A stretch of DNA of 51,168 nt from Deltaproteobacteria bacterium (GTDB lineage: Bacteria > Myxococcota_A > UBA9160 > UBA6930): assembly GCA_016875395.1 (NCBI GenBank), contig VGRF01000032.1, positions 1 to 51,168 on the forward strand, written 5' to 3'. Position numbers and translations under genes: made by a program. Positions 1-51,168 of this stretch are shown piece after piece. Below the pieces are notes generated by a model. That model saw only the letters and a list, made by a program, of their open reading frames with translations, was not told the DNA's origin and searched no databases. Position 1 is the first letter of the stretch. The number at the start of each line of letters is the position of its first letter.

Positions 1-149
1 GTCGTTTGCACCACGCGTAGTAGCCGCTGGGGGAGACACCCAAGACGCGGCAGAGCGTGATCACTCGATGTTGGGCCCGATGCGCGCTCACGAATTCGAA
101 GACCCGGACGGCACCGAGCCGGTCTCCCGCGCGAACCAGGCCGCGGCTG
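1..149 (-). CDS. IS3-family transposase OrfB (DDE integrase), N-terminal fragment
   Basis: In the -1 frame relative to orfA, the minus strand reads ...VRVFEFVSAHRAQHRVITLC and continues with RVLGVSPSGYYAW up to the window edge. This is the conserved start of the IS3 OrfB catalytic subunit. Only about 50 residues are visible and the DDE catalytic core is outside the window. It is probably made as an OrfAB fusion through -1 frameshifting. The exact 5' boundary of the frame in use is not defined by the sequence. Confidence 0.7.
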
Positions 150-405
150 TTTTCAGAATCTCGCGCTCCTCGCGGAGCGCCTTGTTCTCACGCCGCAGCC
201 GCGCGAGCTCCTGCTTGTCGTCGGTCGTCAGGCCGTCGCTACGACGCTTCGCATCGCGATCGGCTTGCGCAACCCAGTTGCGGATCGCCTGAGCCGTCGG
301 CTCGTACTGACGAGACAGCTCCTCGGGCGTCTTGCCCGAGCGAACCAGCTCCACCAGCCGAGCCCGAAGCTCGACCGGGCACGGCCCGTGATTCCCTTTC
401 GCCAT
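88..405 (-). CDS. IS3-family transposase OrfA (helix-turn-helix subunit)
   Basis: A 105-residue protein that would bind the ends of the insertion sequence. Residues 8-50 form the HTH_Tnp_1 helix-turn-helix (PVELRARLVELVRSG, then AQAIRNWV). Residues 65-90 are a Leu/Arg/Glu-rich leucine-zipper-like helix (ELARLRRENKALREE) followed by the family's ILKTAAAWFA stretch. Length and order are typical of OrfA. The gene stops inside the beginning of orfB, as expected for a pair joined by programmed -1 frameshifting. A short minus-strand A-run at about 150-153 is a candidate slip site. The ATG start at 405 directly follows the presumed left end of the element. Confidence 0.9.
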   Translation of the reverse strand: MAKGNHGPCPVELRARLVELVRSGKTPEELSRQYEPTAQAIRNWVAQADRDAKRRSDGLTTDDKQELARLRRENKALREEREILKTAAAWFARETGSVPSGSSNS

Positions 406-559
406 CGTGAACTCCTCGAACCCAAGTGTTCAGGTGTCCACGAAAACGGGGCAACTCCAGCCCGCCTGTAGGTGACGAAACGGTCTCGGTGGGGATTTGT
501 GACAACGTCCGTTCGCGACTCAGCGGGAACTCGAGCTTGTTCTTCCTGTCCCCGCACGG

Positions 560-816
560 TTGTGCGCTCCACCGGACTCCGCGAGTTCGACGATGCGCTT
601 CGCAGGGTCGAGCGGAGTGCTCACGCGCGGCGGGAGGTTTGCGAGTCCGCCATCGCCGCCACCTTCAAGTACCGGAACAAGACCGGTCTCGACGTCGCGA
701 TCGAGGAACTGCGCGACTACCGCCGCGCGCGCGGCAGCCTCGACGCTCCTTGGCGCATGGCCGACTTGTGCCGCGGCGCACGCGTGATCCGGCCGTAGAT
801 CGAGGCCGGCCTGTGA
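560..816 (+). pseudogene. Remnant of an AbiEi-like type IV antitoxin/regulator C-terminus
   Basis: The frame reads LREFDDALRRVERSAHARR, later FKYRNKTGLDVAIEELRDY, and then WRMADLCRGARVIRP followed by TAG (796-798), IEAGL and TGA (814-816). From memory, AbiEi-type antitoxin proteins end with a similar pattern (FKYRNKxGLDVALEALRDY, then CRVANVMRPYLEA), so the TAG appears to replace a conserved Tyr codon. No N-terminal part is seen: the upstream sequence is the IS end and unrelated frame. I read this as a decayed fragment and not a working gene. The family assignment is from pattern memory only. Confidence 0.45.
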
Positions 817-951
817 GCCGAGAGCGCGCTGCGTCGATCCGCCAGCGGCTCCTCACCACGCTCACGCGCTACGCCGGCGCGCCGAGCTCGGCTGGCTGCG
901 CGCGCGCCGCCGTGGGATCGTCGCGCTTCCACGCGGAGCACGGCATGTTGG

Positions 952-1017
952 GATCTCGCGGGCGAACAGCAGTTTGTTACGGGCGCGGCCAGCGGCATGG
1001 GCCGCACGCTGGCGGGG
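952..1017 (+). pseudogene. Short SDR-like N-terminal remnant
   Basis: A 22-codon stretch reads DLAGEQQFVTGAASGMGRTL, matching the first strand and the TGxxxGxG dinucleotide-binding motif of short-chain dehydrogenases. The frame then loses all SDR character (no NNAG, no YxxxK), so only the N-terminus survives. It contains one copy of the repeated 9-mer TTGTTACGG (974-982). It is either a relic left by a deletion or a chance match; the motif is long enough that I favour a relic. Confidence 0.4.
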
Positions 1018-1165
1018 GTAGGAAGAGCAAACGCGATTTCCCGCCGGCTTGCGAACGAACGTCGTGACAAGTCGAGTCCCGACGAGACCGCTTCGTCGCC
1101 TATAGGCGGAGCTGATCAGAGCAACCGTAGGGCCTGGCGTGTGATGTAAGGGGAGAGCGACCGCT

Positions 1166-2629
1166 GTGCAGACCTTGAGTGTGGCGGCACTGGACAAACC
1201 GCTCGAACGACAACCGATTTTTTGGTTCTACGGCTGTGCTTCGGTTGCCTATGGCATCAAGGACAATGCCTTCAGCTATCTACTGCTGATCTTCGCCAAC
1301 CAGGTGCTGCATGTACCGGGTTACCTCGCGTCCATCGCTCTCGCCATCGCCATGTTGTGGGATGCAGCCTCGGATCTTCTGCTCGGGCACTGGTCTGACA
1401 AGACCAGCAGCCGTTACGGCCGACGCCACCCGTTCATGTATGCAGCGCTGCTGGTATTGCCGGCGTGTTTCTATTCACTCTTTAATCCGGTCATCGACAT
1501 CACGCCGGAAAACGCGTTCTGGTACGTGCTGGTGATGGCGCTCCTGATTCGCACCGGAACGACCCTCTTTGAAATCCCGTCTACGTCCTTGTTACCCGAT
1601 CTCGAAAAGGACTACGACCGACGCAACAAGTGGCTGGCGCTGCGTCATGCCTTTGGCTGGTATGGCGGCAATGGCATCCACACCCTCAACTTCTTCTTCT
1701 GGGTCGGTGCCTACGGCGTCACCGTGGGGACCGGTTATGCGATCTACGGCGTGGTGGGCGCACTGGTGATCGCCGCCGCCATCATCGTTTCCGCCCTGGG
1801 TACGCAGAAGGCCGCGGCGGCACTGCCGCGACCCACCGAAGTGCTGCGGTGGAACGAGATCTCCCGAGAGATCCGCCAGATCCTGCAGTCCCTGCACAAT
1901 CGCCATTTCGCGGCGCTGTTCGGTTTCGGCCTGACCGTTGGCGTCGCCACCGGGCTCGGCACCGCGTTGTACCTCTACAACACCACCTATTTCTTCGGCT
2001 TCAGTGGTCCACAGATCGCAACCACCGGCGTGTGTGTGCTGCTGTCACCCTGGATCGCGTACTTCCTCGGGCCCCACGTCGGCCGGCTCTTCGGCAAGAA
2101 GAAGGCCGCCATCGTCGCGTTCTCGGGCCGCCTCGTGTTGTACCCGATGCCCTATCTCCTGTTGCTGAGTGGCAACTGGCCAGCGATCGGGAGCTGGGAG
2201 AGCCTCGCCATCTACTCCGTGTTCATCGTGCTCGAAGTGGTGGGTGTGATCATCGGTGGCGTGATGCTCGATTCGATGATGGCGGATGTGGTCGAAGACA
2301 GTGAGTTGGCGACCAAGAGACGTTCCGAGGGGCTGTTCTTCGCGGCGCGGGGATTCGCCGCCAAGGCGGTATCCGCCGGCGGCATCATCGGCGCCGGCAC
2401 CATCGTGTCGCTGGTGGGGCTGGATGACATCACGAGCGCCGCGCAGGTGACTCACGCCATCCGCGTCGACATCGCTTCGATCTTCCTGCCGGCCTATCTC
2501 GGCCTGTTCGTAACGGCACTGCTCATCGTGTCTCGCTACGGCATCGACCGCGACAAGCACGTCGCGAATCTTCGCGCGCTTCATCAGACGATGGATACAC
2601 CGATCGAAGAGAAGATCGGACCCGCCTGA
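1166..2629 (+). CDS. MFS transporter, glycoside-pentoside-hexuronide (GPH)/MFS_2 type
   Basis: A 487-residue inner-membrane protein with about 12 hydrophobic segments. The family signature after TM2 is clear: WDAASDLLLGHWSDKTSSRYGRR, which resembles the MelB-type motif (D-P-x-x-G, then S-D-x-T-x-x-R-x-G-R-R-x-P). Relatives are cation-coupled symporters for sugars and glycosides, but many MFS_2 proteins have unknown substrates and none can be assigned here. The start is GTG at 1166, preceded by aagggg. Codon use is clearly less GC-biased than elsewhere in the window (many T- and A-ending codons). Together with the adjacent IS and gene relics, this suggests acquisition by transfer. It stands alone, with no sugar-utilisation genes nearby. 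Confidence 0.85.
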   Translation: MQTLSVAALDKPLERQPIFWFYGCASVAYGIKDNAFSYLLLIFANQVLHVPGYLASIALAIAMLWDAASDLLLGHWSDKTSSRYGRRHPFMYAALLVLPACFYSLFNPVIDITPENAFWYVLVMALLIRTGTTLFEIPSTSLLPDLEKDYDRRNKWLALRHAFGWYGGNGIHTLNFFFWVGAYGVTVGTGYAIYGVVGALVIAAAIIVSALGTQKAAAALPRPTEVLRWNEISREIRQILQSLHNRHFAALFGFGLTVGVATGLGTALYLYNTTYFFGFSGPQIATTGVCVLLSPWIAYFLGPHVGRLFGKKKAAIVAFSGRLVLYPMPYLLLLSGNWPAIGSWESLAIYSVFIVLEVVGVIIGGVMLDSMMADVVEDSELATKRRSEGLFFAARGFAAKAVSAGGIIGAGTIVSLVGLDDITSAAQVTHAIRVDIASIFLPAYLGLFVTALLIVSRYGIDRDKHVANLRALHQTMDTPIEEKIGPA

Positions 2630-2952
2630 CCGGAACCGCTACGGAGCAGGCGAAGAGGGCCCGCGCCAAACGAACTACATCGGTGGCACCGGTGATTCGA
2701 GCGGGCGCACCACGACAGCGACCGCCAGCGCATCCGCTGGTCTCACGGCGGGTCTTCGGCCCGGCGCGGCAGTTTCGCGGCAGCGCGCGCGCAGGCCGCG
2801 GGTCCAACGCGGCGCGACGGTGTCACGTCGCGCATGCGCCGGGGCACACTTGCACCCGAGTCGAGGTTCCGATGTTCGCAGTCGTGAGCGCGCTCCCGTA
2901 GCTCTTCGTCGGAGCGGCGTGGGGAGGCTGGCTCGGCTTCGCGCTGGCCGAG
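2630..2952 (+). other. Intergenic region with a possible upstream start of the phosphodiesterase
   Basis: No separate gene is seen. In frame with the following CDS, an ATG at 2872 opens MFAVVSALP, then an amber TAG at 2899-2901, then LFVGAAWGGWLGFALAE leading into the annotated start at 2953. The post-TAG stretch is hydrophobic like a membrane segment, so the original gene may have started at 2872. Confidence 0.4.
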
Positions 2953-4632
2953 ATGAATACGTCCGTCTCGGACGCACACGGCCGCGTGCTGCTCGCATGG
3001 ATCTCCGGGCTCGGCGCCGCGTGCGCGCTCGCGATCCCGCTGCAGCTGGCCGCGGTCGCGCGCCTCTCGGGCGGCCGGCGCGAGAGCTCGTTCGCGCTCG
3101 GCCTGCTCTGGGTCGCGATCGTCGGCATTGCGCTGGCGGCGACCGCGTCGATCGAATCGGGAGCCGTGCGCTGGCTGATTCGCGCAGCCATCGCTGCTGG
3201 CGCGGCGTTCGCGGTCACGCGCGTGCGCCGCGAGCTGCCGCGCGCGCTCGAAGCCGTGCTCGCACTCAGTGTCGTCGCGCTCGCGCTCGCGCTGAACGCG
3301 CGCGCGGTGGCGCGCATCGACGCGAACTCGATCCCGGTCACGACGTCGGCACCTCCCGCGCGGGAAGCGAGCGAACACCCGCTCGTGGTGATCGGCCTCG
3401 ACGGGCTCGAGTGGGACAAGCTGAACGCGGGCATCGCGGCGGGCACGCTGGCGAACTTTCAGCGCGTGGTGGAGCGCTCGCTGCGATCGCACCTCGAGAC
3501 GTTCGAGCCCACCTGGTCACCGATCATCTGGAACACGATCTCGACCGGGCAGTACGCGCAGCGCCACCACATCCTGCACTTCGCCGAGCAGCGGTTCCCC
3601 GGCATGCGCTGCGGCGCGCAGCGGCTGCGCTCGGACTCGGCGCTCACGCCCGAGTTCGGCGGTCTGCGACGCCTGTTCACGCTCGCCTACGACGCGGGCT
3701 TGATGCAGGAGCTGCCGATCACGGGCTGCAACCGCAAGGTGCCCGCGTTCTGGGACATGGTCTCCGCGGCGGGCGGCAGCGTCGCGGTCGTGAACTGGTG
3801 GGCGAGCTGGCCGGCGTATCCGGTTCGCGGCCAGCTCGTTTCGGACAACAACCCGGCGCGCGCCGCCTATCAGAACACCGAGGGCCACGGGAATCTCGAG
3901 GACATCGGCATCACCGAGCCGCCCGAGCTGCTGGATCGGCTCAGCAAGCTCCAGGTCGCGTTGCCGAGCGAGGCCGAGATGCTCGCCGGCGATCTGTTTC
4001 GCGACTTGACGCCGGAGGCGAAGGCGAAGCTCGTGGGGGTCGGCGAGCAGATGACGGTGCTCCCGATCATCGTGCGCTCGGACGAGTTCATGTTCCGCGC
4101 GACGCGCGACTTGATCGCGAGCGAGCGCCCGCAGCTCGCGGTGATGTACGCGACCGGCGTCGACAACCTGAGCCACCGCAAGGTGCTCGGCCCCACGGTG
4201 ATCGACCGCTACTACGAGCGCGTGGACGCCTTGTTAGGGGAGCTGCTCGCGGCGACGCCGCAGGACGCGCGCATTCTGATCGTGTCGGATCACGGCTGGG
4301 TCTACACCGATGCCGGCTACGGCCACGCGGAAGCGCCCCCCGGCGTGTTCATGCTCTCCGGCCCGGACATCACGGCGGGCGAGCTGGGTCGGCTTCCTCA
4401 CGTGCGCGACGTCGCGCCCACCGTGCTCGCGCTGCTCGGCCTTCCGCCGAGCGCCGACATGCCGGGTCGCGCGATCGAAGAGGCGCTGCCCGCGGGCGTC
4501 GCCGCGCGCTGGTCGCAGCGCAAGCCGCACGCCTACGCGTCGCTTGACGGCGCTGCGATCGAGCGCGCGGGCAGCGCGGAGCTGCAGGACGAGACGATCG
4601 AGCGGCTGCGCGCGCTCGGCTACGTCGAGTAG
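2953..4632 (+). CDS. Membrane-anchored alkaline-phosphatase-superfamily phosphodiesterase
   Basis: A 559-residue protein of the type I phosphodiesterase/nucleotide pyrophosphatase group. Residues 12-115 contain about four hydrophobic segments. The catalytic domain begins at about residue 145 with VIGLDGLEW, whose Asp150 is a metal ligand. It continues with TWSPIIWNTISTG, which carries the Thr/Ser nucleophile region, and ends with ILIVSDHGW and HAEAPPGVF, which hold the second metal site (Asp, His, His). Such enzymes hydrolyse phosphodiester or phosphonate bonds, usually outside the membrane; the substrate here is unknown. Start 2953 is the first in-frame ATG after an amber codon at 2899, and the true N-terminus may be at 2872 if that codon is a mutation or error. 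A TTGTTAGGGG motif lies at 4231. Confidence 0.8.
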   Translation: MNTSVSDAHGRVLLAWISGLGAACALAIPLQLAAVARLSGGRRESSFALGLLWVAIVGIALAATASIESGAVRWLIRAAIAAGAAFAVTRVRRELPRALEAVLALSVVALALALNARAVARIDANSIPVTTSAPPAREASEHPLVVIGLDGLEWDKLNAGIAAGTLANFQRVVERSLRSHLETFEPTWSPIIWNTISTGQYAQRHHILHFAEQRFPGMRCGAQRLRSDSALTPEFGGLRRLFTLAYDAGLMQELPITGCNRKVPAFWDMVSAAGGSVAVVNWWASWPAYPVRGQLVSDNNPARAAYQNTEGHGNLEDIGITEPPELLDRLSKLQVALPSEAEMLAGDLFRDLTPEAKAKLVGVGEQMTVLPIIVRSDEFMFRATRDLIASERPQLAVMYATGVDNLSHRKVLGPTVIDRYYERVDALLGELLAATPQDARILIVSDHGWVYTDAGYGHAEAPPGVFMLSGPDITAGELGRLPHVRDVAPTVLALLGLPPSADMPGRAIEEALPAGVAARWSQRKPHAYASLDGAAIERAGSAELQDETIERLRALGYVE

Positions 4633-4636
4633 CGCC

Positions 4637-5791
4637 TCACCGGCCTCGCAGCATCAACCCCTCGGGCTCGAGCCCCAACAATGCGCGCCCCGCGTCGTCG
4701 ATGTGGTGCGAGGCGACCGTCGTGTGCTGGCGTACCACGCGCACGTCGCGCGCGATGCGCTCGAGCGGATGGCCGAGTTGGTTCGCGGTCGTGCCGGCGG
4801 CGTCGCATACGAGGTCGACGGCCTCCGCGCAGCCGCGCGCAGCGTCCGAGCACGCGATCTGGAACAGCGCGCGCTCTCGCGTCGTGACGTGCGCCCCCAT
4901 GCGCACGCGCTCCCACAGCTCCGCGACCAGCTCGAACACGAGCGCGCGCGCCGCACGCACGCGCACCTCGGCGAGGGCGACCGCGCGGTGCGCGGCGCCG
5001 CGCGTGCGCAGCGTCGCCGAGCTGAAGCGCGGCACCTTGCCTTCGGCGAGCGCGACGAAAGCGTCGATGCCCGCGCGCGCGATGCCGAGGCACACGCCGA
5101 CTTTGTTGTACGCGAGGCGCGAGCCGAGCGGGAAACGCAGGAACGGCGAGTCGCCGCGCGTCGCGCCGATCGGCGACACGATGCGCGCGTCCGGCACGAA
5201 GACGCCGCTGAGCCGCACGTCGTGTGAGCCTGAGCCGCGCAGGCCGCCCACATGCCATGTATCGAGGATCTCGAAGTGCGGCGCTTCGACCATCGCGTAC
5301 ACCGGAATCGCGCCGGGCTTCGGCGCGCCGTTCTCGTGTGGCAGCACGAGTCCGCCGAACGCCGAGCTGTTGTGGCACCCGCTCACGAACTGCCACTGGC
5401 CCGTCACGCGGTAGCCGCCGCTCTCGCGCTCGGCGCGACCAACTGCCGCGGTCGAGCTGCAGAAGATCGCGCGCGGGTCGGCGATCAGCTCCGGGCAAGT
5501 CGTGAACGCCGGCGCGATCAGCCCGAACGACTCGATGCCGATCATCAGGTTCCAGCCGGCGCTGCCGTCCGCGGTAGAGATCGCCTCGATCACCGCGATC
5601 TGCTGCATCGGATCGGAGTCTTCGCCGTGAAACTCTTTCGGCGCGCCGAGCCGGTAGAGCCCGGCTTCTGCGAGCGCGAGCGCAACGGCGCGCGGCAGGC
5701 GCCGCTCGCGCTCAGCTTCGTCTGCGTGCGCGCGCACGAGGGGCTGGAGATCACGCGCGCGCTGGACGGGATCGCTGGCGCCGGTGGGCAT
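4637..5791 (-). CDS. Acyl-CoA dehydrogenase-fold flavin-dependent hydroxylase (HsaA/HpaB-like)
   Basis: A 384-residue protein with the acyl-CoA dehydrogenase fold but the sequence style of group D flavin monooxygenases such as HsaA and related pigment-type hydroxylases. It shows IEAISTADGSAGWN in the N-terminal helical domain, VTGQWQFVSGCHNSS in the beta domain, and DTWHVGGLRGSGSHDV, typical of this branch. The C-terminal half matches the Acyl-CoA_dh_2 domain. Relatives use reduced flavin from a separate reductase to hydroxylate phenols or steroid rings; some act on CoA esters. The ATG at 5791 has GAGGAG just upstream. The substrate and the reductase partner are not evident. The convergent phosphodiesterase ends 4 bases away. 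Confidence 0.75.
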   Translation of the reverse strand: MPTGASDPVQRARDLQPLVRAHADEAERERRLPRAVALALAEAGLYRLGAPKEFHGEDSDPMQQIAVIEAISTADGSAGWNLMIGIESFGLIAPAFTTCPELIADPRAIFCSSTAAVGRAERESGGYRVTGQWQFVSGCHNSSAFGGLVLPHENGAPKPGAIPVYAMVEAPHFEILDTWHVGGLRGSGSHDVRLSGVFVPDARIVSPIGATRGDSPFLRFPLGSRLAYNKVGVCLGIARAGIDAFVALAEGKVPRFSSATLRTRGAAHRAVALAEVRVRAARALVFELVAELWERVRMGAHVTTRERALFQIACSDAARGCAEAVDLVCDAAGTTANQLGHPLERIARDVRVVRQHTTVASHHIDDAGRALLGLEPEGLMLRGR

Positions 5792-5853
5792 GACGGCTCC
5801 TCAGGGACGCGAGCATACGGCGACCCACCGCGGCCGAGTCGCGCCTGCGTGCT

Positions 5854-7791
5854 TCAGATCTCTCGCCCCGCGCGATGTCCCTGCGCAATCGCCCCCGGGA
5901 GCAGTCCCGCCTCGCACGCATCGCCGACGACCACCGCGCTGATGCCGAGCGCCTCGATCTCGCCGGCGAGCGCGCGGTTGGGTCGCTTCGCGAGCGAGGT
6001 CACCACCACGCTTGCGCTCACGGGCTCCTGCGGGCTCGCGCCGCGCGTAGTGCCTAACAAGCAGCGCTCCCGCTCGATCGCGCGCAGCGTCGCGCGCGTG
6101 CGCAGCGTGAAGCGCCCGCTCGCCTCGAGGCGCTCGCGCGCAGGCCGCGCCACGAGCGCGCTCTCCATCAGCGGCGCGAAGCGCGAGTGCGGCGTCGCGA
6201 ACGTGACGTTCAAGCCGTGCGCCGCGAGGAGCTCCGCAGCACCGATCGCTTCGTACGCGCCGACCTCGTCGTACACGAGCGCGTGCGCGCCCATGCCCTC
6301 GACCGGACCGCTCGCCACGAGGTCCTTCGCCGCGACGACGTGGGGAAGCTGCGCGCCGGGGATGTCGGTCAGCGCGGGCAGGGCGCCGGTCGCCACGATC
6401 ACCGCGTCAGCCGCGAAGCCGCGCACGTACGCAGCATCGACGCGAACGCCGAGCTTCACGTCCACGCCGAGGCGCGCGATCTCGCGCGCGAGCCAGTCCG
6501 CGATGTCGCCGATGCTCTCGTGGTGCGGTGCGCGCCGCGCGATGCGCAGCGTGCCGCCGAGCGCGTCGCTCGCCTCCGCGAGCACGACGCGATGCCCGCG
6601 CAGCGCAGCGATGCGCGCCGCTTCCAAGCCGGCGGGCCCGCCTCCGATCACGAGCACGCGCTTGGGCTGCGCTGCGCGTTCGAGGAGGTCCTCCGAAAGC
6701 GTGAGCTCGCGCCCGGCAGCGACGTTGACGGTGCAGCCGAGGCGGCCCGTCGCGAGGCCGCCGACACATCCCTGATTGCAGCCGATGCACGGCCGCACCT
6801 CGGACGCGCGTCCCGAGACGGTCTTCCGCACGATCTCGGCGTCCGCGATGTGCGCGCGCGTCATGCCGACCAAGTCCGCGACGCCGTCCTCGAGCACGCG
6901 CTCCGCCTCCGCGAGCGTGCGGAAGCGCCCCGTCACGATGCGCGGCAGCGTCGTCAGGGCGGTGAGCGGCGCCGCGTGTGCGAGCTCGTAGCCGCTGGGC
7001 TCGTGCATCGCGCCGATGATCTTGTGCGGGTTCTCGCTACTGCCGTGCGAGACGTTCAGGTAGTCGACGACACCCTCGCGAAGGACGCGCTCCACGATCG
7101 CGCGGTGCTCCTCCACGTTGAGGCCACCCGGGCGATTGTGCGGTCCGACGCGCGTGCCGAGTGGAACGCGCGGGCCGATCGCATTGCGCACCGCGCGCAG
7201 CACTTCGAGGTAGAAGCGCATGCGGTTCTCGAACGAGCCGCCGTAGGCGTCCTCGCGCCGATTCGTGTGCGGCGAAAGAAACTGCTGGATCAGGTAGCCG
7301 TGCGCGCAGTGCACCTCGACGCCATCGAGGCCGCCGGCCACCGCGCGCCGCGCCGCGGCCGCGAACGCCTCGACCATCGCGGCGATCTCGCCGAGGGTCA
7401 TCGCGTGGGTTTGCGCGTTGTTGTTGGGATTCACGAGCTCCGAAGCAGACCACGGCTTCTCGCCTGGCGCTCCGAGATCACTCCCGAGATGATTCAGCTG
7501 TGAGAAGACGCGCATCCCATGCGGCCGCACGGCGCGCATCAACAACTCGTACCGGGGAATGATCGAGTCGTCCCATGCGTTCAGCGTCATCGGGCCCGAA
7601 GGATGGATGCCCGACGCCTCGAGCATCGACAGCCCGACGCCGCCGCGCGCGCGGGCTTCGTGGTACGCGATGAGATCGTCGCTCAGCGCGCCCCCGCCGA
7701 GGTTCGTGCCGTGTGCCGTCCGCACGACGCGGTTCTTGATGACGACGCCGTTGATCGCGATGGGGGAGAGGACGCGATCGAGCAACACCAC
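5854..7791 (-). CDS. NADH:flavin oxidoreductase / 2,4-dienoyl-CoA reductase-like (FadH/OYE family)
   Basis: A 645-residue, three-part enzyme. Residues 1-330 are an old-yellow-enzyme TIM barrel binding FMN (VEVHCAHGYLIQQFLSPHTN is the family signature). Next comes a [4Fe-4S] cluster site with the pattern CIGCNQGC...GRLGC. The C-terminal half is an FAD/NAD(P) module starting VLVIGGGPAGLEAARIA. Length matches FadH and related dimethylamine/dienoyl-CoA reductases. It would reduce an activated C=C bond, plausibly of an enoyl or dienoyl CoA or an enone. The start is GTG at 7791, four bases after the upstream serine hydrolase gene, so the two are probably co-transcribed. A CCTAACAA motif lies at 6053-6060. 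Confidence 0.88.
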   Translation of the reverse strand: MVLLDRVLSPIAINGVVIKNRVVRTAHGTNLGGGALSDDLIAYHEARARGGVGLSMLEASGIHPSGPMTLNAWDDSIIPRYELLMRAVRPHGMRVFSQLNHLGSDLGAPGEKPWSASELVNPNNNAQTHAMTLGEIAAMVEAFAAAARRAVAGGLDGVEVHCAHGYLIQQFLSPHTNRREDAYGGSFENRMRFYLEVLRAVRNAIGPRVPLGTRVGPHNRPGGLNVEEHRAIVERVLREGVVDYLNVSHGSSENPHKIIGAMHEPSGYELAHAAPLTALTTLPRIVTGRFRTLAEAERVLEDGVADLVGMTRAHIADAEIVRKTVSGRASEVRPCIGCNQGCVGGLATGRLGCTVNVAAGRELTLSEDLLERAAQPKRVLVIGGGPAGLEAARIAALRGHRVVLAEASDALGGTLRIARRAPHHESIGDIADWLAREIARLGVDVKLGVRVDAAYVRGFAADAVIVATGALPALTDIPGAQLPHVVAAKDLVASGPVEGMGAHALVYDEVGAYEAIGAAELLAAHGLNVTFATPHSRFAPLMESALVARPARERLEASGRFTLRTRATLRAIERERCLLGTTRGASPQEPVSASVVVTSLAKRPNRALAGEIEALGISAVVVGDACEAGLLPGAIAQGHRAGREI

Positions 7792-7795
7792 GAGC

Positions 7796-9016
7796 TCAAT
7801 CCACGATCGCTGGATACACGATGCTCTTCAGCTGCCCGCGGAAGTTGAACGTGCCGCTCGGCATCAGCTGCACCATGAAGATCACGGCGAGGTCTTCCTT
7901 GGGGTCGACCCAGAACGCGGTGCTCGCTGCGCCGCCCCAGGCGTATTCGCCCGCGGAGCCGATGGTCTGCGCCTTGGCGAGGTCCATCGTCACGGAGAAG
8001 CCGAGGCCGAAGCCGACGCCGTCGTAGGCGATCTGGCTGAACTGACCGCCGACGTTCATCCGCGTGATGTCGCGGCCCTCGGGCAGGTGGTTCATCGACA
8101 TCAGCTCGATCGTCTTGCGGCCGAGGATGCGCGCGCCGCCCAGCGCGCCGCCGTTCAGCAGCATCTGGCAGAAGCGCGCGTAGTCGCGCGCGGTCGAGAC
8201 GAGCCCGCCGCCGCCCGAGAGGAACGCGGGCGGCTCGGCGAAGATGCTCTTCATGCGGTCGTCTTCCACGCGCAGCGACTTGTCCGGCATGCGCGTGTAG
8301 TTCGTGCTGAAGCGATCGAGCTTCTCCGCCGGCACGAAGAACGCGGTGTCGACCATGCCGAGGGGCTCGAAGATCTCCTCGCGCAGGAACACGTCGAGGC
8401 GTTTGCCGGAGATGCGATCGATCAGGTGCCCTAACACGTCGGTCGAGACCGAGTAGTTCCAGCGCGTGCCCGGCGAGAACTCGAGCGGCAGCTTCGCGAG
8501 CGTGGCGATCATCTCGTCGAGCGACTTGTCGCGCTCGCCGATGCCGAGCCGCCGATACGCGCGGTCGACGTTGGTGCGCTCCATGAAGCCGTACGTGAGC
8601 CCCGACATGTGCGTGAACAGGTCGCGCACGCTCATCGCGCGCTCGCACGGGCGAGTTGCGAAGGTGGGGTGATTGCCACCGTCGAACACGCGCAGGTCGC
8701 GCCACGCGGGGATGAAGCGGTGCACCGGATCTTCGAGTTGGAACGCGCCGCGCTCGTAGAGCGTCATCAGGGCGACGCTCGTGACCGGCTTCGACATGGA
8801 GTAGATGCGGAAGATCGTGTCGTCGCGCATCGGCACGCCGCGCTCGCGGTCCGCGAGGCCCTGCGCCTTCAGGTACGCGATGCGCCCGCGCCGCTGCACG
8901 AGCGTGAGCGCGCCCGCGATCTTCTTGTCCGCGAGATAGCGCCGCTCAAGATGCTCCTCGATGCGCGCGAGGCGTGCCGAGGAGAGTCCGACTTCTTCGG
9001 GGCGTGCGAGGTCCAT
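7796..9016 (-). CDS. Serine hydrolase, beta-lactamase/EstB family
   Basis: A 406-residue protein of the class C beta-lactamase-related family (PF00144). The S-x-x-K catalytic motif is SMSK at residues 73-76, and the second-loop tyrosine motif is WNYSVSTD at about residue 186. There is no signal peptide, so it is likely a cytoplasmic esterase or lactone hydrolase and not a resistance enzyme. The ATG at 9016 begins MDLARPEEVGLSSARL, a typical start for this group. It sits 4 bases upstream of the FadH-like gene on the same strand, suggesting a joint catabolic operon. Relatives hydrolyse short-chain esters; the actual substrate is unknown. Confidence 0.88.
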   Translation of the reverse strand: MDLARPEEVGLSSARLARIEEHLERRYLADKKIAGALTLVQRRGRIAYLKAQGLADRERGVPMRDDTIFRIYSMSKPVTSVALMTLYERGAFQLEDPVHRFIPAWRDLRVFDGGNHPTFATRPCERAMSVRDLFTHMSGLTYGFMERTNVDRAYRRLGIGERDKSLDEMIATLAKLPLEFSPGTRWNYSVSTDVLGHLIDRISGKRLDVFLREEIFEPLGMVDTAFFVPAEKLDRFSTNYTRMPDKSLRVEDDRMKSIFAEPPAFLSGGGGLVSTARDYARFCQMLLNGGALGGARILGRKTIELMSMNHLPEGRDITRMNVGGQFSQIAYDGVGFGLGFSVTMDLAKAQTIGSAGEYAWGGAASTAFWVDPKEDLAVIFMVQLMPSGTFNFRGQLKSIVYPAIVD

Positions 9017-9055
9017 GCGCGGGCTCCTTCGCCGCGCACGGTATCTCGCCTCCGC

Positions 9056-10281
<1,226 letters not shown>

Positions 10282-10338
10282 GCGCCGTGATTAGCGGAAG
10301 CGCGCTACCCGTAGTACGTCGATCCGAGGAGCCGCAGC

Positions 10339-10890
10339 ATGCTCACGAGCTTCTTGCAGCGCCCCATCTTTCAGTACGCCTGGGTGGTGAACGACCTCGA
10401 CGCCGGCGCGAGGCGCTGGGCCGAGCTGTTCGGCGCGGGCCCGTTCTTCACTGCGCGCCGCCACAAGGCGGAGGGCTACTTCCGTTATCGCGGCAAGCCC
10501 GAGGAGTGCGAGCTCTCCTACGCCTTCGCCTACTGCGGGCCCGTGCAGATCCAGCTCATTCAGCTGCACGACGAAACGCCGTCGATCTTCCGCGAGATGT
10601 TCAAGCCCGGCGAGGAGGGCTTCCATCACGTCGGCATCCTCAGCGAGAACTTCGCCGCGGACAAGCAGCACTTCCTCGATCGCGGCCTCGACCTCGCCGT
10701 CGAGATGTGGAGCGGCGCCGACGTTTGTTACTTCGACGCGCGCAAGCAGATCGGCTGCTTCGTCGAGATGCACGGCGACTCGAAGATCATCCGCGAGATC
10801 TTCTCGGGTTGGCAGACGGCGCACGAAGGCTGGGACGGGCGCGACCCCGTGCGCGAGCCGAACGGGCCGCGCATCGAGAAGCGGAAGTAG
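10339..10890 (+). CDS. VOC/glyoxalase-like protein
   Basis: A 183-residue protein of the vicinal oxygen chelate superfamily (Glyoxalase_4-like). The N-terminal module starts FQYAWVVNDLDAGARRWAELF. The second begins GFHHVGILSENF, whose histidines are candidate metal ligands, and the last strand is IGCFVEMHGD, with the Glu that usually completes the site. Relatives act as epimerases, dioxygenases or lyases in CoA-ester and aromatic catabolism, and no substrate can be given. The ATG at 10339 has GAGGA upstream. A DUF1330-type gene follows after 4 bases, probably in the same transcript. The unusual TTTGTTACTTC stretch within it is a relative of the repeated 9-mer. Confidence 0.8.
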   Translation: MLTSFLQRPIFQYAWVVNDLDAGARRWAELFGAGPFFTARRHKAEGYFRYRGKPEECELSYAFAYCGPVQIQLIQLHDETPSIFREMFKPGEEGFHHVGILSENFAADKQHFLDRGLDLAVEMWSGADVCYFDARKQIGCFVEMHGDSKIIREIFSGWQTAHEGWDGRDPVREPNGPRIEKRK

Positions 10891-10894
10891 CCGC

Positions 10895-11206
10895 GTGGAG
10901 CCCGGCCGCGTGGTCACGTGGCTCGGCCTCGAGGTGCGCGACGAAGCGGAGTACGCCCGCTATCGCGCGGCGATGACGCCGATCCGCGAGCGCTACGGCG
11001 GCCGCTTCGAGCACGACTTCGCGATCGCGCGCGTGCTGCAGTCGAGCGCGAGCGAGCGCATCAACCGCGTCTTCGCGCACTCGTTCCCTGACGCGGAGAA
11101 GCGCGCCGCGTTCTACGCGGACCCCGCGTATCAACGCGTGCGTGCGGCGCACTTCGAGCCCGCGGTCGCGAGCACGCATCGGCTCGCGCTGTTCGTCGCA
11201 ACGTAA
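10895..11206 (+). CDS. DUF1330-like small protein
   Basis: A 103-residue dimeric-alpha/beta-barrel-type protein. The order EYARYRAAMTPI, YGGRF, then FPDAEKRAAFYADPAYQRVR is the recognisable DUF1330 pattern. The biochemical role of the family is unknown; members often sit beside catabolic enzymes. The start is GTG at 10895, only 4 bases after the VOC gene, and the spacing supports translational coupling. The arrangement VOC plus DUF1330 suggests a shared role in handling a small organic intermediate, which is inference only. Confidence 0.75.
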   Translation: MEPGRVVTWLGLEVRDEAEYARYRAAMTPIRERYGGRFEHDFAIARVLQSSASERINRVFAHSFPDAEKRAAFYADPAYQRVRAAHFEPAVASTHRLALFVAT

Positions 11207-11217
11207 GGACCGCGCGT

Positions 11218-11736
11218 TCAGCGAAGCGGCGGCGACTCCTTGAGCTTGGCTCGCATCGCGTCGAACGTCTCGGCGTTGGAGGGCGCGATGTTCGGACGAC
11301 CAACCATCACGCCCATCGTGATCGTTCCCTGTACGTAGTAGACGTCCCCAGCTGCAACCTCGAGGTGAAGTTCGTCCTTCGCCTCGGAGTGAACGGTGAA
11401 CTTGTGCGGGCCGGCATCGAACGCAACGGCGAAGTAGCTGCCAACGGTGAGCTTGCCGAGTTCGCGTTCCCCCTCGCGCACGATGAATCGAATCGCGCCG
11501 CCCATGAAGTTGCGCGGGCGGAAGAACACCACCACCCCTTGGTTCGGCCCCGCGAGAGACTCGAAGTCGAAGGCCGGAGGGGCGGGAGTAGGCACTTCCG
11601 CCGTGGCCGCAGCCGGCTCTTCTTGGGTCGTTGTAGCCGCGGGTTCCGCGGGAGCCGGCGCGGGGCTCGGCGTTGCGCACGCAAAGCTCGCTGCAATGGC
11701 TGCGATCAGCAGCGTGTGGGCGTTGCCCTTACTCAT
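11218..11736 (-). CDS. DUF2846-domain envelope protein
   Basis: A 172-residue protein with an N-terminal signal-like segment (MSKGNAHTLLIAAIAASFAC), then a Pro/Ala/Thr/Glu-rich linker to about residue 60, then a DUF2846 domain. That domain runs NQGVVVFFRPRNFMGGAIRF, GSYFAVAFDAGPHKF and GDVYYVQGTITMG. The Cys after SFA could be a lipoprotein site, but the lipobox is poor. It is probably exported and attached to or near the envelope; the family has no defined function. I chose the ATG at 11736, which overlaps the stop of the upstream gene (ATGAGTAA), over a longer frame reaching 11829. The pair looks co-translated. Confidence 0.7.
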   Translation of the reverse strand: MSKGNAHTLLIAAIAASFACATPSPAPAPAEPAATTTQEEPAAATAEVPTPAPPAFDFESLAGPNQGVVVFFRPRNFMGGAIRFIVREGERELGKLTVGSYFAVAFDAGPHKFTVHSEAKDELHLEVAAGDVYYVQGTITMGVMVGRPNIAPSNAETFDAMRAKLKESPPLR

Positions 11737-12334
11737 CGTCATCAGACGTGTTCTCCGGCGGGGCTGAGGGGATGGGTGGTAGGCGCACATCGTCCGCAAC
11801 GATCGCGACCATCTCGGTGCCTGCGGCAATCACGATGTTCCCACCGCGAATGAAGATCCCGGGGAGGCCGATCGCAATCGAGACTGCTCCCGCGATGTCA
11901 GTTCGGCTCTTTCCGTTGTCCGCGATGAAGCTGCGCAGCGGGACCTCTCGATCGCCCACCGAGGCGCGCCGCGCGGTTGCGATCAGCTCACCCGCTTTCC
12001 CGATCCACCCGGCCTTCTCGGCATGCACGATCTCGCCTTCCGCGCTCGTGCCGGCCGGAATCACGACGTGACCGTCAACGGTGACGGGCGACAGCACGGT
12101 GAGTCGAAACTTGTCGCCGCGCTGACTGAGGTGGGAACCGATTTCTTGCTACAGTCGGACGCGGACTTCGTTGCCCGCCGGAAGAGTCAACTCAGCGGTG
12201 GGCGGGTTGACCTCGATGGCCGTCTCGATGAGCAGCGGTACATCCACGGCCGCGGGCTGGTCTTGTGCGACTGCCGCGCCCGCAATGAACAGGGCGAGAG
12301 CCGAGCAGCAGATCCGCCGTGAAGACAATTTCAC
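11729..12334 (-). pseudogene. Exported protein with signal peptide, interrupted by an amber codon
   Basis: One minus-strand frame runs from a GTG at 12334 (with GAGAGG upstream) to TAA at 11729, broken only by TAG at 12149-12151. It begins with a signal peptide (SALALFIAGAAVAQ) and continues with AELTLPAGNEVRVRL, then the stop. In the same frame it resumes as QEIGSHLSQRGDKFRLTVLS and VTVDGHVVIPAGTSAEGEIV, and ends in a hydrophobic stretch and an acidic tail. The pattern of a low-GC-content loop followed by VxVDGxVVIPAGTxxxGxVxxA is common in exported proteins of unknown role. CAG to TAG is the simplest lesion. The downstream DUF2846 gene overlaps its end, so they probably form an operon. Confidence 0.6.
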
Positions 12335-12386
12335 AACGTCAATCCTCTCCGCTGTTCGGTGGAGGCGCAAGGAAATTCCCACTCCT

Positions 12387-14171
12387 TCACGACTTCGCGA
12401 GCGCGCGCCGCAGCGCGTCCTGCGCCTCGCGCGCTCCGCGCTGGGAGACCTCGGCGCTCGCGATCAAGGCCGAGCCGTGGAAGGTGCCCGGGAAGTTGTG
12501 CAGCTCGACGGGCACGCCGGCCTGGAGCAGCCGCAGCGCGTAGAGGATGCCCTCGTCGCGCAGCGGGTCGAACTCCATGGTGGAGACGTACGCCGGCGGC
12601 AGACCTGTTAGGTCCTTCGCGCGCGCGGGCGCTGCGTAGGGCGAGACCTCGCCCGCGTGGTTCGGCCCGAGGTAGTGCTTCCAGCTCCACACCGCGTTGG
12701 GGCGATTCCAAAGCGGCGTGTCGGTGAAGGCGAGCATCGAGGGCGTGTCGAGCCGGTCGTCGAGCTCGGGGATCTCGAGCAGCTGGAAGCACAGCGCGGG
12801 AAAGCCGCGATCGCGCGCGATCAGTGCCGTGCCCGCCGCCAGCCCACCTCCCGCGCTCTGGCCCGCGATCGCGATGCGCGCCGAGTCGACGCCGAGGTCC
12901 GCCGCGTGCCGCGCGGTCCAGCACAGCGCGGCGTAACAATCCTCGACGCCTGCCGGAAACGGATGCTCGGGTGCGAGCCGGTACTCGACCGAGACGACGA
13001 CCGCATCGAGCGCGGCAGCGGTGACCTGGCACCACGCGTCCATCATGTCGATCGAGCCCATCAAGAAACCGCCGCCGTGAATCTCGAACACGCAGCCGCG
13101 CGGCCCGCTCGCGGCGGCGCGCGGTGTGTAGATGCGCACGGGCACCTGCGGCGCGCCTGTGGGGCCGGGCACGAGCGCGTCGCGCTTCACGACGTCCGCG
13201 CGATCGGGCGGCGGCGGAAACATCGCGAGCCGCGCCGCGCGAATCTCGCGGATCGACTCGACCGTCGAGAGGTTCGAGAGCGTGGGCATGTTCGCGATCA
13301 GCGGTGCGAGCTCACGGTCGTAGCGGTGGGTGGGCATGGGGAGCGAGGCTAGAGCGAGGGCCCCGCGATTTAAGCGACCCCATACTTCATCGAGCGCACG
13401 CATAAAGAGCGCGTTCAGCGGCGCGATGTCGCTCGGCCTGCGCTCGTAGAGAGGACGCAGAGCTTCGTGACGCGCGAGCTCGCTCTCGATGAACGCGCTG
13501 ATCGCTGGAATGCGCGGTCCATCGCTGAGCTCGCGGCCCGCGCGCTTGTCGGCGAGCAGCGCATCGATCGCCGCGCGCACTGGCACATCGCCAACGGTCG
13601 CTTCGACGAGTGCGCCGAACTCCATCGGCACGGGACCGAGGCCAGCCTCGATCCAGCGCACGGCGAGCAGCGGGCGGAGCACGTAGAAGTACTTCTTCGT
13701 CCACACGCGCTCGCCGCGGAGGTGTTCGCGAAAGTTGCCGCGAGCCATGTGCAGGTAGTGGTACGTCGCCGAGTCCGCACGGAAGTACTCCGCGAGCGCC
13801 GTACGCAGCTGCGCCGCGAGCGTGCCTTCCTCGCGGTACACGATCGGCGACTGGACCCACTCGAACAGGGGCGGGTTCGACTTCCGTAACAACTGAAGCG
13901 CTTTGCGCAGGTCCCAACCATTCACGTCCCAGACGCCCTCGATCGGGGCCTCGATCACGTCGCGCTGATCCTCGAGGTCCACTCGCAGATAGAACTCGCG
14001 CGGGCGCAGGTAGAGGAAGCGCACGTCGAAGTCGGAGTCGGCGGACGCGAAGCCCCATGCGCGACTGCCCGACTCGCATGCGAACACGACGCGCACCTCG
14101 TTGGCGCGCTCGATCGCGGCGAGCCGGTCCACGATCTCGTTCCAGGCGTCGCTGGGAATCGAGGGATGCAT
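12387..14171 (-). CDS. Fusion: RlaP-like nucleotidyltransferase + HSL-family alpha/beta hydrolase
   Basis: A 594-residue open frame with two unrelated halves. Residues 1-262 match the DNA-polymerase-beta-type nucleotidyltransferases linked to RNA repair (RlaP, PF10127): ESGSRAWGFASADSDFDVRF has the G-S and D-x-D metal motif, and LRKALQLLRKSNPPLFEW and TKKYFYVLRPLLA follow. From about residue 279 (an internal ATG at 13337) the protein is a hormone-sensitive-lipase-type esterase with IHGGGFLMGS (oxyanion hole), GQSAGGG (nucleophile Ser), EFDPLRDEG (Asp) and PGTFHGSAL (His). The junction reads RLNRGALALASL, with rare TTA and CTA codons. This suggests former intergenic DNA read through after loss of a stop. 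The esterase might still start at 13337, although no clear ribosome site precedes it. Confidence 0.75.
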   Translation of the reverse strand: MHPSIPSDAWNEIVDRLAAIERANEVRVVFACESGSRAWGFASADSDFDVRFLYLRPREFYLRVDLEDQRDVIEAPIEGVWDVNGWDLRKALQLLRKSNPPLFEWVQSPIVYREEGTLAAQLRTALAEYFRADSATYHYLHMARGNFREHLRGERVWTKKYFYVLRPLLAVRWIEAGLGPVPMEFGALVEATVGDVPVRAAIDALLADKRAGRELSDGPRIPAISAFIESELARHEALRPLYERRPSDIAPLNALFMRALDEVWGRLNRGALALASLPMPTHRYDRELAPLIANMPTLSNLSTVESIREIRAARLAMFPPPPDRADVVKRDALVPGPTGAPQVPVRIYTPRAAASGPRGCVFEIHGGGFLMGSIDMMDAWCQVTAAALDAVVVSVEYRLAPEHPFPAGVEDCYAALCWTARHAADLGVDSARIAIAGQSAGGGLAAGTALIARDRGFPALCFQLLEIPELDDRLDTPSMLAFTDTPLWNRPNAVWSWKHYLGPNHAGEVSPYAAPARAKDLTGLPPAYVSTMEFDPLRDEGILYALRLLQAGVPVELHNFPGTFHGSALIASAEVSQRGAREAQDALRRALAKS

Positions 14172-14244
14172 CGGAGCAGCTTACTCGCGACGATGCGCGC
14201 CTCCCGCATCCGGCGCATCATGCGCGGCTCATCAGGAGATCCGC

Positions 14245-15024
14245 GTGGGCAATCTCGTCGTGACGGAGCAGCGCGGGGCGACGCGCATCTTGCGCCTCAA
14301 TCGCCCCGAGGCGCGCAACTCGCTCTCGCCGGAGCTGATCGGCGAGCTCGGCGCGGCGCTCGACGACGCGGTGAAGGACGACGCGGTGCGCGCCGTGATT
14401 CTCACGGGCACCGGCGACCGCGCGTTCTGCGCAGGCATGGATCTGCGCGCGTTCGCGGAGGGACGCACCGCGCGGATCGCGGGCGGCCCGGATCCGATGG
14501 CGGCGTTCGGGAAGTTCATTCGCGACAGCATCCCGAAGCCGATCATCGGCGCCGCGCAGGCGACCGCGGTCGCGGGCGGCTTCGAGTTGCTGATGGCGTG
14601 CGACCTGATCGTGGCCTCGTCGGCCGCGCAGTTCGGAATCCCCGAGGCGAAGCGCGGCCTGTTCGCGGCCGGCGGCGGCGTGTTTCTCAGCAAGCGCATT
14701 CCGCTCGCGCTCGCCCTCGAGCTGGGCATGACCGGCGACGTGATCTCCGCGCAGCGCGCACTCGAGCTCGGCCTCATCAACAAGGTCGTCGCGCCGGACC
14801 AAGTGATCGCCGAGGCGCTCGCGCTCGCAGACCGCATCGCGGAGAACGGCCCGCTCGGCGTGCAGGCGACGAAGGAGTTGATGCGCCTCGCAGTCGCGTC
14901 GACGCTCGCGGAGGCCGAAGCGCGCCAGCGCGTGCTGCAGCCGAGAGTGTTCGCCTCGGAGGACGCGAAGGAGGGCAGCCTCGCGTTCGTGGAGAAGCGG
15001 AAGCCAATCTGGAAGGGCCGCTGA
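14245..15024 (+). CDS. Enoyl-CoA hydratase/isomerase family protein
   Basis: A 259-residue crotonase-fold enzyme. The CoA/oxyanion motif is GTGDRAFCAGMDLRAF, and the second loop is GAAQATAVAGGFELLMACDL. IPEAKRGLFAAGGG follows, where many hydratases carry the catalytic Glu pair; the retained Glu is in FGIPEAK. It would hydrate or isomerise an enoyl-CoA in beta-oxidation-type catabolism. I chose GTG at 14245 because AGGAG lies 8-12 bases upstream; the open frame extends further 5' but with no family similarity. Its stop overlaps the ATG of the next SDR gene (TGATG), indicating coupled translation. Confidence 0.9.
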   Translation: MGNLVVTEQRGATRILRLNRPEARNSLSPELIGELGAALDDAVKDDAVRAVILTGTGDRAFCAGMDLRAFAEGRTARIAGGPDPMAAFGKFIRDSIPKPIIGAAQATAVAGGFELLMACDLIVASSAAQFGIPEAKRGLFAAGGGVFLSKRIPLALALELGMTGDVISAQRALELGLINKVVAPDQVIAEALALADRIAENGPLGVQATKELMRLAVASTLAEAEARQRVLQPRVFASEDAKEGSLAFVEKRKPIWKGR

Positions 15025-15764
15025 TGCCCGTTGCGATGATTACCGGCTCCGCGCGCGGCATCGGCGCGGCAATCGCGCGCAAGCTCGCTGCCGACGGATT
15101 CGCGGTGGGCGTGTGCGACCTGAACGGCGAGGGCGCGGCGGTGACGGCTCGCGACATCGCCGAGAGTGGTGCGCGCAGCGCGAGCTGCGGCGTCGACGTG
15201 TCGGACGCGCGCTCGGTCGCCACGTGCGCCGACGCGTTCGAGGCGAAGCTCGGCCCGATCGACGTGCTCGTGAACAACGCGGGCATCGACGTGCCCGCGT
15301 TCTTCATCGACTCGAAAGAAGTGGACTGGGATCGCCTCTGGGCCGTCAACGTGAAGGGCGTGCTGCACTGCACGCAGCGCGTGCTGCCGAGCATGATCGA
15401 GCGCAAGCACGGGCGCGTGATCAACATCGCGTCGGACGCGGGGCGCGTGGGCGCCGGCGGCGAAGCGGTCTACAGCGCGACGAAGGGCGCCGTGCTCGCC
15501 TTCACGAAGGCGCTCGCGCGCGAAGTCGCGCGCCACGAGATCACGGTGAACGCGGTCTGCCCGGGCGCGACCGACACCGCGCTGCTCGCGCTGCTCGGCG
15601 ACTTCAACCCGAAGCTCCACGCCGGCCTGACGCGCAGCATCCCGCTGCGGCGCGTCGGCCAGCCCGAGGACGTCGCCGGCGCGGTCGCGTACCTCGCGAG
15701 CGAGGCGGCTTCCTACGTCACCGGCCAGTCGCTCTCGGTGAGCGGCGGCCTGACGATGCTCTGA
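15024..15764 (+). CDS. Short-chain dehydrogenase/reductase (FabG-like)
   Basis: A 246-residue classical SDR. TGSARGIG at residues 7-14 binds the dinucleotide, NNAG is present, and the catalytic set is Ser in NIASDAG and Tyr-x-x-x-Lys in VYSATKGA. DLNGEG after the second strand, with an acidic residue at its end, argues for NAD(H) over NADP(H). It most likely oxidises a 3-hydroxyacyl-CoA or similar alcohol made by the overlapping enoyl-CoA hydratase gene just upstream. The C-terminal SVSGGLTML is typical of the family. Substrate not determinable. Confidence 0.9.
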   Translation: MPVAMITGSARGIGAAIARKLAADGFAVGVCDLNGEGAAVTARDIAESGARSASCGVDVSDARSVATCADAFEAKLGPIDVLVNNAGIDVPAFFIDSKEVDWDRLWAVNVKGVLHCTQRVLPSMIERKHGRVINIASDAGRVGAGGEAVYSATKGAVLAFTKALAREVARHEITVNAVCPGATDTALLALLGDFNPKLHAGLTRSIPLRRVGQPEDVAGAVAYLASEAASYVTGQSLSVSGGLTML

Positions 15765-15781
15765 GCTCTGGGGACCGCTGC

Positions 15782-16246
15782 GTGGAGACTTGGCAGCTCA
15801 TCGCCCGCGAGGGCATCCGCGACACGATCTCGCGCTACACGTGGTGCAGCGAGTTCATGGACAGCGCGGGCTTCGCGGATTGCTTCACCGCGGACGCGGT
15901 CCTCGAGATCAAAGACGGCGCGACGTATCACGGGCGCGACGGCGTCGTCTCGATGATCACGGGCGTGCGCGACCGCACGCGCGAGCTGGCGCCCGTAACG
16001 AGTGGCGCGCCCGCCGTGATGCGCCACCACGTCTCGTCGATTCGCATCGAGCTCGACGGCCGCGAGCGCGCCCGCGCGTTCTCGTACTTCGCGGTGTTCG
16101 TGCCGCCGCACGGGCATGATCACTGGGGCCGCTATGCGGATGAGCTCGTGCTGGAGCGCGACGGCCGCTGGCGTTTCGCGCGCCGCCGCGTGAGCGTGGA
16201 CGGCGCGGTCGCGGCTTCCAAGATGTTCCCGCTGCCGAAGTCCTGA
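15782..16246 (+). CDS. SnoaL-like (NTF2-fold) protein
   Basis: A 154-residue protein of the SnoaL/nuclear-transport-factor-2 cone fold. It opens with EGIRDTISRYTWCSEFMD and FADCFTADAVLEIKDGATYHG, the usual family start, and has RHHVSSIRIELDG in the middle strands. Members include dehydratases, ketosteroid isomerase-like enzymes and small catabolic helpers. I cannot choose among these. The start is GTG at 15782, 17 bases after the SDR gene, and the alpha/beta hydrolase gene follows 15 bases later. It therefore looks like part of the same rightward transcription unit beginning at 14245. Confidence 0.8.
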   Translation: METWQLIAREGIRDTISRYTWCSEFMDSAGFADCFTADAVLEIKDGATYHGRDGVVSMITGVRDRTRELAPVTSGAPAVMRHHVSSIRIELDGRERARAFSYFAVFVPPHGHDHWGRYADELVLERDGRWRFARRRVSVDGAVAASKMFPLPKS

Positions 16247-16261
16247 TCACTCGGGGTCGCG

Positions 16262-17125
16262 ATGCACAAACGGGTCACGTTCACGGGCTTCGAGGGCATC
16301 TCGCTCGCGGCAGACGTCTACGGCGACGACGCGGCATGGCCCGTTCTCATGATGCACGGCGGCGGCCAGACGCGGCACGCCTGGGGCAACACCGCGGAGC
16401 TGCTCGCGCGCGCGGGTTGGCGCGCGGTGTCGCTCGATCTGCGCGGCCACGGCGACAGCGCGTGGGCGAAGAATGGCGACTACTCGTTCACGAGCTTCGG
16501 CGCGGACTGCATCGCGGTGTGCGATGCGCTGGGGAAGCCGCCCGTGCTCGTGGGAGCCTCCCTCGGTGGCGTCTCGGCGATCCTCGCGGAGGGCAACAGC
16601 GACCGCGTCGTCTCGTGCGGGCTCGTGATCGTCGACGTCACGCACCGCAACAACCCCGAGGGCATCGACAAGATCAAGCACTTCATGATGTCGGGCCTCG
16701 GCGGCTTCGCGTCGCTCGAAGAAGCCGCCGCCGCGATCGCCGCGTACACGCCGCACCGGCGGCGCAGCCCGAATCCCGAGGGCTTGAAGAAGGTGCTGCG
16801 CCAGCGCGAGGGCCGCTGGCATTGGCACTGGGACCAGGCGTTCATGCAGCGCAAGGGCGTCGAGGTGCCCGCGCCGGACTTCGGCGATGTCTTCGAGCTC
16901 GCGCTCGCGCGCATTCGCGTACCCACGCTGCTCGTGCGCGGGAAGCTCTCGGATGTTGTTACGGAAGAAGGCGTCCAGGACTTCCTCGCGAAGATTCCCG
17001 GCTCGAAGCTCGCCGACGTGAGCGACGCCGCGCACATGGTCGCCGGCGACCAGAACGACGCGTTCTCGAGCGCGGTGATCGAGTTCCTGGAGAACGAAGT
17101 GAGACCGCAGCTCGCGCGCGGCTGA
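16262..17125 (+). CDS. Alpha/beta hydrolase
   Basis: A 287-residue alpha/beta-fold hydrolase. MMHGGGQTRHAWGN carries the oxyanion-hole HGGG, LDLRGHGDSAW is the standard turn, LVGASLGGVSAIL is the nucleophile elbow with catalytic Ser, and DAAHMVAGDQND near residue 260 holds the catalytic His. The acid is probably the Asp in GKLSDVV. Relatives hydrolyse esters, epoxides or C-C bonds of ring-cleavage products. The gene is in line with the hydratase/SDR/SnoaL-like cluster. It contains a TTGTTACGG copy at 16956-16964, read as Val-Val-Thr with rare GTT codons. Confidence 0.88.
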   Translation: MHKRVTFTGFEGISLAADVYGDDAAWPVLMMHGGGQTRHAWGNTAELLARAGWRAVSLDLRGHGDSAWAKNGDYSFTSFGADCIAVCDALGKPPVLVGASLGGVSAILAEGNSDRVVSCGLVIVDVTHRNNPEGIDKIKHFMMSGLGGFASLEEAAAAIAAYTPHRRRSPNPEGLKKVLRQREGRWHWHWDQAFMQRKGVEVPAPDFGDVFELALARIRVPTLLVRGKLSDVVTEEGVQDFLAKIPGSKLADVSDAAHMVAGDQNDAFSSAVIEFLENEVRPQLARG

Positions 17126-17143
17126 CCTCAACCCGGAGACGAA

Positions 17144-17156
17144 GGGGTCAGGCCCC
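17144..17156. repeat. REP-like palindrome GGGGTCAGGCCCC
   Basis: A small GC-rich inverted repeat (GGGG, TCAGG, CCCC) between the hydrolase and the next SDR gene, followed by ggtgtttcc. Motifs of this form occur as repetitive extragenic palindromes in many Proteobacteria, often with REP-associated transposases. It could also fold as a weak transcription terminator. Only one copy is visible in this window. Confidence 0.4.
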
Positions 17157-17183
17157 GGTGTTTCCACGATTCACGGAGACTGC

Positions 17184-17966
17184 ATGACGACCACCTATCC
17201 GCTCCCCCACGCCTCGCTCGACCTCACTGGCCAAGTCGCGTTCGTGACGGGCTGCTCGGCCGGCCTCGGCGTGCGCTTCGCGAAGGCGCTCGCGGCGGCG
17301 GGCGCGAAGGTCGCGATCACGGCGCGGCGCAAGGATCGCCTCGAAGCGCTCGCGCAGGAGATTCGCGCCGCGGGCGGCGAGTGCGAGCCGATCGCGCTCG
17401 ACATGCAGGACCCGAAGCAGATCGTCGCGGCGGTCGATCGAGCCGAGCGCGCGCTCGGGCTCGTCACGATTCTGGTGAACAACGCCGGCATCCCCGACGC
17501 GCAGCACGCCGCGAAGATGTCGCTCGATCTCGTCAACGCCGTGTTCGACACGAACCTGCGCGGCCCGTTCATCCTCTCCTGCGAGGTCGCGCGGCGGCTG
17601 ATCGCCGCGAAGCAGCGCGGGCGCATGGTCAACATCTCGTCGATGGGCGCGTTCCGTTATCAGGGCGGCGGCGGCGCGGCGCTCTACTCGATTACGAAGG
17701 CCGGCATCGTGCGCATGACGGAAGCGCTGTCGGCAGAGTGGGCGGGCTTCGGCATCAACGTGAACTGCATCGCGCCGGGCGCCTTCCAGTCCGAGATGAT
17801 GGACGGGATGCTCTCGCGCATCGGTGACATCTCGAAGGGCTTCCCGCGCAAGCGCGTGCTCGATCCCGCGCTGATGGACTCGACGCTGCTGTATCTCGTC
17901 GCCCCGTCGTCGGAAGCCGTTACGGGCACCACGATCAAGATCGACGACGGGCAGGGGCCGAAGTAG
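17184..17966 (+). CDS. Short-chain dehydrogenase/reductase
   Basis: A 260-residue classical SDR. VTGCSAGLG near residue 20 is the glycine-rich motif and ITARRKDRLEAL follows the second strand, where Ala-Arg-Arg suggests NADP(H). NNAG, Ser in NISSMGAFRY, and Tyr-x-x-x-Lys in LYSITKAG complete the active site. The N-terminus has an extra 15 residues (TTYPLPHASLDLTG) seen in a subgroup from lipid-degrading bacteria. The phosphotransferase gene begins 14 bases downstream, with a good GGGGAGGG ribosome site in between. Substrate unknown. Confidence 0.9.
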   Translation: MTTTYPLPHASLDLTGQVAFVTGCSAGLGVRFAKALAAAGAKVAITARRKDRLEALAQEIRAAGGECEPIALDMQDPKQIVAAVDRAERALGLVTILVNNAGIPDAQHAAKMSLDLVNAVFDTNLRGPFILSCEVARRLIAAKQRGRMVNISSMGAFRYQGGGGAALYSITKAGIVRMTEALSAEWAGFGINVNCIAPGAFQSEMMDGMLSRIGDISKGFPRKRVLDPALMDSTLLYLVAPSSEAVTGTTIKIDDGQGPK

Positions 17967-17979
17967 CGGGGAGGGCCAC

Positions 17980-18999
17980 GTGGCCGAGGCAGCGCGCGCA
18001 CCGAGTCTCGAAGAGCTCGCGCAGCGCGCGACTGCGGCCGTGCAGGCGCGCTTCGCGCGTGCGCGCGTCGGCGGCGTGACGCCACTGCTCGGCGGCACGT
18101 CGAGCCTCACGTACTCGGCAGAGCTTCAGCACGCGAGCGGCGATCGCCGCGTCGTGATCAAGGTCGCGCCGCCCGGGGTTCCCCCCGTGCGCAATCGCGA
18201 CGTGCTGCGGCAGGCCCGCGTGCTTCACGCGCTCGTCGGCGCACGCGGAGTGGCTGCGCCCGAGGTGTTAGGGGAAGACGCGGGCGCGCCGGTCGCGATT
18301 CCGCCGCTGTTCGTGATGTCGTTCGTGCCGGGCGAGTCCTACGAGCCGTGCCTCACGAGCGCGGAGCCGAGCGCGACACGCGCCCAGCTCGAAGCGCGCT
18401 ACTTCGCGGCGGCGCCCATGCTCGCGGCGCTGCACGCCGTCGCGCCGAGCGACGCGCGCATCGCGAGCGAGCCGGTGCAGGACCTCGCCAGCGAGCTCGC
18501 GCGCTGGCAGAAGGCGTTCGCCTCGTGTGAGGACGACCTGCGCGCGAACGAGAACGAGGTGCACGCCGCGCTCGCGAGCGCGCTGCCAGAGGAGGCGCCC
18601 GCGCGCATCCTCCACGGCGACTACCGGCTCGGGAACATGCAGTGCGAGGGCGAGCGCATCGGTGCGCTAATCGACTGGGAGATCTGGTCGCTCGGCGACC
18701 CGCGACTCGATCTGGCGTGGTTCCTGTGGAACTCGAATCCGGCGCACCCGAGTTGCTCGCGAGCGAACGCCCCGGCGCCGGCGCAGGCCGCGTTGGTCGC
18801 CGCGTACGAAGAGGCGACGGGCTCGCGAGCGCGCGATCTCGGCTGGTTCGGCGCGCTCGTGCGGTACAAGCAGGCCGCCGCGAGCGCGCTGATCGCGAAA
18901 AACACGCGCAAGCTCGCGAAGCCAGGCGTCGACGCAGCGCGCACCGCTGCGCTGATCCCGCGGCTCCTCGAGTCCGCCCTGAAGGAGTTAGGCAAGTGA
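17980..18999 (+). CDS. Aminoglycoside-phosphotransferase-like kinase (ACAD10/11-associated type)
   Basis: A 339-residue protein with the APH/choline-kinase fold. GGTSSLTYSAEL corresponds to the nucleotide loop, RVVIKVAP has the ATP-binding Lys, ARILHGDYRLGNM is the catalytic H-G-D-x-x-x-x-N motif, and LIDWEIWSLGDP carries the metal-binding Asp. Proteins of this group lie next to or fused to acyl-CoA dehydrogenases (as in eukaryotic ACAD10/11, which handle 4-hydroxyacyl-CoAs through phosphorylation). Two acyl-CoA dehydrogenase genes follow here. A role in phosphorylating a hydroxyacyl-CoA is therefore more likely than antibiotic resistance, though this is inference. The start is GTG at 17980. 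The stop overlaps the next gene by 4 bases. Confidence 0.82.
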   Translation: MAEAARAPSLEELAQRATAAVQARFARARVGGVTPLLGGTSSLTYSAELQHASGDRRVVIKVAPPGVPPVRNRDVLRQARVLHALVGARGVAAPEVLGEDAGAPVAIPPLFVMSFVPGESYEPCLTSAEPSATRAQLEARYFAAAPMLAALHAVAPSDARIASEPVQDLASELARWQKAFASCEDDLRANENEVHAALASALPEEAPARILHGDYRLGNMQCEGERIGALIDWEIWSLGDPRLDLAWFLWNSNPAHPSCSRANAPAPAQAALVAAYEEATGSRARDLGWFGALVRYKQAAASALIAKNTRKLAKPGVDAARTAALIPRLLESALKELGK

Positions 19000-19448
19000 A
19001 TCGCCTCAACCACGTGAAGATCGTGTCCACCGACCCGGAGGCCGTGGACCGCTTCCTGCGGCTCGTCGCCGAAGTGCCCGCGGGCTGGCCGCTCGGCGAT
19101 CAGGGCAAGCGCGCGCCGTCGCCGCCGAGTCCGTCGCTCGCGATCGCCACGCTCACGAACGACGAGGTGTTCAAGTTCCGCGGCGCGAGCGAGACGAACG
19201 GCTTCATCGTCGGCGACGAGAAGTCGCGCCAGTTCCAGATTCTGCGCGGCAACGCCTCGCGCATCTGGGGCCTCGCGATCGGCACCCGCGATGTCGCGCG
19301 CGCGCACCGGCTGTGCCTCGAGCACGGCTTCGAGGCGTCGCCGATCGAAGTGACGCCGTGGAGCCCTGGGCAGCAGGTGCGCTTCTTCTTCGCGAAGGCG
19401 GGCGGCGTGATGTTCGAAGTGATGAGCGTGGAGCGCTCAGGCAGTTGA
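18996..19448 (+). CDS. VOC-family (glyoxalase-like) protein
   Basis: A 150-residue protein of the vicinal oxygen chelate fold. It starts NRLNHVKIVSTDPEAVDRFL, giving a candidate metal-ligand His in the first strand. The second module starts at IWGLAIGTRDVARAHRLCLE, and the last strand VMFEVMSVE has the Glu ligand position. The GTG at 18996 overlaps the phosphotransferase stop (GTGA), and AAGGAG lies 8 bases upstream inside the previous gene, so the two are translationally coupled. Function within the phosphotransferase/acyl-CoA dehydrogenase operon is unknown. Confidence 0.8.
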   Translation: MNRLNHVKIVSTDPEAVDRFLRLVAEVPAGWPLGDQGKRAPSPPSPSLAIATLTNDEVFKFRGASETNGFIVGDEKSRQFQILRGNASRIWGLAIGTRDVARAHRLCLEHGFEASPIEVTPWSPGQQVRFFFAKAGGVMFEVMSVERSGS

Positions 19449-19503
19449 TGCGCTGACGCCTCCCGCTGGCCGCGCTACCCAGCGCGCCTCGCCGGAGGTG
19501 CGC

Positions 19504-20682
19504 ATGTTCATCGGTCTCAGTCCCGAGCAGGAGGCGCTGCGCAAAGAGCTGCGCGAGTACTTCGACAAGCTGCTCACGCCGGAGGTGCGCGCCGCGCTCG
19601 TCGCGGAGCACGGCACCGGCCCGCGCACAAAGGCGGTGCGCATGCAGATGGCGCGCGACGGCTGGTTCTGCTTCGGCTGGCCCGTCGAGTACGGCGGCAA
19701 GGGCGCGAGCGAGATCGATCACTTCATCTTCTTCGACGAAGCGATGCGCGCGGGCGCGCCGGTTCCGATGCTCAGCGTCAACACGGTCGGGCCGACGCTC
19801 ATGCGTTACGGCACGGAGGAGCAGAGGGCGTTCTTCTTGCCGAAGATCGCGTCGGGCGAGAGCGAGTTCTGCATCGGCTACTCGGAGCCCGGCGCGGGCA
19901 CCGACCTTGCGTCGCTCAAGACGACCGCGATTCGCGACGGCGATCACTACGTGATCAACGGCCAGAAGACTTGGACCAGCCTCGCGAAGGACGCGGACTT
20001 CATCTGGCTCGCGGTGCGCACCGATCCGAACGCCGCGAAGCACGCGGGCATCTCGATGATGCTCGTCGACATGAACACGCCGGGCATTCGCGTCGATCCG
20101 CTCGACCTGCTCGTCGAGCACAACATCAACCAAGTCTTCTTCGACGACGTGCGCGTACCCGCGAACCGGCTGGTCGGCGGCGAGAACAAGGGCTGGAAGC
20201 TGATCACGAATCAGCTGAACCACGAGCGCGTCACGCTCTGCAGCTCGGGCGTGCTCGAGGGCGCTTATCAGGCGGTGAAGACGTACGCGGAGGAGACGAA
20301 GCTCCCCGACGGCCGGCGCGTGATCGACGAGGAGTGGGTGCAGGTGAACCTCGCGAAGGTGTACGCGGGCCTCGAGTTCCTGCGCCTCATCAACTGGAAG
20401 GTCGCGTGGTCGGCGTCGAAGGGATCGCTCTCGCCCGCCGATGCCTCCGCCACGAAGGTATTCGGCACCGAGTTCTACCTGGACTCGTTCCAGCTGCTGA
20501 TGGAGATCCTCGGCCCGCGCGGATACCTGACGCGCAGCTCGCACGGCGCCGCCGCCGCGGGCACGCTCGAGAGCCTCTATCGCGGGCTCATGATTCTCAC
20601 TTTCGGCGGCGGCGTGAACGAAGTGCAGCGCGACTTGATAGCGCTCTTCGGCCTGCGCCTCCCGCGCATCCCGCGCCACTGA
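19504..20682 (+). CDS. Acyl-CoA dehydrogenase, larger subunit of a paired set
   Basis: A 392-residue FadE-type flavoprotein. It has GLSPEQEALRKELREYF at the N-terminus, FCIGYSEPGAGTDLASL (flavin/substrate loop), VINGQKTWTSLAK, and an intact C-terminal helical domain. At the position of the medium-chain catalytic Glu the sequence reads LTFGGGVNEVQ, with Gly there, as in several steroid and long-chain homologues that place the base elsewhere. ATG 19504 is preceded by GGAGG. The next gene, another acyl-CoA dehydrogenase, begins 13 bases later. Such adjacent pairs form alpha2beta2 enzymes in steroid side-chain breakdown, which is the likely state here. Confidence 0.88.
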   Translation: MFIGLSPEQEALRKELREYFDKLLTPEVRAALVAEHGTGPRTKAVRMQMARDGWFCFGWPVEYGGKGASEIDHFIFFDEAMRAGAPVPMLSVNTVGPTLMRYGTEEQRAFFLPKIASGESEFCIGYSEPGAGTDLASLKTTAIRDGDHYVINGQKTWTSLAKDADFIWLAVRTDPNAAKHAGISMMLVDMNTPGIRVDPLDLLVEHNINQVFFDDVRVPANRLVGGENKGWKLITNQLNHERVTLCSSGVLEGAYQAVKTYAEETKLPDGRRVIDEEWVQVNLAKVYAGLEFLRLINWKVAWSASKGSLSPADASATKVFGTEFYLDSFQLLMEILGPRGYLTRSSHGAAAAGTLESLYRGLMILTFGGGVNEVQRDLIALFGLRLPRIPRH

Positions 20683-20695
20683 CTCGAGGTTGAAC

Positions 20696-21811
20696 GTGGA
20701 CTTTGCCTTCTCGGACGAAGAACAGGCGGTCATCGAGCTCGCGCGCAAGATCCTGAGCGACGGGGCGACGCCGAAGGCGCTGCGCGCGCTCGAGTTATCA
20801 GGCAGCGTGCGCTTCGATCGCGGGTTGTGGAAGCAGCTCGCCGAAGCCGGGCTCGTGGGCGCAGCGATCCCGGAGGCGCTCGGCGGCGGCGGGCTCGGCT
20901 TCCTCGCGCTCGCGGGCATCCTCGAAGAAGCGGGGCGCAGCGTCGCGCCGGTGCCGCTGCTCGAGACCGCGGTGCTCGGCGCGCTGCCGATCGCGCAGTT
21001 CGGGAGCGCGGTGCAGAAGGAGCGCTGGCTCCGGCGCGCCGCACGCGGAGAGGCGGTGCTCACCGCCGCGCTCGTCGAGCCGCACCGCGAGCCCGCGAAT
21101 CCCGGCACGCGCGCGGAGGCCAAGGGCGCGCGCTTCGCGCTCACGGGCGAGAAGCTCGCCGTGCCCGCGTGCGAGATCTCGGACGCGGTGCTCGTGCCGG
21201 CGGCGCTCGCGAACGGCGCGGTGGGCGTGTTTCTCGTAGAGACGCGCGCAGCGGGCGTGTCGCAAACGCCGCTCACGACGACGAGCCGCGCGCCCGAGTC
21301 GGAGCTCGTGCTGCGCGGCGCGGACGCGGAGCTGTTAGGGACGGCGGAGCAGGGCGCCGAGATCGTGGCGTGGATGCAGCTGCGCGCGACGGCCGCGCTG
21401 TGCGCGATGGCCGCGGGGGTGACACAGGAAGCGCTGCGCCTCACCGCGGAGTACACCAAGACGCGCAAGCAGTTCGATCAACCCATCGCGACGTTTCAGG
21501 CAGTCGCGCAGCGGGCTGCCGACGCCTTCATCGACACCGAGGCGGTGCGACTCACGGCGCTCCAGGCGGCGTGGCGCATCGACCGCGATCTCCCTGCCGA
21601 AGCCGCCGTCGCGACGGCGAAGATCTGGGCCGCACAGGGCGGCTCGCGCGTGACGCGCGCCGCGCAGCACCTCCACGGCGGCGTCGGCGTCGACCGCGAG
21701 TACCCGCTGCACCGCTACTACACGACGGCGCGCCAGCTCGAGCTCACGCTCGGCGGCGCGACGACGCAGCTGCGTGCGCTGGGCAAGCTGATCGCTCGTG
21801 GGGCGGCGTAG
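20696..21811 (+). CDS. Acyl-CoA dehydrogenase, smaller partner subunit
   Basis: A 371-residue acyl-CoA dehydrogenase homologue. The N-terminal helical domain begins DFAFSDEEQAVIELARKIL, with EALGGGGLGFLALAGILEEAG in the active-site helix region. The middle domain is shorter and poorly conserved (LVEPHREPANPGTR in place of the usual SEPxxGSD loop). The C-terminal domain has YTKTRKQFDQPIATFQAVAQ and QHLHGGVGVDREYPLHRY. It probably supplies part of the FAD site in a heteromer with the upstream gene product. I use GTG 20696 with CGAGG upstream; a TTG two codons earlier is the alternative. CTGTTAGGG lies at 21332-21340. Confidence 0.85.
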   Translation: MDFAFSDEEQAVIELARKILSDGATPKALRALELSGSVRFDRGLWKQLAEAGLVGAAIPEALGGGGLGFLALAGILEEAGRSVAPVPLLETAVLGALPIAQFGSAVQKERWLRRAARGEAVLTAALVEPHREPANPGTRAEAKGARFALTGEKLAVPACEISDAVLVPAALANGAVGVFLVETRAAGVSQTPLTTTSRAPESELVLRGADAELLGTAEQGAEIVAWMQLRATAALCAMAAGVTQEALRLTAEYTKTRKQFDQPIATFQAVAQRAADAFIDTEAVRLTALQAAWRIDRDLPAEAAVATAKIWAAQGGSRVTRAAQHLHGGVGVDREYPLHRYYTTARQLELTLGGATTQLRALGKLIARGAA

Positions 21812-21839
21812 CGGCGCCTGCGCCTGCGGCGCTCGCCGG

Positions 21840-22157
21840 TCAGCGGATGGCGGTGGTTTCTTCCTCGAGCAGCGAAGACAGCCAGCGCTGTGCAGCCTCG
21901 CTCAGTCCGCCGAACTGAAGTGCGAACTGCTTCGCGTCGCTCCACACGACGTGGCCCGTCAGGTCGACGGGTTTTCCCGCGCGGCGAACGACGCTCAGGC
22001 GCACCTCGTCGCCCGGCTGCACGCCTGCGCCGGTGGCCAGCACCTTGGCCCAGCCTCGCGAGACGTCGAGGAGCGTGCCTTCGCGGGACTCGACCCCCGC
22101 GGCGAGCTTGACGTCGAAGCGCACGCGCAGGCGGTCGTCTTGACGCTTGTCGATCAT
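21840..22157 (-). CDS. PilZ-domain protein
   Basis: A 105-residue single-domain PilZ protein, probably a c-di-GMP-responsive or derived regulator. It begins MIDKRQDDRLRVRFDVKL, with the R-x-x-x-R motif as RLRVR. The second motif reads LLDVSRGW, where the Gly falls one place early compared with the usual D/N-x-S-x-x-G, so nucleotide binding is uncertain. GDEVRLSVV and LTGHVVWSD are the usual later strands. The start at 22157 has GGAG upstream; a longer frame to 22220 has a non-family Arg/Pro-rich extension. It stands alone between convergent and divergent neighbours. Confidence 0.8.
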   Translation of the reverse strand: MIDKRQDDRLRVRFDVKLAAGVESREGTLLDVSRGWAKVLATGAGVQPGDEVRLSVVRRAGKPVDLTGHVVWSDAKQFALQFGGLSEAAQRWLSSLLEEETTAIR

Positions 22158-22241
22158 CGGGAGACTCCGCCTCGCTTGACGGCCCTTTCGGCACGGCGGC
22201 GGGGATGCTTGACGTGCCACGCACTCGTGCCGCCGGCGGCC

Positions 22242-23096
22242 TCAGCGCGACTGCGCGTTCTCTTTCGTAAGCACCTCTCGACCGTCGAGCGTGCGGATCT
22301 CGCGCCCCAGCTCCCGTAACAACTCGACGCTGTACGTGACGCGGCCGGTGAAGCGCGCGTCGCAGGTCGCGAGCGCGAGCGCAGCCTCCGCCATCGCCTC
22401 GACGGGCTCGATCATCTCGGGCTCGATCCACTTGTCCGCGCCCGTGAGCCGCACGGCGGCCGTAATCACTGCCGCGACGGGAGCGAGCGTGTTCACCGCG
22501 ATGCCGGCGTTCGAGAGCTCCGCCGCGATGCCGAGGCTCAGGCGATTCAGCGCGGCCTTGCTCGCGGCATACAGGTGAGCGCCGCCGGTCTGCAGGAACG
22601 CGTTGTAGGGCGCCTGCGGCAGCTCGGCCGTCGCGGAGGAGATGTTCACGATCCAGCCGCGACCCTTCGCGCGCATCTCGGGCGCGACGAGCTGACACAG
22701 GTGCAGCGGCGCCTCGACGTTGGACCCGAACGTCAGCGCGAAGTGCCGCGCGTTGAACTTCTCGAACGGGCGGTAGGGACCACCCGCTGCGTTGTTCACC
22801 AGGATGTCGACCGCGCCCAGCTCCTTGCGGCACGCCTCGATCATCGCCGCGCGCGACTCGGCGCTCGTCACGTCGCCTTGAATCGCGACCGCGTGTCCGC
22901 CCGCGGCCGCGATGCGCAGGGCGGTTTCGCGCAGCGAGCCGGGCTCCGAGCCGAGCGGCGCATCGAGGCTGCGCGCGGTGCAGGCGACGCGCGCGCCCGC
23001 GGCGGCGAGGCGCTCCGCGATCGCCGCGCCGATGCCGCGGCTCGCGCCCGTGACGAGCGCGACGCGCCCCGCGAGCTCGTTCGAAGCAGTCGCCAC
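22242..23096 (-). CDS. Short-chain dehydrogenase/reductase
   Basis: A 284-residue classical [12 protein letters not shown] near residue 14 is the cofactor motif and [12 protein letters not shown] follows the second strand. NNAAG, the Ser of NISSATAEL and the Tyr-x-x-x-Lys of LYAASKAAL complete the active site. There is an insert of about 12 residues between the catalytic Ser and Tyr ([12 protein letters not shown]). GTG 23096 is chosen because GGGGAGG precedes it; the longer frame to 23204 lacks family similarity. It is divergent from ridA. A TTGTTACGG copy on the coding strand (22314-22322) encodes Leu-Leu-Arg. Substrate unknown. Confidence 0.87.
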
Positions 23097-23181
23097 GCGA
23101 GATCCTCCCCGAAGAGCGCGCACAGTAGTGCGGGAGCGCACGCGAGCGAGCGATACCGTGCACGAGCGAACGGAGGCGGAC

Positions 23182-23565
23182 ATGAGCGCGACGACCGTGA
23201 CCACGAAGAGCGCACCTGCGCCGATCGGCCCCTACTCGCAGGCCGTGCGCGCGGGCGACACCGTGTACCTGTCGGGCCAGATCGCGCTCGACCCCGCGAC
23301 GGGCCAACTCGTCGCCGGCAGCGTCGCCGCCGAAGCCGAGCGCGTGTTCGCGAACCTCGCGGCCGTAGCCGAAGCCGCGGGCGGCTCGCTCGCGAACGCG
23401 GTGAAGCTGACGATCTACCTCACCGACCTCGCGAGCTTCGGCGCCGTGAACGAGGTGATGGCGCGCGTCTTCCGCCCGCCGTTCCCGGCGCGCGCGACCG
23501 TGGGCGTGAAGGACCTGCCGCGAGGTGCCGCAGTCGAGGTGGACGCGGTGCTCGTGCTGGGCTGA
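23182..23565 (+). CDS. ridA: RidA/YjgF enamine/imine deaminase
   Basis: A 127-residue Rid-family protein. It hydrolyses reactive 2-aminoacrylate and other enamine/imine intermediates released by PLP enzymes, protecting cofactor-dependent enzymes. The family pattern is complete: [21 protein letters not shown] at the start, [12 protein letters not shown] in the middle, and [20 protein letters not shown] at the end. That last stretch contains the substrate-binding Arg and the conserved Glu. It works as a cytoplasmic trimer. The ATG at 23182 has GGAGG 8 bases upstream. A divergent promoter region of about 85 bases separates it from the SDR gene. Confidence 0.93.
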
Positions 23566-23628
23566 GCGCGGCAAGCGAAGCGGCATCGGAGCCTCGGTGC
23601 GCGGACCCGTGCATCCGCCCGACGCCTC

Positions 23629-24339
23629 TCAGTACTCGTCGCGCCGCTTCAGCCACGCCATGCCTTTGCCGTCTTCATCGCGACCCTTCGGCACGAGGTC
23701 GAGCAGCTGATACGCGGGGTTCAGCGCATCGAGGCCGCGTGTGAAACATTGATAAGTGAGGAAGATCTCGCCCGCGGCGTTCTTCGCGAACACCGAGATG
23801 CCGGGCGCTTCCTCCACCATGAATGGCGCGGTCCCGAAGTTGTAGACGGGCGCGCGGCTCGCGATCTCCTCGGGCGTGATCGAGACGCCGAAGTCGCGGT
23901 TGAAGGTGCTGCCCGCGGACGAGACCCACTTGAAGCGCCAGCCCATGCGCGCCTGATAAGCGCGCAGCTTCGCGAGCGGCGCGATCGAGACGGTCACCTG
24001 CGCGACGTCGCGCGCGGCGAGGTGCGGGACGATGCCGTCGTAGCCGTCAGCCCAGAACGAGCAGCTCTTGCAACCCGCCTCCCAGCTCGCGGGAAACATG
24101 AAGTGGTAAACGAGCAGCTGGCTCCGGCCCTCGAACAGCTGCGCGAGCGATTCGCGCCCGCCCGCCGTGTCGAACGCGTACTCCTTCTCGACGCGCAGCC
24201 ACGGCAGCGCGCGCCGCGCCTCCGCCAGCCGGTCGCGCTCGCGCGTGTGCGCTTTCTCCTGCGCCATGAGGGCTTTGCGCGCGTTCAGCCAAGCATCCCG
24301 TGACACCGCACGGTGCCCCTCGAAGTCGCTGCTCGCCAT
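23629..24339 (-). CDS. DUF899-family thioredoxin-like protein
   Basis: A 236-residue protein of the DUF899 family, which has a thioredoxin-like fold. It shows DAWLNARKALMAQEKAHTR near the start, LPWLRVEKEYAFDT, and VYHFMFPASWEAGCKSCSFW with a C-K-S-C motif typical of the family. GWRFKWVSSAGSTFNRDFGV and GISVFAKNAAGEIFLTYQCF follow. Members are predicted redox or peroxidase-like proteins without a proven reaction. The start ATG 24339 is preceded by GGAGGAA. It is convergent with ridA and divergent from the luciferase-like gene. Confidence 0.88.
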   Translation of the reverse strand: MASSDFEGHRAVSRDAWLNARKALMAQEKAHTRERDRLAEARRALPWLRVEKEYAFDTAGGRESLAQLFEGRSQLLVYHFMFPASWEAGCKSCSFWADGYDGIVPHLAARDVAQVTVSIAPLAKLRAYQARMGWRFKWVSSAGSTFNRDFGVSITPEEIASRAPVYNFGTAPFMVEEAPGISVFAKNAAGEIFLTYQCFTRGLDALNPAYQLLDLVPKGRDEDGKGMAWLKRRDEY

Positions 24340-24446
24340 CGGGTTCCTCCTCGGGCGTCGCCTCCATGCTGACGCGCAACGCCTCGTCCGCGCGACAGAA
24401 ATCTTCGGCGCTGGGCTACCTCGGCGGCGACGCGGAGGTGCAGGCG

Positions 24447-25577
24447 ATGGAGGTGGGAGTCTTTCAGGGCGCCTCGATCGGGCCGAAGCCGTGGGACGCG
24501 TCCGAGCCCGCGCGCCTGCGCGGCGACATCGAGGTCGGCATTGCGGCCGATCGCGCCGGCTTCGACACGTTTTGGGCGCCCGAGCACCACGCGCTCGAGG
24601 AGTACTCGCACAGCTCCTCCTCGCACCTCTCGTGCCTCGCGGTGGGCGTACAGACGAGCCGCATCCGAGTTGTTACGGGCATCATGAACCTGTGCCCGCC
24701 CGTCAATCACCCCGTGCGCGTGGCGGAGCAGATCGCCCTGATCGACGTGCTCACGAACGGCCGTGTCGAGCTCGGCACGGGGCGCGGCAGCGGCAGCACC
24801 GAGGTCGAGACGTTCGGCGTGAGCCCCGACGAGACGCGCGCGATGTGGGAGGAGGCGCTGCGCGCGATCCCGCAGATGTGGACGCAGGACTTGTTCCGCT
24901 GGGACGGGCGCTACTTCAACGTGCCCGAGCGCACGATCCTCCCGAAGCCCGTGCAGAAGCCGCACCCGCCGCTGTGGGTGACCGCGTCGAACCCTGGCAC
25001 GCTCGAAACCGCGGGCCGCATGGGCATCGGCGCCGCGATGTTCAACTTCGCGGACCCCGAGCAGTCGCGGCCGCTGGTCGCGCGATACAAGGACGCGGTC
25101 GCGAAGGCCGAGCCCGTCGGCGCCTTCGTCCATGACAAGGTCATGACGATCGCCCCCGCGTTCTGCCTCGAAGACGGCGACGAGGCGCGCGCCCTCTACG
25201 CGAAGTACGAGACCTTCGCCGAGCCGCACTTCGCCACGTACTTCGACACGATCCCCGCGAACGCGGAGAAGCTGCGCGGCGAGCCGCACCCGATCCCGCA
25301 GTCGCGCCTACGCGAGATCATCCGCGAGCGCCGCGCGCAGCCGAACGCCGACACCGTCGTCGCGCGCGGCAGCATCGACCCGCAGTTCCTGCACGAGAAC
25401 GGAATCTGCGTCGGCAGCCCGAAGGAAGTGATCGCGACGATGAAGCGCTTCGCCGCGGTGGGCTTCGATCAGCTCGTCGTGGTGCCTGTGATCGGCTGGC
25501 ACATGCCGCAGGCGAAGGTGCTGGAGTCGCTTCGGGTGATGGGGGAGAAGGTGTTGGGGGCCGTGCGGACGACTTAG
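24447..25577 (+). CDS. LLM-class flavin-dependent oxidoreductase
   Basis: A 376-residue bacterial-luciferase-like protein. It has VGIAADRAGFDTFWAPEHHALEEYS, then VVTGIMNLCPPVNHPVRVAEQIA, and GRVELGTGRGSGSTE, the flavin phosphate-binding region. KPHPPLWVTASNP comes later. These enzymes use FMN or F420 to oxygenate or reduce substrates; which cofactor applies cannot be told. ATG 24447 is preceded by GGAGG; the frame is open further upstream, with no similarity. It shares its EYSHSS signature with the gene at 29180, so the two are paralogues. Its stop overlaps the convergent TIR gene by 4 bases. TTGTTACGG at 24670-24678 is read Val-Val-Thr. Confidence 0.88.
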   Translation: MEVGVFQGASIGPKPWDASEPARLRGDIEVGIAADRAGFDTFWAPEHHALEEYSHSSSSHLSCLAVGVQTSRIRVVTGIMNLCPPVNHPVRVAEQIALIDVLTNGRVELGTGRGSGSTEVETFGVSPDETRAMWEEALRAIPQMWTQDLFRWDGRYFNVPERTILPKPVQKPHPPLWVTASNPGTLETAGRMGIGAAMFNFADPEQSRPLVARYKDAVAKAEPVGAFVHDKVMTIAPAFCLEDGDEARALYAKYETFAEPHFATYFDTIPANAEKLRGEPHPIPQSRLREIIRERRAQPNADTVVARGSIDPQFLHENGICVGSPKEVIATMKRFAAVGFDQLVVVPVIGWHMPQAKVLESLRVMGEKVLGAVRTT

Positions 25578-25969
25578 AGGCGCTGGCGTTGCATTGCGGA
25601 CAACGTCTCTTCATCGATCGGCACGTCGACCACCAGGGATTTAGGGAAGCGCTGCATAAGAGCACTCTTGCCCGCGCCCCTTGGTCCTACAACAAGAACT
25701 CGCTTACCCAACGCACCAGCTAGACCGGCCTCGTAGTGTACCCAAGAGGATCGCATCGAGTTCTCAGTCGCAATCACCACGACAGTATTCGCGCTCTCGA
25801 TCTGCTCTCGAATTGCACTTCGGACGTCATCACCAGGCGACAGGTCCTTTGCTGGGTCGAACGTGAATGCGTCGCCCTTCAGGAGTCCGCGCTTCCTCAG
25901 AAACCGCGCAATGGACTCAACAAGCTTTTGGTCGTTGCGCGAATAGGAGAAAAAGACCCTATCTCTCAT
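25574..25969 (-). CDS. Small TIR-domain protein with a Walker-A-like motif
   Basis: A 131-residue protein made almost only of a TIR domain (TIR_2-like). It has MRDRVFFSYSRNDQKLVESI as strand A, FTFDPAKDLSPGDDVRSAI as the BB region, and VVVIATENSMRSSWVHYEAG, where W-x-x-x-E holds the candidate catalytic Glu of NAD-cleaving TIRs. The C-terminal third reads VLVVGPRGAGKSALMQRFP, which fits G-x-x-G-x-G-K-S, unusual for a TIR domain. The start at 25969 lies in the last codons of the upstream TIR gene (overlap about 11 bases), so they are coupled. Lower GC than neighbours suggests transfer. Phage defence or NAD signalling is plausible but unproven. Confidence 0.72.
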   Translation of the reverse strand: MRDRVFFSYSRNDQKLVESIARFLRKRGLLKGDAFTFDPAKDLSPGDDVRSAIREQIESANTVVVIATENSMRSSWVHYEAGLAGALGKRVLVVGPRGAGKSALMQRFPKSLVVDVPIDEETLSAMQRQRL

Positions 25970-26390
25970 GGTTCTTACGCTCCGTGACAATGGCCCCGAT
26001 TTCGTCGATCACGCGACGCCACTCGGTCGAAGGGCTGCATTGGCCTGAGAGTACGAGGGGAGGGACATTTTTCGTCGCTGTCTCCAAGTCGGCGAACGAA
26101 ATGTGATGCAGCATGACAAACGTCGGGACGCGGAAAGCATCTGCGTAGGCCAACTCCATCCATTGCGTCGCTCCGCCATCGAGAGTCGCAGGTGAGATCA
26201 GGAAGATGGTCGCCACGGAGTGCTCGACTTGGGCACGCAGGCGCGTTGCGATCTCACGTTCGTCGGAACCTTGGTCACGTTGGAACGTCCATCCCTTCAC
26301 ACGCTGATCACGGAGCACGCTCTCGAGCGCGTATTGGAGCAGGCTTGCTTCAGCCGCGTTGTGCCCCGAGTAGGAGATGAAGACCTGCTG
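25959..26390 (-). CDS. Second TIR-like domain protein; start unresolved
   Basis: About 143 codons open. The N-terminal part reads QQVFISYSGHNAAEASLLQY, a TIR strand A and helix A, followed by FQRDQGSDEREIATRLRAQ, ATIFLISPATLDGGATQW and MELAYADAFRVPTFVMLH. The acidic residue after the conserved Trp is at W+2, unlike the W-x-x-x-E of its neighbour. No ATG, GTG or TTG precedes FISYS in this frame: TAA (26391-26393) lies directly upstream, and the first usual start is GTG 26318, inside the domain. An ATG at 26407 in another frame would connect through a 1-base shift (MGLECNS...). So either the start is disrupted or a base is missing. It overlaps the downstream TIR gene. Confidence 0.55.
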   Translation of the reverse strand, partial: QQVFISYSGHNAAEASLLQYALESVLRDQRVKGWTFQRDQGSDEREIATRLRAQVEHSVATIFLISPATLDGGATQWMELAYADAFRVPTFVMLHHISFADLETATKNVPPLVLSGQCSPSTEWRRVIDEIGAIVTERKNHER

Positions 26391-26419
26391 TTACATTCAA
26401 GACCCATCCGATTCGAGCC

Positions 26420-26887
26420 TTAGCTCCGAGGCGAGTGCCCGCGGGGCCCCACCGCCATCCCCATGATCGCCCGATTCCCCCGGCTCCACAGCACGGTCAG
26501 CCTCACGCCGCACAGCTTCCAGCCGCTCGACGTCTTCACGAGCTCATCCGTGTAGTACCCGCCGAGCGTGAACTCGGCGTCGCCTTGCTTGTTATGGAGG
26601 AAGTGCGCGGCCTGCATGTACATCACGCACGTGGCGCGATCGCCTTCGATGCGGACGCGCGGGTTGGTCATGGTGTGCTGCGTGGCGTCGAGTCCTTCGA
26701 AAAGCGGCTGCACGCCCTTCACCCAGTCGTCGGCGCGCACGCGGCGCGGCGGGATGCCGTCGTAGGAGGAGAAGTCGACGTCGATCTCGTCCGTGAAGAT
26801 CGAGCGGTAGAGCGGCCAGTCGCGCGAGTCGATGCCGGTCGCGTAGCAGTAGATCGTCTCGACGATTTGGGTGCGGTCGTCAGTCAT
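26420..26887 (-). CDS. SnoaL-like (NTF2-fold) protein
   Basis: A 155-residue protein of the SnoaL_4 type. It shows TQIVETIYCYATGIDSRDWP, RSIFTDEIDVDFSSYDGIPP, TQHTMTNPRVRIEGDRATC and GYYTDELVKTSSGWKL, the ordinary sequence of strands in this cone fold. Relatives are associated with steroid or aromatic catabolism as isomerases, dehydratases or helper proteins. The reaction cannot be assigned. The ATG at 26887 has GAGG 9-12 bases upstream. The aldo/keto reductase gene lies 50 bases upstream on the same strand, suggesting one transcript. Confidence 0.82.
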   Translation of the reverse strand: MTDDRTQIVETIYCYATGIDSRDWPLYRSIFTDEIDVDFSSYDGIPPRRVRADDWVKGVQPLFEGLDATQHTMTNPRVRIEGDRATCVMYMQAAHFLHNKQGDAEFTLGGYYTDELVKTSSGWKLCGVRLTVLWSRGNRAIMGMAVGPRGHSPRS

Positions 26888-26937
26888 CCCGTCAGGTCCT
26901 CGTGGTTCTTCGCGCCGGAGCGACGCTTGCGGCCCCG

Positions 26938-27975
26938 TCAGCGCGGGCGCCGGCGGCGCGTGAGATCGTCGAGCCCGGGGTTCGCGACCGCGGTGTCGCG
27001 GCGATCGAGGCTCTCGCCGGGCGGCACGATCGCGTCGATGCGGTCGAGCACATCGGGCGTGAGGCGCACGCTCGCGGCGGCGAGGCTGTCCTCGAGCTGC
27101 GGCATCGTGCGCGGGCCGATGATCACGCTCGAGACCGCGGGGTGCTCCGCGGCGAACGCGGTGGCGAGGTGCGTGAGCGGGAGGCCCGCGTCGGCGGCGA
27201 GCGCGGCGAGCTGCGCGACCACCTCGTGCTTGCGCGCGACTTCCGGGCGCGCCTCGTCCCAGCGTCCGGTGCGGCCGAGCGGGCTCGAGGCGCGGCTGCC
27301 CGCGGGCGGCGCGGCGCCGCGCTGGTATTTGCCCGAGAGCCAGCCGCCATTCAGCGGCGCGTACGTGAGCACGCCGATCCCTAATTGCTGGCACGTCGGC
27401 AGCACGAACTCCTCCACGCCGCGCGCCATCGCGGAGTAGAGGCACTGCTCGCCGCGCACGCGCGCGAGGGCGCGGCGCTCGGCGACGCCGTGCGCCTCCA
27501 TCAGCACGTTCGGCGGCGTCGCCGACATGCCGAGCATGCGGATCTTCCCCGCGCGCTGAAGATCGGTCAGCGCCGCGAGCGGCTCCTCGAGGTCGGCGCG
27601 GTAATCGCGGCGGTGGAGCTGATACAAGTCGATGTAGTCGGTCTCGAGGCGGCGCAAGCTGTCCTCGACCGCGCGCAGGATCCAGCGCCGCGAGCCGCCG
27701 CCATGGTTGGGATCGCCGCTCATCGGAATGAAGCACTTGGTCGCGAGCACCACCGAGTCGCGCCGCCCCTTCAGCGCCTTCGCGAGGATCTGCTCCGACT
27801 CGCCGCGCGAGTACGCATCCGCCGTGTCGACGAAGTTGATCCCCGCATCGAGCGCGCGCTGCGCGATCCGCACGCAATCCGCGTGATCCGCATTCCCCAT
27901 CGGCCCGAACATCATCGCGCCGAGGCAAAGCTTGCTGACCTGAACGCCCGTCCCCCCGAAAGTCCGGTACTCCAT
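26938..27975 (-). CDS. Aldo/keto reductase
   Basis: A 345-residue TIM-barrel NADP(H) reductase. The active-site tetrad is visible: Asp and Tyr in FVDTADAYSRGESE, Lys in VVLATKCF, and His in IDLYQLHRRD. SSVIIGPRTMPQLEDSLAA is the usual cofactor-binding C-terminal helix. I chose the ATG at 27975 (MEYRTFGGTGVQVSKL), which has GGAGGG upstream, over the ATG 63 bases earlier. The sequence resembles YghZ/Tas-type reductases of small carbonyls. It is probably co-transcribed with the SnoaL-like gene that follows. Confidence 0.88.
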   Translation of the reverse strand: MEYRTFGGTGVQVSKLCLGAMMFGPMGNADHADCVRIAQRALDAGINFVDTADAYSRGESEQILAKALKGRRDSVVLATKCFIPMSGDPNHGGGSRRWILRAVEDSLRRLETDYIDLYQLHRRDYRADLEEPLAALTDLQRAGKIRMLGMSATPPNVLMEAHGVAERRALARVRGEQCLYSAMARGVEEFVLPTCQQLGIGVLTYAPLNGGWLSGKYQRGAAPPAGSRASSPLGRTGRWDEARPEVARKHEVVAQLAALAADAGLPLTHLATAFAAEHPAVSSVIIGPRTMPQLEDSLAAASVRLTPDVLDRIDAIVPPGESLDRRDTAVANPGLDDLTRRRRPR

Positions 27976-28252
27976 CACGCGCGCCCTCCATTTCTCTTCC
28001 ACGTCGAAGCCTAGACCGACCGCGCCGTAGGCAGGCACCGCCAGAGCGACCTCGCTGACGAGCTCTCCTCACCGCAGGTCGGCCGAGGCCGCAAGCGAAG
28101 CGCGCAGCACCGGGCGAGTCTTCGAGCCCGATGCGAAGTAAACCGGGAAAATCCGCCGACGCGCCTCGAAGCGTGCGACGACCTCGACAACCAGCACGCG
28201 TCGGCGGACCGGAGTTGCCCGCCTGTCAAAGTCCCGATGTACCGTGCCGCTC

Positions 28253-29011
28253 ATGAACAACCTGACCGGCAAAGTGGTGGTGGTAACCGGAGGCAACTCC
28301 GGCATCGGCTTCGGCATGGCCGATGGCTGCGCGAAGGCGGGCGCGGACATCGCCGTGTGGAGCCGCCGCGCGGATCGCAACGCCGAGGCGTGCGCGAAGC
28401 TCGCGAAGCACGGGGTGCGCGCGGTCGGCATGGTGTGCGACGTCGGGAGCGAGGCGAGCATCGTGTCGGCGACGAAGGACACGCTCGCGGTGCTCGGGCG
28501 CATCGACGCGTGCGTCGCCTCCGCCGGCGCGCCCGGCTACTCGAAGTCGCTGCTCGATACGACCCTCGCCGACTGGCATGGCGTCACGCGCGTCAGCTTC
28601 GACGGGCTCTTCCTCACATTTCGCGAGTGCGCGCGCGCAATGATCGAGCGCGGCGAGGGCGGGGCGCTGGTCGCGGTCTCCTCCACGTCGGCGATTCACG
28701 GCGCGCAGCGCAATCACGCCTACGCCAGCTCGAAGACGGGCCTGCTCGGCCTAACAAGGGCGCTCGCGGTCGAGCTCGCGCGTCACAAGATTCGCGTCAA
28801 CGCGATCCTGCCGGGCTGGACGATCACCGAGATGGCGATGGGCGGGTACCAGAACGAGAAGTTCCGCACCGTGACCACGAACCGCACGCCGGTGCGGCGC
28901 TGGGCAGAGCCGAGCGAGTTCGAGGCGGTGGGCGCCTACCTGTGCGACCCGAGCCTGACGTTCCACACCGGCGACTCGCTCACCGTGGATGGCGGGTACA
29001 CGATTTTCTAG
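28253..29011 (+). CDS. Short-chain dehydrogenase/reductase
   Basis: A 252-residue classical SDR. VTGGNSGIG is the cofactor motif, SRRADRNAEA follows the second strand (suggesting NADP(H)), and the catalytic residues are Ser in VSSTSAIHG and Tyr-x-x-x-Lys in YASSKTGL. The NNAG motif is replaced by VASAGAPG, an occasional variant. The C-terminus reads LTVDGGYTIF. The ATG at 28253 fits the family N-terminus; GTG 28244 is possible and neither has a strong ribosome site. A CCTAACAA copy is at 28750-28757. The upstream 277 bases hold no gene I can support. Confidence 0.87.
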   Translation: MNNLTGKVVVVTGGNSGIGFGMADGCAKAGADIAVWSRRADRNAEACAKLAKHGVRAVGMVCDVGSEASIVSATKDTLAVLGRIDACVASAGAPGYSKSLLDTTLADWHGVTRVSFDGLFLTFRECARAMIERGEGGALVAVSSTSAIHGAQRNHAYASSKTGLLGLTRALAVELARHKIRVNAILPGWTITEMAMGGYQNEKFRTVTTNRTPVRRWAEPSEFEAVGAYLCDPSLTFHTGDSLTVDGGYTIF

Positions 29012-29179
29012 GCGCAACGAACGGGAGCACCAACCACAAGCTGGAGGAGAGCGGATCAGCTGCGACGCGAAACGTCGGCAGCTGCATTCGCCAAGCGAGA
29101 AGCACCTGCGACCGGGTTCCAGCCGGCGCCGTCTCGAAGCCACGAACTCTCGCCACGAGCGAGCACTGAGGTTCGCAAC

Positions 29180-30382
29180 ATGAAGTTCGGGATCTTCTAC
29201 GAGCACCAGCTGCCGCGGCCGTGGCACGAGCGCTCGGAGTACGAGCTGCTCAACAACTCGCTCGCGCAGGTCGAGCTCGCCGACAAGCTCGGATACGACT
29301 ACGCGTGGGAAGTCGAGCACCACTTCCTCGAGGAGTACTCGCACTCGTCGGCGCCCGAGGTGTTCCTCGCCGCAGCGAGCCAGCGCACGAAGAACATTCG
29401 CCTCGCGCACGGGATCGTTCAGCTCACGACGAATCATCCCGCGCGCGTCGCGGAGCGGGTCAGCACGCTCGACTTGCTCTCGCACGGCCGCGTCGAGTTC
29501 GGGATCGGCGAGGGCTCGTCGATCACGGAGCTGCACCCGTTCGACCGCCGCTTCCGCGACAAGCGCCTCGTCTGGGAAGAGGCCGTGCGCACGGTGATTC
29601 CGATGTTCGGCGACGCCGCGGTCGAGCATCACGGCACCTACTTCGACTTCCCGCTGCGCAACGTGCTGCCGAAGCCGTATCAGAAGCCGCATCCACCGCT
29701 CTGGGTCGCGTGCTCGCAGCTCGACACGATCGCGATGGCGGGCAAGCGCGGCATGGGCGCGCTCGGCTTCCAGTTCGTGTCGGCGGAAGCCGCGCACGCG
29801 TGGGTCGCGACTTATTACAACGAGTTCGTGAAGCGGCAGGAGAAACTCGTGGACTACGCGACGAATCCGAACATCGCGCTGGTGAGCGGCTTCATGTGCG
29901 CCGCGACCGACGAGGAGGCGATGCGGCGCGCCGACGGCTGGACCTTCTTCCAGTTCGCGCTGCGCTTCTACTCGACGCACGGCCCGGTCGAGCCGGGCAC
30001 GGTGAACCTCTGGAACGAGTATCAGGCGTGGAAGGAGAGCGACGCGGGCAAGAAGGCGCGCCGCTCGGGCCTGATCGGTTCGCCCGAGACGATCCGCCAG
30101 AAGCTGCGCAAGTTCGAAGAGTCGAACATCGACCAGGTGATCCTGCTCAACCAAGCGGGCAACAACACGCACGAGGACATCTGCTCGAGCCTCGAGCTGT
30201 TCGCGCGCGAGGTGATGCCGGAGTTCCACGCGCGCGAGCCGGAGCACCAGGCGTGGAAGCGCAAGGTGCTCGCGCGCGAAATCGAGCTGCCCGAGGTGGA
30301 CGTCTCCGCCTACACGCGCGCCAACATGGCGCGCCCGACGATCGCGCCCGGCGGCGAGCGCGAGACGATTCGCGGCGCGTAG
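29180..30382 (+). CDS. LLM-class flavin-dependent oxidoreductase
   Basis: A 400-residue luciferase-like protein. It starts MKFGIFYEHQLPRPWHERSE, then YDYAWEVEHHFLEEYSHSSAPE, LAHGIVQLTTNHPARVAERV and GRVEFGIGEGSSITELHPF, and KPHPPLWVACSQLD. This is the branch often annotated as alkane- or coenzyme-F420-type monooxygenase. Cofactor choice (FMN or F420) and substrate are unknown. GAGG lies about 9 bases before the ATG. It is followed, after a 28-base repeated element, by a class III CoA-transferase and an SDR, suggesting a shared degradative pathway. Confidence 0.88.
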   Translation: MKFGIFYEHQLPRPWHERSEYELLNNSLAQVELADKLGYDYAWEVEHHFLEEYSHSSAPEVFLAAASQRTKNIRLAHGIVQLTTNHPARVAERVSTLDLLSHGRVEFGIGEGSSITELHPFDRRFRDKRLVWEEAVRTVIPMFGDAAVEHHGTYFDFPLRNVLPKPYQKPHPPLWVACSQLDTIAMAGKRGMGALGFQFVSAEAAHAWVATYYNEFVKRQEKLVDYATNPNIALVSGFMCAATDEEAMRRADGWTFFQFALRFYSTHGPVEPGTVNLWNEYQAWKESDAGKKARRSGLIGSPETIRQKLRKFEESNIDQVILLNQAGNNTHEDICSSLELFAREVMPEFHAREPEHQAWKRKVLAREIELPEVDVSAYTRANMARPTIAPGGERETIRGA

Positions 30383-30392
30383 TGCAAGCGCA

Positions 30393-30420
30393 GCGCGCAG
30401 CGAGGCGAAGCCGAGCGGAG
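30393..30420 (+). repeat. 28-base intergenic repeat, copy 1
   Basis: An exact 28-base match to positions 36640-36667, starting GCGCGCAGCGAGG and ending CCGAGCGGAG. It lies between the luciferase-like gene and the CoA-transferase gene, 75 bases before the latter. Both copies are preceded by a related GCAAGCG string. Confidence 0.85.
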
Positions 30421-30494
30421 ATCGGACAGTGGCCTGCGCGCGCGCCGAAGCCTCGCTGTGCGGTGCTCGCGAATCCTTGGCGAGCCGGCCGGCC

Positions 30495-31667
30495 ATGAGC
30501 GCCCCGAAGCCGCTCGCCGGTCTGCGCGTGCTCGACCTCTCGCGCGTGCTCGCGGGGCCGATCGCGGGGCGCATGCTCGCGGACCTCGGAGCGGACGTGG
30601 TGAAGGTGGAGCCGCCGGAGGGGGACATCACGCGCGGCTGGGGGCAGCTCCGGCACGGCCTCGGCGGTTATTACGTGCAGCAGAACGTGGGCAAGCGTGC
30701 GATGTGCGTGGATCTCGGCAAGCCCGGCGCCCCAGACCTCGTGAAGCGGCTAGCGGCAAAGGCCGACGTGTTGTTGGAGAACTTTCGCCCCCACGTGATG
30801 GCGCAGTACGGCCTCGGCTGGAACGCGCTGCGCGCGCTGAACCCACGCCTCGTGATGCTCTCGATCTCGGGCTTCGGCGCGAGCTCCCCCGAAGCGCATC
30901 GCCCCGCCTACGCGCCCGTGCTTCACGCCGAGACGGGCGCGCTCGCACGGCAGGCGGAGCTCGACCGCGCGCCGCGCATCACCGACTTCGTGCTCTCGAA
31001 CGCGGACACGAACGCGGGCCTGCACGGGCTCGTCGCGGTGCTCGCGGCGCTGCATCTGCGCGAACGCACGGGCGAGGGCCAGCACATCGACCTCGCGATG
31101 CTCGACGCGATGCTCGCGACCGACGACTACGCGCACTTCGCGCTCGACGAGCACCCGATCACGCGGGGCGGCGGCGAAGTGTGGGACGCGCCCGGCGGGC
31201 CGATCCTCGTGACGGGCGAGTTCCGCAACCTGTGGCGCGTGCTCACCGCGAAGTGCGGCGTCGTCGATCCCACGCCCGAAGGCGCGCCGCTCGCGGAGAA
31301 GATTCGCGCGCGGCGCGAGGCGGCTGCGAAGTTCTACGCGGGCTTCGCGACGCGCGAAGCCCTGACCGCCGAGCTCGATCGCGTCGCGATTCCGTGGGGC
31401 GACGTGCGCTCCGTCGCGCAGGCCTTCGACTCGCCGACGGCGCGCGCCCGCGGCACGGCTGCGCTCGTGGACGATCGCGCGGGCGGCGAACGGCGCGTGG
31501 TGCAGTCGCCCTATCGCTTCTCGAACGCAGCGAGCGGTGTCGCTGGCACCGCGCGCTACCGCGGAGAAGACAACGCCGCGGTGCTCGCGGACTGGCTGGG
31601 CGCGAGCGCGAGCGAGATCGATGCACTCACACAGGCGGGCGTCCTGCTCGCGGAGGCGCGCCCATGA
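30495..31667 (+). CDS. Class III CoA-transferase (CaiB/BaiF family)
   Basis: A 390-residue protein of the CoA-transferase family III, which moves CoA between carboxylic acids. It has LAGLRVLDLSRVLAGPIAGR, LADLGADVVKVEPPEGD, VLLENFRPHVMAQYGLGW and LVMLSISGFGASSPEAHRPA. In formyl-CoA transferase the catalytic Asp sits after this last stretch in a Y-D-x-x-x-Q-A-x-x-G context; here the corresponding place reads AYAPVLHAETGAL with no Asp. The protein may therefore use another residue or have a changed role. ATG 30495 fits the family start. Its stop overlaps the following SDR start (ATGA). Confidence 0.85.
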   Translation: MSAPKPLAGLRVLDLSRVLAGPIAGRMLADLGADVVKVEPPEGDITRGWGQLRHGLGGYYVQQNVGKRAMCVDLGKPGAPDLVKRLAAKADVLLENFRPHVMAQYGLGWNALRALNPRLVMLSISGFGASSPEAHRPAYAPVLHAETGALARQAELDRAPRITDFVLSNADTNAGLHGLVAVLAALHLRERTGEGQHIDLAMLDAMLATDDYAHFALDEHPITRGGGEVWDAPGGPILVTGEFRNLWRVLTAKCGVVDPTPEGAPLAEKIRARREAAAKFYAGFATREALTAELDRVAIPWGDVRSVAQAFDSPTARARGTAALVDDRAGGERRVVQSPYRFSNAASGVAGTARYRGEDNAAVLADWLGASASEIDALTQAGVLLAEARP

Positions 31668-32497
31668 AACGACTCGAGGGACGCACCGCCATCATCACGG
31701 GCGGCGCGAGCGGCATCGGCGCCGCGAGCGTGCGCGTGTTCGCCGAAGAGGGCGCGCGCGTGCTGATCGCGGACATGCAGCGCGAGCGCGGCGAAGCGCT
31801 CGCGAAGGAGCTCGGCGGCGCAGCCGTGTTCCGCAAAGTGGACGTAACGCGCGAGGCAGACGTGAAGGGCGCGGTCGACGACGTGGTCGCGCGCTGGGGT
31901 CGCCTCGACGTCATCTACAACAACGCCGGATTCGGCGGCGCGCTCGGCCCGATCGAGCAAACGAGCGTCGAAGACTTCGACATCACCTTCGACGTGCTCG
32001 TGAAGGGCGTCTTTCTCGGCATCAAGCACGCGGCGCCCGTGATGAAGCGACAGCGCAGCGGCTCGATCCTCAGCACCGCATCCGTCGCCGGCCTCCAGAC
32101 CGGGCACTCGCCGCATCTCTACAGCGTCGCGAAGGCGGCGGTGATCCACCTGACGAAGTCGGTGGCGCTCGAGCTGGGTGAGCACGGCATCCGCGTGAAC
32201 TGCATCTGTCCCGGCGTGATCGCGACGCCGCTCGCCGCGGGCTCCACCAAAGTCACGGACGACGGGCTCGCGAAGATGAAGAAGGCGCTCGGCAAGAATC
32301 AGCCGATCGGGCGCATCGGCGATCCGGAGGACATCGCGCGCGCGGCGCTCTGGCTCGCGAGCGACGAGTCGAGCTTCGTGACGGGCCACGCACAGGTCGT
32401 GGATGGCGGCGCGTTCGCGGGGAGGCCGTGGAGCCGGCAGGGCGAATGGATCACCACGCCGCGGCCGATCAAGCTGTACCGGCCCGAAGGGCGTTGA
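31664..32497 (+). CDS. Short-chain dehydrogenase/reductase
   Basis: A 277-residue classical SDR. ITGGASGIG is the cofactor motif, and LIADMQRERGEAL follows the second strand with an Asp that favours NAD(H). NNAGFGG, Ser in STASVAGLQT and Tyr-x-x-x-Lys in LYSVAKAAV form the active site. A C-terminal extension of about 25 residues (AFAGRPWSRQGEWITTPRP) is seen in a xenobiotic/terpene-type SDR branch. The ATG at 31664 overlaps the CoA-transferase stop and is preceded by GGAGG, so they are co-translated. Substrate unknown. Confidence 0.9.
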   Translation: MKRLEGRTAIITGGASGIGAASVRVFAEEGARVLIADMQRERGEALAKELGGAAVFRKVDVTREADVKGAVDDVVARWGRLDVIYNNAGFGGALGPIEQTSVEDFDITFDVLVKGVFLGIKHAAPVMKRQRSGSILSTASVAGLQTGHSPHLYSVAKAAVIHLTKSVALELGEHGIRVNCICPGVIATPLAAGSTKVTDDGLAKMKKALGKNQPIGRIGDPEDIARAALWLASDESSFVTGHAQVVDGGAFAGRPWSRQGEWITTPRPIKLYRPEGR

Positions 32498-32515
32498 GCT
32501 GTTAGGGAGCCTGCG

Positions 32516-33175
32516 ATGGTCAAGCTGATCGCTTGCCTCAAGCGAAAGCCCGGCGTGAGCGTGGAGCAGTCTCAGCGCCACTGGCGCACGCAGCATGCGG
32601 AGATCGTCGTGCGCCAGGAGGGGCTGCGGCGTTACGTGCAGAATCACGTCGCACCCGAGAGCTACGCGATGGGCGAGCCTGCTTTCGATGGAGTCGCCGA
32701 GGCGTGGTTCGATGACGTAGACGCAATGCGCAGGCTCGCGCCGAGCGCGGAGTACCGCGCGGTGCGGGACGACGAGCCGCACTTTCTCGACGTGCCCGCG
32801 ATGAAGGTCGTGCTCGCCGACGAGTTCGTGGCGAAGGACGGCCCCGAGAGCGCTGGCGCACTCAAGCTGATCTCGTTCCTCACGCGCAAACCGGGTCTAA
32901 CACCCGAAGCGTTTCAGCAGCACTGGCGCGAGGTACATGCGCCGCTCGTCGCGGCCCCGCCCGCCGTGCGCCGCTACGTGCAGTCTCACGCTCGCCTCGG
33001 CGGTTATGCGGGCGGGCGCGCGCCGGCCTACGACGGCGTCGCACTGCTCTGGTTCGACGATGAGGCCGGCCTGCGCGCGCCAAACGCCCGCGCACGCGCC
33101 GACGGGGACGCATTCATGGCACCTGGCCCACCGCCATTCGTGCTCACGCGCCCGCACGTCGTCTTGGGCGCCTGA
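32516..33175 (+). CDS. Tandem EthD-domain protein
   Basis: A 219-residue protein with two copies of the EthD/dimeric alpha-beta-barrel domain. Copy one (residues 1-105) has KLIACLKRKPGVSVEQSQRHW and HAEIVV. Copy two (about 115-215) has KLISFLTRKPGLTPEAFQQH and HAPLV. Each is followed by an RRYVQ stretch and an AFDGVAEAWF- or AYDGVALLWF-type strand. A single EthD chain normally dimerises to make one barrel, so this duplication probably folds as an internal dimer. The family was first noted beside ethyl tert-butyl ether degradation genes; its reaction is unclear. CTGTTAGGG (32499-32507) lies in the 18-base gap after the SDR gene, next to the start. Confidence 0.85.
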   Translation: MVKLIACLKRKPGVSVEQSQRHWRTQHAEIVVRQEGLRRYVQNHVAPESYAMGEPAFDGVAEAWFDDVDAMRRLAPSAEYRAVRDDEPHFLDVPAMKVVLADEFVAKDGPESAGALKLISFLTRKPGLTPEAFQQHWREVHAPLVAAPPAVRRYVQSHARLGGYAGGRAPAYDGVALLWFDDEAGLRAPNARARADGDAFMAPGPPPFVLTRPHVVLGA

Positions 33176-33215
33176 CAACCGCGTCCCGCAATCACGCTTG
33201 GACTAGAGTCGCCCC

Positions 33216-35216
33216 ATGCGCGCGACCCTCCACTGGTTCCTCCACCCCTCGATTCGCGATCGCGACGAGATGCGGCGCGCGCTCCTCGTCGTCGCAGCCT
33301 CGGGGATCGCGGCGGCGATCGCGCTCGTGATCGCGGCCATGCAGGCCGCTTGGGGGATCTGGCAGTCGGCCGCCGTGTGCAGCGTGACGGCGCTGGCGAT
33401 GTGCGGCCCTCCGCTGATCGTGCGCAGCAGCGGGCGCTGGCGCCTCGCCGCTGTGTCGCTTTCGGGGGTGATCTGGATCGCGGCATTTTCGGTGGCCGCG
33501 CTGACCGGAGGCGTGCTCGTCTCGTCGCTCTACTACCTGATCTTCGCGTCAGCGCTCGCGGGCGCGACGCTCGGGGTGCGCCACGCGGTCGGCTTCGCGC
33601 TCGCGACGATCGCCGTCGCGGCTGCTTGTTATGGCGCGCGCTCGGCCGGCATTGCGCCGCCGATCGCGATCGACCCCGAGATCGCGATCTCGTCCGCGAT
33701 GCGCGGCGCGGTGGTGTTCGTGCTCGCGATGGCTGCGCTGGTCGCCGCCTACGAGACGCTGCGCAACGCCACGCAGCGCGACGGCGCGGATAGCGAGCGG
33801 CGCTACCGCGCGATCGCGGACTACGGCCCCGACCTGATCGCGGAGCTCGATGGGCAAGGGCGGATCCTCTACAGCACGGGGCGGGCCGAGGGCTTGCCCG
33901 CCGACCGGATCGGCGTCGCGGCGTTCCGCCGTATCCACCGCGATGATCGGGCGGCGCTGGTCGCGGCCGTGGCGCAGCTCGCAGGGCAGTCCTCCGTGCG
34001 CGTGGGCCCGCTGCGCTGGCTCGCCTCCCGCGGCGCGGTGATGTGGTTCGAGGCCTCGCTCACGCGCGTGGTCGTGGACGGCCAGACGCGAACTCTGGTG
34101 GTGGCGCGGGACGTCACCCAGCGCGTCGAGCTCGAGGAGCAGCTGCGCCACTCCCAGAAGATGCAGGCGGTCGGGCAGCTCGCGAGCGGGATGGCGCACG
34201 ACGTGAACAACTCGCTGATGGTGATCTCCGGCTACGCGGAGGCCTTGGCGGAGCGCGCACGGGGCGAGCCAGCCGCGGAGGCGGCGGTTGCGGAAATCCT
34301 GCGCGCCACGGACCAGAGCGCGGCGATTACCCGCCGCCTCGTCTCGCTCGCCCGGCCCGCGCAAGGAGCGCGCGCGTCGATCGACGTGAACGCGATCGTG
34401 CGCGACAACGAGCGCATGCTGCGCACGCTCGTCGGTGAGAGCTGCAGCTTGCTCCTCGAGCTGAGCCCCAGCACGGCGCCGATTCGCGCCAACCCCGGCG
34501 AGCTCGAGCAAGTGCTCGTGAACCTCGCGGCCAACGCGCGCGATGCGATGCGCGCGGGCGGAACGCTGCGCATCGCCACCGTGGCGCGCGGTGAGCGCGT
34601 CACGTTGGTGGTGCACGACAACGGCGCGGGCATCGACCCGGCCACGCGCGAACGCATCTTCGAGCCGTTCTTCACGACGAAGCCGCCGGGCTTCGGCGCG
34701 GGCCTCGGGCTCTTCGTGGTCTACTCCGTGGTGACGAGCCTCGGCGGCGAGATTCACGTCACTTCGGAGCCGGGCGCCGGCACGCGCTTCACGCTCGATT
34801 TTCCGCTCGCCGCGCGCGCCGTCAGCATCGTGCCCTCGCCGCAGGAATCACTCGGGAATGGACGCGGCGAGCGAATCCTCGTCGCGGAAGATCGGCCGGA
34901 CGTGCGCGCCATCGTGAACGCGACGCTGGTCGAGGCCGGCTACAGCGTCACGCTCGCGGCGGATGGCATCGAGGCGCTCGCGCTCGGCGGCGCGGGTGCA
35001 ATCGACCTCGTGGTCTCGGATGTCGTGATGCCGAGCATGAACGGGATCGAGTTGGTGAAGGCGCTCCGCGAGAAGCGCCCCGCGCTGCGGGCCGTGTTGC
35101 TCTCGGGGCACCCGGGCGAGCTCGCGGAGCTGCCGTCGCGCACGGAGCTGCTGCGCAAACCCTTCCGCGCGGCCGAGCTGCTCGCGGCCGTGCGCGATCA
35201 GCTGGGCGGGCGCTGA
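33216..35216 (+). CDS. Hybrid sensor histidine kinase/response regulator
   Basis: A 666-residue signalling protein. Residues 25-185 carry about six membrane helices and no obvious periplasmic domain. Residues 195-310 are a PAS domain (RYRAIADYGPDLIAELDGQG). The HisKA domain has phospho-accepting His328 in GMAHDVNNS. The ATPase domain has the N box NLAANARDAM, G1 DNGAGIDP and G2 GFGAGLGL. Residues 550-664 form a receiver with Asp602 in VSDVVMP and the conserved Lys in LLRKPF. It would autophosphorylate and pass phosphate to its own receiver; no output regulator gene is adjacent. The ATG 33216 has no strong ribosome site. Confidence 0.9.
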   Translation: MRATLHWFLHPSIRDRDEMRRALLVVAASGIAAAIALVIAAMQAAWGIWQSAAVCSVTALAMCGPPLIVRSSGRWRLAAVSLSGVIWIAAFSVAALTGGVLVSSLYYLIFASALAGATLGVRHAVGFALATIAVAAACYGARSAGIAPPIAIDPEIAISSAMRGAVVFVLAMAALVAAYETLRNATQRDGADSERRYRAIADYGPDLIAELDGQGRILYSTGRAEGLPADRIGVAAFRRIHRDDRAALVAAVAQLAGQSSVRVGPLRWLASRGAVMWFEASLTRVVVDGQTRTLVVARDVTQRVELEEQLRHSQKMQAVGQLASGMAHDVNNSLMVISGYAEALAERARGEPAAEAAVAEILRATDQSAAITRRLVSLARPAQGARASIDVNAIVRDNERMLRTLVGESCSLLLELSPSTAPIRANPGELEQVLVNLAANARDAMRAGGTLRIATVARGERVTLVVHDNGAGIDPATRERIFEPFFTTKPPGFGAGLGLFVVYSVVTSLGGEIHVTSEPGAGTRFTLDFPLAARAVSIVPSPQESLGNGRGERILVAEDRPDVRAIVNATLVEAGYSVTLAADGIEALALGGAGAIDLVVSDVVMPSMNGIELVKALREKRPALRAVLLSGHPGELAELPSRTELLRKPFRAAELLAAVRDQLGGR

Positions 35217-35298
35217 GCAGGGCCAGATTCCCCGGCACGGCCCGCGAAATTCGGCGCGCACCCGCGTAGAATCGGCGTCTTTTCCGAAGGAGCCGCCG

Positions 35299-36522
35299 AT
35301 GGCCGATCTACGCGAGATGGACGAAGCCGAGCTGCGTGCGCGCGTGCGCAAGCTGCTCGCGGAAGCGCATCCCGAGCGCACCGACTCGATCACGTTCCGG
35401 CGCAAGCAGTTCGAGCACGGCCTCGCGCTGGTTCACTTCCCCGAGGGCCACGGCGGCCTCGGCATCAGCCCGAAGCAACAGCTCACGGTGCTCGACGAGA
35501 TCCAGAAGCACTCCAAGGTCGTGCACCACGACCCGCCGGCGGGAACGATCGGCATCGGCATGGGCATGCCGACGGTGCTCACCTACGGGAGCGAGAAGCA
35601 GAAGAAGTACCACCTGCCGCGCATCTTCTCGGGCGAGGACATCTGGTGTCAGATGTTCAGCGAGCCGAGCGCGGGCTCGGACGTCGCGGGCCTCGCGTCG
35701 CGCGCGGTTAGCGACGGCGACCACTGGGTCGTGAACGGCCAGAAGGTGTGGACCTCGGTCGCGCACCTCTCGAGCTGGGGCATGCTCGTCGTGCGCACGA
35801 ACCCCGACGTGCCGAAGCACGACGGCCTCTCGTACTTCATCCTCGACATGAAGACCCCCGGGGTGACGGTGCGCCCGCTCTACCAGATCACCGCCGAGGC
35901 CGAGTTCAACGAAGTGTTCTTCGACAACGTGCGCATCCCGCACGAGAACATGCTCGGCAAGGAAGGCCAGGGCTGGCGCGTCGCGATCACGACGCTGATG
36001 AACGAGCGCGTCGCGATCGGCGGCGGCGGCGCCAAGCGCAAAGGCGCGGGCTCGGCGCAGCTCGTGAAGCTGTGGAAGGACCGCAAGGCCGGCGCGCTCT
36101 CGCCGGCGCAGGAGGCGATGCTGCGCGATCGCGTGACGCGCTCGTACATGGACAACGAGTTGTTACGGATCACCTCGCAGCGCGCGCGCGCGGCGCAGAA
36201 GCAGGGCAACCCGGGCCCGGAGGGCTCGGTGATGAAGCTCGCGCAGGCCGACATCAACAAGCACATGTGGGAGCTCGCGATGGACGTGCTCGGCCAGGAC
36301 GCGCTCGCGTTCGAGGCCGGCTACCAGCTGCGCCAGAGCGGCTTCGAGTCGCGCTCGCTCGAGTCCGCCGCGAAGTACATGTTCCTGCGCTCGCGCGCGA
36401 ACTCGATCGAAGGCGGCACGAGCGAGATCATGAAAAACATCCTCGGCGAGCGCGTGCTGGGCCTGCCGGGCGACCCGCGCGTCGACAAGGACGTGCCGTG
36501 GAAGGACATCCCGCGCTCGTGA
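35299..36522 (+). CDS. Acyl-CoA dehydrogenase
   Basis: A 407-residue FadE-type enzyme catalysing alpha,beta-dehydrogenation of an acyl-CoA with FAD. CQMFSEPSAGSDVAGLASRA is the flavin loop, VVNGQKVWTSVAH follows, and NSIEGGTSEIMKN near the C-terminus has the Glu in the usual medium-chain catalytic position. ATG 35299 is preceded by AAGGAG. A second acyl-CoA dehydrogenase gene lies 163 bases downstream on the same strand, separated by a hairpin and a repeated element. The two may form a heteromer like the 19504/20696 pair. Contains TTGTTACGG at 36160-36168 (Leu-Leu-Arg). Confidence 0.9.
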   Translation: MADLREMDEAELRARVRKLLAEAHPERTDSITFRRKQFEHGLALVHFPEGHGGLGISPKQQLTVLDEIQKHSKVVHHDPPAGTIGIGMGMPTVLTYGSEKQKKYHLPRIFSGEDIWCQMFSEPSAGSDVAGLASRAVSDGDHWVVNGQKVWTSVAHLSSWGMLVVRTNPDVPKHDGLSYFILDMKTPGVTVRPLYQITAEAEFNEVFFDNVRIPHENMLGKEGQGWRVAITTLMNERVAIGGGGAKRKGAGSAQLVKLWKDRKAGALSPAQEAMLRDRVTRSYMDNELLRITSQRARAAQKQGNPGPEGSVMKLAQADINKHMWELAMDVLGQDALAFEAGYQLRQSGFESRSLESAAKYMFLRSRANSIEGGTSEIMKNILGERVLGLPGDPRVDKDVPWKDIPRS

Positions 36523-36617
36523 CGAGCGCGGAGCTTCCCACGCGAACCTCAAACCTCACTGAAAGAGCAAACCACTCCGCCGCGACCGAACGCGGCTCGT
36601 GAAGCGCAAGCGGTCCA

Positions 36618-36634
36618 GCACGGCGAAGCCGTGC
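36618..36634. repeat. Perfect 7-bp hairpin between acyl-CoA dehydrogenase genes
   Basis: GCACGGC, GAA, GCCGTGC forms a perfect GC-rich stem-loop with a GAA loop in the 163-base gap. No T-run follows, so it is not a classical intrinsic terminator. It lies directly upstream of the second copy of the 28-base repeat and may be part of the same mobile or repetitive element, since copy 1 lacks it. Confidence 0.6.
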
Positions 36635-36639
36635 AGGCC

Positions 36640-36667
36640 GCGCGCAGCGAGGCGAAGCCGAGCGGAG
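36640..36667 (+). repeat. 28-base intergenic repeat, copy 2
   Basis: Identical over 28 bases to 30393-30420. It ends 18 bases before the start codon of the following acyl-CoA dehydrogenase, so it could influence its translation. In this copy an extra segment with a hairpin separates it from the shared GCAAGCG string. Confidence 0.85.
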
Positions 36668-36685
36668 TTCGAAAAGGACGTTGTC

Positions 36686-37804
36686 ATGCCTGCGGATTTC
36701 GTTTTCACCGACGAGCACCAAGAGCTGCGCAAGACGGTGCGCGCGTTTCTCGACAAGCGTTCGGACGAGAAGGCCGTGCGCGCGACGATGACGAGCGAGC
36801 GGGGCTACGACCCTGAGGTCTGGAAACAGCTCGCGGAAGAGCTCGGCCTCGTGGGGCTGATCATTCCCGAGCAGCACGGCGGCGCCGGCTTCGGCGCGGT
36901 CGAGCTGCTGATCGCGATGGAAGAGATAGGGCGCTCGCTCCTGTGCGCGCCGTATCTCGGCACGTCGGTGTTCGCGGCGAGCGCGCTGCTCACCTGCGCG
37001 AACGAGGTGGCGCAAAAGGAGCTGCTGCCGAAGATCGCGTCGGGCGCGTGCATCGCGTCGGTGGCGCACGCCGAGCCGAACGGGCGCTGGGACCTCGCCG
37101 GCGTCACGCTGCGGGCCAGCGGCTCGGGCGCGACCGTGACGCTCACGGGCGAGAAGACGCTCGTGCTCGACGGCCACGTCGCGAACGTGCTGCTCGTGGT
37201 GGCGCGCACCGACGCGGGGCTCGAGCTGCTGCGTGTCGACGCGAACTCCGCGGGCGTGACGCGCAGCGCGATCCCGCCGCTCGACCTCACGCGCAAGCTC
37301 GCGCGCGTGTCGTTCGCGAACACGCCGGCGACGCGCATCTCGAGCGGCGACCAGACCGCGAACTTGGGGCGCGTGCTCGCGCTGGTGTGCTCGGCGCTCG
37401 CGGCGGAGCAGGTGGGCGGCGCGCAGAAGGTCCTCGACATGGGCACGGAATACGCGAAGACGCGTCTCCAATTCGGCCGCCCGATCGGCAGCTACCAGGG
37501 CATCAAGCACAAGCTCGCCGAGATGCTCGTGAACGTGGAGATGGCGAAGAGCGCCGCTTACAACGCGCTCTTCAGCTACGCCTCGAACGAGCCCGACTTC
37601 GTGGAGGCCGCCGCGCTCGCGAAGGCCTACTGCAGCGAGGTGTACTTCCGCGCTGCCGCCGACAACATCCAGATCCACGGCGGCATGGGCTTCACGTGGG
37701 AAGCCGCGCCGCATCTCTACTTCAAGCGCGCGAAGGCGAGCGAGCTCCTGTTCGGCGATGCCGCGCATCACCGCGAGGAGCTGGCGAAGCACGTCGGGTT
37801 GTAG
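36686..37804 (+). CDS. Acyl-CoA dehydrogenase, partner-type
   Basis: A 372-residue acyl-CoA dehydrogenase homologue. It begins DFVFTDEHQELRKTVRAFL, has LGLVGLIIPEQHGGAGFGAV in the helical domain, a reduced middle domain, and YAKTRLQFGRPIGSYQGIKH plus IQIHGGMGFTWEAAPHLYFK at the C-terminal end. This is the profile of the smaller partner in steroid-type heteromeric enzymes, similar to the gene at 20696. The ATG at 36686 follows AAAAGGA. It probably cooperates with the upstream dehydrogenase at 35299. Substrate unknown. Confidence 0.88.
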   Translation: MPADFVFTDEHQELRKTVRAFLDKRSDEKAVRATMTSERGYDPEVWKQLAEELGLVGLIIPEQHGGAGFGAVELLIAMEEIGRSLLCAPYLGTSVFAASALLTCANEVAQKELLPKIASGACIASVAHAEPNGRWDLAGVTLRASGSGATVTLTGEKTLVLDGHVANVLLVVARTDAGLELLRVDANSAGVTRSAIPPLDLTRKLARVSFANTPATRISSGDQTANLGRVLALVCSALAAEQVGGAQKVLDMGTEYAKTRLQFGRPIGSYQGIKHKLAEMLVNVEMAKSAAYNALFSYASNEPDFVEAAALAKAYCSEVYFRAAADNIQIHGGMGFTWEAAPHLYFKRAKASELLFGDAAHHREELAKHVGL

Positions 37805-37874
37805 TCGGAGGGCGCCTTGGTTTGCAGCGCGCGCCCACGCGGGTCAGAGTGCCTCCATCGAGGAGGCCGCCTGC

Positions 37875-39086
37875 ATGTACGACCGCCGCGAATTCCTCTT
37901 CCGCAGCGCCGCACTCGGTGCAGTCCCTCTCGTCGCGACGCTCGGCGTCGACGCGGCGGGCGCAGCGCAGCCGCCGCTCGCGCCGCAGGTGCGTCGCAAA
38001 GTCCCGCTAGGGCGAACGGGGCTCCTGATCCCTGACATCGGCTTCGGCGCCTCGCGCCTCTCGGGCGACGTTGCGCTCGTGCAGCACGCGCTCGCGCGCG
38101 GCATCACCTACTACGACACGGCGGAGAGCTACGCAGGCAGCGAGTCCGAGTCGACGCTCGGCCGCGCGCTCGCGGGGCGGCGCGACGAGGTGGTGCTCGC
38201 GACGAAGACTCACGGCGGCGCGCACACGTCGCGCGCGGAGCTGATGGCGTCGCTCGATGCGAGCCTCGCGCGGCTGCGCACGGATCGCGTCGAGGTCTTC
38301 TTCAACCACGCCGTGAACGGCACGGATCGGCTGCGCAACGAGGAGTGGTTCGAGTTCGCGTCTCGCGCGAAGCAGGCGGGCAAGATCCGCTTCACCGGCA
38401 TCTCGGGCCACGGCGGGAACCTCGTCGAGTGCCTCGACCTCGCAGTGGCGGAGAAGCTCGTCGACGTCCTGCTCGTCGCGTTCAACTTCGGGCAAGACCC
38501 CGCGTTCTACGAGCGCTTCACGGGCAGCTTCGACTTCATCGCGACGCAGCCCGAGCTGCCGCGCGTGCTGAAGAAGGCGAAGGCGAGCGGCATCGGCGTC
38601 GTCGCGATGAAGACGCTGCGCGGGGCACGCCTCAACGACATGCGCCCGTACGAGCGCGGCGGCGCCACCTTCGCGCAGGCCGCCTTCCGCTGGGTGCTCG
38701 CGAGCGGGCTCGCCGATGCGCTCGTGGTCACGATGAGCAGCACGGCGCAGCTCGACGAGTTTCTCGGAGCTTCGGGGTTCACGGCGCTTCACGCTGAAGA
38801 CGCCGCGTTGTTACGGCGCTACGCGAAGCGCAGCGAGACCACGCAGTGCCGGTACGGCTGCAGCGACTGCGCGAGTGCGTGCCCGCTCGGCGTCTCGATC
38901 CCCGACGCACTGCGGCTACGCATGTACGCCGAGGACTACGGCGCGCCCGAGCTCGCGAGCGAAGCACGCGCCGAGGCGGGGAACCTCGGCGCGTGCCTCG
39001 GCTGCGACGGCACGCCGTGCGCGAGCGCGTGCCCCCACGGCGTCGCGATCGACGTGCTCGTGCAGCGCGCGGCGCGGATCTCCTGA
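37875..39086 (+). CDS. Tat-exported aldo/keto reductase with C-terminal ferredoxin domain
   Basis: A 403-residue protein. The N-terminus MYDRREFLFRSAALG is a twin-arginine signal, so the folded enzyme is probably exported. Residues 38-320 form an aldo/keto reductase barrel (Asp and Tyr in YYDTAESYAGSESE, Lys in VVLATKTH, His in VFFNHAV). The last 85 residues have two cysteine clusters, CRYGCSDCASACP and CLGCDGTPCASACP, that can bind two [4Fe-4S] clusters. This suggests electron transfer through the Fe-S domain and not NADPH in the periplasm. AGGAGG stands 8 bases before the ATG. TTGTTACGG lies at 38808-38816 (Leu-Leu-Arg). Confidence 0.88.
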   Translation: MYDRREFLFRSAALGAVPLVATLGVDAAGAAQPPLAPQVRRKVPLGRTGLLIPDIGFGASRLSGDVALVQHALARGITYYDTAESYAGSESESTLGRALAGRRDEVVLATKTHGGAHTSRAELMASLDASLARLRTDRVEVFFNHAVNGTDRLRNEEWFEFASRAKQAGKIRFTGISGHGGNLVECLDLAVAEKLVDVLLVAFNFGQDPAFYERFTGSFDFIATQPELPRVLKKAKASGIGVVAMKTLRGARLNDMRPYERGGATFAQAAFRWVLASGLADALVVTMSSTAQLDEFLGASGFTALHAEDAALLRRYAKRSETTQCRYGCSDCASACPLGVSIPDALRLRMYAEDYGAPELASEARAEAGNLGACLGCDGTPCASACPHGVAIDVLVQRAARIS

Positions 39087-39087
39087 G

Positions 39088-39741
39088 CTACGCGGCGCGC
39101 AGGCGCCGCGCGAACAGCGCGAGTCCGCCGAGGCCCGCAGCCAGTAACAACATCACGCCCGGCTCGGGCAGAGCGACCCAGCTGAAGCCGTGCTGGACCG
39201 AGCCGAAGCCCGCGACGTCGCCCGGCGTCATCCCGAACAGCTGCAGCCCGGCGAGTGTGCTCAGCAACTGCGTCGCGACGAAGCTTGCGTTCGCGTTCGA
39301 GCCCGTGCCCCCCGCCTGAGTGAGCAGCACCCCGAGGTTCGCGCCGTTCGACATGCCGGTCGTTGCGATCGCGATGGCGCCTGGACCGAATGCGATCCCA
39401 CTCGTCTGCAGCGTCGCCGCGTTCAGCGCGAGTCCCGCGCCCGCACTGACCTGATAAGCGAGCGACACGCCGCCGAACGCAGCGGGCCCGATCACTGCGA
39501 GCGGCCCGCTTACGATGAAGCCCGTCGCGGTGGGCACGACGGTGTACTGCGAGAGATCGACGGGCAGCGTGCCCGACAATCCGATGCTGCCCGCGGCGAA
39601 CTCGAACGTGAGCTCTCCCCCGGTCGTGGTGAAGCTCGCGCCGGCGTTCAGATCTTGCAGCGTCAGCGCGCCGCTCCTGGCCGGTGCGAGCAGTGCGCTC
39701 GCGAGTGCGAGCACGGAGACGAAGCGAGCGATGCGTCGCAT
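39088..39741 (-). CDS. PEP-CTERM-sorted exported protein
   Basis: A 217-residue exported protein. MRRIARFVSVLALASALL is the signal peptide. The mature part is Gly/Ala/Thr-rich with no known domain. The end reads LPEPGVMLLLAAGLGGLALF followed by ARRLRAA. This is the PEP-CTERM sorting signal (Pro-Glu-Pro, hydrophobic helix, basic tail), recognised by exosortase for export to the surface or extracellular matrix. The organism should therefore encode an exosortase elsewhere. ATG 39741 with AGGAGGG upstream is preferred over an ATG 51 bases earlier. Function of the body is unknown. Confidence 0.85.
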   Translation of the reverse strand: MRRIARFVSVLALASALLAPARSGALTLQDLNAGASFTTTGGELTFEFAAGSIGLSGTLPVDLSQYTVVPTATGFIVSGPLAVIGPAAFGGVSLAYQVSAGAGLALNAATLQTSGIAFGPGAIAIATTGMSNGANLGVLLTQAGGTGSNANASFVATQLLSTLAGLQLFGMTPGDVAGFGSVQHGFSWVALPEPGVMLLLAAGLGGLALFARRLRAA

Positions 39742-39927
39742 GACGCCCTCCTGGCGGTGCGCCGCACATCGTGTGCGGCATGGCCAAGACATCGGTGGGG
39801 GCGTCGCGGCGCGATGTGAGGGAGCGCGCCGAAGGCCGTGTGTGAGTTGCGCGCAGCGCGCATGCGCGGGGGCTGCGCGCTCCAGGAATGCTGGCTGGCG
39901 CTCGGCTACTGCGTTGCGTATCGCGCG

Positions 39928-40788
39928 CTAGTCGCGGTCACCCATCACCGTTCGCCAGCGCGCGAGGAAGCGCTCGGCGTCAGGCTCCGCATGCAGCCGC
40001 ACCCACTCGTCGTCCGAGAGTGCGGCTCGTCCCGCGAGATTGCGCGCGGCGTCGCGGCCGACTGGCCAACGCAGCCGCGCCTCGCGCGACTCCACGGCGT
40101 CGGCCACCACTTCGCCCACGAGCTCCGCGCTCGAGCCCACCTCGGCATCGCGAGTGAAGACGGCGCCAGTGCGCGCATACAGCCCCTGATAACTCGTGCC
40201 GCGCGGCCACGGCGTCGACTTTTCCTGCGCCGCGGTGAACGTGAGTCCGGGCTCCACGATCGCGACGCGAATCCCGAGCGGCGCCAGCTCGAGGGCGAGC
40301 GCTTCGAGCGCGGCTTCCGCTGCGAACTTGGAGGCCGAGTAGGCCGCGTTCGTGGGGTGCACGATGCGCCCCGATTGGGACGTCACCGCAACGACCGCGC
40401 CGCTGCCGCGCGCGCGAAAATGCGGCAGCACGGCCTGCGCGCAGCGCACGATGCCGAGCACGTTCGTCTCGTAGAGCGCGCGGAACGTCGCGAGCGGCGT
40501 CTCCTCGAACGCCGCACCCGCGTGGAAGCCCGCGTTCGCGACGAGCGCATCGATGCGGCCGTGCGCCGCGATCGCGTCGGCAATCGCGCGCGCGACCGAC
40601 GCGTCGTCGGTCACATCGAGCTGCGCGAGCGAGACCGGCAGCGACTCGCGCTGCGCGCTCTCGCGCAGCTGTTCACCGCGCGCGAAGGCGCGCATCGTCG
40701 CCACCACGCGATGCCCGCGGCGCGCGAGCGCGAGCGCCGCGGCGCGACCGATGCCGGTGCTCGCGCCGGTGACGAGGACGACGCTCAC
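39928..40788 (-). CDS. Short-chain dehydrogenase/reductase
   Basis: A 286-residue classical SDR. It starts SVVLVTGASTGIGRAAALA, and has NAGFHAGAAFEETPL, Ser in VTSQSGRIVHP and Tyr-x-x-x-Lys in YSASKFAA. ATMRAFARGEQL after the second strand, with Arg, suggests NADP(H). The C-terminal part is longer than in FabG-type enzymes, as in 17-beta-hydroxysteroid-dehydrogenase-like members. The GTG at 40788 overlaps the VOC gene stop (GTGA), so the two genes are co-translated. Substrate unknown. Confidence 0.88.
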   Translation of the reverse strand: MSVVLVTGASTGIGRAAALALARRGHRVVATMRAFARGEQLRESAQRESLPVSLAQLDVTDDASVARAIADAIAAHGRIDALVANAGFHAGAAFEETPLATFRALYETNVLGIVRCAQAVLPHFRARGSGAVVAVTSQSGRIVHPTNAAYSASKFAAEAALEALALELAPLGIRVAIVEPGLTFTAAQEKSTPWPRGTSYQGLYARTGAVFTRDAEVGSSAELVGEVVADAVESREARLRWPVGRDAARNLAGRAALSDDEWVRLHAEPDAERFLARWRTVMGDRD

Positions 40789-41243
40789 TGCGCGCGAATC
40801 GCCATCGGGTGCTCGGGCTTCAGCACCTTCAGCAGCTCGATCACGTTGCCGTCGGGATCGCGGCCGTACGCGAACCACAGCTCGTCCGTCTTCTGCGCGG
40901 GGCAGTGGAACTTCATGCCGAGCGCCTCGCAGCGGGCTTGCTCCTGGTCCACGTCGTCCACGAGCAGGCAGATGTGCGTATAGCCGTGATCGCTGACGGG
41001 CCGGTTCTGGTTCTGCGGCGTCGGCGCCGGCTGCGCGAACTCGAACAGCTCCAGCATCGAGTCGCCGCTGCGCAGCATCGCCGCGCGGGCCGCAGAGTCC
41101 GGGAGCCCGAGCACGGCGTTGATCGACTTCACGCCGCGCGGCCAGCCCATGCCGTGGACGCGCTTGAAGTGGAAGACGCGCTCGTAGAAGTCGACGAGGC
41201 GGTCGAGGTTCGGCGTCGAGATCGCGGTGTGGTGAATGCGCAT
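40785..41243 (-). CDS. VOC/glyoxalase-family protein
   Basis: A 152-residue glyoxalase-fold protein. MRIHHTAISTPNLDRLVDFY gives the first metal-ligand His, and YTHICLLVDDVDQEQARCE opens the second module with another His. FAYGRDPDGNVIELLKV carries the typical final-strand Glu, so the metal site seems complete. Relatives are dioxygenases, epimerases or lyases. GAGGAG is present 6-11 bases upstream of the ATG. It is divergent from the selenoprotein gene (60 bases apart), so the two may share a control region. Confidence 0.85.
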   Translation of the reverse strand: MRIHHTAISTPNLDRLVDFYERVFHFKRVHGMGWPRGVKSINAVLGLPDSAARAAMLRSGDSMLELFEFAQPAPTPQNQNRPVSDHGYTHICLLVDDVDQEQARCEALGMKFHCPAQKTDELWFAYGRDPDGNVIELLKVLKPEHPMAIRAQ

Positions 41244-41303
41244 GGAGTCTCCTCTGCAGCGCATGATGCGGGCGCGATAGCCTCCGCGCATCGGGAGAGC
41301 GGA

Positions 41304-42200
41304 ATGGCCGGGATCACGCACCGCAGTTTCGTCAGCTACATCGATCGCACGCGCGAGTTCTACGCCGCGCAGGGCTATGCGAAGCCGTACGTGTGGGCGC
41401 GCAACGTCGACGCGCCGTTCGCGCGCCTCGCGAAGCCGCTCGCCGAAAGCCGCGTCGCGGTTGTTACGACCGCGAGCCCGTGGCGCGAGTGGAAGCCCGT
41501 CGACGGCGTGCTGCGCGGCGGCAAGCAGGTGTGGTCGGGCGCGACCGCAACCCCGCCGGAGCGCCTGTTCACGGACGATCTCGCCTGGGACAAGGAGGCG
41601 ACGCACACGCGCGACGTGGAGTCGTACGTTCCGCTGCGGCGCCTCGCCGAGTACGTCGCTGCGGGACGAATCGGCGCGCTCGCGCCGCGCTTCCACGGCG
41701 TGCCCACCGACTACTCACAGCGGCGCACGATCGAGCAGGACGCACCGGAGGTGCTGAAGCGCTGCCGCGAAGACGCGGTCGACGTCGCGCTCCTCGTGCC
41801 GCTTTGACCCGTCTGCCACCAGACCGTGAGTCTGGTCAGCCGCCACCTCGAAGCGAACGGCATCCCCACCGTGGTGATCGGCAGCGCGCACGACATCGTG
41901 GAAGAGTGCGGCGTCGCGCGCTTCCTGTTTAGCGACTTCCCGCTCGGCAGCCCGTGCGGCCGCCCTTACGACGCGGCGATGCAGCGCACGATCGTCGGCT
42001 ACGCGCTCGATCTGCTCGAGAGCGCGCGCCTCCCGCGCACGACGGTGCAGACGCCGCTGCGCTGGAGCGAGGACGAGGCGTGGAAGCAGCGCTACGCGCG
42101 CGTCGACGCGGAGCGAATCGAAGCGCTGAAGCGCGCGGGCGAGCGGCGGCGCGCGCAGCAGCAGGCGGCGAAGGACGACGGGAGCGTGCGGACGAGCTAA
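41304..42200 (+). CDS. Selenoprotein of the glycine/betaine/proline-reductase B (GrdB-like) family
   Basis: One 298-residue protein if TGA at 41805-41807 is read as selenocysteine (Sec168). The first part has THRSFVSYIDRTREFYAAQG, VAVVTTASPWREWKP and AGRIGALAPRFHGVPTDY. The second continues in the same frame as PVCHQTVSLVSRHLEANGI, then PTVVIGSAHDIVEECGVARF and PLGSPCGRPYDAAMQ. The junction is thus L-U-P-V-C-H, a U-x-x-C redox motif as in GrdB/PrdB, and the homology runs without a break across the TGA. A SECIS-like hairpin follows directly. It should be a thiol/selenol reductase, cytoplasmic, but it is shorter than clostridial GrdB, so its reaction is open. A plain reading would give a 167-residue fragment. 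GGGAGAG precedes the ATG. Confidence 0.82.
41805..41839 (+). promoter_or_regulatory. Sec UGA codon and bacterial SECIS-type hairpin
   Basis: After UGA (41805-41807) come 17 nt to the apical loop. ACCAGAC (41818-41824) pairs perfectly with GTCTGGT (41830-41836) around the 5-nt loop CGTGA. CTG (41813-41815) and CAG (41837-41839) can extend the stem past a 2-nt bulge. Known bacterial SECIS elements have a UGA-to-loop spacing of about 16-37 nt, a small loop, and a G among the first two loop bases; all three hold. The spacing equals that in E. coli fdhF as I recall it. It would recruit SelB with Sec-tRNA. Confidence 0.8.
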
Positions 42201-42721
42201 CGCGGCGCGACAGCGACCCACACGAGGCTCGGCACTGCACCCAGCTTCGCGTCGTGCGTGATGTAGTCGCGAGCGGAGTCGCGGCGCATGTGGAGGCGCG
42301 CCATCACGGCTTGCGAGCGCGCGTTGTCGGGACCGGTGTAGGCGAGCACCTCGCGCGCGCCGATGCGCGCGAAGAAATCCGCGAGCGACGCGGCCGCCGC
42401 TTCGCTGGCGAACCCGTGACCCCAAGCCTTGCGTGCGAGCCGCCAACCGATGTCAAAGTGCGCACCGAGCGCGTGCTCAGCGCCATGCTCGAGCACGCCC
42501 ACGTATCCGAGGAACTCGCGCGCGGGCGACTCCACGAGCCAGCGCGTAAAGCCGCGGTCCGAGAACGACGCGACGTAGCGCGCGAGCTTCTGCTCGGCTG
42601 CCGCTCGGGAGATGGGGCCGCCGTAGTCCCACATCACTTCGGGATCGACGCACAGCGCGATCAGCGCCTCGCGATCGTCCTCGCGCCACGGGCGCAAGCG
42701 GAGGCGCCGTGTCTCGATCAC
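42197..42721 (-). CDS. GNAT-family N-acetyltransferase (RimJ/RimL type)
   Basis: A 174-residue acetyltransferase. It begins IETRRLRLRPWREDDREALI, the usual RimJ/RimL-like start, and has IGWRLARKAWGHGFASEA, where R-K-A-W-G-H-G is the acetyl-CoA pyrophosphate loop. AYTGPDNARSQAVMARLHM is the C-terminal signature. It would transfer acetyl from acetyl-CoA to an amine, but whether protein N-terminus or small molecule is unknown. The start is GTG at 42721. Its stop overlaps that of the selenoprotein gene by three bases in convergent orientation, which confirms that the selenoprotein frame really ends there. Confidence 0.87.
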   Translation of the reverse strand: MIETRRLRLRPWREDDREALIALCVDPEVMWDYGGPISRAAAEQKLARYVASFSDRGFTRWLVESPAREFLGYVGVLEHGAEHALGAHFDIGWRLARKAWGHGFASEAAAASLADFFARIGAREVLAYTGPDNARSQAVMARLHMRRDSARDYITHDAKLGAVPSLVWVAVAPR

Positions 42722-42736
42722 GGCGCCCCTAATGAC

Positions 42737-43954
42737 TCACGGCTTGCACACGTGTGGCAGCGGGTGCCGATACAGCTTCGCCGCGTTCTCGTGGGTGATC
42801 TTGCGGATCCATTCCTTCGGGAGCTTCCCGAGCATGCGCTCCATCACGGCCTGCGTGTCCGGCCAGGTGCCGTCGCCGTGCGGGTAGTCGCTCTCGGCCA
42901 CGACGTGGTCGATGCCGACGTGCTCGAGCGTCGAGATCGTCGAGGGGTCGTCGATCATGCAGAACCAGAAGTTGCGCCGTAACACCTGCGAGGGCGTGTT
43001 GTGCCGGTCGGGCCAGCCCGCGCCGTAGCCCGAGCGCGCCATGATGTTGTCGAGGCGGTCGGCGAGCATCGCGACCCAGCCGATGCCGGACTCGGCGATC
43101 GCGATCTTCAGCGTGGGGTACCGCGCGGGCCAGCCGCTCCACAGCCACTCGGCGCAGGTGTCGATCGCCATCGGCCCGAACTTCGTCGCGCCGAGCTCGA
43201 GCATGGGCGCACCGGGCGGCATCTTGCCGAAGCCAGAGCTGCCGACGTGCAGCGAGAGCACCGTCTCCGTCTCGGCGCACGCACGCACGATCGGCTCCCA
43301 GTGCGGCTGGAAGACCGACGGCAGGCCCTGGTTGTGCGGCTGCTCCGGAATCGTCACGGCCTTGAAGCCGCGCTTCGCGTTGCGCCGAATCTCGGCGGCG
43401 CCGCGCTCGGGGTCGCGCAGGTTCGTGATCGCGAGCGGAATGAAGCGCGCGGGGAAGGGCGTGGCCCACTCCTCGTGGATCCAGTCGTTCCACGCCTCGA
43501 TGCAAGCGTGGCCGAGCGCGGGATCCTTCGCCTCCGCGAAGAGCGTGCCGCCGAAGCCCGTGACACCCGACGGGTAGTTCACCGAGGCGTACACGCCGTT
43601 GATGTCCATGTCCTTCACGCGCGCTTTCGCGTCGAACGCGCCGGGACGGATCTCGTCGAAGCGCGCGGGCTCGTAGCGCTGATCTTCCTTGGCGCGGCCC
43701 GCGACGCACATGAAGCCGACCTGGAAGTAGGGCGTGTCCTCGAAAACCCAAACCTCGTGACCTTCCTCGGTCTCCACCACCTGCGGCGCCTGGTCGGCGA
43801 ACTTGTTGGGCAGCCGGCCCTCGAAGGTGTGCGGCGGCTCCATCAGGTGATCGTCCACCGAGATTAGCGTGTACTTCTCCTCGCGCGGCGCAGGGTCGGG
43901 CAGCAGCGGCTGCGTGACGGGGCGCTTGATGCCGAGCTTCACGACGCGGGCCAT
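42737..43954 (-). CDS. Amidohydrolase-family protein (Amidohydro_2)
   Basis: A 405-residue metal-dependent TIM-barrel hydrolase or decarboxylase. SVDDHLMEPPHTFEGRLP carries the first metal motif (D-x-H variant), VLSLHVGSSG has the barrel His, and HVVAESDYPHGDGTWP has the final Asp and nearby His. Close relatives are gamma-resorcylate and aminocarboxymuconate-semialdehyde decarboxylases and many unassigned enzymes of aromatic or lipid catabolism. ATG 43954 has GGAGG upstream. The luciferase-like gene 39 bases upstream on the same strand is likely in the same unit. CCGTAACAC at 42977-42985 is a variant of the repeated motif. Confidence 0.88.
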   Translation of the reverse strand: MARVVKLGIKRPVTQPLLPDPAPREEKYTLISVDDHLMEPPHTFEGRLPNKFADQAPQVVETEEGHEVWVFEDTPYFQVGFMCVAGRAKEDQRYEPARFDEIRPGAFDAKARVKDMDINGVYASVNYPSGVTGFGGTLFAEAKDPALGHACIEAWNDWIHEEWATPFPARFIPLAITNLRDPERGAAEIRRNAKRGFKAVTIPEQPHNQGLPSVFQPHWEPIVRACAETETVLSLHVGSSGFGKMPPGAPMLELGATKFGPMAIDTCAEWLWSGWPARYPTLKIAIAESGIGWVAMLADRLDNIMARSGYGAGWPDRHNTPSQVLRRNFWFCMIDDPSTISTLEHVGIDHVVAESDYPHGDGTWPDTQAVMERMLGKLPKEWIRKITHENAAKLYRHPLPHVCKP

Positions 43955-43993
43955 GCGAGATCCTCCGGCAGATGCGCGCGTTGGTAGCGTTGT

Positions 43994-45061
43994 TCAGCCG
44001 CGCGTCACTTCGGGAATCACCTTCACCCCGAACAACTCGGTCGCGTCGGCGAGCGTGTCGTCGTCGATGCCGCCGTGGTCGAACATCGCGATGTGCACGT
44101 CGAGCCCGAGCGCGTCGCGCATCTCGCCGATGCGATCGGCGACCTCCGCGGGGCTGCCGCAGACCGAGGGCCCGCGCAGCAGCGCGTCGTAGTCGGGCGC
44201 CGCGGTCGGCGGCGGCGTGGAGCGCTGCTCACGCTGCGCGAGGTTCACGCCGCCCCACGGGATCAGCACCTGCGTCACCCAGGTGATGTACTGCAGGTGA
44301 AACGGGCGCCAGCGCGCACGCGCCGTCTGCGAATCGCGTGCGACGTGCACGTGACTGCACGCGCCGACCACAGGCTTCTCGCGGCCCGGCCCGTTCGCGA
44401 CGAACTGTTCGCGATAGCGCGCGACGTACGGCGCGAACGCGGCGGGCGGTGCGAGCACGCTCGGCAGCATGAGGGGCAGCCCGAGGCGCGCCGCGAGGTC
44501 GATCGAACCGAACGAGCTACCACCGCCGATCCAGAGCGGCGGGTGCGGACGCTGCACCGGGCGCGGATGCACCGTCACGTCGCGCAGTGAGGGGCGGTGC
44601 TTCGCCTCGAGCTGCGCGGGCTCGCCGGTCCACGCCGCCAGCAGCAGCGCGACGTTCTCGTCGTAGAGCTCGCGCGACTGGTCGGGATCGAAGCCGAAGT
44701 CGCTGTACGTGCGGCGCAGCACGCCGCGGCCCGCGACCACCTCGACGCGCCCGTTCGAGAGCACGTCCACCGTGGCGTAATCCTCCGCCGCGCGGACGGG
44801 ATCGAGCGAGCCGAGCAGTGTGACCCCCGTGCCCAGCCGCATGCGCGTCGTGCGCTCCGCGATCGCAGCGAGCACGACCGGCGGCGACGAGAGGATGTAG
44901 TCGCAGAGGTGGTGCTCGCCGAGCCACACCGAGTCGAAGCCCAGCGCCTCGCAGCGCACTGCCAGCTCCACGATCTGGCGATGCCGCTGCGCGGCGGTCG
45001 TCTTGACCCCGGTGTGCGGGTTCGGGAGGTGATCGCCGAGAACGAGCAGGCCTTCGCGCAT
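43994..45061 (-). CDS. LLM-class flavin-dependent oxidoreductase
   Basis: A 355-residue luciferase-like protein. It has ALGFDSVWLGEHHLCDYIL, TRMRLGTGVTLLGSLDPVRA, GRVEVVAGRGVLRRTYSDF, and RPHPPLWIGGGSSFGSIDLA. SPAEVADRIGEM is the usual C-terminal helix. The cofactor could be FMN or F420. It differs from the two other LLM proteins in the window (24447 and 29180), lacking EEYSHSS, so it is a separate branch. ATG 45061 is 100 bases from the divergent SDR gene at 45162. A larger open frame to 45757 is an antisense artefact. Confidence 0.87.
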   Translation of the reverse strand: MREGLLVLGDHLPNPHTGVKTTAAQRHRQIVELAVRCEALGFDSVWLGEHHLCDYILSSPPVVLAAIAERTTRMRLGTGVTLLGSLDPVRAAEDYATVDVLSNGRVEVVAGRGVLRRTYSDFGFDPDQSRELYDENVALLLAAWTGEPAQLEAKHRPSLRDVTVHPRPVQRPHPPLWIGGGSSFGSIDLAARLGLPLMLPSVLAPPAAFAPYVARYREQFVANGPGREKPVVGACSHVHVARDSQTARARWRPFHLQYITWVTQVLIPWGGVNLAQREQRSTPPPTAAPDYDALLRGPSVCGSPAEVADRIGEMRDALGLDVHIAMFDHGGIDDDTLADATELFGVKVIPEVTRG

Positions 45062-45161
45062 GGGGCGCGAACGTATCGCGGCCCGAATCCCCGCGGTGCA
45101 GCACCGGGCAGACCCGCGCATCGCGGCGCGAGTGGCATACGCTCGCGGGCGAGGAGGCGAC

Positions 45162-45968
45162 ATGGAGCAGCTACGCAACCGGGTGGCGGTGATTACGGGC
45201 GGCGCGAGCGGGATCGGCTTCGCGACGGCGCAGGCGCTCGCGCGCGAGGGCACGCGCATCGTGCTCGCGGACATCGAGGAGAAGGCGCTCACTGCTTCGG
45301 TGGAGAAGATCCGCGCGCTCGGCGTCGCAGCCGAGGGCGTCGTGTGCGACGTGTCCTCGCGCAAATCCGTGGAGGCGCTCGCCGACGCCGCGTTCTCGAA
45401 GATGGGCGCGGTGCACATCGTGTTCTTGAACGCGGGCGTCGCGGTGAGCGGCCCCGTCACGAACATGACCCACGACGACTGGCGCTGGGTGATCGATGTC
45501 GATCTCTGGGGCGTGATCCACGGCGTCGAATCGTTCGCGCAGCGCATCGTGGAGCAGGGCGAGGGCGGCCACATCGCCGCGACCGCGTCGTTCGCCGGCA
45601 TGGTCCCGAACGTCGGGCTCGGCGCGTACTGCGTCGCGAAGTACGGTGTCGTCGCGCTCATGGAAGTGCTGCACCGCGAGCTGCGCGAGCACGGCGTCGG
45701 GGCATCGGTGCTGTGCCCGATGCGCGTGAAGACCAACATCGATGCCTCGGGCCGCAACCGGCAGCGCGACTACGGCGGCCCCGAGAAGCAGAACTATCCC
45801 GACGTGGACGAGTCGCAGATGGCAGGGCGCCTGATCGCGGTCGAGAGCGTCGGCGAGCTCGTCGTCGACGGCATCAAGCGCAACCAGCTCTACTTGTTCC
45901 CCCACGCCGAGGCGCGCGAGTTCATTCAACGCCGCTTCAAGCGTATCGATCAGGCGTTCGAGTCCTAA
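45162..45968 (+). CDS. Short-chain dehydrogenase/reductase
   Basis: A 268-residue classical SDR. ITGGASGIG is the cofactor motif, VLADIEEKAL follows the second strand with Asp (NAD(H) likely), NAGVAVSG replaces NNAG, and the active site is Ser in TASFAGMVPN with Tyr-x-x-x-Lys in YCVAKYGV. The C-terminal half is longer (YPHVD-type region and EFIQRRFKRIDQ), as in SDRs of steroid- and terpene-degrading bacteria. GAGGAGG precedes the ATG. The stop codon itself is within a CCTAACAA motif (45964-45971). A cupin gene follows 18 bases later. Confidence 0.89.
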   Translation: MEQLRNRVAVITGGASGIGFATAQALAREGTRIVLADIEEKALTASVEKIRALGVAAEGVVCDVSSRKSVEALADAAFSKMGAVHIVFLNAGVAVSGPVTNMTHDDWRWVIDVDLWGVIHGVESFAQRIVEQGEGGHIAATASFAGMVPNVGLGAYCVAKYGVVALMEVLHRELREHGVGASVLCPMRVKTNIDASGRNRQRDYGGPEKQNYPDVDESQMAGRLIAVESVGELVVDGIKRNQLYLFPHAEAREFIQRRFKRIDQAFES

Positions 45969-45986
45969 CAAACCGAGGAGATCTCG

Positions 45987-46442
45987 ATGACCCGCGTGCC
46001 GTTGCTGGCGTTCCTACTGTTCGGTGCCGCTGGCGCCGCCTTCGCAGAGGCTCCGCGCCAAGCCTTCGTCCGCGATCACACCGACGCGGCTCTGCAGTGG
46101 GGCGCCTGTCCGCCGGTGTTCCCCGAAGGCTGTGATGTCAGCGTCTTGGAGGGCGATCCCGCGGCGGGACGATCCGATGTCTTCCTGCGCGTTCAGCCCG
46201 GGATCACGTTGGCTCGGCACATCCACACCTCGGCGGAGCACATCGTGCTCGTCGCCGGCGAGCTCGAGGTCGAGTACGAGGGCCAAGCGCCCGCCACGCT
46301 GCGCGCCTGGAGCTACGCCTACGGACCCGCGCGCTTGGCCCACCTCGCAACGTGCAAGAGCGCGGACGCATGCGTGCTATTCATCGCGTTCGAGTCGCCC
46401 ATCGACGCGATCGCAGCGCCGAGTACGCCCGCTCAGCCCTGA
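45987..46442 (+). CDS. Exported cupin-domain protein
   Basis: A 151-residue secreted protein. MTRVPLLAFLLFGAAGAAFA is the signal peptide. The mature part is a small beta-barrel cupin: PGITLARHIHTSAEHIVLVA holds the H-x-H and Glu metal ligands, and GELEVEYEGQ and YAYGPARLAHLATC are the later strands. Four Cys in the mature part (GACPPVFPEGC, TCKSADAC) could form disulfides in the periplasm. Function is unknown; relatives include dioxygenase-like and anti-sigma ChrR-type cupins. GAGGAG precedes the ATG. Confidence 0.85.
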   Translation: MTRVPLLAFLLFGAAGAAFAEAPRQAFVRDHTDAALQWGACPPVFPEGCDVSVLEGDPAAGRSDVFLRVQPGITLARHIHTSAEHIVLVAGELEVEYEGQAPATLRAWSYAYGPARLAHLATCKSADACVLFIAFESPIDAIAAPSTPAQP

Positions 46443-46443
46443 G

Positions 46444-46986
46444 TCACGGCCGCGCTCGATAGAGCACGTGCGCTCGCAGCGCGTCGCCCGCCGGCAGCGC
46501 GGGGTGCTCGAAGTCGCCCGCGCAATCGCGCTGCATGCCGATGCGCTCCATCACCCGCTGTGAGGCCAGGTTCGTCGCGGTCGTGAACGCGAGGATCTCC
46601 CCGAGCCCGAGCTGCTCGAAGCCGAAGCGCAGCACCTCGCGCGCGGCTTCGCTCGCATAGCCGCGGCCTTGGTACTCGGGCGCGAGGCGCCAGCCGATCT
46701 CGACGCTCGGGTTGAACGCGGCCGGGAAGCGCGCGTGCGCGAGGCCGACGAAGCCCGCGAACGCGACGTCGCCGGGCGCCTCGAGCGCCCACAGGCCGAA
46801 ATCGTGCGAGGCGAAGTGCGCCTCGATGCGAGCCGCGAGGGCGTCGCTCTCGGCGCGGGTCATGAGCGTGCCGAGATGCTTCATCACGCGCGGGTCGGCG
46901 CCGAGCGCGGCGAACGGCGCGCGATCGCTCGCGCGCCAGCGGAGCAGCAGGAGGCGCTCGGTTCGCAACAACTGCGGCAGCGGCAT
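46444..46986 (-). CDS. GNAT-family N-acetyltransferase (RimJ/RimL type)
   Basis: A 180-residue acetyltransferase. It starts MPLPQLLRTERLLLLRWRAS and has EIGWRLAPEYQGRGYASEAA, where Q-G-R-G-Y is the acetyl-CoA loop. TTATNLASQRVMERIGMQRD is the family C-terminal signature. It is a paralogue of the gene at 42197, with the same strand organisation. Substrate unknown. I use the ATG at 46986 over one 18 bases earlier because the family start aligns there. It is divergent from the aminotransferase gene, with a 59-base shared upstream region. Confidence 0.87.
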   Translation of the reverse strand: MPLPQLLRTERLLLLRWRASDRAPFAALGADPRVMKHLGTLMTRAESDALAARIEAHFASHDFGLWALEAPGDVAFAGFVGLAHARFPAAFNPSVEIGWRLAPEYQGRGYASEAAREVLRFGFEQLGLGEILAFTTATNLASQRVMERIGMQRDCAGDFEHPALPAGDALRAHVLYRARP

Positions 46987-47045
46987 ACCGCGACAACTTC
47001 GCACACACGCTTGAGGCGCAGCGCGGGCCGCGCGACGTTGCGCGC

Positions 47046-48242
47046 ATGTTCGCCGCGCGCGCCGACTGGGACCTCACGCTGAGCCCACATGCCGCGCGCG
47101 CCGCCGCGCTGCGCGCAGAAGGCCGCACGCTCTACGACCTCACGAACGCGAACCCCGCCTCGCTCCCGCTGCCCGGCGCGCTGCTCGCGGAGGCACTCGC
47201 GGGTGTCGCGCGCGAGCCGCAGACGCGCGCCTACGCGCCCGATCCGCGCGGCGATCTCGCGGCGCGCGAGGCGATCGCGGCGTACCACCGCGGGCAGGGC
47301 GCGCGCATCGGTGCGGAGCAGATCGTGCTCACGGCCGGCACGAGCGAGGGTTACGCGCATCTGTTTCGCGTGCTCGCAGATCCAGGCGACACGGTGCACT
47401 TGCCCACTCCTGGGTACCCGCTGTTCGAGCATCTCGCCGAGCTCGAGGGGCTGCGCACCGCGCGCTACCGCCTCGTCACGCCGCGCGCGGGCGAAGCGCG
47501 CTGGCCGCTCGATCTCGACGGCCTCGCGAGCACGCTGAGCGCACGCAGCCGCGCACTCGTGGCGATCCATCCGCACAACCCGACGGGCTCGCTCGTTGCG
47601 CCCGCTGATCTCGCGAGCTTGCGCGCAGTCTGCGCAGAGCGTGAGCTCGCGCTGCTCTCGGACGAGGTGTTCGCGGACTCGGCGCCGGCGCCGACGAGCG
47701 CGCTCGCGTGCGCGGAGCCCGAGGCGCTGACCTGCGTGCTGTCGGGCGCGTCGAAGGTGCTGGGGGTGGCGCAGCTGAAGGTGGCCTGGATCGCGGTGGA
47801 CGGACCGCCGCGCCTGCGCGAGGCCGCGCTCGCGAAGCTCGAGTTCGCTGCGGACGCCTATCTCTCGGTGTCGCCCCTGGTTGCGCGAATGCTTCCCGCA
47901 CTGTTCGCGCGGCGCGACGAGATTCGGGCCGCGATCGGCGCGCGGGTCGCTGCGAACCGTGCCGCGCTGTGCGAGGCGCTGCGCGCTGCGCCGAACGCCT
48001 GCGTCCTGCCCGCGGAAGCGGGATGGGCGGCGATCGTGCGCGTCGCGGGCGACCGCGCCGACGAGGCGCTCGCGCTCGCGGCGCTCGAGGTCGACGTGCT
48101 GATCCATCCCGGCTCGCTGTTCGAGCTCGGCGGCGACGAGTCGTGCACTCACCTCGTCGCGAGTCTGCTCGCGCCCGAGGAGGAGTTCGCCGCGGGCGCG
48201 CGCGCGCTCGCCGCGACGCTCGCGCGCGCGGGTGCGCGATGA
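47046..48242 (+). CDS. Class I/II pyridoxal-phosphate aminotransferase
   Basis: A 398-residue fold-type I PLP enzyme. YAPDPRGDLAAREAIAAYH and VLTAGTSEGYAHLFRVL are in the large domain. IHPHNPTGSLV has the conserved Asn, LLSDEVFADSA the Asp that holds the pyridine nitrogen, and VLSGASKVLGVAQLKVAW the Schiff-base Lys. It would transfer amino groups between an amino acid and a 2-oxo acid. The exact specificity (alanine- or aspartate-like) is not evident. The next gene overlaps by 4 bases (ATGA). Confidence 0.87.
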   Translation: MFAARADWDLTLSPHAARAAALRAEGRTLYDLTNANPASLPLPGALLAEALAGVAREPQTRAYAPDPRGDLAAREAIAAYHRGQGARIGAEQIVLTAGTSEGYAHLFRVLADPGDTVHLPTPGYPLFEHLAELEGLRTARYRLVTPRAGEARWPLDLDGLASTLSARSRALVAIHPHNPTGSLVAPADLASLRAVCAERELALLSDEVFADSAPAPTSALACAEPEALTCVLSGASKVLGVAQLKVAWIAVDGPPRLREAALAKLEFAADAYLSVSPLVARMLPALFARRDEIRAAIGARVAANRAALCEALRAAPNACVLPAEAGWAAIVRVAGDRADEALALAALEVDVLIHPGSLFELGGDESCTHLVASLLAPEEEFAAGARALAATLARAGAR

Positions 48243-49276
48243 AGCTGCTCGTCACGGGCGCGACCGGCTTCGCGGGCTCTCACATCGCGCGCTGTGCCCT
48301 CGCGCGCGGTCACGAGGTGCGCGTGCTCGCGCGCACGCCCGCGAAGGCCGAGCGCCTGTTCGCGGGCGCGCGCGTCGAGGTCGCGGCGGGCGACATGACG
48401 GATCGCGCGGCAGTGCGCGCCGCGCTCGCGGGCTGCGACGCGGTCGTCCACGCAGCCGCTGCCGTGTCGCTCGATCCGCGCGACGCCACGCGTCTCCTGC
48501 GCGAGAACGTCGCGGGCACGGCGTGCGTGCTCGGCGGCGCGCGCGAGCTCGGGCTCGCGCACGCCGTGTACGTATCGAGCCTGACCGCGATCTGGTCGCT
48601 GCCGGGCCCCGATCCGAGCGCCGCGAGCGCGGTGCGCGCGGGCACAGCGGGCTACGCGCTCGCCAAGTGCGAGGCCGAGCGCGCCGCGCGCGCACTCCAG
48701 GACGCGGGCGCGCCGCTCGCGATCGTCTACCCGAGCGGACTGATCGGGCCGGACGATCCGGGCCTCGCCTTCGCCGAGCCCGGCGCGCCGCTCGCGCTGA
48801 GTGAAGCCGTGCGCGCGTTCCGAGGCTTCACGCACACCACGCTCGCGACGAGCGGCGGCCTGGCTTCGGTCGACGCGCGCGATCTCGCGCTCTTCTGCGT
48901 GCGCCTCGTGGAGACGCAGCGGGCGGGGCGCTTCGTGGTCGGGGGCCAGTTCCACAGCTGGGACGAGTTGGTCGCGGCGCTCGAGCCATTATTAGGAAGG
49001 GCGGTGCCGCGCCTGCGCGCACCTGCGTGGTTGTTACGGGGCGCGGGCTCCGCACTCGACCTCGCGCGGCGCGTGCGGCCCATCGCTTCGCTGATCTCGC
49101 GCGAGGCGATGGAGTACGCGACGCGCATGCGGCCCCTGCCGAACGACGGCGCCCTCGCGGAGCTCGGCGTCTCGCTGCGGCCCCTCGCGGAGACGTACCG
49201 AGACACGCTCGCCTCGTTCGAGGCGCTGCGCGTGAGACGGCGCACAGAAGGCGGCTCGCAGACCCTGCGCGCCTGA
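48239..49276 (+). CDS. NAD-dependent epimerase/dehydratase (extended SDR)
   Basis: A 345-residue extended-SDR protein. KLLVTGATGFAGSHIARC has the TGxxGxxG motif, CDAVVHAAAAVSLDP the typical fourth strand, and SSLTAIWSLPG the catalytic Ser region. YALAKCEAE provides Tyr-x-x-x-Lys. LAIVYPSGLIGPDD is the substrate-loop strand. It resembles dihydroflavonol-reductase/3-beta-HSD-type enzymes acting on ketones, sterols or nucleotide sugars. The ATG overlaps the aminotransferase stop, so they are co-translated. A TTGTTACGG copy lies at 49031-49039, and unusual TTATTA Leu codons at about 48988. Confidence 0.85.
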   Translation: MKLLVTGATGFAGSHIARCALARGHEVRVLARTPAKAERLFAGARVEVAAGDMTDRAAVRAALAGCDAVVHAAAAVSLDPRDATRLLRENVAGTACVLGGARELGLAHAVYVSSLTAIWSLPGPDPSAASAVRAGTAGYALAKCEAERAARALQDAGAPLAIVYPSGLIGPDDPGLAFAEPGAPLALSEAVRAFRGFTHTTLATSGGLASVDARDLALFCVRLVETQRAGRFVVGGQFHSWDELVAALEPLLGRAVPRLRAPAWLLRGAGSALDLARRVRPIASLISREAMEYATRMRPLPNDGALAELGVSLRPLAETYRDTLASFEALRVRRRTEGGSQTLRA

Positions 49277-49412
49277 TTCGGATGCGACGCGCGTCACACA
49301 CGCAGTCACTCGTTCAATTCCCTCGCCGCGAAGGAAAACTCGTGGCGGGTGAGGCTCGTCACGGGGGGTGGTCCCAACAGTTCCGAAACTGCACCTGCAC
49401 TCGGAGGTGCCG

Positions 49413-50699
49413 ATGGAGCTGCGGAGTCACATCGCGAAGAGCGCGCTCGCGCTGCTGGCGACGTTCGCAGCCACTGCGAGCGCGGGGCTCGATGTCACGG
49501 GCAGCTCCTTCGGGACGTCGTGGAGCGCCGCCACCGGCCCGGTCGCTGGCTACGCCGTGCAGGTCTCTCGCAACGGCGGCGCCTACGTCGAGGTCTCGCG
49601 CGTCACCGGCACTTCGACCCGCGTGTCGGGGCAGGTCGGCGACCGCGTGCTCGTGCGCATCGCCGCCTTCGACTCGACTGGACGCATGGGCACGCCGTCC
49701 GTGCCTTCGGATCAGGTGAACTTCGTCTCCACCGCTCCGCCGCCGCCTCCGCCCGGCGGCGGTGGCAACACGGCGGGCGACATCGACGGCGACGGCGTAT
49801 CCGATGCGCTCGCGTACAACGTGACGACGGGCGAGCTCTCGGCGCTGCTGGTCAAGTCCGACGGCACCCGGGTTTGGCAGGTCGTCGGGTCGCCTTCTGA
49901 CCCTGGCTTGCGACCGGCCGGCTATGCCGACGTGGACGGAGACGGGCAGGCGGACGTGCTCTGGCGCAACGCCACCACCGGCGACAACGAGATCTGGCGA
50001 ATGAACGGCTCGAACCACTCGCTGATCGCGCTCCCGAATCAGCCGTCGAGTCACCGCGTTGCGGCGCTCCGCGACTTCTCGGATGACGGCCTCGCGGACA
50101 TCCTCTTCCACGCGGACAACACCGGCGACAGCGTGCTGTGGACGCTGAACGCGGGCGGGCAGAGCGCCGTGCTTCCCGTCGATCCCGCACCGGCGGGGGC
50201 GCGACTCGGCGCGGTGGCGGACCTCGATGGCGATGGCTTCCCCGATCTCGTGTGGCACGCCGCGAGCGGCAACACGCTCGAAGCCTGGCAGATGATGGGC
50301 GCCGATCCGATCGCCGTGTTCAGCCTGCCGAGCCCGCGCGCCGGCGCGCTGCTGATGGGCGCGGGCGACGTGGACGGCGACGGCGACGACGACCTCGCCT
50401 GGTCGATGAAGTCGGGCAAGAAGCGGCGCGTGGACGTCTGGCTCGTCGACGGCATGAACGCGCCCACGCAAGGCATCGCGCTGATCGCGAAGAAGAAGAC
50501 GAAGTGGCGCGGGCTCGTGGACGTGGACGACGACGGCCACGCCGAGCTGCTCTTCGTGCGCAAGAGCGGCTTCTCGGCGACGAGCGTCGAGAGCACGGGC
50601 AGCGACAACGCGAACGGCGACTTCCAATGGGACGCTCAAACCGCCACCCTCGACGAAGTACCCGCCTCGAAGAGCTGGTACTTCTTGGTGCTCGAATGA
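49413..50699 (+). CDS. Secreted VCBS/FG-GAP repeat protein
   Basis: A 428-residue secreted protein. MELRSHIAKSALALLATFAA and the following TASA form the signal peptide. Residues 25-100 look like a fibronectin-III-type beta domain (VAGYAVQVSRNGGAYVEVSR). A Pro6/Gly4 linker follows at about 107-118. Then come about six repeats with calcium-loop motifs: DIDGDGVSD, DVDGDGQAD, DFSDDGLAD, DLDGDGFPD, DVDGDGDDD and DVDDDGHAE, likely a beta-propeller. It may bind surface polysaccharide or protein. The ATG at 49413 follows GGAGG; an upstream in-frame start at 49368 lacks one. Its end overlaps the next gene (ATGA). Confidence 0.85.
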   Translation: MELRSHIAKSALALLATFAATASAGLDVTGSSFGTSWSAATGPVAGYAVQVSRNGGAYVEVSRVTGTSTRVSGQVGDRVLVRIAAFDSTGRMGTPSVPSDQVNFVSTAPPPPPPGGGGNTAGDIDGDGVSDALAYNVTTGELSALLVKSDGTRVWQVVGSPSDPGLRPAGYADVDGDGQADVLWRNATTGDNEIWRMNGSNHSLIALPNQPSSHRVAALRDFSDDGLADILFHADNTGDSVLWTLNAGGQSAVLPVDPAPAGARLGAVADLDGDGFPDLVWHAASGNTLEAWQMMGADPIAVFSLPSPRAGALLMGAGDVDGDGDDDLAWSMKSGKKRRVDVWLVDGMNAPTQGIALIAKKKTKWRGLVDVDDDGHAELLFVRKSGFSATSVESTGSDNANGDFQWDAQTATLDEVPASKSWYFLVLE

Positions 50700-51058
50700 C
50701 CTCAGCCCGTAACAAGTGGCCGCGGCGGCTCGCCGCACTCGCACTCACGATTGCGCTTGCGTCCGCCGCGAGCGCACGCAGCGAGCTGCTGCGCTGGCAG
50801 CACGCCGATCCGACGACCGTGGCCGGCTTCAAGGTGTACGTGGGCAATGCCGCGGGCTCCTACCAGACCACGCTCGACGTCGGCATGCCCACGGCCTCGA
50901 ACGGCGTGTTCAGCTACTCGCTGCAAGTGCCCGACGCGAATACCGTGTTCGTCGTCGTGAGCGCCTACGGCCCGACGGGCCTCGAAGGCACGAAAAGCAA
51001 CGAGAAGCGCCTGCTCGGGCTCCTCGGCACACCCGGCAAGCCGCAAGTCTCGCCCTGA
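50696..51058 (+). CDS. Small exported fibronectin-III-like protein
   Basis: A 120-residue protein. An N-terminal signal (RLAALALTIALASAASA) is followed by ELLRWQHADPTTVAGFKVYV and FSYSLQVPDANTVFVVVSAY, then GPTGLEGTKSNEKRL, a single fibronectin-III-like beta sandwich. It is similar in style to the N-terminal domain of the preceding VCBS protein. The ATG overlaps that gene's stop, so the two are co-translated and may form a surface complex (inference). A TTGTTACGG copy on the minus strand (50707-50715) falls in its first codons. Confidence 0.78.
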   Translation: MTSARNKWPRRLAALALTIALASAASARSELLRWQHADPTTVAGFKVYVGNAAGSYQTTLDVGMPTASNGVFSYSLQVPDANTVFVVVSAYGPTGLEGTKSNEKRLLGLLGTPGKPQVSP

Positions 51059-51115
51059 GCTCGTCGCGCGCGGACTGACGCGTGCATACTCGCGCCTCAC
51101 ACGACGAGGGCGAGC

Positions 51116-51168
51116 ATGAGCTGGACGAATCTCGGTCTGCCGCGTTTCGCGTTCACCAAGGGCCTGCA
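51116..51168 (+). CDS. Start of an unidentified CDS, cut by the window edge
   Basis: An ATG at 51116, after acgagggcgagc, opens MSWTNLGLPRFAFTKGL to the end of the window. Seventeen residues are too few to assign a family. Codon use fits the host. Confidence 0.5.
   Translation, partial: MSWTNLGLPRFAFTKGL

Follow-up and report, generated by a model that had tools for sequence, protein, structure and literature searches.

Does a reading frame broken by a single TGA, in the genome of a probably oxygen-respiring deltaproteobacterium, encode a selenoprotein and, if so, what is the function of a protein whose best-known relatives serve Stickland fermentation? The locus lies in a stretch of 51,168 nucleotides (the window) from contig VGRF01000032.1, which we call C32, of a 4.5 Mb draft genome (GCA_016875395.1) that is 96% complete. 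The original prediction had placed there a GrdB-like reductase carrying selenocysteine (Sec). The features on which the argument turns are the following.

40785–41243, minus strand: VOC/glyoxalase-superfamily protein (PF00903), divergent upstream neighbour; its pairing with the selenoprotein gene is not conserved
41292–41298, plus strand: probable ribosome-binding site, GGGAGAG-like, 5′ of the ATG at 41304, predicted from sequence
41304–42200, plus strand: PrdB/GrdB-like selenoprotein gene, 298 amino acids, Sec at codon 168
41805–41807, plus strand: in-frame TGA, the Sec codon (U168 of the UPVC motif); TGA in all 97 subfamily sequences, replaced by TGC in Roseomonas and Haematobacter
41817–41837, plus strand: bacterial SECIS-type hairpin region, CACCAGACCGTGAGTCTGGTC, with nucleotide-level constraint and compensatory changes
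42197–42721, minus strand: GNAT acetyltransferase (PF13302), convergent downstream neighbour; shares four bases (42197–42200) with the end of the selenoprotein gene

Translated with TGA as Sec, the frame runs from the ATG at 41304 to the TAA ending at 42200 as 298 codons with one TGA only, so that the TGA at 41805 is indeed its sole interruption, as had been claimed. The product contains the motif VPLUPVCHQTVSLV, followed by IPTVVIGSAHDIVEE, and the Sec residue stands in the context VALLVPLUPVCHQTVSLVSRHLEANGIPTVVIGSAHDIVEECG. The frame also stays open 5′ of 41304, giving a 332-residue ORF that ends at the TGA; the start was placed at 41304 because a GGGAG-like Shine–Dalgarno sequence precedes it and homologues start at a roughly equal position. 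Taken alone, the 3′ part is a 124-residue ORF (41826–42200), again in agreement with the original prediction, and the convergent neighbour does overlap the final stop, by four bases rather than the three first reported. Acyl-CoA dehydrogenases, a short-chain dehydrogenase, an aldo/keto reductase and an amidohydrolase make up the wider locus. The aldo/keto reductase (37758–39086, plus strand) has a C-terminal 4Fe-4S ferredoxin domain and, after its likely internal start, an RR-type signal-like stretch (MYDRREFLFRSAALGAVPLVATLG).

The UGA at codon 168 is almost certainly decoded as Sec. Judged from the genomes compared, the codon is set up for this decoding by the machinery of the host, by a SECIS hairpin and by the pairing of Sec with Cys among relatives. 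The host genome contains a tRNA-Sec with anticodon UCA (71.3 bits, over the cut-off) as well as selA (514.9 bits), selB (282 bits) and selD (261.7 bits), all over their curated cut-offs, so that the Sec machinery sought after the original prediction is present; selA exceeds its cut-off in seven of eight other carrier genomes. A scan of named genomes, which was unbiased toward TGA because its patterns did not contain the TGA codon, returned more than 550 relatives; the 80 best were retained, and the closest named relatives were deltaproteobacterial or Myxococcota metagenome bins. The set of 97 subfamily sequences used below comprises 77 of these best 80, 19 orthologues of other relatives and the gene under study. 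Its members are 52–81% identical to the selenoprotein and come from Myxococcota, Thermodesulfobacteriota, Pseudomonadota (alpha, beta and gamma), Actinomycetota, Chloroflexota, Binatota and Acidobacteriota; all 97, each with a recovered motif, have TGA at the Sec position within UPVC. Three further loci (L099, L106 and L107) fell outside the set through a low frame-filter score, and they too have TGA before PVCHQ. Among the matches listed for 61 relatives and for the 284 genomes of the phylum, every homologue has at least one in-frame TGA; the phylum sample was limited by a threshold (E <= 1e-20) that distant Cys homologues would escape, so that no Cys frequency follows from it.

Full-length homologues with TGC (Cys) in place of TGA, and hence with the motifs CPVC and CPIC, were found in the cultured alphaproteobacteria Roseomonas haemaphysalidis and Haematobacter massiliensis. 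They are approximately 50% identical to the selenoprotein, differ from it in the Cys residue and in the loss of the hairpin, and form one clade with the Sec subfamily (100/100 support); RefSeq names them 'glycine/sarcosine/betaine reductase selenoprotein B family protein' (WP_207415257.1 and WP_035710215.1). In Roseomonas haemaphysalidis (L142:5965-8350) the Cys form adjoins a gene with the annotation SelO (protein adenylyltransferase); in some organisms SelO also contains Sec. All relatives examined thus have either Cys or Sec at position 168.

That the TGA is instead a true stop followed by a pseudogene fragment, or a sequencing error, has a negligible probability. The standard reading of the codon, and nothing more, speaks for it; against it stand the TGA that all 97 orthologues share at this codon in several phyla, the Cys of other relatives and the SECIS constraint described below. 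Both sides of the TGA are homologous to other subfamily members, as the original prediction had supposed, which excludes chance; since the TGA is conserved across phyla, there is no sign of a base error, and sequencing error and pseudogene were rejected on this conservation.

The hairpin downstream of the TGA is a bacterial SECIS element according to several lines of sequence evidence, which agree. It has a 7 bp stem, ACCAGAC/GTCTGGT (41818–41824 with 41830–41836), and a five-nucleotide loop, CGTGA (41825–41829), that starts 17 nt past the TGA. The corresponding codons +4 to +9 (CAC CAG ACC GTG AGT CTG) are nearly fixed in the subfamily, mostly well above what codon usage predicts: the Ser codon AGT occurs in 92 of 94 sequences, against approximately 8% expected from the rest of the same genes. 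Over 96 sequences, which are related, so that their stem cells do not count as independent events, 97% of the stem cells are paired, compared with 14–46% when the partner is slid by 1–4 nt. Eight sequences from one mostly alphaproteobacterial group show a double synonymous compensation, CAG/CTG to CAA/TTG, and paralogous clades have a hairpin at the same position with other stems (ATCAGTC/GACTGAT and ACCAGGC/GCCTGGT), while both Cys forms have none. A comparison of minimum free energies with those of synonymous shuffles gave a weak result (mean z −0.66; +0.33 for the gene under study), and for this reason codon-level conservation and covariation were used to assess the SECIS element.

Within the superfamily, the selenoprotein is by sequence nearer to PrdB than to GrdB. 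The best NCBIfam family is PrdB (TIGR04483; 85.4 bits, E 4e-24), without reaching the equivalog cut-off of 300, and the GrdB-type matches score 22–31 bits; of the description 'GrdB-like selenoprotein', the Sec residue therefore stands and the nearest family does not. When the subfamily profile was aligned by hhalign with PrdB of Peptoclostridium acidaminophilum (probability 99.7, 217 columns), the two Sec residues fell together, which places the TGA at the PrdB-type Sec position as anticipated. Over these approximately 217 homologous columns both proteins also share the residues xxCH after Sec and a conserved P-x-G-x-x-x-G-x-P element. They differ in the motif (UGTC in PrdB, UPVC here) and in length (237 and 298 residues); the selenoprotein has extra N- and C-terminal stretches, has no PrdA partner and is encoded outside a prd operon. 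With GrdB (PF07355) the homology covers the C-terminal half and the UxxC motif, whereas GrdB proteins have approximately 430 residues and a pyruvoyl partner, GrdE. The selenoprotein itself has no Pfam match, PF07355 included, a family that 29 of 43 subfamily members match weakly.

In a maximum-likelihood tree the homologues separate into subfamily A, which holds the gene under study and its Cys sisters, a clade with the motif UPLD, clade B with UPVCHQS and a short clade C with UPMCNQ, UPLCNQ or UPMCHQ. The host genome encodes two of these types, subfamily A and UPLD. The UPLD clade (100/100), which contains the host paralogue (L002, C2:319873-320625) together with L149, L150, L151, L153, L154, L156 and L160, has Asp in place of the resolving Cys of UxxC and retains the TGA and the hairpin sequence; a Sec-x-x-Asp member of the PrdB/GrdB superfamily looks unusual. 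A PrdB-like homologue in a distant member of the phylum (L167, G272:C316) adds one more form of the motif, UPYCC (UPYCCRSVGLV).

A rival reading is that the protein is a general thiol-disulfide oxidoreductase or a peroxidase that protects the aerobic cell, with UxxC used as in thioredoxin-fold selenoproteins. The motif itself and a host exposed to oxygen, as its haem-copper oxidase implies, would suit such a role. We consider it unlikely, given that the homology is to PrdB and GrdB, that thioredoxin and peroxiredoxin families are matched only marginally, by one to three members, and that the UPLD clade does without the second Cys. As this Cys is not required in at least one branch, Sec acting as a nucleophile fits better than plain dithiol exchange.

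A role closer to that of the named relatives depends on a partner subunit. In D-proline and glycine reductases the amine substrate forms a Schiff base with a pyruvoyl subunit, PrdA or GrdE. PF09338 matches both of these subunits. No match to PF09338 was found in the host genome, 96% complete, nor in the 284-genome phylum set (the host and 283 others), in which 53 genomes encode selenoprotein homologues. The standard control genomes have no PF09338 match, and a clostridial plasmid was therefore chosen as control: on P. acidaminophilum plasmid EAL2_808p the same search recovered PF09338 in three places, two of them strong matches and the third immediately 5′ of prdB, which makes the negative result meaningful, although a missing partner gene is still conceivable at 96% completeness. 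The Schiff-base step of pyruvoyl reductases is discussed in the study of FarB and FarE considered below (PMC10838667). A Paraclostridium bifermentans plasmid (L145, CP124691.1) encodes a Cys-containing PrdB (CGTC) that the gene table lacks; the partner of this PrdB matches PF09338 in pieces only, as if broken. Over the 97 loci no neighbour gene is conserved, the commonest cluster occurring in 14 of 97 and at scattered positions. The host genome also encodes the haem-copper oxidase subunit COX1, from which oxygen respiration is likely.

It follows from the lack of PF09338, the lack of a conserved neighbour and the haem-copper oxidase that Stickland reactions are very unlikely here, and so is a role as the D-proline or glycine reductase already known. 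PrdB is, to be sure, the best family match, with 217 columns of profile alignment; for a genuine component of a D-proline or glycine/betaine reductase with its pyruvoyl subunit, however, a TIGR04483 score of 85 where the equivalog cut-off is 300, the absence of PF09338 from host and phylum set under a working positive control, and COX1 in the host together with aerobic groups among the carriers leave scarcely any room.

Sequence searches found no solved homologue, and the fold was predicted with AlphaFold2 from 43 sequences, yielding a confident α/β model (pLDDT 92.8, pTM 0.91). In this model U168 lies between a strand (161–165) and a helix (169–184), at the N-terminus of the latter, a usual place for a reactive nucleophile. 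A Foldseek search of the PDB with the model returned nothing at E <= 0.001; the best VIA-align match, to LacI-type α/β folds, had a Z of 8.2 and Rossmann-like folds a Z of 6–8, which is background level and does not exclude unlisted families. The invariant residues comprise the UPVCHQT element, T55-T56, W95, T100-H101, D104, G193 and D197, and further R206, D211, P213-L214-G215, P217, G219, P221 and Q227.

The reading that we favour, with a probability of roughly 0.6, is that the protein is a stand-alone selenol reductase with a small electrophilic metabolite as its target. On the model of PrdB and GrdB, the selenol of U168 would attack an activated carbon, or another electrophilic atom, of this substrate and expel a leaving group. 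The resulting intermediate, a selenoether or a selenenyl species, would be resolved by C171 of the UxxC motif through an Se–S bond, which a dithiol such as thioredoxin may then reduce. Resolution through Se–S is not general in the superfamily, since the UPLD paralogues have Asp for the resolving Cys. Because no pyruvoyl subunit was found, the substrate would have to bring its own activating carbonyl, and an α-substituted carbonyl or a metabolite derived from a CoA thioester is a candidate type.

A special case of this reading would be the removal of a halogen or similar group from an α-carbon in detoxification or catabolism. In Cloacibacillus porcorum the GrdB-type Sec pair FarB/FarE has been proposed to reduce fluoroacetate, with C–F cleavage and a FarE that lacks pyruvoyl processing (PMC10838667). 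FarB, compared here by its description, resembles the selenoprotein, for which likewise no pyruvoyl partner was found, as a GrdB-type Sec protein proposed to act without a pyruvoyl-processed partner, but it belongs to an anaerobe, is encoded in a farACEB operon and feeds GrdA/GrdC. Since no conserved dehalogenation or transport gene adjoins the selenoprotein gene and FarB was itself inferred from transcriptomics, dehalogenation strikes us as distinctly unlikely.

More broadly, and only tentatively, selenol reductases of this kind may constitute a distinct family derived from the PrdB/GrdB fold, independent of pyruvoyl subunits, standing alone in aerobes and relying on Sec for the cleavage of a C–X bond in oxic catabolism.

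The selenoprotein is less new than first supposed, given that PrdB-type UxxC proteins were already known from oxic settings through two marine surveys (PMC1088965; PMC2398784). The Sargasso Sea study of 2005 ranks a PrdB-related UxxC family third in abundance among known selenoprotein families, with 42 genes (PMC1088965), and the GOS study of 2008 counts 235 Sec-containing PrdB members and 110 Cys homologues (PMC2398784). As described there, without subfamilies or partners, the ocean proteins share with the present one the relationship to PrdB and the UxxC motif, a match at the level of the family. A 'proline reductase' selenoprotein was listed for Anaeromyxobacter in 2006 (PMC1794560), and the use of Sec by aerobes is no longer surprising (PMC5029168). 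The protein is a further member of a known, uncharacterized PrdB-related family; no paper on the function of stand-alone PrdB-like forms was found in the open-licence literature.

The interest of a PrdB-like selenoprotein lies in its function. Surveys since 2005 have placed PrdB-type selenoproteins among the most frequent in surface-ocean metagenomes, yet a Stickland enzyme would be hard to explain in cells that respire oxygen. One large PrdB-related subfamily is now set apart, found without a detectable pyruvoyl subunit, and gene callers that treat every TGA as a stop will split its genes in two. The function of this subfamily is open to testing in culture, with Reyranella aquatilis KCTC 52223 as a Sec carrier and Roseomonas and Haematobacter as Cys carriers. 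The Reyranella copy has TGA and is 57% identical to the protein studied here, and that genome also contains selA. If the proposed family is real, cleavage of a C–X bond in a metabolite that brings its own activation, perhaps an acyl-CoA or an α-substituted ketone, would be a reaction not yet described.
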